39,316 nucleotides of DNA, from positions 1 through 39,316 of the forward strand of contig JAFYLS010000005.1 in NCBI GenBank assembly GCA_017550035.1, read 5' to 3'. Below the pieces are notes generated by a model. It saw nothing but the letters and a program-made list of their open reading frames with translations. It was not told where the DNA came from and ran no database searches. This stretch comes from Clostridia bacterium (GTDB lineage: Bacteria > Bacillota > Clostridia > Christensenellales > Aristaeellaceae). The translations under genes and the position numbers were made by a program. Shown here piece by piece: positions 1 through 39,316 of this stretch; position 1 is the first letter of the stretch, and each line of letters starts with the position of its first letter.

Positions 1-1570
1 GAAGGTCTGGAAAGATGCTGAGAATCAGGACGGCAAGCGCCCCGCTGAACTCAAGGTCACGCTGAGCGACGGCACAGAAGTAACACTCAACGAGGCGAAC
101 AACTGGGCAGCCACTGTGAATGAACTGCCCAAGTATGCTGCAGGTGTTGAAATCGAATACACCTGGACGGAAGATGAAGCCTCTCTGCCCGAAGGGTACG
201 AACTGACTGATACAGCCAAGGAAGGCACTGTAACGACGCTGACCAACAGCTATGAACCTGAAAAGATCAGTGTGAGCGGCAGAAAGACCTGGGTTGGCGA
301 TACCGAGGATATGCGTCCCGAAAGCATTACCATCAACCTGCTGGCCGATGGCATGGTGAAGGAGAGCAAGGTTGTAACCGCTGCAGATGGCTGGAAGTGG
401 ACCTTTGCCGAACTTGATAAATACAAAGACGGCAAAGAAATCATCTACACCATTACTGAAGACGCCAACAATTACTACCAGACCGCGGTTGATGGCTACA
501 ATGTAATCAACACGCGTACGGAAATTGTCGGCAAGAGCTTTTCTGTAACCAAGAAGGTCGAGAAAGCAGGCAGTATTGCTCCTGCAGCGGGTACCTATAC
601 CTTCGACTTTACGGTAACAGCCAAAAAGACTGTGGCTGATTCCGGACAGATGAGCGCCCGCGCGGCCGTGCCCAACAACAGCGTGACCATTCAGATTGGC
701 AGCGGTGTACAGAAGACGGTTGCCATAGGCGAAGCCATAAGCTTCTCTATTGACGTTGATGTGACTGATGCCGGCAATGTGTGGACCGGCGCCCAAAACG
801 TAACCTTCTGGATGAATGCGGAAGATGCGGACGGCGTTGTATTTGAAGTGGTTGAAACCGGCACTGCGCCCAGATTCTGGTCTTACGACCATACGATCAA
901 AACGGTGAAACAGGATGATCTGGCGGCGGGCGCTGTAATCATCAACCGGTATCATGAAGGCTATATTACCAAAGTGTTCCCTGTGAGCAAGGCGGTTGAG
1001 AATATCGGCACGATCGTCCCCGGCGCAAAAACCTTCTACTTTGCTGTGGATCTTCTCTATCAGGGCGATGAAAATGATTTTGCTCAGATTGAGAGCGAAA
1101 ACAAGTGCGCTGTGGTGGAAGTGGTTGGTCCTGCCGTTGTTGATTATCATAACGGGAAATTTGCTGTTTCGACGAATGGTATTGGCACCGTAACGGCGGA
1201 AGTCAGGATCACCTATCCGGAATCTGTATCGATGATTGGTGCAAACCTCTACGAATTGACCAGTCTGGATGAAAGCGTGACCATGGAGGAATTGTATGTC
1301 CAGGGCTGGCAGTATGACAGGACGGCCAGGACTGAAGTTCAGGATTCGGGTGCTTTGCAGCATAAAGAATACTGGAGTTTTCTCTTTGACGGGAACAGAA
1401 TTGTAAACCCCGACAAGCAGGAAACGGACCGGATTCTCTTTGTCAATACCTGCATTGCCACCGATCCGCTGCCTCAGACCGGTGATTACAGCAGGATTGT
1501 CCTGTGGGTTACCCTGATGGGCATCAGTACGCTGGGCGTTGCTGTGATTGGCAGACTCCGCAGACGCTGA
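1..1570 (+). CDS. LPXTG-anchored surface protein with Cna-B repeats (5' end outside window)
   Basis: This is the C-terminal 522 residues of a cell-wall-anchored adhesin or pilin-like protein; the frame is open to the first base, so the start lies upstream. The fragment begins inside a Cna-B module (KVWKDAENQDGKRP), followed by a second one (VSGRKTWVGD). Two related longer modules follow, opening with SFSVTKKVEKAGSIAP and VFPVSKAVENIGTIVP, which look like tandem pilin-type Ig-like domains. The C-terminus has the sortase signal LPQTGD, a hydrophobic segment and the tail RLRRR. Cna-B modules usually act as stalks stabilised by Lys-Asn isopeptide bonds; that is family knowledge, and bond residues were not assigned. 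Sortase would link the LPQT threonine to peptidoglycan. A hairpin terminator follows closely. The ligand cannot be judged without the N-terminus. Confidence 0.9.
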   Translation, partial: KVWKDAENQDGKRPAELKVTLSDGTEVTLNEANNWAATVNELPKYAAGVEIEYTWTEDEASLPEGYELTDTAKEGTVTTLTNSYEPEKISVSGRKTWVGDTEDMRPESITINLLADGMVKESKVVTAADGWKWTFAELDKYKDGKEIIYTITEDANNYYQTAVDGYNVINTRTEIVGKSFSVTKKVEKAGSIAPAAGTYTFDFTVTAKKTVADSGQMSARAAVPNNSVTIQIGSGVQKTVAIGEAISFSIDVDVTDAGNVWTGAQNVTFWMNAEDADGVVFEVVETGTAPRFWSYDHTIKTVKQDDLAAGAVIINRYHEGYITKVFPVSKAVENIGTIVPGAKTFYFAVDLLYQGDENDFAQIESENKCAVVEVVGPAVVDYHNGKFAVSTNGIGTVTAEVRITYPESVSMIGANLYELTSLDESVTMEELYVQGWQYDRTARTEVQDSGALQHKEYWSFLFDGNRIVNPDKQETDRILFVNTCIATDPLPQTGDYSRIVLWVTLMGISTLGVAVIGRLRRR

Positions 1571-1594
1571 CAGGAAAACACATAAAATGATCAA

Positions 1595-1625
1595 GCCCCT
1601 CTGCTTTGGCAGGGGGCGCTTTTTT
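1595..1625 (+). terminator. Rho-independent terminator of the LPXTG protein gene
   Basis: A GC-rich stem (gcccctctgc pairing with gcagggggc, one bulge, tttg loop) lies 25 bases after the stop codon and is followed by a T-run. Confidence 0.8.
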
Positions 1626-1739
1626 GTAAAAAGAAGATCGAAAGTTCTGCTGCTGCGAGGCTTTAGGGCTTTTGATGGTTTGAAGATGAAAAAGGCTTTG
1701 GGAGTATCAAATGTTGATTCTTGCTTTCTTGTTTTCCGG

Positions 1740-2048
1740 AATGCGGCGATGTAAAGCACCGCTGCCAGCGTGTGGAAGGCAAGTCTGCCACGGGTTGGCC
1801 TGTGCAGGACCTTTTTGAAGCGATGCTGCAGTTTTGTGCCCGCGCAATAGCCAGGCAGCGCCTGAACGCCCTGACTAAAGCCGATGCAGACCATGCCCGC
1901 GATCGTGGCGACATTGGAAGCGACGCCGCAAGCTGGCCCATCATGGCCTTGCCTGCTTGACCTGTGAACGGATCACGTAGGAAAAGCAGGTGGTAATCAG
2001 CACAAAAGGGCCGCTGATGGTGACGATGGTCAGGCAGACTTGGCACAT
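1740..2048 (-). pseudogene. Decayed fragment of a MATE-family efflux transporter
   Basis: No intact gene fills the stretch between the LPXTG gene and the M16C protease. On the minus strand, one frame reads VCLTIVTISGPFVLITTCFS then YVIRS before a stop at 1941-1943. A neighbouring frame continues with GQAGKAMMGQLA. After a further shift it reads VASNVATIAGMVCIGFSQGV, QALPGYCAGTKLQHRFKKVL and LAAVLYIAAF. These blocks resemble MATE transporters: the 'PF....FS.VIRS.GQAKKAM' region and the 'M.IGFSQGVQ.L.GYC.GAK..RFKK' region. The central helices that normally separate them are missing, and the frame changes at least twice, so this reads as an internal deletion plus frameshifts. The match is by eye and needs an alignment. 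Coordinates are approximate. Confidence 0.6.
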
Positions 2049-2118
2049 TCATCATCTCGCAGATTCTTATACATTCGATCTGTTCAAGTTTGTCGCATTC
2101 ATTCTATCACGGCAGTAC

Positions 2119-2151
2119 AAAAAAACAGCAAGTCTTGCTTGACTTGCTGTT
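2119..2151 (-). terminator. Terminator for the M16C protease gene
   Basis: A perfect 11-bp stem (aacagcaagtc / gacttgctgtt, 6-nt loop) at 2124-2151 is followed on the minus strand by a run of seven T. It lies about 150 bases past the protease stop codon and separates it from the MATE remnant. Confidence 0.85.
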
Positions 2152-2298
2152 TCGCTTTGTTTTTGATCATGCACCACAAATCAGTTACAGTCATGATGAA
2201 AAAGGACAAATCCTTTCTTGGCATCGTTTCCGCTGACTGGCAGGATGCTTTTTGATTCTCTTGTTTTTGAATGGGCGGTCAGGTCCGGGCAGCAATGC

Positions 2299-5181
2299 TT
2301 ATTCCGCCAGCGTCAGGTTTTCCTTTTCGGCGGCTTTCAGCGCTTCATCGTGGGCCACGATGCACACGGTGCCGTTCTTCGCCATGTGCTCCAGCACCTG
2401 ACACCAGGAGAGCACCTGCTCCCAGGTGGTGGAGAGAATTTCTTCGCGTTCCGCGCGGATCATGTCGCTAGTCTTGCCGGCGAACCATTCGCTGTCGGCG
2501 CGCACGCCTTCATCGCGGGGAGACATGAGGGGTTCGGTACGGGCCACCGTGCTGATGACGAACTTATCCAGTCTTTCGCCGCTTTCCTTGAATTCGCGCA
2601 GGAACTGGGCGCAGCCGCGGTAGGAATCCAGAGACTTGGCGGGGGAGGGATCGCGGTAGGAATGGCACACCACGGTATTGCGGCCAATGGTGATGCCCGT
2701 GCCATAGGCGCCGCCCTGCACGCGGATCACGTTCCACAGGTAGCCAAAGCGCAGAATGTTGCTGGCCACGGCGGCAGAGCCGTGGTACTGCATGCCGGCG
2801 TCTTCGGTACCAGCGGCCAGTACGGCATAGCCGATCTGCGCGGGGATCTTGATGCCCAGTGCGTGAGGCACCTGACTCTTGTATTCGGCGGCGTCCGGGG
2901 CACATTCGCCTTCGGGCAGCATGCCAAAGAGAGGCGCGGCGTCGATCTTCTTATTGGCGGTGATGGAGAGCACCAGCTTCTTCTGCACGGCAGCCTTGAG
3001 CAGCTTATCTTTCAGCAGCGCGGCATAGGCAGGAGCCTGTTCATCAAAGTTCTGGGACAGGGCATGGACGCGCTGCACGTTGGTGTAGCCGCTGAGCGCT
3101 TCTGCCACGGCGCCGGAAGCGCTGTAGTGAGAGCAGGCGGCGGTGCTGGCCAGGGAATGGCCTGCCATGATGCACATCTGCTTGGCGTTTTCGTCCACCT
3201 GCAGCGCCACTTCGCGGATGCGGGCGGTATCGTCAAAGTCGGTGGTCAAAAGAATTTCTGCGATCAGGTCGCGGGCGATATCCACCTTGTCCGCCATGAC
3301 GGAGCAGTTGACCCGCAGCACGGGGGTGCACAGATTCTTATCCTGATAGCCGCCGCGGCATTCTACGGAGAAGTTGAGGCGGCCCAGATGCATTTTCACA
3401 ATCTGCTGCAGCTCGGTGGCGGTGTGCTGTTTGGTGGGCAGTACGCCCAGCAGATCATCCAGCCCGGAGAGAGCGGAAAGTTCTTCCAAAGTGCAGTCGG
3501 TCAGCTTGAAGTAATAGTTCAGGTGGACGATGCCGTTGGTAGCCGTTTCGTGATAGAGCACCTTCACGCCGTTTACATCCGTTTCTTCGGTGTGCAGCAG
3601 CACGGGATCGGGGCTCACTTCGGCAATGTCCAATACGGGCAGCGTGGCCAATTGTTCGGGGGTATCGCTGCTCTTTTGCCAGGTATGCAGCTTTTCGTTG
3701 AGAAGAAGGACGGCCTTTTTGTCTTCTTCAGTCCACTTATCGGTGATGGCCTTGATCTTGGCCGCTTCTTCTGCGCGCAGTTCTTCGCCCAGGGTGGTGG
3801 AGGGCAGAGTGTGCATGATGACCAGATCATCTTCCTTGATGAACAAATCGTGCAGCAACTGTTCAAAGCCGCCGTTTTCCACCATGGCGTTCAAAGTGGC
3901 GATGTATTCGTTGTACACCATGCCGTCCAAGGGATCGCCGTCATGGAGCCAGGTGTTGAGGGCCATGATGTTGCGCATCAGGCCTGCAGGTTCATGAGGT
4001 TCACGAACGTGGAATTCAAACACGTTGATACAGGCGTTGAGGGCGTCCTTGTCAAGGCCTTTCTTCAGCAGGTCTTCGCAGGTCGCCTTGATAAGATCGC
4101 GGATCTTGCCGGCGTTGTCAGGGTCAATGTTCTTGACGGTCAGCATCATGCCGGGCTGAGCGATGGAGTTTTCAACCATGATGTCCATATCCTGGCACAG
4201 CCCTGCGCTCATGACGGCGCGCTTGAGAGGTGCTTCGTTGTTGCCGGCCAGCATGTCGCACAGGATCTCGGCAGCATAGGTGCGCTGCACGTCCTGCCAG
4301 GTACCGATGATCTTGCCCAGCGTCAGCATGGCCTTGTTTTCCGTGCCGTCCTGTGCGGATACTTCATAATACTGGGTCTTTTCGCAGGCAAAGGGCACCT
4401 GCATGGTGATCTCATGCTTTTCGTCCGAACGCTCGTAGCGGGACAGATAGCTATCAATCAGGGTGAGCACGCGGTCAAGGGGTACGTTGCCGTCCAGGAA
4501 GATACGGGCATTGGAGGGGTGATAGTAACGGTGGTACATGGAAATGAACTGTTCATAGGTCAATTCCGGGATCACCCGGGGATCGCCGCCGGAATTGTAG
4601 GCGTAACAGGTATCGGGATAAGCGGCCGCTGTCATGCCTTCCATGATCACTTCATCCACAGAGGACATGGCACCCTTCATTTCGTTGAACACGACGCCCT
4701 TATAGGTGGGGGTGTCGTTTTCATTTTCCATTTCAATATGCCAGCCTTCCTGATGGAAGATGCTGGGATTGTGCAAAATGGCGGGGGCAAACACGGCGTC
4801 CAGATACACCTCGGTCAGGTTCATAAAGTCCTGCTCGTTGCGGGAGGACACGGGGTACATGGTTTTATCCGGGAAGGTGATGGCGTTGAGGAAAGTGTTC
4901 ATGGAGCTTTTAAGCAGTTCCACGAAGGGTTCCTTCACGGGAAACTTTTCGCTGCCGCAGAGCACGGAGTGTTCCAGAATGTGGAATACGCCGGTGCTGT
5001 CTTCGGGCAGGGTTTTGAAAGCCACGGAAAAGAGCTTGTTGCTGGCCTTGTTATCCACCCACACCAGCTGGGCGCCTGTTTTGTCATGGGTCATTTCCAC
5101 CAGATGTGCGCTGAGCTCTTCCACCTGGCGCACACGGTTCACGGTAAAGCCGTGCAGCTTTTGTCCATTGGTCAAAGACAT
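2299..5181 (-). CDS. M16C family zinc metallopeptidase (PreP-like insulinase)
   Basis: A 960-residue protein of the insulinase/pitrilysin superfamily, subfamily M16C, the size expected for PreP-type peptidases that degrade short peptides inside a closed two-halved chamber. The inverted zinc motif HxxEH is present as HILEH at residues 67-71. The downstream NLTEVYLD segment supplies the likely third zinc ligand near Glu124. The central M16C-associated region and the inactive C-terminal half (FGYLWNVIRVQGGAYGTG near residue 830) complete the fold. No signal peptide is seen, so it should act in the cytoplasm. An AAGGAAGG ribosome binding site lies 8 bases before the ATG. The gene stands alone, divergent from an MFS transporter, and ends at a strong terminator. 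Substrates are unknown; peptide turnover is the family role. Confidence 0.95.
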   Translation of the reverse strand: MSLTNGQKLHGFTVNRVRQVEELSAHLVEMTHDKTGAQLVWVDNKASNKLFSVAFKTLPEDSTGVFHILEHSVLCGSEKFPVKEPFVELLKSSMNTFLNAITFPDKTMYPVSSRNEQDFMNLTEVYLDAVFAPAILHNPSIFHQEGWHIEMENENDTPTYKGVVFNEMKGAMSSVDEVIMEGMTAAAYPDTCYAYNSGGDPRVIPELTYEQFISMYHRYYHPSNARIFLDGNVPLDRVLTLIDSYLSRYERSDEKHEITMQVPFACEKTQYYEVSAQDGTENKAMLTLGKIIGTWQDVQRTYAAEILCDMLAGNNEAPLKRAVMSAGLCQDMDIMVENSIAQPGMMLTVKNIDPDNAGKIRDLIKATCEDLLKKGLDKDALNACINVFEFHVREPHEPAGLMRNIMALNTWLHDGDPLDGMVYNEYIATLNAMVENGGFEQLLHDLFIKEDDLVIMHTLPSTTLGEELRAEEAAKIKAITDKWTEEDKKAVLLLNEKLHTWQKSSDTPEQLATLPVLDIAEVSPDPVLLHTEETDVNGVKVLYHETATNGIVHLNYYFKLTDCTLEELSALSGLDDLLGVLPTKQHTATELQQIVKMHLGRLNFSVECRGGYQDKNLCTPVLRVNCSVMADKVDIARDLIAEILLTTDFDDTARIREVALQVDENAKQMCIMAGHSLASTAACSHYSASGAVAEALSGYTNVQRVHALSQNFDEQAPAYAALLKDKLLKAAVQKKLVLSITANKKIDAAPLFGMLPEGECAPDAAEYKSQVPHALGIKIPAQIGYAVLAAGTEDAGMQYHGSAAVASNILRFGYLWNVIRVQGGAYGTGITIGRNTVVCHSYRDPSPAKSLDSYRGCAQFLREFKESGERLDKFVISTVARTEPLMSPRDEGVRADSEWFAGKTSDMIRAEREEILSTTWEQVLSWCQVLEHMAKNGTVCIVAHDEALKAAEKENLTLAE

Positions 5182-5340
5182 GGGAAAACCTTCCTTTTCA
5201 ATTAATATTGCCTGTGTTGGCCTAAAATGTCTGGATTTGAGTATTCATTCGATGAAGCTTGGCTGTTTTCCTCTAAAGGGAAGGAAAAAAGGCGTGCTTT
5301 TCACAAGATGCGCAGCGGCAGATCGCCATCGCGGTGATAG

Positions 5341-5369
5341 TTGACGCAGCGGGTGCCTTTTGTTATGAT
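5341..5369 (+). promoter_or_regulatory. Sigma-A promoter of the first MFS gene
   Basis: TTGACG at 5341-5346, a 17-bp spacer and TATGAT at 5364-5369. The apparent TTG start codon of the longest reading frame here is the -35 box itself, so translation must begin downstream at the ATG at 5416. Confidence 0.8.
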
Positions 5370-5415
5370 GAGGAAGTGCTTGCGTACAATACATCCGGCA
5401 GGAGAAAACAGCGTA

Positions 5416-6618
5416 ATGGATAAAGCGAAAAACAACGAAAGCAGAATGATTCCCTTTTTTGTGGTCATGTTTGTGTTCAACATGGCGGCCAACTTTGTGC
5501 ATCCGGTCACGCCTACGATTATTCTGGATTTGAACCTCAATGACTACATGTTTGGGCTGGCGCTGGCTGCCATGATGGCATTCAATTTTATGTTTTCTCC
5601 CTTCTGGGGCAAAATGGCGGGCTATTTTTCCAGCCGCCGTGTGATGCTGGTGGCAGGGCTGGGCTATGCCGTGGGACAGGTGCTCTTTGGCATCGCCCGG
5701 TCGGAAGCAGAATTTTTGCTGGCCCGAATGTTTGCCGGTGCGTTTTGCGGCGGCTCCTATGTGGCGTTTATGACCTATGTAGTCAACTGCTCCGATGATA
5801 AAAGCCGGGGTAAAAATCTGGCCATCCATGCTACGGTGACGGCAGTCAGCTCATCTTTTGGTTATTTTGTGGGCGGCATGGTGGGTGAAGTGGATCCCTA
5901 CTTGTCTGTGTGGCTGCAGGTGTTGGTGCTTATTGTCTGCTCGGTGGGTCATTTTCTTTTGTGTCGGGATGACAAAACCCACGCGGTGCGCCCGCCGCTG
6001 CGGCTGCTTGTTCGGGAAAGCAATCCCTTATCTGCGCTGTTGCAGTGCAGGAAATTCATGACGCCCCTTATTGCATCGCTGTTTTTGTCCTACGGGCTTG
6101 CCAATCTTGGCTATATCGCCTTTGAACAGTGCTTCAATTATTATCTGCGGGATCAGTTCCTCCTGTCCAGTGGTTATAACGGCGTCATTAAGGCGGCGCT
6201 GGGGGTCATCTCGTTGGCGGCAAACGGCACCTTGTGCATGTGGATATTGAAGCGCAAGCGCTTTACACCTTATCTGGCAGGTGTGATGGCGGTATGCACT
6301 ATGGCCATGGCCGGGGTGATTTTTGCGGAGCAGATGGGCATGTTCATTGCTGTCAATGTGGTGTTTTTTGCCTTCTACTTTGTGTCACTGCCTTTGATGC
6401 AGAATAAGGCGGCGCAGCTGGGTAAAGGCAGCGACAGCAATCTGGTGATGGGTTCCTTCAATGCTGTCAAGTCCTTCGGCAGTATCTTTGGCTCGGCGCT
6501 GGCCGGCTTCCTGTATGAAAGCCATGTGAAGCTTCCGTTTGCGTTCGGCTTTGGGGCATTTTTACTGGCAGCGGCCATGGTGGTTGTTATGATGTGCCTG
6601 GAAAAGAAAAATGCATAA
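5416..6618 (+). CDS. MFS transporter (DHA1-like)
   Basis: A 400-residue integral membrane protein with about 12 hydrophobic segments and the major facilitator layout. The loop after helix 2 reads GKMAGYFSSRRVM, a form of the MFS motif A, followed by an LLARMFAGAFCGGSYVAF helix typical of helix 4 in drug/proton antiporters. A long polar central loop (CRDDKTHAVRPPLRLLVRES) separates the two six-helix halves. It most likely exports a small molecule in exchange for protons; the substrate cannot be told. The start at 5416 was chosen because AGGAGA lies 10 bases upstream and the promoter overlaps any earlier start. It is a single-gene unit and converges on the second, distantly similar MFS gene at 7002-8207. 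Confidence 0.88.
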   Translation: MDKAKNNESRMIPFFVVMFVFNMAANFVHPVTPTIILDLNLNDYMFGLALAAMMAFNFMFSPFWGKMAGYFSSRRVMLVAGLGYAVGQVLFGIARSEAEFLLARMFAGAFCGGSYVAFMTYVVNCSDDKSRGKNLAIHATVTAVSSSFGYFVGGMVGEVDPYLSVWLQVLVLIVCSVGHFLLCRDDKTHAVRPPLRLLVRESNPLSALLQCRKFMTPLIASLFLSYGLANLGYIAFEQCFNYYLRDQFLLSSGYNGVIKAALGVISLAANGTLCMWILKRKRFTPYLAGVMAVCTMAMAGVIFAEQMGMFIAVNVVFFAFYFVSLPLMQNKAAQLGKGSDSNLVMGSFNAVKSFGSIFGSALAGFLYESHVKLPFAFGFGAFLLAAAMVVVMMCLEKKNA

Positions 6619-6651
6619 CTCTTGGCAGGCACGCAGAAAGTGCTGCTGCCC

Positions 6652-6680
6652 TTGCCAGTAAATGTCCATTGTGATATGAT
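6652..6680 (+). promoter_or_regulatory. Sigma-A promoter of the 57-residue protein gene
   Basis: TTGCCA at 6652-6657, a 17-bp spacer and TATGAT at 6675-6680, lying 37 bases before the ATG. This supports independent transcription of the small gene rather than read-through from the MFS gene. Confidence 0.75.
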
Positions 6681-6717
6681 GAAAAAAATCCTTCATGAAG
6701 AGGAGAAAGGGCTGCAT

Positions 6718-6891
6718 ATGGAACAGAAGGATTACACAGTGGTTAAAATTGAAGGCGAATACGCCTATCTCCGTGCTGATGATGCTCCGGCGGATGAAGC
6801 GCTTTATATTGCCATGGCGCTGCTTCCTTCTGAAGTTGATGTAGGCACCAGACTGCATTACGAAATGTTCACCTACACAATCATCGAGTAA
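6718..6891 (+). CDS. Small acidic protein, DUF3006-like
   Basis: A 57-residue acidic protein beginning MEQKDYTVVKIEGEYAYLRA. The pattern (a short strand, 'EGEYAYLR', then 'IAMALLPSEVDVGTRLHYE') resembles the small beta-barrel proteins of DUF3006, which open with 'VDRFE.. AVLE' and carry an 'LP.gv..Gd.l' block; this is a resemblance by eye only. AGGAGAAAGG sits 8-17 bases before the ATG. A strong promoter immediately precedes it and a terminator follows, so it is its own transcription unit. The reading frame is open further upstream to 6622, but that extension would run through the promoter. No signal peptide or membrane segment is seen. Function unknown. Confidence 0.75.
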   Translation: MEQKDYTVVKIEGEYAYLRADDAPADEALYIAMALLPSEVDVGTRLHYEMFTYTIIE

Positions 6892-6919
6892 GGCTGTCAT
6901 TCGATCAGGTGTACATGAA

Positions 6920-6960
6920 AATCCCCCGGAATCTTGATGGATTTCGGGGGATTGTTTTGT
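6920..6960. terminator. Bidirectional terminator between convergent genes
   Basis: A 14-bp stem (aatcccccggaatc / gatttcgggggatt, 6-nt loop) at 6920-6953 followed by gttttgtt. It lies between the small protein gene on the plus strand and the MFS gene on the minus strand and can serve the former directly. Confidence 0.8.
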
Positions 6961-7001
6961 TGTTAACCTCTAAGGGAAACGCCATAGAGAGTCCCTTGTT
7001 G

Positions 7002-8207
7002 TTATGCGGACAGCTGTTCCCGCTGTTTTTTGGTTTTGATGGTAGCGGCATAGGCGCTGTTGAGCAGCCCCAGAATGGCGGACAGGATAAACAGCGTTTC
7101 AATGCCCAGTGCTTCCCAGATCCAGCCGCCGAAGAGGGCGATGAAAATGGTGATCACGTGGTTGATGGATACGCCGGTGGAGATGGTGGCTTTCATTTCT
7201 TCCTGGTTGTCGGACAGTTCCTTCACATACACGTTGGACGCCATGGAGGCCAGGGAAATGACGGAGTCCAGCACATAGTTCACGCAGCAGACGATAAAGG
7301 CGATGTGCGTTGGGAACATGTGGTGGGCAAAGCCGTACATGAGGCACACGCCCACCAGAATGATGGTATCCGTCACCATCACGGTTTTGTAGCCTACTTT
7401 GTCAATGATGCGGCCCACGATGGGAGAGCAGATGAAGCCGGCCACTGCGGAAATGGCAAAGAGCAGGCTGATGGTGGCGGCGTTGGCGCCGTAAAAGAGG
7501 ATGAGCACATAGGGACCGAAAGTGAGGAATACCTGCTTGCGGGCACCGTAGAACATTTCCAGCATATAATACTTGCGGTACTTTTTGTGGAAATAGAAGC
7601 GGCGCTTATGGGCATCTGGAATGCTCTGGCCCTTCATTTTCATGCTGCACAGGGCGCTGACACCCGCCAAAGCGGCAGCTGCGGCAAAGAACAGGGTGTA
7701 GGGCGCATCCTTGGTGAGGAAGGCGAAGACCATGACCACAATCAGGTAACCGGCCAGTGTGCCTGCCTGCTGGGTGGCGCTTTGAATGCCCAGCGCTTCG
7801 CCGCTGCGTTCACTGCGGGCATAGCTCATGGTGAGGGTGCTTTTCAGTCCCAGCTGAATGTGTTCGCCCAGAGAATATACGCAGATGGCCAGCGTGATGA
7901 GCACCTTGGTGGGGGGAAGAAAGGCGTGCATGCCCATACCGCAGAGCATGATCACGGCGCCTGCTTTGTACATGGTTTCGGCAGACAGCGTATAGAACGC
8001 TGCCAGAATGAACACCAGCAGAATGCCGGGCAGTTCGCGGAAGAATTCGGTTACGCCTCTGTCCATTTCGCCCATCTTGACTACTTCGGCCAGGAAGTTG
8101 TCCAGTACGCCCTTGTACAGGCCGTAGCTCAGACCGGAAATGATGATGGAGAGCAGCAGGGCTTTATAGGTGGTGCCGTTGCGGAACATTTGTTTCAACC
8201 GGTTCAT
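7002..8207 (-). CDS. MFS transporter
   Basis: A 401-residue protein with about 12 hydrophobic segments. The middle loop is basic (KRRFYFHKKYRKYY). The segment GRIIDKVGYKTVM in the second half is a motif-A-like loop after helix 8, and the N-terminal half carries SYARSERSGEALGIQSA. It belongs to the major facilitator superfamily; the substrate is unknown, and it is not obviously paralogous to the MFS protein at 5416. Two ATGs are possible: that at 8219 directly abuts AAAAGG, which leaves no spacer, so the ATG at 8207 (MNRLKQMF) is preferred. A good promoter (TTGACG-N17-TAAAAT) lies upstream, divergent from the DUF2975 gene. Confidence 0.88.
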   Translation of the reverse strand: MNRLKQMFRNGTTYKALLLSIIISGLSYGLYKGVLDNFLAEVVKMGEMDRGVTEFFRELPGILLVFILAAFYTLSAETMYKAGAVIMLCGMGMHAFLPPTKVLITLAICVYSLGEHIQLGLKSTLTMSYARSERSGEALGIQSATQQAGTLAGYLIVVMVFAFLTKDAPYTLFFAAAAALAGVSALCSMKMKGQSIPDAHKRRFYFHKKYRKYYMLEMFYGARKQVFLTFGPYVLILFYGANAATISLLFAISAVAGFICSPIVGRIIDKVGYKTVMVTDTIILVGVCLMYGFAHHMFPTHIAFIVCCVNYVLDSVISLASMASNVYVKELSDNQEEMKATISTGVSINHVITIFIALFGGWIWEALGIETLFILSAILGLLNSAYAATIKTKKQREQLSA

Positions 8208-8264
8208 GAAAATAACCATCCTTTTGATGTTATGGCAGTTTGAAAAATTGCAGTGCGCATTGCT

Positions 8265-8293
8265 ATTTTAACGGTTGGAAGGGGTTTCGTCAA
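8265..8293 (-). promoter_or_regulatory. Promoter of the second MFS gene
   Basis: On the minus strand, TTGACG (8288-8293), a 17-bp spacer and TAAAAT (8265-8270), 58 bases before the preferred start codon. Confidence 0.7.
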
Positions 8294-8360
8294 TTATCTT
8301 CCGTAAATTAGGCGGAGCTGTCGAAAAATATAAAATTTAACGAAAAACATTAAAAAACAG

Positions 8361-8389
8361 TTGACAAACATAAAATGTTGCGGTATGAT
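8361..8389 (+). promoter_or_regulatory. Promoter of the DUF2975-XRE operon
   Basis: A consensus TTGACA at 8361-8366, a 17-bp spacer and TATGAT at 8384-8389. As at 5341, the longest open frame appears to start with the TTG of this -35 box, which rules that start out. Confidence 0.85.
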
Positions 8390-8423
8390 AAGTGTGCCAA
8401 AGGCAAATAAGGAGGAAATGAAC

Positions 8424-9044
8424 ATGATGAAAACTGAAAAAATGAACAAGATCGCCAAGATTCTGGTAACGGTATTCAAAATCGTCAAGGTGCTGACGGT
8501 GGTGGGTATGGTGGCATGCGGCGTCGCGCTGCTGATTGCGCTGGCAGCAAAGCTGTTCAACTTGGCTCCCGAAATGATCGGTGAAGGCTTCAACGTCTGG
8601 ACACTGGGCCCTGTTTCTCTGACCATGGCGGAGGGCTATGCGCCTGACTATGGCGTGGTATTGTGGCAGATTATGGTTGCTGCGGGCATCGCTGCGGGCA
8701 TGATGGTAGTGGCAAGATTTGCGACTGACTGCGTGATTCGCATTCTGCAGCCTGTATGCGAAGGCAAGCCTTTTATGGGTCAGGTGGGTGAGAACCTGAA
8801 AAAACTGTCCGGACTGATGGTGATCATGGGCATCATGAACAACGTGCTGACCCTGAGCGAAACGCTGTTTGTCTCCTTTGGCTACAAGGCTGCGGAAATG
8901 ATAGTCAGCGATAAAGTTGCGCATGTTGCCGTCAATTACAATTTAGATCTTACTTTCCTGATCAAAGCCGCTGCCGTGCTGCTCATTGCGTACATCTTCG
9001 AATATGGTCAGAGCCTGCAGCAACTCAGCGATGAAACGCTGTAA
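8424..9044 (+). CDS. DUF2975 membrane protein
   Basis: A 206-residue membrane protein with about four hydrophobic helices (near residues 20-45, 80-105, 130-150 and 175-195) and the DUF2975 hallmark 'IRILQPVCEGKPFMGQVGENLKKLS'-type stretch joining helices two and three. DUF2975 proteins are of unknown function and are typically encoded next to a YozG-like XRE regulator, exactly as here. The start at ATG 8424 is 8 bases after AAGGAGG. The N-terminus is rich in Lys and Met. The downstream regulator gene begins 18 bases after the stop with its own AGGAGG, so both are on one transcript. Confidence 0.88.
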   Translation: MMKTEKMNKIAKILVTVFKIVKVLTVVGMVACGVALLIALAAKLFNLAPEMIGEGFNVWTLGPVSLTMAEGYAPDYGVVLWQIMVAAGIAAGMMVVARFATDCVIRILQPVCEGKPFMGQVGENLKKLSGLMVIMGIMNNVLTLSETLFVSFGYKAAEMIVSDKVAHVAVNYNLDLTFLIKAAAVLLIAYIFEYGQSLQQLSDETL

Positions 9045-9062
9045 GTCGGAAGGAGGAATATG

Positions 9063-9284
9063 ATGGCAATTATTTTAAGACTGGACCGTGTTATGGCGGA
9101 CCGGAAAATGTCTCTGAATGAACTGTCGGAGCGGGTGGGTGTAGCCAATGTGAATTTGTCCAAACTGAAGAACGGCCATGTGAGCGCCATCCGCTTTACC
9201 ACGCTGGAAGCTATTTGTGATGTGCTGGACTGCCAGCCGGGCGATATTCTGGAATATGTGCGGGAAGAAGAAAAACAGCTGTGA
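9063..9284 (+). CDS. Small XRE/Cro-family regulator (YozG-like, HTH_26)
   Basis: A 73-residue protein that is almost entirely one helix-turn-helix domain: MSLNELSERVGVANVNLSKL, then the recognition region KNGHVSAIRFTTLEAICDVL, then DCQPGDILEY, the last being the conserved ending of the YozG-like family. It should bind DNA as a dimer, probably at its own operon promoter just upstream of the DUF2975 gene (inference). Two adjacent ATGs exist at 9060 and 9063; the second has the better 6-base distance from AGGAGG. Such regulators paired with DUF2975 are common in Firmicutes, but the signal sensed is unknown. Confidence 0.9.
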   Translation: MAIILRLDRVMADRKMSLNELSERVGVANVNLSKLKNGHVSAIRFTTLEAICDVLDCQPGDILEYVREEEKQL

Positions 9285-9323
9285 CCTGACGAAGAACAAA
9301 CTGTGAATTTTCCTTTTTGCCTC

Positions 9324-9352
9324 TTCACAAAAGGGTATTTCACTGGCATAAT
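9324..9352 (+). promoter_or_regulatory. Promoter of the cyclophilin gene
   Basis: TTCACA at 9324-9329, a 17-bp spacer and CATAAT at 9347-9352, 35 bases before the start codon. Confidence 0.6.
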
Positions 9353-9387
9353 AGGGGCAATGGAAAAAGAAACGGAGTGATTCTTTC

Positions 9388-9999
9388 ATGAAAAACGGCA
9401 CGCTCAAACGACTTTTGATCATTGCACTGGTGGCGCTTGTGGCGGCGGTGGCATATGTTGCCTTTGCTCCTTCCACCGGTAATGAGGAAGATGAAAAGGG
9501 CGGCATTCTGTCCGGCAAATACTATGTGCAGATCGACATTCAGGATTATGGCACCATCGTAGCTGAACTGGACGCCGATATTGCCCCCATCACCGTCACC
9601 AACTTTATGAAGCTGGTGGATGAAAAATACTATGACGGGCTCACCTTCCACCGCATCATGTCCGGATTTATGATGCAGGGCGGCGCAGGCAGCCCCGTTG
9701 ACGCCATCAAGGGTGAATTTGCGCAAAACGGCATCAAGAACGATTTGAAGCATACCCGCGGCGTGCTTTCCATGGCCCGTACAGTAGTGAAGGACAGCGC
9801 CAGCAGCCAGTTCTTCATCATGCATCAGGATGCGCCCCATCTGGACGGTCTGTATGCGGCCTTCGGTCAGGTGCTTTCCGGCATGGAAGTGGTGGATGCT
9901 ATTTGTGAAAACACCCCGGTGCAGGATAGCAACGGCACCGTGAAAGCGGAAGACCGGCCTGTCATTACCCGCATCGTGCGCATTGAAAAGCCGGAATAA
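9388..9999 (+). CDS. Membrane-anchored peptidyl-prolyl cis-trans isomerase (cyclophilin type)
   Basis: A 203-residue cyclophilin that catalyses cis-trans isomerisation of X-Pro bonds. An N-terminal hydrophobic helix (LLIIALVALVAAVAYVAF, residues 9-26) after a short basic start should anchor or export it. There is no lipobox cysteine, so it is probably a signal-anchored protein facing the wall side rather than a lipoprotein. The cyclophilin core spans about residues 46-203 and shows TFHRIMSGFMMQGG, SMARTVVKDSASSQFFI and YAAFGQV, which carry the active-site Arg, Gln and Phe. GGAG precedes the ATG. It has its own promoter and ends at a bidirectional terminator. The likely role is folding of exported proteins. 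Confidence 0.92.
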   Translation: MKNGTLKRLLIIALVALVAAVAYVAFAPSTGNEEDEKGGILSGKYYVQIDIQDYGTIVAELDADIAPITVTNFMKLVDEKYYDGLTFHRIMSGFMMQGGAGSPVDAIKGEFAQNGIKNDLKHTRGVLSMARTVVKDSASSQFFIMHQDAPHLDGLYAAFGQVLSGMEVVDAICENTPVQDSNGTVKAEDRPVITRIVRIEKPE

Positions 10000-10033
10000 C
10001 TCCCTCCGGAAAATCAAAGAGACTGGCATAAAG

Positions 10034-10068
10034 AAAGAGAGAAGGATGAATGCCTTCTCTCTTTTCGT
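10034..10068. terminator. Bidirectional terminator (cyclophilin / MBL operon)
   Basis: A 12-bp stem (aaagagagaagg / cctctctcttt-type pairing, 10034-10045 with 10053-10064) with a 7-nt loop and T-rich flank. It lies between two convergent units, and the sequence is also T-rich in the minus direction. Confidence 0.75.
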
Positions 10069-10088
10069 ATCTTTTCTTGTCTTTATGT

Positions 10089-10841
10089 TTATAGCGTATA
10101 GATCGTGCGCTGGTTAGGCACGATGCACTTTTTCCTTTCTTCGTCCGACAGGGCAGCAAGCACTTCTTCCACAAAGCCGTGGGTCCAGAACAGGTTGTCC
10201 GGGGCTTCGTGGTAGGTGCTGTGATGCTGGAATATGATGCGCCCGGGCGCAATGCGGCGGATGAGAGTCAGGGTGTTTTGAATGCCGGTATTGTGCTCGG
10301 TGGGGGAAACGAACAGCACGTCCACATTGTCCATGTCCAAATGTTCTTCCAGCAGCACCGTATCGCCAGGTTGATAGAAATTCATGCCGCCAAAGGTGAA
10401 GCGGTATCCGCAGTCCATCATGCTGGCGCCGGAATAGACGCTGCCGTGCAGATGTCCGTGCAGCGCCCGGATGCAAGAAACGGGAATATCGCCCAGCATC
10501 AGTTCATCATGAGGACCTACAAACCAGCTGCGCCCTAAAAGACCGGGAATGGTCATGGCCTTTTGGCGGCAGCTTTCGGGAATCACAAAACGGCATTTGC
10601 CGTAGTCCAGAAGGTAACGCACGGTCTGGGTGCTGAAATGGTCTTCGTGTCCGTGGGTAATGAACATGAAGTCCAGGTTCTCAGCCAGTTCCTTCAGAGC
10701 CACGGAGGGTTCTTCGATGCGTTCGCCCAGCGTCAAATCCAGATCGGTGGCAATCATATGGCTGCCGTCATAGAGGATGAATCCGTCGTTTCCCTGCCAC
10801 AGCAGGGCGGGTGCGGCGGCGTTTCTCAGCTTTGTCAGCAT
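10089..10841 (-). CDS. MBL-fold metallo-hydrolase (UlaG-like)
   Basis: A 250-residue metallo-beta-lactamase fold protein. The metal-binding motif HxHxDH is present as THGHEDHF. Further likely metal ligands are in RALHGHLHG and FQHHSTYH, with an Asp in QPGDTVLL. The layout resembles the UlaG/'L-ascorbate 6-phosphate lactonase-like' branch, whose members hydrolyse lactones, phosphodiesters or other esters; the substrate here is unknown. ATG 10841 was chosen as start because the upstream gene stops one base earlier, giving tight coupling; the frame is open far upstream, but that part is the out-of-frame shadow of the neighbouring gene. It is the third gene of a hydrolase operon with 11184-11891 and 10843-11175. 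Confidence 0.88.
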   Translation of the reverse strand: MLTKLRNAAAPALLWQGNDGFILYDGSHMIATDLDLTLGERIEEPSVALKELAENLDFMFITHGHEDHFSTQTVRYLLDYGKCRFVIPESCRQKAMTIPGLLGRSWFVGPHDELMLGDIPVSCIRALHGHLHGSVYSGASMMDCGYRFTFGGMNFYQPGDTVLLEEHLDMDNVDVLFVSPTEHNTGIQNTLTLIRRIAPGRIIFQHHSTYHEAPDNLFWTHGFVEEVLAALSDEERKKCIVPNQRTIYTL

Positions 10842-10842
10842 G

Positions 10843-11175
10843 TCAGGTTTCCTCCCTGTTGGTAACGGTTTCCAGCAGAATGCGTTTTTCAAAACCGCCC
10901 CGTTCCTGATGTTTTTGCATGCGGATGTGTTCCATTTCTTCCCAGGTGTATCCGCGGGCGCTGAGCACGGCGCGAAGTACTTCCACCAAATCGCAAATTT
11001 CTTCCAGGGACTTGCTTTCCTGGTATTCGTGCAGCTCTTCCGCAAGCTTTTTGTCCAGATGGAGCAGGTATTCTTCTTCATTCAGCGTGCGCAGGGTGCA
11101 GTTTTTGCCGCTTTGCTCAATAATCTCCGGAATCCGGTCCCGGACCAGCTTGCAGTATGCTTTTTGATCTTTCAT
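10843..11175 (-). CDS. MazG-like / phosphoribosyl-ATP pyrophosphohydrolase-like protein
   Basis: A 110-residue all-alpha NTP pyrophosphohydrolase-like protein. It opens with YCKLVRDRIPEII, the signature of the small 'phosphoribosyl-ATP pyrophosphohydrolase-like' house-cleaning family. The metal-binding helix pair includes KLAEELHEYQES and EEICDLVEVLRAVL, with the E-x-x-E / E-x-x-D type acidic residues. The family hydrolyses nucleoside triphosphates to monophosphate and pyrophosphate, often removing non-canonical nucleotides; the exact substrate is unknown. The start ATG at 11175 is 6 bases after a GAGG site; a GTG at 11187 would overlap the upstream gene. It is not in a his operon, which argues against a histidine role. 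Confidence 0.85.
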   Translation of the reverse strand: MKDQKAYCKLVRDRIPEIIEQSGKNCTLRTLNEEEYLLHLDKKLAEELHEYQESKSLEEICDLVEVLRAVLSARGYTWEEMEHIRMQKHQERGGFEKRILLETVTNREET

Positions 11176-11183
11176 GCTGTTCC

Positions 11184-11891
11184 TCACAGGTCAAATACGG
11201 CGGTGTGGGGACGGTGGTCGGATGCCACAATGGCGGGAATATCCGCTTCCAGCGCGGTAATATCGGGCGTGTGGAGCATGTAGTCGATCTTCATATCCGG
11301 GTCATCGGAGGGGTAGGAAAGCTTTTCTTCTTCCGTTTCATCCAGCAGCACAGCGGTATCTTTGAGGAAGGAAAAGAGGGGACAGAGCACCACGTCATCG
11401 GGCGTCATGTTGAAATCGCCCATCAGCAGCGCGCGCTGTGCCTGTACATGTTCGCAAAGCGTGATGACGGCGTTTTCGTGTTCGGGCGGCGTAAGACCGA
11501 TGTGAATTACGTTGACCTGCAAACCGCCCGGCACATCCAGTTCAGCCTGCAGAAGGCAGCGGGTTTCGTAATAATCATCCTCGCTCTTGTGTTCGGGTTC
11601 GGGCACCATGATGATGCGGGCGTCCAGAATGGGGTGGCGGGAGAGCAGCCCGTTTCCGTAAGGGCCTTCGCCCCATGCGTCAATGGCACGGGCAAAGAAC
11701 CAGTGGTAGCCCAGGCGTTTGGCTGCTTCTTCCACCTGGTTGGTAAACTCGCCGCCGCCGTATACTTCGTTGAGGGCGATGATGTCCGCGTCAAAGGCAC
11801 GGATGACTTTTTCAAACATATCCATGTCGATCTGCCGCGTAATATAGTTCAGAAAATGCTGTACATTAAAAGTGACGGCCTTAAAACGCAT
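11184..11891 (-). CDS. Endonuclease/exonuclease/phosphatase (EEP) family hydrolase
   Basis: A 235-residue EEP-fold protein, the superfamily of DNase I, exonuclease III and inositol phosphatases. Motifs in order: TFNVQHF (metal-binding Asn), IIALNEVYGG (catalytic Glu), YGNGLLSRHPI, LLMGDFNMTPDD (catalytic Asp/Asn) and VASDHRPH (terminal Asp-His). There is no signal peptide, so it is cytoplasmic. It is the first gene of a three-gene operon with a MazG-like pyrophosphohydrolase (gap 8 bases) and an MBL-fold hydrolase. The start follows AAGGAAG by 8 bases, with a promoter of TATAAT type 34-61 bases upstream. Whether it cleaves nucleic acid or a small phosphodiester cannot be told from sequence. 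Confidence 0.9.
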   Translation of the reverse strand: MRFKAVTFNVQHFLNYITRQIDMDMFEKVIRAFDADIIALNEVYGGGEFTNQVEEAAKRLGYHWFFARAIDAWGEGPYGNGLLSRHPILDARIIMVPEPEHKSEDDYYETRCLLQAELDVPGGLQVNVIHIGLTPPEHENAVITLCEHVQAQRALLMGDFNMTPDDVVLCPLFSFLKDTAVLLDETEEEKLSYPSDDPDMKIDYMLHTPDITALEADIPAIVASDHRPHTAVFDL

Positions 11892-11924
11892 AAAGATATC
11901 TTCCTTTCGGTATGTGCTGTGTTT

Positions 11925-11952
11925 ATTATAACCGCTTTTTCAAATCATGCAA
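11925..11952 (-). promoter_or_regulatory. Promoter of the EEP-MazG-MBL operon
   Basis: Minus strand: TTGCAT (11947-11952), a 16-bp spacer and a perfect TATAAT (11925-11930), divergent from the pssA promoter at 11982-12010. Confidence 0.65.
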
Positions 11953-11981
11953 GTTTTGGCTGCTGTGCGGTGAAATATTTC

Positions 11982-12010
11982 TTTACATCGCCTGCTTTGA
12001 ATGTTATAAT
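11982..12010 (+). promoter_or_regulatory. Promoter of pssA-psd
   Basis: TTTACA at 11982-11987, a 17-bp spacer and TATAAT at 12005-12010. This leaves a leader of about 100 bases before pssA, in which no strong structure was recognised. Confidence 0.75.
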
Positions 12011-12116
12011 TTTACAGAAGACGAATTTTGAAGAAACACAGGCTTTTTGGCAAAAGCGGGGTGCATTTTGCCGGAAAGCTGCAACACATTTGTACAGCAC
12101 AGAACGGATGATAAAT

Positions 12117-12857
12117 ATGATGAAGAAGTTAAAGGAAAAGCTCCGTTTTATCGGGTTTTATGATTATACCGTCATTCTCACCTACCTGAGTTTGTCTGCC
12201 GCCGTACTGGGTATGGCGCAGGCTATTCACGGGCAGTACAAAACGGCCATTTTCTATCTGGCTTTTGCCGGTATCTGCGATGCCTTTGACGGCCGTGTGG
12301 CCCGCAGCAAAAAGAACCGTACGGAAGATGAAAAGGCCTTTGGCATTCAGCTGGATTCTCTGTGCGATGTGATCTCTTTCGGTGTGTTTCCGGCCATGAT
12401 CTGCTATCTGCTGGGCGTGCGCGGCATTGTGGGTTCCGTGCTGGTGGCGTTCTACTGCATCTGCGCGGTGATCCGCCTGGCGTTCTTTAACGTGCTGGAA
12501 GCAAAGCGTCAGCAGGCGGAGGGAGAAGGCAGCGGCAACAAGGTCTATCACGGGCTGCCGGTTACATCCATGGCGTTTATCCTGCCCCTCATGTTCTGGA
12601 TTCAGTTCCTGGTGCCGGAAATGGTGTTCATTGCCCTGCTCCATGTGCTGCTTCCTCTGGTGGGCTTCCTCTTTATTCTGGATTTCCCCATGAAGAAGCC
12701 CTCTCTCAAACAGATTCTGATCATGATCTGCGTTGTTGCGGTGACGGTGGGCGCCATCTTTGGGTTTACCAAGTTCCGCCTGCCCCGTCAGGACAATGAG
12801 AATAATCCCATCGTGGAAGAATTGATCGGTGAATTCTATGAAGATGAAACGCCGTGA
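12117..12857 (+). CDS. pssA: CDP-diacylglycerol-serine O-phosphatidyltransferase
   Basis: A 246-residue integral membrane enzyme of the CDP-alcohol phosphatidyltransferase family, joining serine to CDP-diacylglycerol to give phosphatidylserine. The family signature D-x2-D-G-x2-A-R-(n)-G-x3-D-x3-D is complete: DAFDGRVARS followed by GIQLDSLCDVISFG. Several hydrophobic helices follow, and the C-terminal tail is acidic. The identity as serine enzyme rather than glycerol-phosphate or inositol enzyme rests on the overlapping phosphatidylserine decarboxylase gene immediately downstream. The start is uncertain: ATGs at 12108, 12117 and 12120 are all in frame, and 12117 has the most plausible ribosome-binding distance (GGATG). 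The long open frame upstream of the promoter is not coding. Confidence 0.93.
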   Translation: MMKKLKEKLRFIGFYDYTVILTYLSLSAAVLGMAQAIHGQYKTAIFYLAFAGICDAFDGRVARSKKNRTEDEKAFGIQLDSLCDVISFGVFPAMICYLLGVRGIVGSVLVAFYCICAVIRLAFFNVLEAKRQQAEGEGSGNKVYHGLPVTSMAFILPLMFWIQFLVPEMVFIALLHVLLPLVGFLFILDFPMKKPSLKQILIMICVVAVTVGAIFGFTKFRLPRQDNENNPIVEELIGEFYEDETP

Positions 12858-13707
12858 CGGCACAGTGTGCCAAAGTGAAAACGGGCAGCAGAAAATGCTG
12901 GGTGTTCTGTACGGCACAAAATTCGGCAGAATGCTCCTTAAGCCTCTTACAGCTCCGTGGATTTCCTGTCTGGCAGGCAGGTTTTTGTCCACGGGGCTTT
13001 CGTGCGTTTTTATAGGCCCCTTTATCCGCAAAAATCACATCGATATGACCCAGTATGAGGAGGGTCCCTTCGCCAGTTACAATGCATTTTTTGCCCGTCA
13101 TATCCGTGAGGGCGCCCGCCATGTGGACATGCAAAAGGACCATTTGATCAGCCCGGCAGACAGTAAACTGACCGTACTGCCTATCAAAAAGGACGGGCGC
13201 TTTATCATCAAGCACACGGAATATACTGTGGCTTCGCTCCTCAAAAATGAGGAACTGGCCCGTACCTTTGAAGGCGGGCAAATGCTTATTTTCCGTCTCA
13301 CGGTGGACGATTACCACCGCTACTGCTACATGGCGGACGGCGAAAAGGAAGACAACGTGTATATCCCCGGCAAGTTCCACACAGTCAACCCCATTGCCAA
13401 CGATTACTTCCCTATCTACAAGGAAAACGCCAGGGAATACACCCTTTTACACACCGCAGAGTTCGGCGACATGGTCATCATGGAAGTGGGCGCCCTGCTG
13501 GTGGGGAAAATCAAAAACCATCACGGCAAACAGCGTGTGCACCGGGGTGAAGAAAAGGGCTACTTTGAATTCGGCGGTTCCACCGTCGTGGTGCTGGTGA
13601 AAAAAGACGCCGTGCTGATAGACGAAGACCTGGTGCAAAATTCCCGGGACGGCTGCGAAACGGTGGTTCGCCTGGGCGAAAAAATCGGCTGCAAAGCAGC
13701 TGTTTGA
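12838..13707 (+). CDS. psd: Phosphatidylserine decarboxylase proenzyme
   Basis: A 289-residue phosphatidylserine decarboxylase, which turns phosphatidylserine into phosphatidylethanolamine. The self-cleavage site is FEFGGSTVVVLV; cleavage before the Ser generates the pyruvoyl cofactor, as in type II enzymes. The Asp-His pair used in processing lies in LTVDDYHRYCY, with another conserved His in GKFHTVNP. SPADS precedes the core. The start at ATG 12838 overlaps the last 20 bases of pssA, giving translational coupling; an in-frame GTG 9 bases earlier and an ATG at 12844 are alternatives. A strong terminator follows. The two genes form a complete PE branch. Confidence 0.95.
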   Translation: MKMKRRDGTVCQSENGQQKMLGVLYGTKFGRMLLKPLTAPWISCLAGRFLSTGLSCVFIGPFIRKNHIDMTQYEEGPFASYNAFFARHIREGARHVDMQKDHLISPADSKLTVLPIKKDGRFIIKHTEYTVASLLKNEELARTFEGGQMLIFRLTVDDYHRYCYMADGEKEDNVYIPGKFHTVNPIANDYFPIYKENAREYTLLHTAEFGDMVIMEVGALLVGKIKNHHGKQRVHRGEEKGYFEFGGSTVVVLVKKDAVLIDEDLVQNSRDGCETVVRLGEKIGCKAAV

Positions 13708-13756
13708 AGGCAGAACCGCGGTTTTCAAATCTTCAACCCACAATATGTAAAAAAGA

Positions 13757-13785
13757 CCGCCGCAGGTAACTGCGGCGGCGTTTTT
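13757..13785. terminator. Bidirectional terminator between psd and cotJC
   Basis: A 9-bp GC stem (ccgccgcag / ctgcggcgg, gtaa loop) at 13757-13778 with TTTTT to the right and an A-run (T-run on the minus strand) to the left, serving both convergent units. Confidence 0.85.
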
Positions 13786-13833
13786 GTGTGTTTTTCAGTG
13801 TTATTTCCTGTATCGTGAAACGGGCGGCAGCAC

Positions 13834-14445
13834 TTATTTCTGCATCAGGTTGTGGGGCATGGCCGGGTTGAAGGCGTAAAAGTTGTTGCAGTCCAGGTTG
13901 TTTTGCACAATGTCCAACCCTTCTGCAAAGCGCTGGTAGTGCACAATTTCCCGCTGCCGAAGGTATTTGAGCACATCTTTTACATCCGGGTCATCTGCCA
14001 GAAGCAGCAGGTTCTCGTAAGTGGTGCGGGCCTTCTGTTCGGCAGCCAGGTCTTCGTGCAGATCGGTGATGGGGTCGCCCTTTACGGCAATGGACGCCGC
14101 ATGGAAGGGCATGCCGCCAGCTGCTTGAGGATACACGCCGGCAGTATGATCGGTGAAATAAGCGTCAAAGCCGCCGTCTTCCAATTGCTGACAGGTCATA
14201 CCCCGGGTGAGCTGGTGGATCATGGCGCCTACGATTTCCAGGTGGCCAAGTTCTTCCACACCAATGTCCGTGAGCAGGCCTTTCAGTTCGCAGTTCGGCA
14301 TGGAAAAGCGCTGGCTCAGATACCGGAGGGAAGCGCCCAGTTCGCCGTCCGGTCCGCCGTACTGGCTGATAATGGCACTTGCCATCCGGGGATCGGGCTT
14401 CATGATACGCACGGGATACTGCAATTTCTTTTCATAGGCAAACAT
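13834..14445 (-). CDS. cotJC: Spore coat protein CotJC (manganese-catalase family)
   Basis: A 203-residue protein of the manganese catalase / CotJC family: a ferritin-like four-helix fold with a possible dimanganese site. Likely metal-binding segments are DGELGASLRYLSQRF, GVEELGHLEIVGAMIHQL (E-x-x-H), DLAAEQKARTTYENLLLL and REIVHYQRFAEGLD (E-x-x-H). In Bacillus subtilis CotJC is an inner-coat component made in the mother cell together with CotJA and CotJB; catalase activity has been suggested for the family but is not shown by sequence. The start lies 2 bases after the stop of the cotJA-cotJB fusion gene, so the two are one operon. It ends near a shared terminator. Confidence 0.92.
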   Translation of the reverse strand: MFAYEKKLQYPVRIMKPDPRMASAIISQYGGPDGELGASLRYLSQRFSMPNCELKGLLTDIGVEELGHLEIVGAMIHQLTRGMTCQQLEDGGFDAYFTDHTAGVYPQAAGGMPFHAASIAVKGDPITDLHEDLAAEQKARTTYENLLLLADDPDVKDVLKYLRQREIVHYQRFAEGLDIVQNNLDCNNFYAFNPAMPHNLMQK

Positions 14446-14447
14446 GG

Positions 14448-15104
14448 TTAGTTTTTCCCCCTTCCGTCACAGTTGGCAGCGTGTTCCCAGGGCCAGGGAT
14501 CCTGAATCCACTGCCATCTGCGGGTGCAGTCGGGGAGGAAAGCACAGGCGTAGTTGTTTTTGCCCATGTCCCGGCACAGACGGTTGAACAGGTTCAGCGC
14601 GTTGGTGTCGTGGGGATGGGTGTTCAGGTACAGGCGCAATTCCCACAGGGTGAAAGCCATCACCTGTTCCTGGGTGCAGCATACGCGGGTGCACTGATCG
14701 TTGCACAGCGTCATGGGTTTGTGAAGGGATTCATAAAGCGTGCCGCGCCGGAGCGCCTGCATGGGTTCGCAAAGCCCTTCAAAGTGCTGGTAGGCGGCAT
14801 AGACCATGCCGGGGGTGCGTCCGCGGTTCTTTTCCTGCTTGCAGGGCCGGTTATCATACGCCCCTTCCTCCTGCTTGCAGCAGCGGTTGTCATACGCGGA
14901 TTCATCCTGCTCACAGCAGGTATCATCGCGCCGCCTTTCCTGAACAGGGCAGGGTGTGGAATAATCATCCTGTCTGCAGGGCGCAGGCTGCTTTTCACAG
15001 CACATGGGCGGATCAATGGGCATATAGGGCATCTGCTGTTTTTCATCATCGCAAGAGGACGTCCATATACCGGGAAAATTGCCGTACGGCAGATCATAGC
15101 GCAT
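14448..15104 (-). CDS. Fused CotJA-CotJB spore coat protein with Cys-rich N-terminus
   Basis: A 218-residue protein that appears to join two normally separate spore-coat proteins. Residues 1-95 are a Cys- and Glu-rich region with imperfect repeats (ESAYDNRCCKQEEGAYDNRP). A CotJA-like block follows (AAYQHFEGLCEPMQALRRGT, LYESLHKPM), then a CotJB-like domain (VMAFTLWELRLYLNTHPHDT, FNRLCRDMGKN) ending in the typical WQWIQDPWPWE. In B. subtilis, CotJA and CotJB are separate proteins needed for assembly of CotJC; here cotJC follows immediately. The start is placed at ATG 15104 because GAAGGA lies 8 bases before it; ATG 15113 abuts that site. The promoter was not identified with confidence, although a mother-cell sigma factor is expected. 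Confidence 0.85.
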   Translation of the reverse strand: MRYDLPYGNFPGIWTSSCDDEKQQMPYMPIDPPMCCEKQPAPCRQDDYSTPCPVQERRRDDTCCEQDESAYDNRCCKQEEGAYDNRPCKQEKNRGRTPGMVYAAYQHFEGLCEPMQALRRGTLYESLHKPMTLCNDQCTRVCCTQEQVMAFTLWELRLYLNTHPHDTNALNLFNRLCRDMGKNNYACAFLPDCTRRWQWIQDPWPWEHAANCDGRGKN

Positions 15105-15206
15105 GGCGTTCATCCTTCCATGAAGAAGTGGGGACGGCGCTGCCTTCCCCGCACTATCAGCCTATGCGGTTGCGCAAAAAGGGTGAATAAGTAAATAAGA
15201 AGCAAA

Positions 15207-15231
15207 TAAAAAAGCGGCTGCAGACAGCCGC
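15207..15231 (-). terminator. Terminator of the ylmH-like gene
   Basis: A 7-bp stem (gcggctg / cagccgc) with a 4-nt loop, followed on the minus strand by TTTTTT, 8 bases past the stop codon. Confidence 0.85.
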
Positions 15232-15238
15232 CTTTGGT

Positions 15239-15976
15239 TTATGCGTATATGTGAATGAGCAGATTGCTCTTGCCTTTTTTGCTGATGGTTTCAATGCCCA
15301 TGTAGCGTGCTCTGCCAAAGCCGCGGACGGAGAGGATTTGTCCTTCTTTCAGCAGATAGTCTGTTTTTTCGCACACGCTGTCATCCACCATGATTTTGCC
15401 CTGCCGGAACAGCGTCTGCGCATCTCCGCGGCTTAATTTGAACAGGTGCGCCACGATGGCGTCCAGCCGGGGCGATGTGACCTGCACGCGCACTTCCTTA
15501 TATTTGCGCAGCGCGCCTTCGGGCGGCGCGGCATAGTCGCAGTTCACATCCGTATTGCCGATTTTTGTCAGGCTGGTGCGGATAAAATCTGCCATTTTGT
15601 CGGTGCAGAAAATGTATGCACCTTCGTCCCGGACCACGATATCGCCTACCAGTTCTCGTTCAATGCCAAGCCCCATCAGCGAACCCAGCACATCCCGGTG
15701 CGCAATGGGGGAAGAAAACTTCACGCTGCGGGGCGCCACCATCAGGCAGGCAAGAGGAAAGGTATATTCTTCAGGAGCTTCATCGCCGGAAAGCCCCAGC
15801 ATTTTGCGCTCGCAGTCTTCCGCACCGCCGAAAAAACGGTAGGCCGCGCCGGCTTTGCGGGCAAAAATCTCCGCTTCCTTCTGCTCGGTCAGGTTCAGAA
15901 AACGGCTGAAGAGCTTAATGTTGCGCTGGGCGGCGCGGGTGCAAAGCTCCTGAACATAGCGTGCGTTGTCTTCCAT
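15239..15976 (-). CDS. ylmH: YlmH-type S4 RNA-binding domain protein
   Basis: A 245-residue RNA-binding protein of the YlmH family. The N-terminal half is the YlmH-specific domain (RFLNLTEQKEAEIF, then SPIAHRDVLGSLMGLGIERE, LVGDIVV). The C-terminal third is an S4 domain (SPRLDAIVAHLFKLSRGDAQ, FRQGKIMVDD, LLKEGQILSVRGFGRARY). YlmH in B. subtilis binds ribosomes and has been linked to ribosome-associated quality control; it is usually encoded beside the division genes ylmD-G, whereas here it stands alone. ATG 15976 has an ideal AAGGAG site 6 bases upstream; an in-frame open extension upstream overlaps the promoter. It has its own promoter and terminator. Confidence 0.9.
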   Translation of the reverse strand: MEDNARYVQELCTRAAQRNIKLFSRFLNLTEQKEAEIFARKAGAAYRFFGGAEDCERKMLGLSGDEAPEEYTFPLACLMVAPRSVKFSSPIAHRDVLGSLMGLGIERELVGDIVVRDEGAYIFCTDKMADFIRTSLTKIGNTDVNCDYAAPPEGALRKYKEVRVQVTSPRLDAIVAHLFKLSRGDAQTLFRQGKIMVDDSVCEKTDYLLKEGQILSVRGFGRARYMGIETISKKGKSNLLIHIYA

Positions 15977-16015
15977 CCGGCACTCCTTGGGCGTTTTTTC
16001 TGATGGGTTTGTCCT

Positions 16016-16045
16016 ATTATAAGAAGCTCTGCGCGAATTTGTCAA
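16016..16045 (-). promoter_or_regulatory. Promoter of the ylmH-like gene
   Basis: Minus strand: consensus TTGACA (16040-16045), an 18-bp spacer and TATAAT (16016-16021), back to back with the promoter of the GTPase gene. Confidence 0.8.
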
Positions 16046-16052
16046 TCATCCA

Positions 16053-16081
16053 TTGAAAAAACGGCAGTCAGGCTGTATACT
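16053..16081 (+). promoter_or_regulatory. Promoter of the GTPase-NYN fusion gene
   Basis: TTGAAA at 16053-16058, a 17-bp spacer and TATACT at 16076-16081. Transcription would start near 16088, which makes the TTG at 16091 an unlikely start codon and supports the GTG at 16112. Confidence 0.75.
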
Positions 16082-16111
16082 GAATAAGACTTGATTGCAA
16101 AGGATGATTGT

Positions 16112-18757
16112 GTGCAGGCACAGGGAAAGAAATGGGTAGTAGGACTGCTGGCGCATGTGGATGCCGGCAAAACTACGCTCAGCGAAGGAATGCTCTTTCA
16201 GAGCGGTATGCTCAGGCGTCTGGGTCGTGTGGACCATCGTGACGCTTTTTTGGATACCGACGTGCAGGAAAGGGAACGGGGCATTACCATTTTTTCCAAG
16301 CAGGCGCTTTTGAACTGGAAGAATGCCCAGATCACGCTGCTGGATACCCCCGGCCATGCGGATTTTACCGCCGAAATGGAACGGACGCTGCAGGTGATGG
16401 ACTGTGCTGTGCTGCTCATCAGCGGTGCGGACGGCGTGCAGGGCCATACCCTGACGCTCTGGAAACTGCTGGAACGCTACCATGTGCCGGTATTCCTGTT
16501 TATCAATAAAATGGATCAGGAGGGTACGAACAGGGAAAAACTGCTTGCGCAATTGCAGCAGGAACTGTCCCCCGACTGTCTGGATTTCGGCGATGAAAAC
16601 CTGATGGATTCGCTGGCTATGTGTTCCGAAGACATGCTGACCCATTACCTGTCTCACGGCACGATTCCGGACGGCCCCATTGCCTCGGAGATTCAGAAAC
16701 GCAAAGTATTTCCCTGCTTTTTCGGCTCTGCCCTGAAAATGGAGGGCGTGGATACGCTGCTGGACGCCATTGTGCGCTTTGGCCCCCGGGTTTCCTATTC
16801 CGCCGATTTTGGTGCCCGTATTTACAAAATTGCCCGTGACCCTCAGGGTGCACGGCTTACCTATATGAAGGTGACGGGCGGCCGTCTGCGCGTCCGTGAT
16901 CTTTTGACCAACCGCCGCGCCGATATGCATGAAGACAGCATCTGGGCGGAAAAGGTGGGGCAGATCCGTCTGTATTCCGGCGCCAAATTCACGACTGTGG
17001 ATGAGGTGCCATCGGGCACGGTCTGTGCTGTGACCGGACTGAACTACACCCGTCCCGGCGAAGGGCTGGGATTTGAAAATCAGGGCAGAGCGCCTCTGAT
17101 GGAGCCGGTCTTTACTTATCAGGTGCTTTTGCCTAAGGGTACGGACGTGCATGCGGCGCTGAAAAACATGCGCATGCTGGAGGAAGAAGATCCGCTTTTA
17201 CACGTGGTGTGGCATGAGCGGGTGCAGGAGATCCATGTGCAATTGATGGGTGAAGTGCAGTTGGAAATCTTGAGCCGCGTCATGCAGGACCGCTTCAATA
17301 TGCCTATTTCCTTCAGCGAAGGCAGCATATTGTACCGCGAAACCATTGAGAATACGGTGGAAGGTGCAGGCCACTACGAGCCTTTGCGCCATTATGCCGA
17401 AGTACATTTGAAGCTGGAGCCGGGTAAAAAGGGCAGCGGCGTGCAGTTTGCTTCCCAGTGCCATCAGGATGACCTGGAAGTGAACTGGCAGCGGCTGATC
17501 ATGACTCATCTTTCTGAAAAGCAGCATTTGGGTGTGCTGACCGGGTCGCCCATTACGGACATCAAGATCACCCTGCTGGCAGGGCGTGCCCACCTCAAGC
17601 ATACCGAGGGCGGCGATTTTCGTCAGGCCACCTACCGCGCCGTGCGGCATGGACTTATGCAGGCAAAGCCGGTGCTGCTGGAGCCCTGGTACGATATCCG
17701 CCTGGATATCCCGCAGGATGCTTTGGGACGTGCCATGAACGATCTGCAGCAGTTGGGCGGCACCTTTGACCCGCCTGAAGGCACGGGCGACGTGGTCACA
17801 TTGAAGGGCGCCGCGCCCGTCAGTAAGGCTCGTCATTATGCTCGTCAGGTGACGGCGTACACCCGCGGCCGGGGTCGCATTACCTGCACGCTCCGCGGCT
17901 ACGAAAAATGCCCCGATCAGGACAGGATCGCCGCAGAGATCGGCTATGAGGCTGAGCGGGATGTGGAAAATACCGCCGACAGCGTGTTCTGCTCCCACGG
18001 TGCAGGCTTTGTGGTGAACTGGCGGGACGCCATGGACTACATGCATGTGCAGACAGCCTTTTCCGACGTGCGTCCGAAAAGCGATGAGGTGAACGCCGGT
18101 GCGCCCCGCCGCAGCAGTTATCAGGATTCGATGGCAGAGGATAAAGAACTGATGGCCATTTTCGAGCGCACCTATGGCCCGGTAAAAAACCGTACCTTCT
18201 TTGATGCTGTGCGCAAAACACCCGTGCCTCAGCAGAGCGTGCAGGTGGAAGCGCCCAGAAAAGAATATATTCTGGTGGACGGCTACAACATCATGCATGC
18301 CTGGGAGGAGCTGAAGGAAGCTGCCGAAAGCAGCCTGGAGCACGCCCGGCAGATGCTGATGGACAACCTGTGCGATTTTCGTGCCATGCAGGGCGCGGAA
18401 GTGATCCTGGTATTTGACGCCTACAAGGTGCAGGGCAACCCTGGATCGGCGGAACGGTATAACAACATCTACGTCATCTACACCAAAGAGGCCGAAACGG
18501 CGGACAGCTACATCGAAAAAACCACCTATGAGATCAGCAAGCGCCACCGGGTGCGTGTGGCCACTTCCGACGGGCTGGAGCAGATGATCATCCTGGGCAA
18601 CGGCGCGCTGCGCGTCAGCGCACAGGAATTCCGCAAAGAAGTGGAACTGTGCCATGTGGAGATCGAAAAGATCCTGCGCATGAACAACCGGCGCGTGGCA
18701 TCAGACGCCGTGGAAAGAGCCATGAAGGATGCGTGGAAGAAGAAATACAGGGGATGA
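16112..18757 (+). CDS. Tet(M)-like ribosome-binding GTPase fused to a YacP/NYN nuclease-like domain
   Basis: An 881-residue protein made of two parts. Residues 1 to about 650 form a translational GTPase like EF-G and the tetracycline ribosomal-protection proteins: AHVDAGKTT (14-22), QERERGITI (52-60), DTPGHADF (78-85) and NKMD (132-135) are all intact, followed by the beta-barrel and EF-G domains III-V. Residues 715-881 form an NYN domain of the YacP type, with LVDGYNIMHAW, ILVFDAY, ETADSYIE and VATSD carrying acidic residues at 723, 769, 798 and 820. YacP (Rae1) in B. subtilis is an endoribonuclease acting at the ribosome, so the fusion would place a nuclease on a ribosome-bound GTPase (inference). 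GTG 16112 is about 8 bases after AAAGGA. No terminator is seen. Confidence 0.9.
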   Translation: MQAQGKKWVVGLLAHVDAGKTTLSEGMLFQSGMLRRLGRVDHRDAFLDTDVQERERGITIFSKQALLNWKNAQITLLDTPGHADFTAEMERTLQVMDCAVLLISGADGVQGHTLTLWKLLERYHVPVFLFINKMDQEGTNREKLLAQLQQELSPDCLDFGDENLMDSLAMCSEDMLTHYLSHGTIPDGPIASEIQKRKVFPCFFGSALKMEGVDTLLDAIVRFGPRVSYSADFGARIYKIARDPQGARLTYMKVTGGRLRVRDLLTNRRADMHEDSIWAEKVGQIRLYSGAKFTTVDEVPSGTVCAVTGLNYTRPGEGLGFENQGRAPLMEPVFTYQVLLPKGTDVHAALKNMRMLEEEDPLLHVVWHERVQEIHVQLMGEVQLEILSRVMQDRFNMPISFSEGSILYRETIENTVEGAGHYEPLRHYAEVHLKLEPGKKGSGVQFASQCHQDDLEVNWQRLIMTHLSEKQHLGVLTGSPITDIKITLLAGRAHLKHTEGGDFRQATYRAVRHGLMQAKPVLLEPWYDIRLDIPQDALGRAMNDLQQLGGTFDPPEGTGDVVTLKGAAPVSKARHYARQVTAYTRGRGRITCTLRGYEKCPDQDRIAAEIGYEAERDVENTADSVFCSHGAGFVVNWRDAMDYMHVQTAFSDVRPKSDEVNAGAPRRSSYQDSMAEDKELMAIFERTYGPVKNRTFFDAVRKTPVPQQSVQVEAPRKEYILVDGYNIMHAWEELKEAAESSLEHARQMLMDNLCDFRAMQGAEVILVFDAYKVQGNPGSAERYNNIYVIYTKEAETADSYIEKTTYEISKRHRVRVATSDGLEQMIILGNGALRVSAQEFRKEVELCHVEIEKILRMNNRRVASDAVERAMKDAWKKKYRG

Positions 18758-18772
18758 TATGGCTGAAATTTC

Positions 18773-18801
18773 TTGACAGATGAAGGGCATAGTTGTATAA
18801 T
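18773..18801 (+). promoter_or_regulatory. Strong sigma-A promoter of the DUF4234 gene
   Basis: Perfect consensus TTGACA at 18773-18778, a 17-bp spacer and TATAAT at 18796-18801. It starts 15 bases after the GTPase gene. Confidence 0.92.
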
Positions 18802-18847
18802 GATGACACTATTCAAGTGAATAAGTACAAATGAGGGGGAAACTACT

Positions 18848-19285
18848 ATGTTGAAAACCAATCGCAGTCTCCTGGCATTCATTCTTCTGAGTATCATTAC
18901 TCTGGGAATCTATCCGCTGTTCTTCTGGCATAAATATGCCAAGGAAATGAATGTGGCTTGCGGCGGAGACGGAAAGCATACCCGCGGCATCATCTTCCGC
19001 ATTATCGTTGGTGCAATTACCTTCGGTATCTATGAGTTCGTATGGCTGTATTCTGCCGGCGACCGTATTGCCTACTATTGCGCTAAGCGCAATCTGCCCT
19101 GCAAAACCAGCGGCGGCAGCGTGTTGCTGTGGTTCATCTTTGGCTCCATGCTGTTTGGCATTGGTCCTTTTGTGGCGATGTATAAGCTGTTCAACGGTAT
19201 GAACACCGTGTGCTCCGATTACAACGGCCGCGGCCGCAGCGCAGGTGCCAATGTGACCGTGAATGTTAACGTGCCCAACGCTTGA
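18848..19285 (+). CDS. DUF4234 membrane protein
   Basis: A 145-residue membrane protein of the DUF4234 type. It opens with LLAFILLSIITLGIYPLFFW, the hallmark 'xITxGIYxLxW' block, repeated in diverged form at FRIIVGAITFGIYEFVWLYS. A third hydrophobic segment (SVLLWFIFGSMLFGIGPFVA) and the amphipathic YKLFNGMNTVCSDYN follow. The soluble tail has a short alternating NVTVNVNVPNA run. Function unknown. A perfect consensus promoter and a GAGGGGG ribosome binding site suggest high expression. It is a single-gene unit ending at a bidirectional terminator. Confidence 0.88.
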   Translation: MLKTNRSLLAFILLSIITLGIYPLFFWHKYAKEMNVACGGDGKHTRGIIFRIIVGAITFGIYEFVWLYSAGDRIAYYCAKRNLPCKTSGGSVLLWFIFGSMLFGIGPFVAMYKLFNGMNTVCSDYNGRGRSAGANVTVNVNVPNA

Positions 19286-19324
19286 GAAAACTGAATCAAG
19301 AAGATCAATCCGGTTGGAACAATG

Positions 19325-19360
19325 AAAAGCGCGTGCCCTGAGAAGGGTACGCGCTTTTGT
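19325..19360. terminator. Bidirectional terminator
   Basis: A 15-bp stem (aaaagcgcgtgccct / agggtacgcgctttt with one G-T pair, gaga loop). Flanking A and T residues make it work in both directions, for the DUF4234 gene and for the convergent oxidoreductase-like gene. Confidence 0.85.
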
Positions 19361-19388
19361 TTAAGCGGTTTGTATACTTGCCGGAGAA

Positions 19389-20222
19389 TTACTTTTCTAC
19401 GTCGATCCACACCCAGGGATTCTTGCTGGCGGTAATGCCGGCGCTGCGCAGACCGATGACGTTCAGGGTTTCCTGATGGGGCACCTTGATTTCATGATCC
19501 TTGTAGAAGTCCACCAGCACAGCGATGAACCGATCCCAGAAATCGCTGCCGGCGCTGACCATCTTGTTGGGTTCGCCGGCCACGTTCAGCACAAAGTCGC
19601 TGCCGTCCACAAAGTGGGTCATGGTAGCGATGCGGCCGTCGTCGAATTCGATGTTCAGTGTGCCGTTATTGTCGCCGGGCAGGTACATGACGCGCTTGGC
19701 GGTGGTCTTCATCAGCATGCAGATGGGCTCGATCTGGTGGATGGAATAAATTTCCATGTCATTGGGGCCCCAGGAATGGACGGCCTTCACCTTGCTCACG
19801 TCGATTTCGGCATAGGAGCTGGCATAGCGCAGGGCGCTGGAGGTGTAGCAGGGGGTGCCGCTTTCTTCGGCGAAGGCAAAGATCGCTTTGGCGGTTTCCA
19901 GATCGGGAGCAAAGGTCTTGTCCACATAGGTGGGTTTCTTGCTCTTCAGGGGCTTTTCGCACAGTTCCAGGTGCATTTCGGGGTTGTTGGGAGAAAGCAC
20001 GATCAGGCCGTCGCAGGCTTCGATGACTTCTTCCATGGTTGCGCACTGAGTGATGCCGTACTTTTCGCACCATTCCTTGTTGGTCAGTTTGCCTTCCATA
20101 TCAATCTTGCCCCAGGCATGGGTCACCTGCATTTCGCCGTTGGTGGCTTTCTTGATCCATGCGGGGTAGTTATTGGCATGCCATTCATCCAGATAATAAT
20201 CGATAAAGCCGATCTTGAACAT
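19389..20222 (-). CDS. Gfo/Idh/MocA-like oxidoreductase with degenerate nucleotide-binding motif
   Basis: A 277-residue protein with the layout of Gfo/Idh/MocA dehydrogenases: a Rossmann-like N-terminal half (MFKIGFIDYY ... ACDGLIVLSPNNPEMHLELC) and a C-terminal half including DDGRIATMTHFVDGSDFVLN. The usual GxGxxG is absent (GFIDYYLDE instead), and the conserved EKP motif is DKT (residues 101-103), which still keeps the lysine. A metabolic oxidoreductase acting on a sugar or inositol derivative is the default reading, but cofactor binding is doubtful. ATG 20222 has GGAGG 9 bases upstream; the open frame extending toward 21218 lies across the divergent gene and is not coding. It has its own promoter. 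Confidence 0.8.
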   Translation of the reverse strand: MFKIGFIDYYLDEWHANNYPAWIKKATNGEMQVTHAWGKIDMEGKLTNKEWCEKYGITQCATMEEVIEACDGLIVLSPNNPEMHLELCEKPLKSKKPTYVDKTFAPDLETAKAIFAFAEESGTPCYTSSALRYASSYAEIDVSKVKAVHSWGPNDMEIYSIHQIEPICMLMKTTAKRVMYLPGDNNGTLNIEFDDGRIATMTHFVDGSDFVLNVAGEPNKMVSAGSDFWDRFIAVLVDFYKDHEIKVPHQETLNVIGLRSAGITASKNPWVWIDVEK

Positions 20223-20259
20223 TGTTGAACGCCTCCGGTATGGTAGTTTTTCTGTATGC

Positions 20260-20289
20260 ATTATAGCACAGAATGCCGCAGCATGACAA
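20260..20289 (-). promoter_or_regulatory. Promoter of the Gfo/Idh/MocA-like gene
   Basis: Minus strand: TTGTCA (20284-20289), an 18-bp spacer and a perfect TATAAT (20260-20265). Confidence 0.65.
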
Positions 20290-20345
20290 GATGGCATAAA
20301 TGCGCTTTCTTTGTACACAATAATCTCCAGAAGGAGGGATTTTGT

Positions 20346-21584
20346 GTGAATCCGTTTGAAATGCGCACCAGAGCCGGGGTGGAACTGCTGGAGAACTGGG
20401 AAAAGCTCCATCCTCAAAGCTACGATAAACATACGGTGGATCCGTATACCCGCACCCGCGTGATTCTGATGAACGGCACGGAGTTTGAAAATGTGTGGTT
20501 TTCCCATCAGTTTTCCCGACATTCGGAAGATAATGACCTGAGGCGCACATTGGCGCTCATCCGCCGGGGCGAGCAGCAACAGCAAAAGATCCTGAGTATG
20601 CTGAAGCCTGCGGATGAAAACATGCTGGAAACCACCATTGGCTATGAGCAGCTGGCGGTGGACCTGACGGCCCATCTGGCCAAAAGGGTCAGTAATGTGA
20701 ATCTGAAAAATGCGCTGGATTTTGCCTTGCTGGAGGATTTTGACCATCTCTACCGCTATGCGGATTACCTGGACATGCAGCAGCATGTGAAGGCAGAAAC
20801 ACTGGTGGGCGGGTATACCGAAATCATGCCGGGCAGACCCACCATTGCCCATCATCGCTTTCCCTATGATTCCATCCGCGTTCCCCTGCGACATCAGGGG
20901 GCGGCGCTGATGGACTGCCTGGCAGCCCACATCATTACGGCGGCGGAACAGCAGACCATGAATTTCTATATGAATACCTCTGCGCTCTATCTGGAGGATG
21001 AGGGACGCAGGCTCTATGCCGAAATCGGCATGGTGGAGGAACAGCATGTGAGCCATTATGGCAGTTTGCTGGATCCCAACATGACCTGGCTGGAAAATCT
21101 TCTCATGCACCAGTACACCGAATGCTACCTCTACTGGAGCTGCATGGAAACGGAAACGGTGCCCCACGTAAAGAGCGTCTGGGAATGGCTGTTTGAACAG
21201 GAACTGATGCATCTGCATATTGCACAGGAATTACTGGAAAGGCTGGAGCATAAGCACTGGCAAGAACTGCTGCCCAAAGGGGATTTCCCCGAAGCGCTGA
21301 AACTGGAAAGCAACATCCCCTATGTGCGGGATGTACTGAAGAACACGGTGAACCTGACAGCGCAGAAGGAAAACTATGTGCCGGTAGATACGCTGCGGGG
21401 TGAAAGCACCTTTCAGGAATACCAGCGGCGGGTGAATGTACCGGTGGAGCAGGTGATGAGCCATCGGGTGATTGAGGAGTATATCCGTCAAAACGGGCAG
21501 GACTACCGCTTTGAAACGGATGTGAATCCCATTCCGGAGCTTCGGGAACGGACAAGGGATCATACGCAGGTAGGCAGGATGTAA
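20346..21584 (+). CDS. Ferritin-like protein of unknown function
   Basis: A 412-residue, mostly helical, soluble protein without a signal peptide. I do not recognise a named family, but a complete ferritin-like di-metal pattern is visible: Glu201, E231xxH234, Glu259 and E286xxH289, spaced 27-30 residues as in four-helix carboxylate-bridged diiron or dimanganese proteins. A weaker, earlier set (Glu101 and E130...H134) suggests a second, degenerate bundle. The C-terminal 100 residues lack the pattern. It resembles the Mn-catalase-like CotJC only in fold type. GTG 20346 is 8 bases after AAGGAGG; the frame is open further upstream to 20256, without a ribosome binding site. It is a single-gene unit with a terminator. 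An oxidative-stress or spore-related role is possible but unproven. Confidence 0.85.
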   Translation: MNPFEMRTRAGVELLENWEKLHPQSYDKHTVDPYTRTRVILMNGTEFENVWFSHQFSRHSEDNDLRRTLALIRRGEQQQQKILSMLKPADENMLETTIGYEQLAVDLTAHLAKRVSNVNLKNALDFALLEDFDHLYRYADYLDMQQHVKAETLVGGYTEIMPGRPTIAHHRFPYDSIRVPLRHQGAALMDCLAAHIITAAEQQTMNFYMNTSALYLEDEGRRLYAEIGMVEEQHVSHYGSLLDPNMTWLENLLMHQYTECYLYWSCMETETVPHVKSVWEWLFEQELMHLHIAQELLERLEHKHWQELLPKGDFPEALKLESNIPYVRDVLKNTVNLTAQKENYVPVDTLRGESTFQEYQRRVNVPVEQVMSHRVIEEYIRQNGQDYRFETDVNPIPELRERTRDHTQVGRM

Positions 21585-21600
21585 AAGGCAGATAAAAAGA

Positions 21601-21631
21601 CACGCCGGAGATTGGTCCGGCGTGTTTTTTT
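21601..21631. terminator. Bidirectional terminator
   Basis: A perfect 9-bp stem (cacgccgga / tccggcgtg, 6-nt loop) followed by seven T; the left flank is A-rich, so it also serves the convergent ADP-ribosylglycohydrolase gene. Confidence 0.9.
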
Positions 21632-21668
21632 CTGGTTTCTTGTTATGGCGAGGACGAACCGGCATGCA

Positions 21669-23030
21669 TCAGCGCAGGTGTTCCAGCGTCTTTTTGGCGG
21701 CTTCGTGCAGGTCAATGCGGCTGACGCCGAAAATGGTGGTATCCAGCTTGCCGTGGAGGGGTGCGGTCCACTTTTCGGGAATGGCCTGTGCACCGTGCAT
21801 GATGCCCATGACCGAACCGACGGTAGCGCCGTTGCAGTCGGTATCAAAACCCGTCTGCACGGCGTAGCAGATGGTTTTCTCAAAGTCACCTTCGCCGTAA
21901 AGCAGCGCCATTGCGCAGATTTCGGCGTTGGATATGGTGTGGCACCAGTCGTGGATGTTGTATTCGTTCCATTCAATATGGATGTAGGAGCGCACTTCCT
22001 CCAGAGAAGCGCCGCTGCGGTACATGTCCATGATGTGCATGACCTGTTCGTACAGACGGCTGGTCTTCGGGATCTGGGAAAGTCCGTGCAAAATGACCTT
22101 TTCCACATCCTTTTCCACGGCGGCAGCCGCAATCATGGCAGCAGCGAACATTTCGCCGTAAATGCCGTTTTTGATGTGGGAAATGCTGGCATCGCGGAAA
22201 CCCATGTCTGCTGCTGTTTCGGGATCGCCGGGGTTGATGTAGCCAAAGTAGTCGCCGCGGATCTGGGCGCCGATCCATTCACGGTAGGGGTTTTGGAACA
22301 GCGCGCTTTCCGGCGGCTGGTAACCCTTCATGAAGTTCAGGTAGGCTACGCGCTCTGCCGTGCAGTAGGCATTGCGGCTCTGCTTGTCCACCCAGAGGGC
22401 TGCCACGTTGGCGGGCGTGAAATCGCGGCCGTACTGTTCGATCAGCAATTGTCCCAGCACCACATAGTTGGTATCGTCATCGGAGGGGGCGGCGGTGCAT
22501 TTGTCAATAAAGATGCGGCGGTAAGGCGGAATGACTTTGTCCTTTTCATCGTCATCCAGCTTTTCATAATCTTCTGATGTAATGTAGCGGTGCAGGGGCA
22601 AATTGTTGCCCACTTCCAGAATGCGCATCAGTTCGGGGGTGTGGCAGCCTTCAATGCATTTCCCCAGCACGCAGCCTGCAATGCGGCCCAGCCATGCGCC
22701 AAGCAGCTGATCGGGCAGCGTATCGGGATCGGGCGCAGGGAGCACAGAGGGGACAGCGGGGCGCAGAGCGCGAATTTCTTCCAGTGTGCTGGGCTCGTTG
22801 TATTTGTAATCCTTGCGGGTGGGAAGCTGCTGCAAAAGGTCAAAGAGCACATCGGCCATCTTTTCCCGGTGTTCACTCTGGGGAAGGGCTTGAATGGCTT
22901 CGAAAAGGCTCTTCAGACTTTCCACATCCTTGCCTTCTTCCATGCACTGGCGGTATTCCACCATCAGAGAAGCATCGTAAAAATCCCAGTCGTAATAGGC
23001 GGAATAATTCTTTTTCAGCTGTTTATCCAT
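21669..23030 (-). CDS. ADP-ribosylglycohydrolase family protein
   Basis: A 453-residue member of the ADP-ribosylglycohydrolase (DraG/ARH) family, which removes ADP-ribose from proteins or small molecules using two metal ions. The catalytic part runs from about residue 108: DQLLGAWLGRIAGCVLGKCI at its start, APSDDDTNYVVLG with the metal-binding acidic run, and GFDTDCNGATVGSVMGIM with the second metal-binding D-x-D. Residues 1-105 are an extra helical N-terminal region with no recognised domain. There is no signal peptide. The ATG is 8 bases after GGAGAT. It is a single-gene unit with a good promoter. No ADP-ribosyltransferase partner is encoded nearby, so the substrate is open; many members of this branch are metabolic enzymes rather than regulators. 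Confidence 0.9.
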   Translation of the reverse strand: MDKQLKKNYSAYYDWDFYDASLMVEYRQCMEEGKDVESLKSLFEAIQALPQSEHREKMADVLFDLLQQLPTRKDYKYNEPSTLEEIRALRPAVPSVLPAPDPDTLPDQLLGAWLGRIAGCVLGKCIEGCHTPELMRILEVGNNLPLHRYITSEDYEKLDDDEKDKVIPPYRRIFIDKCTAAPSDDDTNYVVLGQLLIEQYGRDFTPANVAALWVDKQSRNAYCTAERVAYLNFMKGYQPPESALFQNPYREWIGAQIRGDYFGYINPGDPETAADMGFRDASISHIKNGIYGEMFAAAMIAAAAVEKDVEKVILHGLSQIPKTSRLYEQVMHIMDMYRSGASLEEVRSYIHIEWNEYNIHDWCHTISNAEICAMALLYGEGDFEKTICYAVQTGFDTDCNGATVGSVMGIMHGAQAIPEKWTAPLHGKLDTTIFGVSRIDLHEAAKKTLEHLR

Positions 23031-23128
23031 AGGTGTATCTCCTTCTGAGTTGTGTTATGCCGTGCAGTGCGCAGGAAAGACCGGTGGAACTTTCCTATGC
23101 GGTTGAGTATTGTATTTTGTCTGAAATA

Positions 23129-23157
23129 AGTGTACCACAGCTCATGACTTTTCTCAA
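23129..23157 (-). promoter_or_regulatory. Promoter of the ADP-ribosylglycohydrolase gene
   Basis: Minus strand: TTGAGA (23152-23157), a 17-bp spacer and TACACT (23129-23134), about 100 bases before the start codon. Confidence 0.65.
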
Positions 23158-23259
23158 TGGAAAAATGTACTTGGATGAAAAATAATCCCGATAGGGGGTG
23201 TCATTTTGACGGAGTTGGGTTATAATGATTTGGAATAATATACGAGGAGATTAACTGCA

Positions 23260-24420
23260 GTGAAAGTAACCAATGATATTCGCTATATTGGCGTAAATGA
23301 TCGGCAGATTGACCTGTTTGAAGGACAGTACCGTGTTCCCAACGGTATGGCATATAATTCTTACGTGATCCTGGACGAAAAAGTGGCCGTGATGGATACG
23401 GTGGACATGCACTTTACGGAAGAATGGCTGCGCAATCTGGAAGCAGCTTTGCAGGGCCGCACGGTGGATTATCTGGTTGTACAGCATATGGAACCCGACC
23501 ACTCCGCCAGCATCCGTACTTTTGTAGAAAAATACCCTCTTGCAAAGATCGTGGCCAATTCAAAGACTTTCGGCATGATCCGCAATTTCTTCCCCGGCAT
23601 TGCTTTGGAAGGAAAAGAAGTGCCCGTCAAGGAAGGCGATACGCTGGAACTGGGCGCCCACACCCTTACCTTTGTGATGGCACCTATGGTGCACTGGCCT
23701 GAAGTGATGGTGACCTATGATGCTGCCGATCAGGTGCTCTTTTCTGCCGACGGCTTTGGAAAATTCGGCGCTCTGGATTGCGATGAACCCTGGGCGGATG
23801 AAGCGCGCCGTTACTATATCGGCATTGTGGGTAAATACGGCATGCAGGTGCAGGCACTGCTGAAGAAGGCTGCCGCGCTGGATATTCGGATGATCTGCCC
23901 CCTGCATGGCCCTGTGCTGAAGGAAAACCTGGGTTACTATATCGGTTTGTATGATACCTGGTCTTCCTACCGTGCGGAGGAAGAAGGCGTGGTTGTTGCT
24001 TATGCGACCATCTACGGCAATACCCGCAAGGCGGCTGAATACCTGGCGGAAAAACTGCGTGAAAAGGGCTGCCCAAAGGTCGTGGTGCACGATCTGGCCC
24101 GGACGGACATGCATCAGGCCGTGGCGGATGCCTTCCGCTGCAATAAACTGGTGCTGGCTTCTTCTACCTATAATACGGACGTGTTCCCGGCCATGCACCA
24201 GTTCATTCACCATCTGGTATCCCGCAATTTCCAGAAGCGCACGGTGGCGCTGATGGAAAACGGCTCCTGGGCGCCTACGGCGGTCAAGGTGATGCGCGGG
24301 ATGCTGGAAAACTGCAAAGAAATCACCTTTGCGGAAAATCAGATCAAAATTCTGTCCGGCATCAGCGAAATGAACCGGCAGGAAATGGACCGTCTGGCTC
24401 AGGAACTGGCCGGCAATTGA
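23260..24420 (+). CDS. fprA: FprA-family A-type flavodiiron protein
   Basis: A 386-residue flavodiiron protein that reduces oxygen to water, or nitric oxide to nitrous oxide, protecting an anaerobe. The N-terminal MBL-like domain has the full diiron ligand set: H76-x-E78-x-D80-H81, H145, D164 and H216. The C-terminal flavodoxin domain starts near residue 243 with YATIYGNTRKAAEYLA, the FMN phosphate loop. No rubredoxin or NADH domain is fused, so an external electron donor is needed. The start is GTG, with GAGGAG about 11 bases upstream. A TATAAT lies at 23221-23226, but its -35 box is poor. The ribokinase gene follows after 23 bases without a terminator, so they are probably co-transcribed. 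Confidence 0.95.
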   Translation: MKVTNDIRYIGVNDRQIDLFEGQYRVPNGMAYNSYVILDEKVAVMDTVDMHFTEEWLRNLEAALQGRTVDYLVVQHMEPDHSASIRTFVEKYPLAKIVANSKTFGMIRNFFPGIALEGKEVPVKEGDTLELGAHTLTFVMAPMVHWPEVMVTYDAADQVLFSADGFGKFGALDCDEPWADEARRYYIGIVGKYGMQVQALLKKAAALDIRMICPLHGPVLKENLGYYIGLYDTWSSYRAEEEGVVVAYATIYGNTRKAAEYLAEKLREKGCPKVVVHDLARTDMHQAVADAFRCNKLVLASSTYNTDVFPAMHQFIHHLVSRNFQKRTVALMENGSWAPTAVKVMRGMLENCKEITFAENQIKILSGISEMNRQEMDRLAQELAGN

Positions 24421-24443
24421 TTTAGTACAAAGGAGCGCCTACT

Positions 24444-25334
24444 ATGAAAATTCTGGTATTCGGCTCTGCCAATGTGGATCATACCTACCAGATGCCTCAT
24501 CTGGTCCGCGCAGGTGAAACCCTGTCTTCCCGGATCTATGCGAGGAATGCGGGCGGGAAAGGGCTTAATCAGGCTGTAGCACTGGGGAAAGCCGGAAACC
24601 GGGTGTATTTTGCCGGCGCCATCGGAAGCGACGGCGGTTTTCTGCACGAGGAACTGGAACATGCCGGGGTCAATACCCGCTTTCTCCGTCAGGTGGATGC
24701 ACCTACTGGCCATGCGCTCATTCAGGTGGATGAAAACGGGCAAAATGCCATTATTCTCTTTTCCGGCGCCAACGGGCAGATCGCCCCGGAACAGGTGGAT
24801 GAAACGCTGCAGCATTTTGATGCAGGCGATTGGGTGCTTTTGCAGAACGAAATCAGCTGCGGGGAATATATCCTGCGCAAAGCCCACGAGAGGGGCATGC
24901 ATGTGGCGCTGAACCCTTCTCCGATCAGCGCTGAACTGCTTTCCTGGCCGTTGGACAGGACGGATCTGTTCCTGCTCAACGAGGTGGAAGGGGAAGACAT
25001 CACCGGGGAAACGGAACCGGAGCGCATGCTGGAGGAAATGCTGAAAAAGTATCCTGATGCCCGTGTGGTATTGACGCTGGGGGAAAAGGGTGCGCTGTAC
25101 GGAGCGAAAAATGAGCGATTGTATCAGGCGGCGTTTCCCGTAAAGCCGGTGGATACCACGGCAGCCGGCGATACCTTTACCGGCTATTTTTTGCAGTCCG
25201 TTGTGCAGGGAAAACCTTTGCAGGAAGCGCTGCGCACGGCGGCCTGCGCTGCTGCAATAGCTGTCAGCCGGGAGGGTGCGGGAAAATCCATTCCACTGGT
25301 TGATGAAGTGGAAAAAGAACTGCAACAGGGATAA
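24444..25334 (+). CDS. rbsK: Ribokinase (PfkB family)
   Basis: A 296-residue PfkB-family sugar kinase, most like ribokinase, which makes ribose 5-phosphate from ribose and ATP. The substrate-binding GGKGLNQAVALGKAG (residues 32-46), central LNPSPIS and LLNEVEGEDITG, and the anion hole/catalytic loop DTTAAGDTFTGYF with the catalytic Asp are all present. Its start has AAAGGAG about 9 bases upstream. It follows the flavodiiron gene by 23 bases and ends at a hairpin terminator. No ribose transporter, RbsD or nucleosidase adjoins it; the ribose-type importer lies 5.6 kb away. Another sugar or nucleoside is possible. Confidence 0.88.
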   Translation: MKILVFGSANVDHTYQMPHLVRAGETLSSRIYARNAGGKGLNQAVALGKAGNRVYFAGAIGSDGGFLHEELEHAGVNTRFLRQVDAPTGHALIQVDENGQNAIILFSGANGQIAPEQVDETLQHFDAGDWVLLQNEISCGEYILRKAHERGMHVALNPSPISAELLSWPLDRTDLFLLNEVEGEDITGETEPERMLEEMLKKYPDARVVLTLGEKGALYGAKNERLYQAAFPVKPVDTTAAGDTFTGYFLQSVVQGKPLQEALRTAACAAAIAVSREGAGKSIPLVDEVEKELQQG

Positions 25335-25339
25335 ACCAA

Positions 25340-25365
25340 AAGGCGCTGCTAAAACAGCGCTTTTT
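25340..25365 (+). terminator. Terminator of fprA-rbsK
   Basis: A 6-bp GC core stem (gcgctg / cagcgc), extended to nine pairs by weaker pairs, followed by TTTTT, directly after the ribokinase stop codon. Confidence 0.85.
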
Positions 25366-25506
25366 GCTTGGAAAATTGTTACATTTCTTTGGGTCAAAAT
25401 AGCGTCTGCCCTGAATCAATATCTGCCGTTTTCCGGCGGCGGAAAGCACAAAATATACCCATATAATGTCATTGTATTACAATTTTCGCACATTTTCTTT
25501 GGCGTA

Positions 25507-25535
25507 TTGAAATTGTGGTTCTTTTCTGATAGGAT
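25507..25535 (+). promoter_or_regulatory. Promoter of the 161-residue protein gene
   Basis: TTGAAA at 25507-25512, a 17-bp spacer and TAGGAT at 25530-25535. The sequence from 25366 to here is AT-richer, and I see nothing else in it. Confidence 0.6.
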
Positions 25536-25585
25536 ACCATATGTAGGCTTTTGCCGATTTTTTGTGTGCGAATGAGGTACGAATG

Positions 25586-26071
25586 ATGAGCGGATGGATG
25601 TTGGCGGCAATGGTAGCCTGTTTTGTGGCGTCCGTTGCGCTCCTGGTTGGAGACCGTGTTCGCCGCGCTCATCAGGAACTGGCTATGAAGCGTATGCGCG
25701 CCAGTGCACTCTATGCCGAAATCTACGAACTGATCCTCTATGCACAGCGCTATGATCTGGACGAAATCCGCATTGAGCGGGACCGCATTTCCTTTTTCAG
25801 TATGATTCCGCCCGGATGTATCGGTGTGTTTGATTTGACTTTGGGCGGTTACCGGTATCTGAATCCCGGCAAAGTGTATGCGCTGATGCAGGTACTGGCC
25901 ATAGACTTGCCTCAGCTGCAGAGCGCGCGGCAGTACCGTCTGCGCAGGTACCGTGTAATGCGCCCCAACGGGCAGATGGATGTGGCGTATGCTTATACCG
26001 CCAAATCGGCCTATAAGGCAAAAGTGCTGGTTAAGCGGCGCAATTTGCAGTATGACCCCTATGTAACATAA
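25586..26071 (+). CDS. Unknown protein with one N-terminal membrane helix
   Basis: A 161-residue protein I do not recognise. It begins with one hydrophobic segment (MLAAMVACFVASVALLVG) followed by a basic stretch (DRVRRAHQELAMKRMR), predicting a single N-terminal anchor with the rest in the cytoplasm. The soluble part is basic, with many Tyr and Arg residues (RQYRLRRYRVMRP). GAGGT lies 7 bases before ATG 25586 and 4 bases before the ATG at 25583; the earlier TTG at 25562 has no ribosome binding site. It has its own promoter and a strong terminator. Confidence 0.75.
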   Translation: MSGWMLAAMVACFVASVALLVGDRVRRAHQELAMKRMRASALYAEIYELILYAQRYDLDEIRIERDRISFFSMIPPGCIGVFDLTLGGYRYLNPGKVYALMQVLAIDLPQLQSARQYRLRRYRVMRPNGQMDVAYAYTAKSAYKAKVLVKRRNLQYDPYVT

Positions 26072-26083
26072 AATGTATGAAAT

Positions 26084-26115
26084 AAGCGGTGAAGGAAACT
26101 TCACCGCTTCTTTTT
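26084..26115 (+). terminator. Terminator of the 161-residue protein gene
   Basis: A perfect 10-bp stem (aagcggtgaa / ttcaccgctt, 6-nt loop) followed by CTTTTTG. A second hairpin with seven T on this strand lies at 26192-26214, inside the 3' end of recO. Confidence 0.88.
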
Positions 26116-26181
26116 GTGTTTTTTAGTTTTTTGTGTTTTGTATTTTTTCGTTTTCCTCTTTATATCCGTGCGTTCCTGCAG

Positions 26182-26907
26182 TCAGCGCAAACCCCGCCCG
26201 GCGGGGATTTTTTTGTCCAGCCGGCTTTCTACATATTCCCGCAAAAGCAGGAAGGGAGCATCTTCCGGGGGACAAGCTGTTTTTTCAATGCCGTTTTTCA
26301 GCACATCCTGCATCCACAGAATCTGCTGCGGATAGACCCTCACGCCGCGGCTGAGGCTGTCGCCGCACTGGGAACAGCAAAGACCGCCTTCTTCAATATC
26401 CATCAGATAAGCTTCTTCGGGAGCAACATGCTTACCGCAGCGGATGCAGTGGGAAAGCCGGGGGCGGTAGCCCATGGCGGCGGCAAACAGCAGCAGGAAT
26501 GCTGCCGTTACCGAGCGGGGCTCCATATCCTTATAGGCAATGCGGGAAAGGGAACGGGTGAGGAGGGTGAACAGGTCCATGGCCCTCTCGCCCGGCTGTG
26601 CTGCCGCTTCGCAGATAGCCAGCATGTAGGTGGCCCAGGTCAACAGATCATAATCCTCTCTGAGGGGATAAAAACTGTCCTGCAGCTGACAGGCAGAAAC
26701 GGTCATGCGGCCTTTTCCGGCAAACAGCACATATTCTCCCAATGCAAACCATTCGCTGCAGCTCAGCAGCGGGCTCTGGGGGCGTTTGCAGCCCCTGCAC
26801 AGGGCGTCTATGCGCCCGTGAGTGGGGGAAAGCAGCGTCAGCATGCGGTCGTTTTCCCGGTAATCGGCATGGCGCAGCACAAGGCCCAGCGTTTTGACAG
26901 ACGGCAT
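26182..26907 (-). CDS. recO: DNA repair protein RecO
   Basis: A 241-residue RecO, which loads RecA onto single-stranded DNA together with RecR and anneals complementary strands. The N-terminal OB-fold reads TLGLVLRHADYRENDRMLTL followed by SPTHGRIDALCRGCKRP. The helical C-terminal domain includes a four-cysteine zinc finger (CIRCGKHV ... LCCSQCGD). The ATG at 26907 follows GGGAG by about 8 bases. The unusual feature is context: recO starts only about 4 bases after the last permease gene of an ABC exporter and has no visible promoter of its own, so it appears to be the fourth gene of that operon. Its 3' end carries a GC hairpin (ccccgc / gcgggg). Confidence 0.93.
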   Translation of the reverse strand: MPSVKTLGLVLRHADYRENDRMLTLLSPTHGRIDALCRGCKRPQSPLLSCSEWFALGEYVLFAGKGRMTVSACQLQDSFYPLREDYDLLTWATYMLAICEAAAQPGERAMDLFTLLTRSLSRIAYKDMEPRSVTAAFLLLFAAAMGYRPRLSHCIRCGKHVAPEEAYLMDIEEGGLCCSQCGDSLSRGVRVYPQQILWMQDVLKNGIEKTACPPEDAPFLLLREYVESRLDKKIPAGRGLR

Positions 26908-26911
26908 CAAA

Positions 26912-27709
26912 TCAACTCCCGGTGGAACGGTAGTGTTTCAGGGATCTCTGGAACACGGTATACATGATGAGGAAGGATACAAGCCCTGAAAGCGGCGTGA
27001 CAAAGGCGGCCCATCCGGGCAGATTCAGAATCTGCATATCCAGGATATAGGCGGCCGGCACATGCAGCGTCAGCGCAAAGGGCGCTATCACGGTGAACAT
27101 GATCTTTAAAGGGCCCGGGTAAATGTCAATGGGGTACTGGCAGGTGCTGCGTCCGCCGTAGGTGAATACATTGACCATTTCGATGGATTTGACCGAATGC
27201 ATGCAGGTGACGGCCTCAATCATGAACAGTGCTGTGATCAGCAGGAAGCCGCCTGCAATGCTTTCCAGAAGCAGCAGCGCTTTGGGCAGCGTCCAGACAA
27301 TCTGGCAGGCTCTTGACCCGGTGCACAGCGCCGCAATGCCGATTGCAATACAGCCCAGCCTTCGTGGGTCCACTGCGTAGCAGCAAACCTGCGTTAATAT
27401 GCCCCGGGGACGCAGCAGCATGGTATCCAGTGCGCCGGATTGTACCACCGGGCTGAAGTTGGAAATGCCCCTGCCAAAACATTCCACCAGATAGAAGGTG
27501 ATGGTCATCATGCCAAAAAAGAACAGGATGTGTTTTCCCTGCCATTGACCGATTCGTTGGAAACGGTCAATCAGCAGCATGACGGCAAACAATTCGCCGC
27601 CCTGCATGATGATTTGGGAAAGCGTGTTCAGCAGAAAGGAGCGGGGGTATTCCATCTGGCAGCGCATGAGCATTTTCATGGAGCGCAGGTAAAGCTTGAT
27701 CGTATCCAT
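26912..27709 (-). CDS. ABC-2 family permease subunit (second)
   Basis: A 265-residue membrane protein with about six helices, of the ABC-2-type exporter family whose operons contain two different permeases and one ATPase. Recognisable points are the N-terminal basic amphipathic start (MDTIKLYLRSMKMLMRCQME), the GRGISNFSPVVQSGALDTML coupling-loop region and the PLSGLVSFLIMYTVF end. ATG 27709 was chosen because GGAGG lies 8 bases upstream and the previous gene stops 4 bases before it. The substrate is unknown; related systems export lipids, peptides or polyketides. It acts with 27714-28565 and 28562-29524. Confidence 0.83.
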   Translation of the reverse strand: MDTIKLYLRSMKMLMRCQMEYPRSFLLNTLSQIIMQGGELFAVMLLIDRFQRIGQWQGKHILFFFGMMTITFYLVECFGRGISNFSPVVQSGALDTMLLRPRGILTQVCCYAVDPRRLGCIAIGIAALCTGSRACQIVWTLPKALLLLESIAGGFLLITALFMIEAVTCMHSVKSIEMVNVFTYGGRSTCQYPIDIYPGPLKIMFTVIAPFALTLHVPAAYILDMQILNLPGWAAFVTPLSGLVSFLIMYTVFQRSLKHYRSTGS

Positions 27710-27713
27710 ATCC

Positions 27714-28565
27714 TTACCCTCCCTGCACAATCATATGCTTCTGGTTGCGGTGCCACATGAAGTATCCCAACGCGATCAGCGCGCAGGTCCAGAAAACCTG
27801 AATACCGATGGTTTCTATGGACTGCATGAAGGTGTATTCGCCGGTGTAGATGCGGATAGGCGCATCCAGCAACTGTGCGTAGGGCGTCAGGCGGATGAAC
27901 TTCTGCCACTTGTCCGGGAACAGCGTCAGGGGCAGAAGATTGCCGCAGAAGGTGACCAGCAGCAGGTTCATGGCGGATGTGATGCCGCTGTTGTCCAGAG
28001 AGCGAATGGTGAATGCCATGGCAATGTTGCTCATGGCGCAGGTGCACAGAAGACCCATGAACAGGGCGAGCAGGAACATGCCCAGCTGCCAGACGCCTGC
28101 TGGCAGGGAAATGCCCCAGGGTGCGGGCAAAAGGAATGCAATCAGCAGCATGGGAACGGCGCGCAGCGTGCTTCCCACCAGCTTCTGGGCCATGGCCCGG
28201 GTATAGTAGAACCCGTAGGGCGAAAGGGGGCGGCACATTTCATAGGCCATGCCGCCGGTGCGTACCGTCTGCATCAGTTCGCTGTCCGTGGAAAGAAGCA
28301 TGCGGAAGCAGCTCTGCTGCAGCCAGACGTAAGTGACGGTCTGGGCAAGCGGCACTGTCTGGGGCGCACTTTGATACAGCGTGGTGTACAGGGCAATGAG
28401 CATGAGTCCGAAAAACACCTGCGTGATGATGCCGCCCAGCGCGGCGCCCCTGTACTGGGTTTCAATGCGGAAACGCATCATGAACACGCTGAAGTAGGGT
28501 TTCAGACGGCGGAGCAGGGAATGGGGCGAAAGGGGACGTAGGAAGCGAATGCACAGGTTCATCAT
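27714..28565 (-). CDS. ABC-2 family permease subunit (first)
   Basis: A 283-residue membrane protein with six predicted helices of the ABC-2 exporter family. The N-terminal loop reads FRIETQYRGAALGGIITQVF, and the family's central 'M..E..RPLSPYGFYYTRA' loop is present before helix 3. Its ATG overlaps the stop of the ATPase gene by three bases, so translation is coupled; GAGGAG lies 8 bases upstream. It should pair with the second permease to form the channel driven by the ATPase. Confidence 0.85.
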   Translation of the reverse strand: MMNLCIRFLRPLSPHSLLRRLKPYFSVFMMRFRIETQYRGAALGGIITQVFFGLMLIALYTTLYQSAPQTVPLAQTVTYVWLQQSCFRMLLSTDSELMQTVRTGGMAYEMCRPLSPYGFYYTRAMAQKLVGSTLRAVPMLLIAFLLPAPWGISLPAGVWQLGMFLLALFMGLLCTCAMSNIAMAFTIRSLDNSGITSAMNLLLVTFCGNLLPLTLFPDKWQKFIRLTPYAQLLDAPIRIYTGEYTFMQSIETIGIQVFWTCALIALGYFMWHRNQKHMIVQGG

Positions 28566-29524
28566 AAGTGCATCTCCTCGTACATCCGGGCAATCATGTG
28601 ATCAATGGACTGCTTTTCGGCACTCAGTTCGGAAAGCGTTCCGGCGCTCTGCAGCAGCTGGATCAGCGTGGGCGTTTGTATTTTCTGCGGGTCATAGGCA
28701 ATCTGCCATGCGCCGTCCCTATGGGTTGCCGCGCAGCCTTCGGGCAGGGCGGGCAGCAGGGCAGGGGAGGCATAGCGGATGTTCAGGAACTGCAGCGTAT
28801 CGTACCGGGAGAGCAGATCACGCAGGTGTCCGTCAAAGAGCAGTTTGCCGTGGCCCAGCACGCACACTCTGCTGCACAGCTCCTGAATGTCATCCATGTC
28901 GTGGGTGGTCAGCAAAATGGTGGTCTTGTTCCGGGCGTTTTCTTCCTTTAGGAATTCCCGAAGTTTCAGTTTGCTCACGGCATCCAGCCCGATGGTTGGT
29001 TCATCCAGAAACAGCAGTTCAGGGCTGTGCAGGAGAGAGCCGCACAATTCTGCCCGCATGCGCTGCCCCAGACTCAACTGTCTCAGCGGCGTGCGGATGA
29101 AGTCTTCAAGCGCCAGTGCTTCGCTTAGTTCTCCCAACCGCTTTTTCCATTGTTCTTCCGGAACACGGTAAATGTCCCGGAGCAGTTTGTAGCTGTCCAT
29201 GGGCGCTACGTCCCACCACAATTGGGTGCGCTGTCCGAACACGACGCCGATATGGCGCACGTGCTCCTTGCGTTCCAGCCAGGGAATGCGTCCGTTTACC
29301 GTGGCGCTGCCGCCGTCCGGGGTTAGGATGCCGCTGAGGATTTTAACCGTTGTGGATTTGCCGGCGCCGTTGGGGCCGATGTACCCCACCAATTCGCCTT
29401 TATCGATGGAAAATGACACATCGCTCAGAGCGTGAACGGTTTCTTTGTCTCTCCGGAAACTGTGCGGACGCTTTTTTCGCAGCGTGAAAGATTTTTGCAG
29501 AGATGTGACCTGAATATAGGGCAT
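28562..29524 (-). CDS. ABC-2 exporter ATP-binding protein
   Basis: A 320-residue ATPase that powers the exporter. Walker A is GPNGAGKST (residues 50-58), the signature is LSLGQRMRAE and Walker B is LLFLDEPTIGLD, with the switch His in LLTTHDMDD. The stretch TLRKKRPHSFRRDKETVHAL between the first two strands is a typical insertion of the branch working with paired ABC-2 permeases. A helical C-terminal extension of about 80 residues follows. ATG 29524 follows AAAGGAC by about 10 bases; an ATG at 29542 (MKGHTAM) is an alternative. It is the first gene of the operon ATPase-permease-permease-recO. Confidence 0.9.
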   Translation of the reverse strand: MPYIQVTSLQKSFTLRKKRPHSFRRDKETVHALSDVSFSIDKGELVGYIGPNGAGKSTTVKILSGILTPDGGSATVNGRIPWLERKEHVRHIGVVFGQRTQLWWDVAPMDSYKLLRDIYRVPEEQWKKRLGELSEALALEDFIRTPLRQLSLGQRMRAELCGSLLHSPELLFLDEPTIGLDAVSKLKLREFLKEENARNKTTILLTTHDMDDIQELCSRVCVLGHGKLLFDGHLRDLLSRYDTLQFLNIRYASPALLPALPEGCAATHRDGAWQIAYDPQKIQTPTLIQLLQSAGTLSELSAEKQSIDHMIARMYEEMHL

Positions 29525-29542
29525 GGCTGTATGTCCTTTCAT

Positions 29543-29894
29543 GGGTACAGTGCGGAGTAGCATACCAAAATGGTGCGCAATCTCCACAAATGCGCGTAAA
29601 CGGCACGCAGATGCGGTAAGTATCTCCACTTTAGAACGAGGAACGTGCATATATCGGCAACGAAATGCCACTTGTATGAAAATGATGGAATGAAGGCCGA
29701 TGCGCGGTATGCACGAGAGGGATGGTGCGTTATTTTACCATGTACCCCTGTGGGTGTCAAGGGAAGCGTCCATTTGCTTCCCGGTATGGCACAAATTTTC
29801 AACATTTTCTGACAAGCTGCCGAATGTGGGAGAAAAACAGCATAAAATGACAAAAAATAGAACGAATATGGCACAAAACGATGGGGTGGCGTAA
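29543..29894. other. Intergenic region between the exporter operon and the sugar importer
   Basis: About 350 bases without a gene. It must hold the minus-strand promoter of the exporter operon, but no convincing -35/-10 pair was found there. Short open frames in it lack ribosome binding sites and family features. No clear operator palindrome or cre site was recognised. Confidence 0.5.
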
Positions 29895-29924
29895 TTGACA
29901 ATGGTGGAATGAATGTGCTATTAT
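29895..29924 (+). promoter_or_regulatory. Promoter of the sugar ABC importer operon
   Basis: TTGACA at 29895-29900, an 18-bp spacer and TATTAT at 29919-29924, about 90 bases before the lipoprotein gene. Confidence 0.75.
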
Positions 29925-30015
29925 TCATATAGAAATAAAGAGTGCAGGACTGTTGTTTGACGTCTGCGCTCCAGCGGCGAAATGCTGCGAAAAAAGAAAC
30001 GGAGGATATTTTCTT

Positions 30016-30990
30016 ATGAAGAAGTTCCTGGCTATCCTGCTGGCGATCTGCCTGTGTGTGGGTCTGACCGCCTGCTCCGCTCCCAAGGCTCCCGAAGCTC
30101 CCAAGGCTGACGAAGCTCCCGCCAAAATCAAGATTGGTATTCTGGCTCCCGCTGTGACTCACGGCTGGGTTGCCGGCGTGGCTTATCAGGCTGAACAGCG
30201 CTGCAAGGAACTGGCTGACACTGTGGAATACAAGGTTGCTACTTCCAACAACGCTGAAGAAATGACCGCTCAGCTGGACGACCTGAAGACCTGGGGCGCC
30301 GACGCCATCGTGGCTTTCCCCCAGTGGGAAGGCATGGAAGTGCCCGTTCAGGCTGCCATTGATGAAGGCATCAAGTTCGTCAACTTCGACATCGACATCG
30401 CTTGCACCGGCATCTACAAGGTGACCGGCGACAACGAAGGCATGGGCACCAAGGGCGCCGAATACATCGTGGAAAAGATCGGCAAGACCGGTACTGTCGT
30501 GGCTCTGCCCAACCCCTCTTCCGGTTCCGTTAACGAACTGCGTATGAAGGGCTTCAAGGAAAAGATGGCTGAGATCGCTCCCGAAATGACCATTCTGGAA
30601 TACGCTCTGCCCTCCTTCGCTGCTGCTGACGGCCAGTCTGTTTTTGCTGACGTCCTGACCGCCAATCCCCAGATCGACGCCGTGTTCTCCATCGATGACG
30701 AATCCTCCATCGGCGTGCTGAAGGCCATCGAAGAAGCCGGCCGTACCGACATCAAGGCCATCACCGGCGGCGGCGGCGCTCAGACCTACTTCAAGATGAT
30801 GCCCGAAAACGAAAACATCTGGATCGCTTCCGCCCTGTACAGCCCTCTGATGATGAAGGACGCTGTGGATATGGCTGTGAAGCTGGCCAAGGGTGAAACT
30901 GTGGCTGAAACCGTGGTTGTGATCCCCACCTCCATCGTGGACCGCACCAACGTGGCTGACTACATCGATCCCAACAACACCGTGTACTAA
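30016..30990 (+). CDS. Sugar-binding lipoprotein of an ABC importer (periplasmic-binding type 1)
   Basis: A 324-residue solute-binding lipoprotein. The signal peptide ends in the lipobox LTAC with Cys20, followed by a low-complexity Ala/Pro/Lys/Glu linker (SAPKAPEAPKADEAPAK). The mature part has the ribose/rhamnose-type type-1 fold: IKIGILAPAVTHGWVAGVAY, the hinge regions ADAIVAFPQWEGMEV and INFDID-like FVNFDIDIACTG, and AVFSIDDESSIGVLKAIEEA. It captures a sugar outside the membrane and hands it to the permease at 32632-33672. Codon usage is strongly biased to a few codons, unlike the neighbours, pointing to very high expression. GGAGGA lies 10 bases upstream. Nearby rhaA and rhaD suggest L-rhamnose as the cargo (inference). 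Confidence 0.9.
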   Translation: MKKFLAILLAICLCVGLTACSAPKAPEAPKADEAPAKIKIGILAPAVTHGWVAGVAYQAEQRCKELADTVEYKVATSNNAEEMTAQLDDLKTWGADAIVAFPQWEGMEVPVQAAIDEGIKFVNFDIDIACTGIYKVTGDNEGMGTKGAEYIVEKIGKTGTVVALPNPSSGSVNELRMKGFKEKMAEIAPEMTILEYALPSFAAADGQSVFADVLTANPQIDAVFSIDDESSIGVLKAIEEAGRTDIKAITGGGGAQTYFKMMPENENIWIASALYSPLMMKDAVDMAVKLAKGETVAETVVVIPTSIVDRTNVADYIDPNNTVY

Positions 30991-31036
30991 TCAATGGCCG
31001 GGCTGCTTGCCCGTTTGGCAATAAGCCCGACAACAG

Positions 31037-31075
31037 GAAGGGGCTGCGGCGCGACCGCAGCTCCTTCTTCTTCCA
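31037..31075 (+). promoter_or_regulatory. Intercistronic hairpin, probable partial terminator or mRNA stabiliser
   Basis: A 13-bp stem (gaaggggctgcgg / ccgcagctccttc with one G-T pair, cgcga loop) lies between the binding-protein and ATPase genes and is followed by a broken T-run (ttcttcttcc). Such elements let most transcripts end after the binding protein, giving it in excess. Confidence 0.7.
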
Positions 31076-31121
31076 TTTATCGTAACTTGCAGAGCACTTT
31101 CAGAAACGGATGTGAAAGCGT

Positions 31122-32600
31122 ATGAAGCTGGAAATGAACGGCATCAGCAAGGCATTTGGTCAAAATGCAGTGCTGAAGAGCGTGAGTTTTCATCTGAATG
31201 AGGGCGAAATCTGCGCACTGCTGGGCGAAAACGGCGCAGGCAAAAGCACCCTGATGAATATCCTGGGCGGCGTGATCCAGGCTGATCGGGGAGATATTTT
31301 GCTGGGCGGCGTGAAGCATGCGTTTACTACACCTGCCCAGTCCCTGAGTGCAGGCATTGCCTTCATCCATCAGGAACTGAACCTGATCAACGACCTGACG
31401 GTGTATGAAAATATGTTCATCGGCCGTGAATTGAAGAAGAAAAATGGTTTTCTGGACCATAAGGCAATGATCCGGGAAACGCAGAAGGTATTTGATCAGA
31501 TCGGAATGGATATTGATCCGCGGGCCATGGTACGGGAATTGGACGCATCTTTCAAACAGATCGTGGAAATTTCCCGTGCGCTGATGATGAAGGCCCGGTT
31601 CATCATTATGGATGAGCCCACCACTTCGCTGACGGATCCTGAAATCCAACGCGTGTTTGAAATGCTGCGTACGCTGAAAGCACAGAAGGTGGGAATCGTT
31701 TTCATTTCTCATAAGCTCCGAGAAGTGATGGAGATTTGCGACCGCTATACCGTGCTTCGCGACGGCGTCATGGTGGCGCAGGGGGCTGTACAGGATGTTA
31801 CCACTGCAGATCTGGCCCGGCATATGGTGGGCCATGAGGTGGTTTCCGGTCACCGTGAGGTATCGGACAACCTGGGACAGGAAGTACTGCGGCTGAAAAA
31901 CATGAGTTGTGCGCCGTATTTTGATGGTGTTTCCCTTTCTGTAAAGGCGGGAGAGGTGCTGGGCATTACCGGCCTTCTGGGCGATGGACGCAGCGAACTG
32001 TTCGCTGCTGTGTTTGGTAGTCTGGAAGGTGCTTCCGGAAGTGTATATCTGGATGGAAAAGCGGTCAAAATCCGCAGTACGCTGCAGGCGGTGAAGCTGG
32101 GTATAGGCTATGTGCCCCGCAACCGCAAGGAAAATGGCATCATCAAGGATATGGACATTCTGGATAACGGATCCATTGTGACCTGGGATATGCTGGGCAG
32201 AAAAGGCCTTCTGAATCATAAAAAGCAGCGTGCTGATTTTGAGAAGCAGAAGCAGGCGCTCAGAATCAAACTGGATGATGTTCGAAATGGCATTACCAGC
32301 TTGTCCGGCGGTAATCAGCAGAAAGTAGTACTGGCCAAATGGCTGACACGCAATCCGAAACTGCTGATTCTGGATAACCCAACCCAGGGCGTGGATGTAG
32401 GCGCCAAAGAAGAGATTTATGAAATCATCCTGCGTCTGGCCAGGGAAGGCGTGGCACTGGTGGTGCTTTCTTCTGAAGCGCAGGAAGTGATTCGCGTGTG
32501 TGACCGGGCGCTGGTCATGTACCATGGCAAAGTAGTGGATGAGGTCCGCGGCGAGCGAATGAACGAGCATGAGATCATGCGCCTTGCAACGGGCGGCTGA
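31122..32600 (+). CDS. Sugar ABC importer ATPase with two nucleotide-binding domains (RbsA-like)
   Basis: A 492-residue double ATPase of the ribose/rhamnose-type importer family. The first half has canonical Walker A GENGAGKST (residues 35-43), IHQELNL and Walker B IIMDEPTTSLTD, but a degenerate signature (LDASFKQIVEI). The second half has a degenerate Walker A (GLLGDGRSEL), a canonical signature LSGGNQQKVVLAKWL and a Walker B in which the catalytic Glu is Asn419 (LLILDNPTQGVD). Only one of the two composite sites therefore looks catalytic. It energises the permease encoded next. The ATG at 31122 has only a weak ribosome binding site, matching the lower expected level relative to the lipoprotein. 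Confidence 0.92.
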   Translation: MKLEMNGISKAFGQNAVLKSVSFHLNEGEICALLGENGAGKSTLMNILGGVIQADRGDILLGGVKHAFTTPAQSLSAGIAFIHQELNLINDLTVYENMFIGRELKKKNGFLDHKAMIRETQKVFDQIGMDIDPRAMVRELDASFKQIVEISRALMMKARFIIMDEPTTSLTDPEIQRVFEMLRTLKAQKVGIVFISHKLREVMEICDRYTVLRDGVMVAQGAVQDVTTADLARHMVGHEVVSGHREVSDNLGQEVLRLKNMSCAPYFDGVSLSVKAGEVLGITGLLGDGRSELFAAVFGSLEGASGSVYLDGKAVKIRSTLQAVKLGIGYVPRNRKENGIIKDMDILDNGSIVTWDMLGRKGLLNHKKQRADFEKQKQALRIKLDDVRNGITSLSGGNQQKVVLAKWLTRNPKLLILDNPTQGVDVGAKEEIYEIILRLAREGVALVVLSSEAQEVIRVCDRALVMYHGKVVDEVRGERMNEHEIMRLATGG

Positions 32601-32631
32601 TACGGAAAACGCGGTACAGGAGGAATTGAAC

Positions 32632-33672
32632 ATGGTTACTTCTATGAAGAAAAAGAATTTTTTCCAGTATTTGCTGGATGGCTGGAAAAACAAACCGCTG
32701 TTTTCCACAGGCTGTGCGCTGCTGGTGATGATTGTTCTGCAGACGCTTGCGCTGGGTTTTGATTATCCTTCCTTTGGAGCTTGGTTTACTGCTTGGGGCA
32801 GAAACTGGATCAACATTCTGCGTAATAATGCTGGTGTGGGTATTGTGGCGCTGGGTATGACTTTTGTCATCATTTCCGGCGGTATTGACCTGGCGGTTGG
32901 TTCCACCATGGTAACCATCGGCGCTGTGATCATGGTCATGATTGATCCCGGCGCTCATGGCTGGCTGCAGGCGATTGGTATTACGGGAGTTCCCGCCTAT
33001 GTGATTGGCATTGCTGCCGGTGTGGTGGTAGGCGTGCTGCTGGGTGAATGTACGGGTCTGCTTGTTTCCAAAGGCAAAATGCCGCCTTTCATTGCTACGC
33101 TGGGTATGATGAAGATCTGCCGCAGTGTGACCCAGCAGATGACCATTCAGAGCAACCCCACTGTGCCCAAGGGCTTTCTGGCCATTACCGGCACCCGCAT
33201 CGGCGGCGAACTGATCCTGCCCATCATCTACTGGCTGGTTATTGCGGTGATCCTCTACGTCGTCAGCAAGCATACTGCCTTTGGCCGTCAGGTGTTCGCG
33301 GTGGGCTCCAACGAACGCACCAGCCGCCTGTCCGGTGTGAACGTGAACAAGGTGAAGCGCCGCGTGTATGTGCTCATGAGTGCACTGGTGGCCATTACCG
33401 CTGTGATCCAGATTTCCCGTATCGGCAGCATGGACTATGCCAACGCCGGCAGCGGCTACGAAATGGACGCCATTGCGGCCGTCATCATTGGCGGTACCAG
33501 CATGAGCGGCGGCAAGGGCTCGGTGGTAGGTACCGTGCTGGGCATGTTGATTCTGGCGGTTATGAACAATCTGCTGAACCTGCTGGGCGTGCCGCCCTTC
33601 CTGCGTGAAGCCTTCAAGGGCGTCATCGTCATCGCGGCCGTGATGCTGCAGAAAAAAGAGAATAACAACTGA
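32632..33672 (+). CDS. Sugar ABC importer permease (RbsC-like)
   Basis: A 346-residue membrane protein with about ten hydrophobic helices, of the ribose-type permease family. Hallmarks are ILRNNAGVGIVALGMTFVII, SGGIDLAVGSTM, then AVGSNERTSRLSGVNVNKVK (the ATPase-coupling loop) and GYEMDAIAAVIIGGTSMSGG. AGGAGGA lies 7 bases before ATG 32632; the open frame upstream overlaps the ATPase gene. It is the last gene of the importer operon, which ends at a terminator at 33680-33707. Confidence 0.93.
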   Translation: MVTSMKKKNFFQYLLDGWKNKPLFSTGCALLVMIVLQTLALGFDYPSFGAWFTAWGRNWINILRNNAGVGIVALGMTFVIISGGIDLAVGSTMVTIGAVIMVMIDPGAHGWLQAIGITGVPAYVIGIAAGVVVGVLLGECTGLLVSKGKMPPFIATLGMMKICRSVTQQMTIQSNPTVPKGFLAITGTRIGGELILPIIYWLVIAVILYVVSKHTAFGRQVFAVGSNERTSRLSGVNVNKVKRRVYVLMSALVAITAVIQISRIGSMDYANAGSGYEMDAIAAVIIGGTSMSGGKGSVVGTVLGMLILAVMNNLLNLLGVPPFLREAFKGVIVIAAVMLQKKENNN

Positions 33673-33679
33673 CGTCTGT

Positions 33680-33707
33680 CAGGGCCTGCGTATGCAGGCC
33701 CTGTTTT
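33680..33707 (+). terminator. Terminator of the sugar importer operon
   Basis: A perfect 10-bp stem (cagggcctgc / gcaggccctg, gtat loop) followed by TTTTC. Confidence 0.85.
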
Positions 33708-33725
33708 CATAGGGAGGGATGGCTT

Positions 33726-34490
33726 TTGCCGGTGGATATGCTGGTGTTTGATCTGGACGGTACGCTGCTGAGGAACGATAAAACAGTGTCCGATTACACG
33801 GTGGCCGTGCTCAGGCGCTGCCGGGAGAAGGGGATTCTGGTGGCTCTGGCCACGGCGCGGTCTCATTGGGTTGCGCAGCGGATTGTGGATATCGTGCAGC
33901 CTGATGCGCTGATTGTCAATGGCGGCGCACTGGCCTTTGCAAAAGGGGAACGGGTAGTGGACCGGCGATTCAGTGCAGAAACCACAGATGCCCTGCTGGC
34001 GGCGATTGGCAAATGTCCATCCCTGGAACACATCACCATGGGCACGGAAGAAGGATACTTTGTGACCTGGGAATATGCAAAGCATGCCGATCACGCAAAG
34101 GCGATCAAGACGGATTTTTCAAAGCCTCTGGGGATGCGCGCCTATAAGATCACCCCATCCTTCATGGATGAAAAGGATGCCCATCGGGTTGCTGCGCTGT
34201 TTCCGGAATGTGATATGACCGGTTTTACCGGGGAAAAGTGGTACCGCTTTTCGCCCAAAGGCGCAGATAAACTGGCGGCGCTTCGCGCCATTTCTGGTAA
34301 ATTGAGTATTCCGCTGGATAACATGGCGGCCTTTGGGGATGACTGGAATGATCTGGACATGATCCGCGGTTGCGGAACGGGCATTGCCATGGGGAATGCC
34401 ATTGATGTGTTGAAGCGGGCGGCGGATCAGGTATGTCTATCCAATGAGGAGGATGGCGCTGCCAGGTGGATTGAAGCGCATCTGTTGTAA
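33726..34490 (+). CDS. HAD-superfamily Cof-type phosphatase
   Basis: A 254-residue haloacid dehalogenase-type hydrolase of the Cof/YidA subgroup (C2 cap). Motif I is VFDLDGTLL, motif II ALATARS, motif III Lys in SPKGADKLAALRA, and motif IV GDDWNDLDMI. The family dephosphorylates sugar phosphates or flavin-type phosphates. The start is a TTG at 33726, supported by GGGAGGG 8 bases upstream; a GTG at 33732 and an ATG at 33738 are alternatives. It lies just after the importer terminator, so expression may come from partial read-through. Position between sugar importer and rhaDA suggests a sugar-phosphate substrate, but this is inference. Confidence 0.88.
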   Translation: MPVDMLVFDLDGTLLRNDKTVSDYTVAVLRRCREKGILVALATARSHWVAQRIVDIVQPDALIVNGGALAFAKGERVVDRRFSAETTDALLAAIGKCPSLEHITMGTEEGYFVTWEYAKHADHAKAIKTDFSKPLGMRAYKITPSFMDEKDAHRVAALFPECDMTGFTGEKWYRFSPKGADKLAALRAISGKLSIPLDNMAAFGDDWNDLDMIRGCGTGIAMGNAIDVLKRAADQVCLSNEEDGAARWIEAHLL

Positions 34491-34500
34491 CGGCACAAAA

Positions 34501-34525
34501 AAAGACGGCTATGCCGTCTTTTTGT
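34501..34525. terminator. Bidirectional terminator between the HAD gene and rhaD
   Basis: A perfect 9-bp stem (aaagacggc / gccgtcttt, 3-nt loop) with T-run to the right and A-run to the left, shared by two convergent units. Confidence 0.88.
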
Positions 34526-34534
34526 GTGTAAAAA

Positions 34535-35359
34535 TCAGTTCAGGAAATCTTCGCGGACAGTGAGTCCGAAGTCTTTGGCAATGGCGCGGATGGCATCATC
34601 TGTGATGGTCTGCATGATGGGCATGCCGGAAGAGGTGACCAGCATGAAAATGCGGGCGGCATTCTCAATGGTGTGCATAAGGCCGAAGGCTTCGTCCAGA
34701 TCCTGACCGGAAACGAACAGACCGTGATGTGCCCAGACAGCGGCAGGGAATTCCTTCATCAGTTCGCTGGTGGCAAGGGCAATAGCGCGGCCGCCCGGCA
34801 CCATCCATTCTACCACGCCCACGCCCTGAGGAAATACCACGGGGCATTCAGTGGCGCTTTGCCACAGCGCACGGGAAAAGGCGCGGCTGGTGAGGGGCAG
34901 AATGTAGGTCATGGCGATCAGGTTGCCGGGGTGAGCGTGGTAAATCACGCGGTTTTTGCCGTTGGTCGCCTTCAGGCGTACGCTGTGGTTCAGGAAATGG
35001 CTGGGGAATTCGCTGGTGGGTCTGCCGCCCATTTCCAGCCCCCACACGATGCGCCAGCTGTCGCCGGCATCGTTGATTTCCAGAATGCAGATGTTGTCCT
35101 GCGGGGCCAGAATCACATTGCGGAAGTATTTGCCGCTGCCGGTGGACAGGAAGAAAGCGTTCTTCAGGTTATCCGCCTGCACATCCATCTTTACCCATTC
35201 TCCGGGGGTCTCTTTGAAATAGGGACGGCAGAGCGCCACTTCTTCTTCACTCATCAGATAGGTCAGGTTGCCGCCGTTGCGTTCATGCCAGTTCTGCAGC
35301 CAGCCGTCATTGCAGGCGCGCACATAATTTTTGATTACATCCAGTTCCAGAATGCTCAT
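34535..35359 (-). CDS. rhaD: Rhamnulose-1-phosphate aldolase
   Basis: A 274-residue class II zinc aldolase, the same length as Escherichia coli RhaD. It splits L-rhamnulose 1-phosphate into dihydroxyacetone phosphate and L-lactaldehyde. The catalytic Glu117 (GRPTSEFPSH) and the zinc ligands His141 and His143 (YHAHPGN) and His212 (AVWAHHG) fall at the same numbers as in the E. coli enzyme. NWHERNGGNL and STGSGKYFRN give the phosphate-binding loops. Its start is one base after the rhaA stop codon, so the two are translationally coupled. It ends at a shared terminator. Confidence 0.96.
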   Translation of the reverse strand: MSILELDVIKNYVRACNDGWLQNWHERNGGNLTYLMSEEEVALCRPYFKETPGEWVKMDVQADNLKNAFFLSTGSGKYFRNVILAPQDNICILEINDAGDSWRIVWGLEMGGRPTSEFPSHFLNHSVRLKATNGKNRVIYHAHPGNLIAMTYILPLTSRAFSRALWQSATECPVVFPQGVGVVEWMVPGGRAIALATSELMKEFPAAVWAHHGLFVSGQDLDEAFGLMHTIENAARIFMLVTSSGMPIMQTITDDAIRAIAKDFGLTVREDFLN

Positions 35360-35360
35360 T

Positions 35361-36611
35361 TCACACTCTCTCCTTCAGTACGTTTTCTTCGTAGGTCAGC
35401 ACCTGTTCAAACCAGCTTTCGTCACAGGGGACGCCCATCTTTTCGCAGTATGCCTCCCAGATGGCGCCAAAGGGCATGGTTTTCAGCTCTTCCTGCAGCA
35501 TCAGCAGGCGGGTGAAGTTGCCTTCCTGCTGGAGTTTTGTCAGCAGCCCGTGGGGCTGTGTCAGGGCGTAGAGCAGAGCTTTCTGCATGCTTCTTGTGCC
35601 GATGACCCATGCAGCTACGCGGTTGATGGAGGCATCAAAGTAATCCAGACCGCACAGCACCTTGTCCATGGCGTCGCAGCGAACGATCTCCAGCGCGATC
35701 TCGCGAATCTCGTCGTCGAAACGTACCACGTGGTCGCTGTCCCAGCGCATGGGGCGGGTCACGTGCAGCGGGATCTTATCAAAGAAACACAGCATGGCGG
35801 GCAGCTTATCGCTGACCGTTTCGGTGGGATGGTAGTGGCCGTTGTCCATCAGGTTGTATACGCCGGGATGCGCAGCGGCATAACCCATGTAGAACTCGCT
35901 GCTGCCTACGGTGTAAGCTTCCACACCGATGCCAAACACCTTGCTTTCCACGCAGTCGATGACGCCGGGCAGCTTTTCGGTAAAGATCTGGTCCAGGGAA
36001 CCTGCCAGCAGTTTGCGGGGAGTCAGCCGGTCAGCGGGGATATCCTTAAGACCATCGGGAATCCACACGTTGCACAGGCAGTGTGTGCCCAGCTCTTTGG
36101 CAAAATAGGCGGCAATGCGGCGGCACTGGATGCCGTGACGCACCCAGAAGGCGCGCACCGTTTCATCTGGACTGGACAGGGTCAGGCCGTCCTTTACCAT
36201 GGGGTGGGAAAAGAAAGTGGGGTTAAAGTCGATGCCCAGATTGCGGGATTTGGCATAATCCACCCAGGGAGCAAAGTCTTCCTCCGTGATGGCGTCGCGG
36301 TCGTGGAACTGAGCGCCCTGCACGGCATAGCAGGCATGCAGATTGATGCGCTTCATGCCGGGAATCAGGGAAATGGCCAGATCAAAGTCCTTAGTCAGTT
36401 CTTCAAAGCTGCGGGCTTTTCCGGGATAGTTGCCGGTGGCCTGAATGCCGCCGGACAGCGCTTCGCCGCTGTTTTCAAAGCCGGTCACGTCATCGCCCTG
36501 CCAGCAGTGAATGGAAATGGGGAACCGGGAAAGGGTATCCATGGCGGCAATAACGTCCACGCCAAAATGGGCGTAGCGCGCTGCTGCCTGATCAAATACA
36601 ACAGGATTCAT
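35361..36611 (-). CDS. rhaA: L-rhamnose isomerase
   Basis: A 416-residue metal-dependent sugar isomerase, close in length to E. coli RhaA (419). It converts L-rhamnose to L-rhamnulose. The family stretches ISIHCWQGDDVTGFE near the N-terminus, INLHACYA, LGIDFNPTFFSHP, and the metal-binding NLMDNGHYHPTETVSDK and RWDSDHVV are present. ATG 36611 is preferred because AGGAG lies 8 bases upstream; the ATG at 36617 is too close. It is the first gene of rhaA-rhaD. A TATGAT -10 box lies 41 bases upstream, but the -35 is poor, which fits activator control. No rhamnulokinase or mutarotase gene is present in the window. Confidence 0.96.
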   Translation of the reverse strand: MNPVVFDQAAARYAHFGVDVIAAMDTLSRFPISIHCWQGDDVTGFENSGEALSGGIQATGNYPGKARSFEELTKDFDLAISLIPGMKRINLHACYAVQGAQFHDRDAITEEDFAPWVDYAKSRNLGIDFNPTFFSHPMVKDGLTLSSPDETVRAFWVRHGIQCRRIAAYFAKELGTHCLCNVWIPDGLKDIPADRLTPRKLLAGSLDQIFTEKLPGVIDCVESKVFGIGVEAYTVGSSEFYMGYAAAHPGVYNLMDNGHYHPTETVSDKLPAMLCFFDKIPLHVTRPMRWDSDHVVRFDDEIREIALEIVRCDAMDKVLCGLDYFDASINRVAAWVIGTRSMQKALLYALTQPHGLLTKLQQEGNFTRLLMLQEELKTMPFGAIWEAYCEKMGVPCDESWFEQVLTYEENVLKERV

Positions 36612-36652
36612 AAGCATGACTCCTTTCTGTTACTTGCTGTTTCTGTACTTTC

Positions 36653-36658
36653 ATCATA
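36653..36658 (-). promoter_or_regulatory. Possible -10 box of rhaAD
   Basis: TATGAT on the minus strand. The expected -35 position (17-bp spacer) holds TTTTCT, a poor match, so an activator may be needed (inference). Confidence 0.4.
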
Positions 36659-36743
36659 CCGCAAAACGGGCAAAAAGAAAAGTGCGAAAGGGGTTGAAAA
36701 AGAAAAATTCATAGGGGGATAGCCAAAGGAACCTACTTGGGTA

Positions 36744-36749
36744 TATAAT
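36744..36749 (+). promoter_or_regulatory. Possible -10 box of the DUF2284 gene
   Basis: A perfect TATAAT 33 bases before the start codon, without a convincing -35 box. The 170-base gap between this gene and rhaA therefore carries two divergent promoters. Confidence 0.5.
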
Positions 36750-36782
36750 AAAAACAGAAGATTTCTATACGGAGGATTCATT

Positions 36783-37331
36783 ATGGAACATCATGCACTG
36801 GTGCAGCTGGCGCTTGATTTGGGCGCTGCCAAAGCCACGGTGATTCCGCAGGAAAAAATCGTGCTTTCCGCCGAATTCCGCAAGATTTGCGAGGCCAACG
36901 GCTGCGGCATGTACAATAAAACCTGGATGTGTTCCACCGAGCATATCGGTGATATTGATGTGCTGATGGAGAAGGTGCGCTCTTACAAATGGGCGCTGTG
37001 GTATCAGCTGATTGGCGAAATTGAGGACAGCTACGATTTTGAAGGCATGACCGAAGTGGGCGGCCGCTTTATTGCCATCTGCCAGAAGATCAATGAAGCA
37101 TTGAAGCCGGTGTTTGGGAATACCATGCTGCATCTGGGCAAGGGCGGCTGCGGTCTTTGCGAGCGCTGCACGATTCTCGACAATGAACCCTGCCGCATGC
37201 CGGATAAAGCCCTTTCTTCCCTGGAAATGTACGGCGTGGATGTATACCGCACCACGGAAGGAACGGAACTGAAATATATCAACGGGCCTGAAACGGTGAC
37301 CTATTTCGGCATGGTGCTGTTCAACGATTGA
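36783..37331 (+). CDS. DUF2284 predicted metal-binding protein
   Basis: A 182-residue cysteine-rich protein of the DUF2284 family. The first cluster is ICEANGCGMYNKTWMCS (Cys36, 41, 50), and the second is GKGGCGLCERCTILDNEPC followed by RMPDKALSSLEMYGVDV, the family hallmark. The pattern suggests binding of an iron-sulfur cluster or zinc; such proteins are common in anaerobes and their role is unknown. GGAGG lies 7 bases before the ATG. It is divergent from rhaA, but nothing in its sequence ties it to rhamnose. A short GC hairpin at 37348-37362 follows without a T-run. Confidence 0.9.
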   Translation: MEHHALVQLALDLGAAKATVIPQEKIVLSAEFRKICEANGCGMYNKTWMCSTEHIGDIDVLMEKVRSYKWALWYQLIGEIEDSYDFEGMTEVGGRFIAICQKINEALKPVFGNTMLHLGKGGCGLCERCTILDNEPCRMPDKALSSLEMYGVDVYRTTEGTELKYINGPETVTYFGMVLFND

Positions 37332-37484
37332 TACGGGAAACAAAAAACGCTGCATCGCAGCGGGGATGCCTTGCCGTCAGCATATAGTTCTGATGGAATG
37401 GGCGGAACATCTTAAGCAAGCCTGAACCGGCTGTTCATCGCTCAATGCGTTGCAATAAATATAGAATAGGAAGGAAGATTGTTT

Positions 37485-37529
37485 ATGAGAAAAAATATGC
37501 GTTGTGTTTGGAGGATGCACAAGAACTAA
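37485..37529 (+). CDS. Possible 14-codon leader peptide
   Basis: ATG with GGAAGG 8 bases upstream opens a 14-residue frame (MRKNMRCVWRMHKN) ending in TAA at 37527-37529. The frame contains the first of three mutually complementary segments placed before the GNAT gene. Whether it is translated is unknown; very short frames with a good ribosome binding site can arise by chance. Confidence 0.35.
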   Translation: MRKNMRCVWRMHKN

Positions 37530-37555
37530 TCCTCCGGAAAATTTGAATGGAGGAT
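37510..37555 (+). promoter_or_regulatory. Possible translational switch upstream of the GNAT gene
   Basis: Three 7-base segments occur in order: GGAGGAT (37510-37516, inside the putative leader frame), ATCCTCC (37529-37535) and GGAGGAT (37549-37555, the ribosome binding site of the GNAT gene). The middle one can pair with either neighbour but not both, so one structure hides the ribosome binding site and the other frees it. The layout recalls leader-peptide attenuators of erm and cat resistance genes. Confidence 0.4.
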
Positions 37556-37561
37556 ACAAAG

Positions 37562-37981
37562 ATGAATTTTGTGAAAATCAAAACGGAACATTTTGAAGAA
37601 CTAACGAAATTGCAAAAGGCATACAAAGAAGAAATTGGAGAATGCGTGCCTGCCAATGCAGAACTTGAAAGTCTAAGAAATGCAATCGAGAATGAACAGA
37701 TACATTTTTACGGATGTATATGCGATGACTCGCTCATTGCGTGCTGCTCAATATGCTTTGTATATTCGACTTTCAATTATGGTAAATCCGGCGTATTCGA
37801 AGATTTCTATATTCAACCTGAATATCGCCATCAGGGCATTGCGCGAAAACTGGTTGCCTATGCATTTGAGCAGAGTGGTGCAGCTTCTCTTACCGTCGGT
37901 TGTGCAGATTGTGATGTGCAAATGTATAAAGCAATTGGTTTTGAAATCCCATTAGGGAACATGTTGGCGCTTGGAGGGTAA
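37562..37981 (+). CDS. GNAT-family N-acetyltransferase
   Basis: A 139-residue acetyltransferase using acetyl-CoA to modify an amino group on an unknown substrate. The core motif A is present: VFEDFYIQPEYRHQGIARKL, with the pyrophosphate-binding RHQGIA, then the SLTVGCADCDVQMYKAIGFE end of the fold (the 'Y.K.GFE' block). GGAGG lies 9 bases before ATG 37562; an ATG at 37547 lies directly ahead of that site. Base composition is clearly more AT-rich and the codons differ from neighbouring genes, suggesting recent acquisition. Possible regulation by a leader-peptide switch is described separately. A hairpin terminator follows. Confidence 0.88.
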   Translation: MNFVKIKTEHFEELTKLQKAYKEEIGECVPANAELESLRNAIENEQIHFYGCICDDSLIACCSICFVYSTFNYGKSGVFEDFYIQPEYRHQGIARKLVAYAFEQSGAASLTVGCADCDVQMYKAIGFEIPLGNMLALGG

Positions 37982-38043
37982 GAAGGTACATCGGCCATTC
38001 ATATAATGGGCGGTTCGGAAAATTCCCATCGTTCCATACAAAA

Positions 38044-38080
38044 ACGAGCATCCGGCACTTTGGTCGGACGCTCGTTTTTT
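38044..38080. terminator. Bidirectional terminator between the GNAT gene and fhs
   Basis: Stem acgagc-a-tccg / cgga-c-gctcgt with a 10-nt loop, T-run to the right and A-run to the left. Confidence 0.82.
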
Positions 38081-38143
38081 GTTGTCGGATAAACCGCGCT
38101 TTGGAATTCTCCTGTCAGGAGGCAGCGCGTATTGATGCGGGAA

Positions 38144-39316
38144 TCAGAACAGACCCACGATCTTGCCGTTTTCATCCACGTCGATCTTTTCGGCGGCGGG
38201 AACTTTGGGGAGACCCGGCATGGTGAGAATATCGCCCGTCAGCACCACGATGAAGCCGGCGCCGGCGGAGATCTTCACGTTCTTGATGGTCACGTCGAAG
38301 TTTTCGGGCGCGCCCAGCTTGGTGGGATCATCGGAGAAGGAATACTGGGTCTTGGCCACGCAGATGGGGCAGTTGGCAAAGCCCAGTTTGGTGAGGCTGT
38401 CAATCTGCTTCTTGGCAGCGGGGGTCACGATGATGCCGCGGCCGCCGTACACCTTCTTCACGATGGCTTCGATCTTTTCTTCGATGGTGCCTTCCAGTTC
38501 GTAAGAGAAGGTGAAATCGCCCTTTTCTTCTTCGCACAGGCGCACCACTTCGCGGGCCAGATCTTCGCCGCCCTTGCCGCCTTCTGCCCAAACGTTGGAC
38601 AGCACGGTATTGACGCCCAGTTCATGGCACTTTTCAATGATGAAGTTGATTTCGTTGTCCGTATCCGTGGGGAAACGGTTGACGGCCACTACGCAGGGGA
38701 GCTTGTACACATTCTTGATGTTGCTCACATGGCGCAGCAGGTTGGGAATGCCCTTTTCCAGTGCAGCAAGGTCTTCGTTGCTGAGTGCCGTCTTGGGCAG
38801 GCCGCCGTGCATCTTCAGGGCGCGGACGGTGGCCACCACCACCACGGCAGCGGGGGTCAGACCGGCCATACGGCACTTGATGTCCAGGAACTTTTCGGCG
38901 CCCAGGTCAGCGCCGAAACCGGCTTCGGTGATGGCGTAGTCGCCCATCTTCAGGGCCAGCTTGGTGGCCATCACGCTGTTGCAGCCGTGGGCAATGTTAG
39001 CAAAGGGGCCGCCGTGCACAAAGGCAGGGGTGCCTTCCAGGGTCTGCACCAGGTTGGGCTTGAGCGCATCTTTCAAAAGCGCGGTCATGGCACCCTGGGC
39101 CTTCAATTGGCCGCAGGTGACGGGCTGATCGTCGTAGGTGTAGCCTACGATGATGCGGCTGAGGCGTTCCTTCAGGTCGGAGATGGAATTGCTCAGGCAC
39201 AGCACAGCCATGATTTCACTGGCAACGGTGATATCAAAGCCGTCTTCGCGGGGTGTGCCGTTGGCCTTGCCGCCCATGCCGTCCACGATGAAGCGGAGCT
39301 GACGGTCGTTCATGTC
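38144..39316 (-). CDS. fhs: Formate-tetrahydrofolate ligase, C-terminal part (5' end outside window)
   Basis: The last 390 residues of formyltetrahydrofolate synthetase, which makes 10-formyl-THF from formate, THF and ATP in one-carbon metabolism and in the methyl branch of the Wood-Ljungdahl pathway. The frame is open to the window edge; the full protein is about 556 residues, so roughly 165 N-terminal residues, including the P-loop, lie outside. Family stretches seen: [53 protein letters not shown] and the C-terminal [20 protein letters not shown]. Codon usage is biased toward a few GC-ending codons, suggesting high expression. A shared terminator lies downstream. Confidence 0.96.

Follow-up and report, generated by a model that had tools for sequence, protein, structure and literature searches.

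Does a gene that joins a Tet(M)-like translational GTPase to a ribonuclease domain encode a tetracycline protection factor, or a nuclease that is carried to the ribosome by its own GTPase? This question is raised by a locus in a 39,316-nucleotide stretch of DNA from a Clostridia bacterium, analysed here at its full length and referred to as the window. The original prediction, made from the letters alone, described a complete GTPase fused to a YacP-type NYN nuclease domain and proposed that ribosome protection is linked to mRNA cleavage. The GTPase-NYN architecture is not new: it was first noted in 2015, when a YacP-like NYN domain was reported to have been acquired by the Tet proteins of ten Clostridiales and the fusion was suggested as a new resistance mechanism (Atkinson 2015, PMC4342817). 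No functional study of the fusion was found in our literature search, and none appears to have been published. NCBI annotates the copy in Monoglobus pectinilyticus as a “translation factor GTPase family protein”.

The gene consists of a single intact frame of 881 amino acids that begins with GTG (Table 1). The open frame reaches upstream as far as position 16091, and the GTG at 16112 is a good start. The claimed joining of the two halves was borne out, since the frame is intact, Pfam domains of both halves were recovered, and neither a stop nor a frameshift lies between the domains. The five domains of an EF-G/Tet-type translational GTPase (I–V) are followed in the same frame by a YacP/Rae1 NYN nuclease, the arrangement that defines the GTPase-NYN fusion family. 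An assembly accident was ruled out, as the same fusion is present at 79 other named genome loci and in 98 of 293 class genomes. If the possible promoter is used, the leader would be about 25 nt long, too short for a leader peptide of the tet(M) type. Perfect 12/12 matches to a TTGACA-TATAAT promoter flank the fusion, one (18773-18801, plus strand) preceding a DUF4234 gene (18848-19285) and the other (16045-16016, minus strand) preceding a divergent S4/YlmH-like gene (15239-16045). The structural model described below was produced by AlphaFold2 with 47 relatives and has a mean pLDDT of 85.6.

Table 1. Features of the fusion gene, with positions in the window and the basis of each assignment.
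Feature	Residues	Positions	Strand	Basis
Possible promoter, sigma-70-like, TTGAAA-17-TATACT		16053..16081	+	Consensus match only, 10/12
Ribosome-binding site AAGGA, 7 nt 5' of GTG		16100..16104	+	Read from sequence
Whole fusion gene		16112..18757	+	Open frame, ribosome-binding site, Pfam domains
GTPase (G) domain; P-loop AHVDAGKT, DTPGH, NKMD	10-223	16139..16780	+	PF00009 GTP_EFTU 4e-51
Domain II	235-317	16814..17062	+	PF22042
Domain III	331-400	17102..17311	+	PF14492 26.4 bits, cut-off 27
Domain IV	405-519	17324..17668	+	PF03764 6e-18
Domain IV tip GRAHLKHTEGGDF, at Tet loop III position	491-503	17582..17620	+	Alignment
Domain V	521-603	17672..17920	+	PF00679 2.5e-16
Conserved tail; C600, C627, H629, H645	600-645	17909..18046	+	Conservation counts
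Linker helix, motif ELxAIFERTYGxxK	669-692	18116..18187	+	70/79 fused proteins; model
YacP/Rae1 NYN nuclease domain	720-875	18269..18736	+	PF05991 1e-48; model match 5MQ9
D723 codon, aligned with Rae1 D7	723	18278..18280	+	Alignment
D769 codon, aligned with Rae1 D53	769	18416..18418	+	Alignment
D798 codon, aligned with Rae1 D81	798	18503..18505	+	Alignment
D820 codon, aligned with Rae1 D104	820	18569..18571	+	Alignment

The first half carries the G motifs and domains II–V of a translational GTPase of the EF-G superfamily. The GTPase had been described as complete with all G motifs, and this held across 74 fused proteins, in which G1 TT, DTPGH and NK.D are invariant. Domain III scores 0.6 bits below its Pfam cut-off; nevertheless, the modelled EF-G fold covers residues 1-614 (Z ~41 over 602 residues). 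The rmsd of this match, 10.6, is attributed to domains set differently, or to domain movement, in the model. Among the matches listed in the fold ranking of the model, Tet(M) is absent. The domain IV tip, GRAHxKHTEGGDF, is near-invariant among fused proteins. Against the EF-G family (TIGR00484) the protein scored 308 bits, below the cut-off of 659, and a separate EF-G is encoded in the window's own genome (L154).

The tail that follows domain V is common to the unfused orthologues of the GTPase, whose proteins end just after it. The fused proteins have C600, C627, H629 and H645 in this tail; K629 and C646 are found instead in many of the unfused orthologues. The four residues of the fused tail are suggestive of a possible metal site; such a site is not claimed, since H629 and the C646 of the unfused proteins are not cleanly complementary. 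Beyond the tail, residues 653-672 and 692-714 are disordered in the model; the helix that separates these stretches (669-688) bears the motif ELxAIFERTYG, kept in 70 of the 79 fused proteins. The confidence of this helix is ~85-89 when it is folded with the NYN domain alone versus 57-68 in the whole protein, and the higher value hints that it may pack on the NYN domain.

The nuclease half belongs to NYN_YacP (PF05991, 165.8 bits, cut-off 24.6), and its model matches Rae1 (5MQ9) with a Z of 19.9 and an rmsd of 1.8 over 133 residues. The gene coordinates and the residue numbers originally given for four retained acids were exact, with D at all four positions. Far from being lost in an alignment to Rae1, these PIN/NYN active-site acids match D7, D53, D81 and D104 of the Bacillus subtilis protein and are invariant in 74 fused proteins. 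Three reports describe Rae1 as an endoribonuclease of the ribosomal A site, acting on translating or stalled ribosomes in a translation-dependent manner (PMC6613710, PMC10100781, PMC12320835). A C-terminal helix, L..xR[RK], was found in 44 of 48 stand-alone YacP proteins versus 3 of 99 fused proteins; it is an observed feature rather than a formal criterion of the Rae1/YacP family, and the fusion lacks it. The substitution R166P is given among the loss-of-function rae1 alleles that suppress an efp mutant of B. subtilis (PMC6613710). Since the fused NYN domain is without the helix that contains the site of this disabling change, its activity could differ. As a guess, the linker motif might stand in place of the lost helix.

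The fusion is an old, common, chromosomal gene of many gut Clostridia. The class sample comprised genomes at least 95% complete plus the window's own bin (88%), such genome bins being incomplete; the fusion was found in 98, an unfused orthologue of the GTPase in 21, an ambiguous form in 5 and neither in 169 (n=293). A phylum-wide sample placed the fusion in further families as well, and a genome scan kept 80 named loci, all of the fused form and 79 of the 80 in one frame. A 517 kb “plasmid” record of Monoglobus with the fusion (L189, NZ_OY725736) could be chromosomal DNA under a wrong label. The fusion is also contained in two GenBank records labelled “Bacteriophage sp.”, MT835563 (L192) and MT835514. 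Phage carriage was rejected: in MT835563 the gene lies among ordinary bacterial genes, so the record looks like host DNA.

In a GTPase tree of 81 sequences, built by a quick method with SH-aLRT support only and with long branches for two sequences, one fused and one from the outgroup, 45 fused sequences formed one group (SH-aLRT 100) adjoining 24 unfused orthologues. Together, the fused and unfused GTPases were separate (SH-aLRT 100) from Tet(M), Tet(O), Tet(W) and Tet(36), and also from a further group of ~640-aa GTPases. A second Tet-like GTPase of the window's own genome (L153; contig C3, 683-2602, plus strand; ~640 aa) belongs to this further group, a clade distinct from Tet(M/O/W/36), and scores 478 bits where the Tet cut-off is 775. 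The fused domains in the NYN tree formed one group (100/98) bar two exceptions, a stand-alone sequence inside the group and a long-branched fused sequence outside it, and a single clade of fused NYN domains was not rejected (AU 0.278). Since the fused GTPases form one clade beside their unfused orthologues and the fused NYN domains nearly one clade, both halves predate the fusion. The simplest reading of the trees is one or very few fusion events of two pre-existing genes, perhaps with one later separation. Genome G522 encodes a stand-alone YacP inside the fused NYN clade as well as an unfused GTPase (L221/L167), and possibly represents such a separation.

Stand-alone YacP was found in 1 of 97 fused genomes versus 91 of 190 others in the class sample (Fisher 1e-19, with genomes taken as independent). 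Members of the window's family that have a stand-alone yacP carry it directly after rlmB, and the full locus of one relative (L244) reads thyX-rlmB-yacP-sigH. The own genome (L238) reads thyX-rlmB-sigH with ~25 bases from rlmB to sigH; the usual yacP slot is empty, and the fusion does not occupy the rlmB-sigH position typical of Rae1/YacP. In four other fused relatives, a sigH-like frame identified by eye directly follows rlmB. Long frames at some stand-alone YacP hits were rejected as RlmB-YacP fusions, being out-of-frame readings of the upstream gene. Genomes with the unfused GTPase had YacP in 15 of 21 cases versus 76 of 169 without the GTPase (class; p 0.035), and in relatives the counts were 9/11 versus 15/39 (p 0.016), a modest excess over expectation in a test that likewise counts genomes as independent. 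Of 297 genomes in the window's order, 243 have no YacP, and the sole congener searched has neither the fusion nor stand-alone YacP. From this rarity and the congener that lacks both forms, the loss of YacP in this order may have preceded the arrival of the fusion, which would then not have replaced it. The usual presence of the fusion in place of a separate Rae1 gene suggests that the two halves act together on stalled ribosomes.

Neighbour clustering around the 79 fused loci revealed no conserved operon partner, the clusters consisting mostly of antisense shadow frames with few weakly recurrent genes. Genes for cotJ/Mn-catalase are located near the fusion both in the window and in Monoglobus. 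This link was dismissed as coincidence, as the window's cotJ/Mn-catalase proteins were matched at none of the 79 other loci in a comparison covering frames of 90 aa or more, in which short CotJA/CotJB genes could be missed. In the window, a 221-aa frame (14448-15113, minus strand) contains both CotJA and CotJB domains, which the Monoglobus record splits over two genes, and adjoins a Mn-catalase/CotJC-like gene (13834-14445). Another frame (11157-12857, plus strand) encodes 566 aa, and its only recognised domain is a CDP-alcohol phosphatidyltransferase (340-490); its first ~335 residues are without a Pfam match, and a phosphatidylserine decarboxylase gene directly follows.

The resemblance to Tet(M) invites the reading developed from Atkinson 2015, in which a tetracycline-type protection protein is combined with an RNase, domain IV removing the drug and the NYN domain clearing mRNA from drug-stalled ribosomes. 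Such proteins were placed in the Tet subfamily in that study (PMC4342817), and tet_protect (NF012153) is the nearest NCBIfam model; however, its score of 405.6 bits falls well short of the Tet cut-off, 775. The tree, in which the Tet proteins are represented by Tet(M), Tet(O), Tet(W) and Tet(36) rather than by distant types such as Otr(A), also stands against this reading, with separate clades (SH-aLRT 100 each, quick method) for the fusion and for these four. Loop III, reported as key to tetracycline displacement (PMC4750697), is SPVSTPADF in these four proteins, the only ones compared, whereas fused and unfused proteins have AHxKHTxGGDF and the window protein reads AHLKHTEGG. The gene is, moreover, old, widespread and chromosomal rather than mobile. 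By score, loop and tree, identification as a tetracycline protein is not supported, and we regard this reading as improbable. Of the originally proposed link from Tet function to RNase, an idea in print since 2015, tetracycline protection is not supported, and an RNase tethered to a ribosome factor remains the natural reading, since an intact GTPase and an intact Rae1-type domain occur in one protein. The fusion also cautions against listing such widespread gut genes among tetracycline resistance genes on the strength of a likeness to Tet(M) alone.

Other functions can be considered for such a tethered RNase. The first function predicted for NYN/YacP was rRNA/tRNA maturation (cited in PMC4342817), stand-alone yacP adjoins the rRNA methylase gene rlmB, and several trGTPases act in assembly; the fusion might then be a maturation or ribosome-assembly factor, with the GTPase on a maturing subunit and the NYN domain trimming rRNA or tRNA precursors. 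We consider this unlikely, as the characterised relative Rae1 cleaves mRNA on translating ribosomes according to the reports cited above, and EF-G-type domains IV and V suggest binding to the 70S A site. A GTPase that moves or empties the ribosome after the NYN domain has cut, so that the fusion only couples consecutive steps, also seems rather unlikely. It would fit the six class genomes that have the unfused GTPase without any YacP, which imply a job of its own, and the probably exclusive occupancy of the A site by the two halves, but it does not specifically explain why stand-alone YacP is almost never found in fused genomes. A role in defence or stress, with mRNA being cut where phage or another attack has disturbed the ribosomes, is very improbable. 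NYN RNases are effectors elsewhere, for example the CRISPR-associated NYN ribonuclease (PMC11346440), but the neighbours of the fusion vary without forming a defence-type neighbourhood, and its presence is broad and vertical-looking.

On balance, and by a narrow preference, we interpret the fusion as an mRNA endonuclease of the Rae1 type that depends on the ribosome, is carried by an EF-G-like A-site GTPase of its own and takes the place of stand-alone Rae1 in this lineage; it would be a no-go-decay factor in a single protein. This interpretation draws on the invariant G motifs and NYN acids, the trees that point to one or very few fusion events, the rarity of stand-alone YacP in fused genomes and the rlmB-sigH slot that is empty in the own genome. 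It also draws on the match of the NYN model to Rae1, the role of Rae1 as an A-site endoribonuclease, the disordered linker with its helix, and the unfused orthologues of both halves, the unfused GTPase often accompanying YacP. We infer ribosome binding, GTP hydrolysis, mRNA cleavage, the order of these steps and the kind of stall that is recognised. The A site is also reached by domain IV of EF-G and Tet proteins. A Rae1 domain and such a domain IV would exclude each other there, so recognition and cutting would be sequential. In the GTP form, domains I–V would bind the factor site of a ribosome with an empty or blocked A site. Hydrolysis of GTP on the ribosome would free the A site of domain IV, and the NYN domain, on a flexible linker of ~75 residues, would then enter and cleave the transcript within or close to the A-site codon. 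Degradation of the truncated mRNA and rescue of the ribosome would follow.

More tentatively, and with less expectation that it is correct, the fusion may constitute no-go decay in one polypeptide, in which the GTPase samples stalled A sites and hydrolysis times the entry of Rae1; where the genes are separate, Rae1 and the GTPase would be partners. If true, the GTPase would be an unrecognised co-factor of Rae1 in Clostridia. How bacteria choose stalled ribosomes for mRNA cutting is poorly understood, and a fusion that about one third of the sampled Clostridia retain, while others have its parts as separate genes, points to cooperation of a GTPase with Rae1. The fusion provides a clean genetic and biochemical test.

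The fusion can be compared with several known systems. Rae1/YacP of B. subtilis (5MQ8, 5MQ9) shares the NYN fold, the four acidic residues and ~40% identity with its nuclease half, whereas Rae1 is a stand-alone gene after rlmB and has a C-terminal helix with R166, both of which are missing from the fusion. Tet(M), Tet(O) and Tet(W) have the same domain order I–V and 28-29% identity over 66% of the query; the fusion differs from them in the absent SPVSTP loop III, another C-terminal tail and its separate clade. The five-domain fold is common to EF-G, in which the position of AHxKH at the domain IV tip of the fusion is occupied by YHDVD, and the two differ in this tip, the tail and the NYN domain. 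The M. pectinilyticus copy has the same domain order and 55.5% identity over 96% of the query. In the system described by Atkinson 2015, the protein was a Tet protein with an extra domain, whereas here it is a GTPase outside Tet(M/O/W/36), with unfused orthologues.
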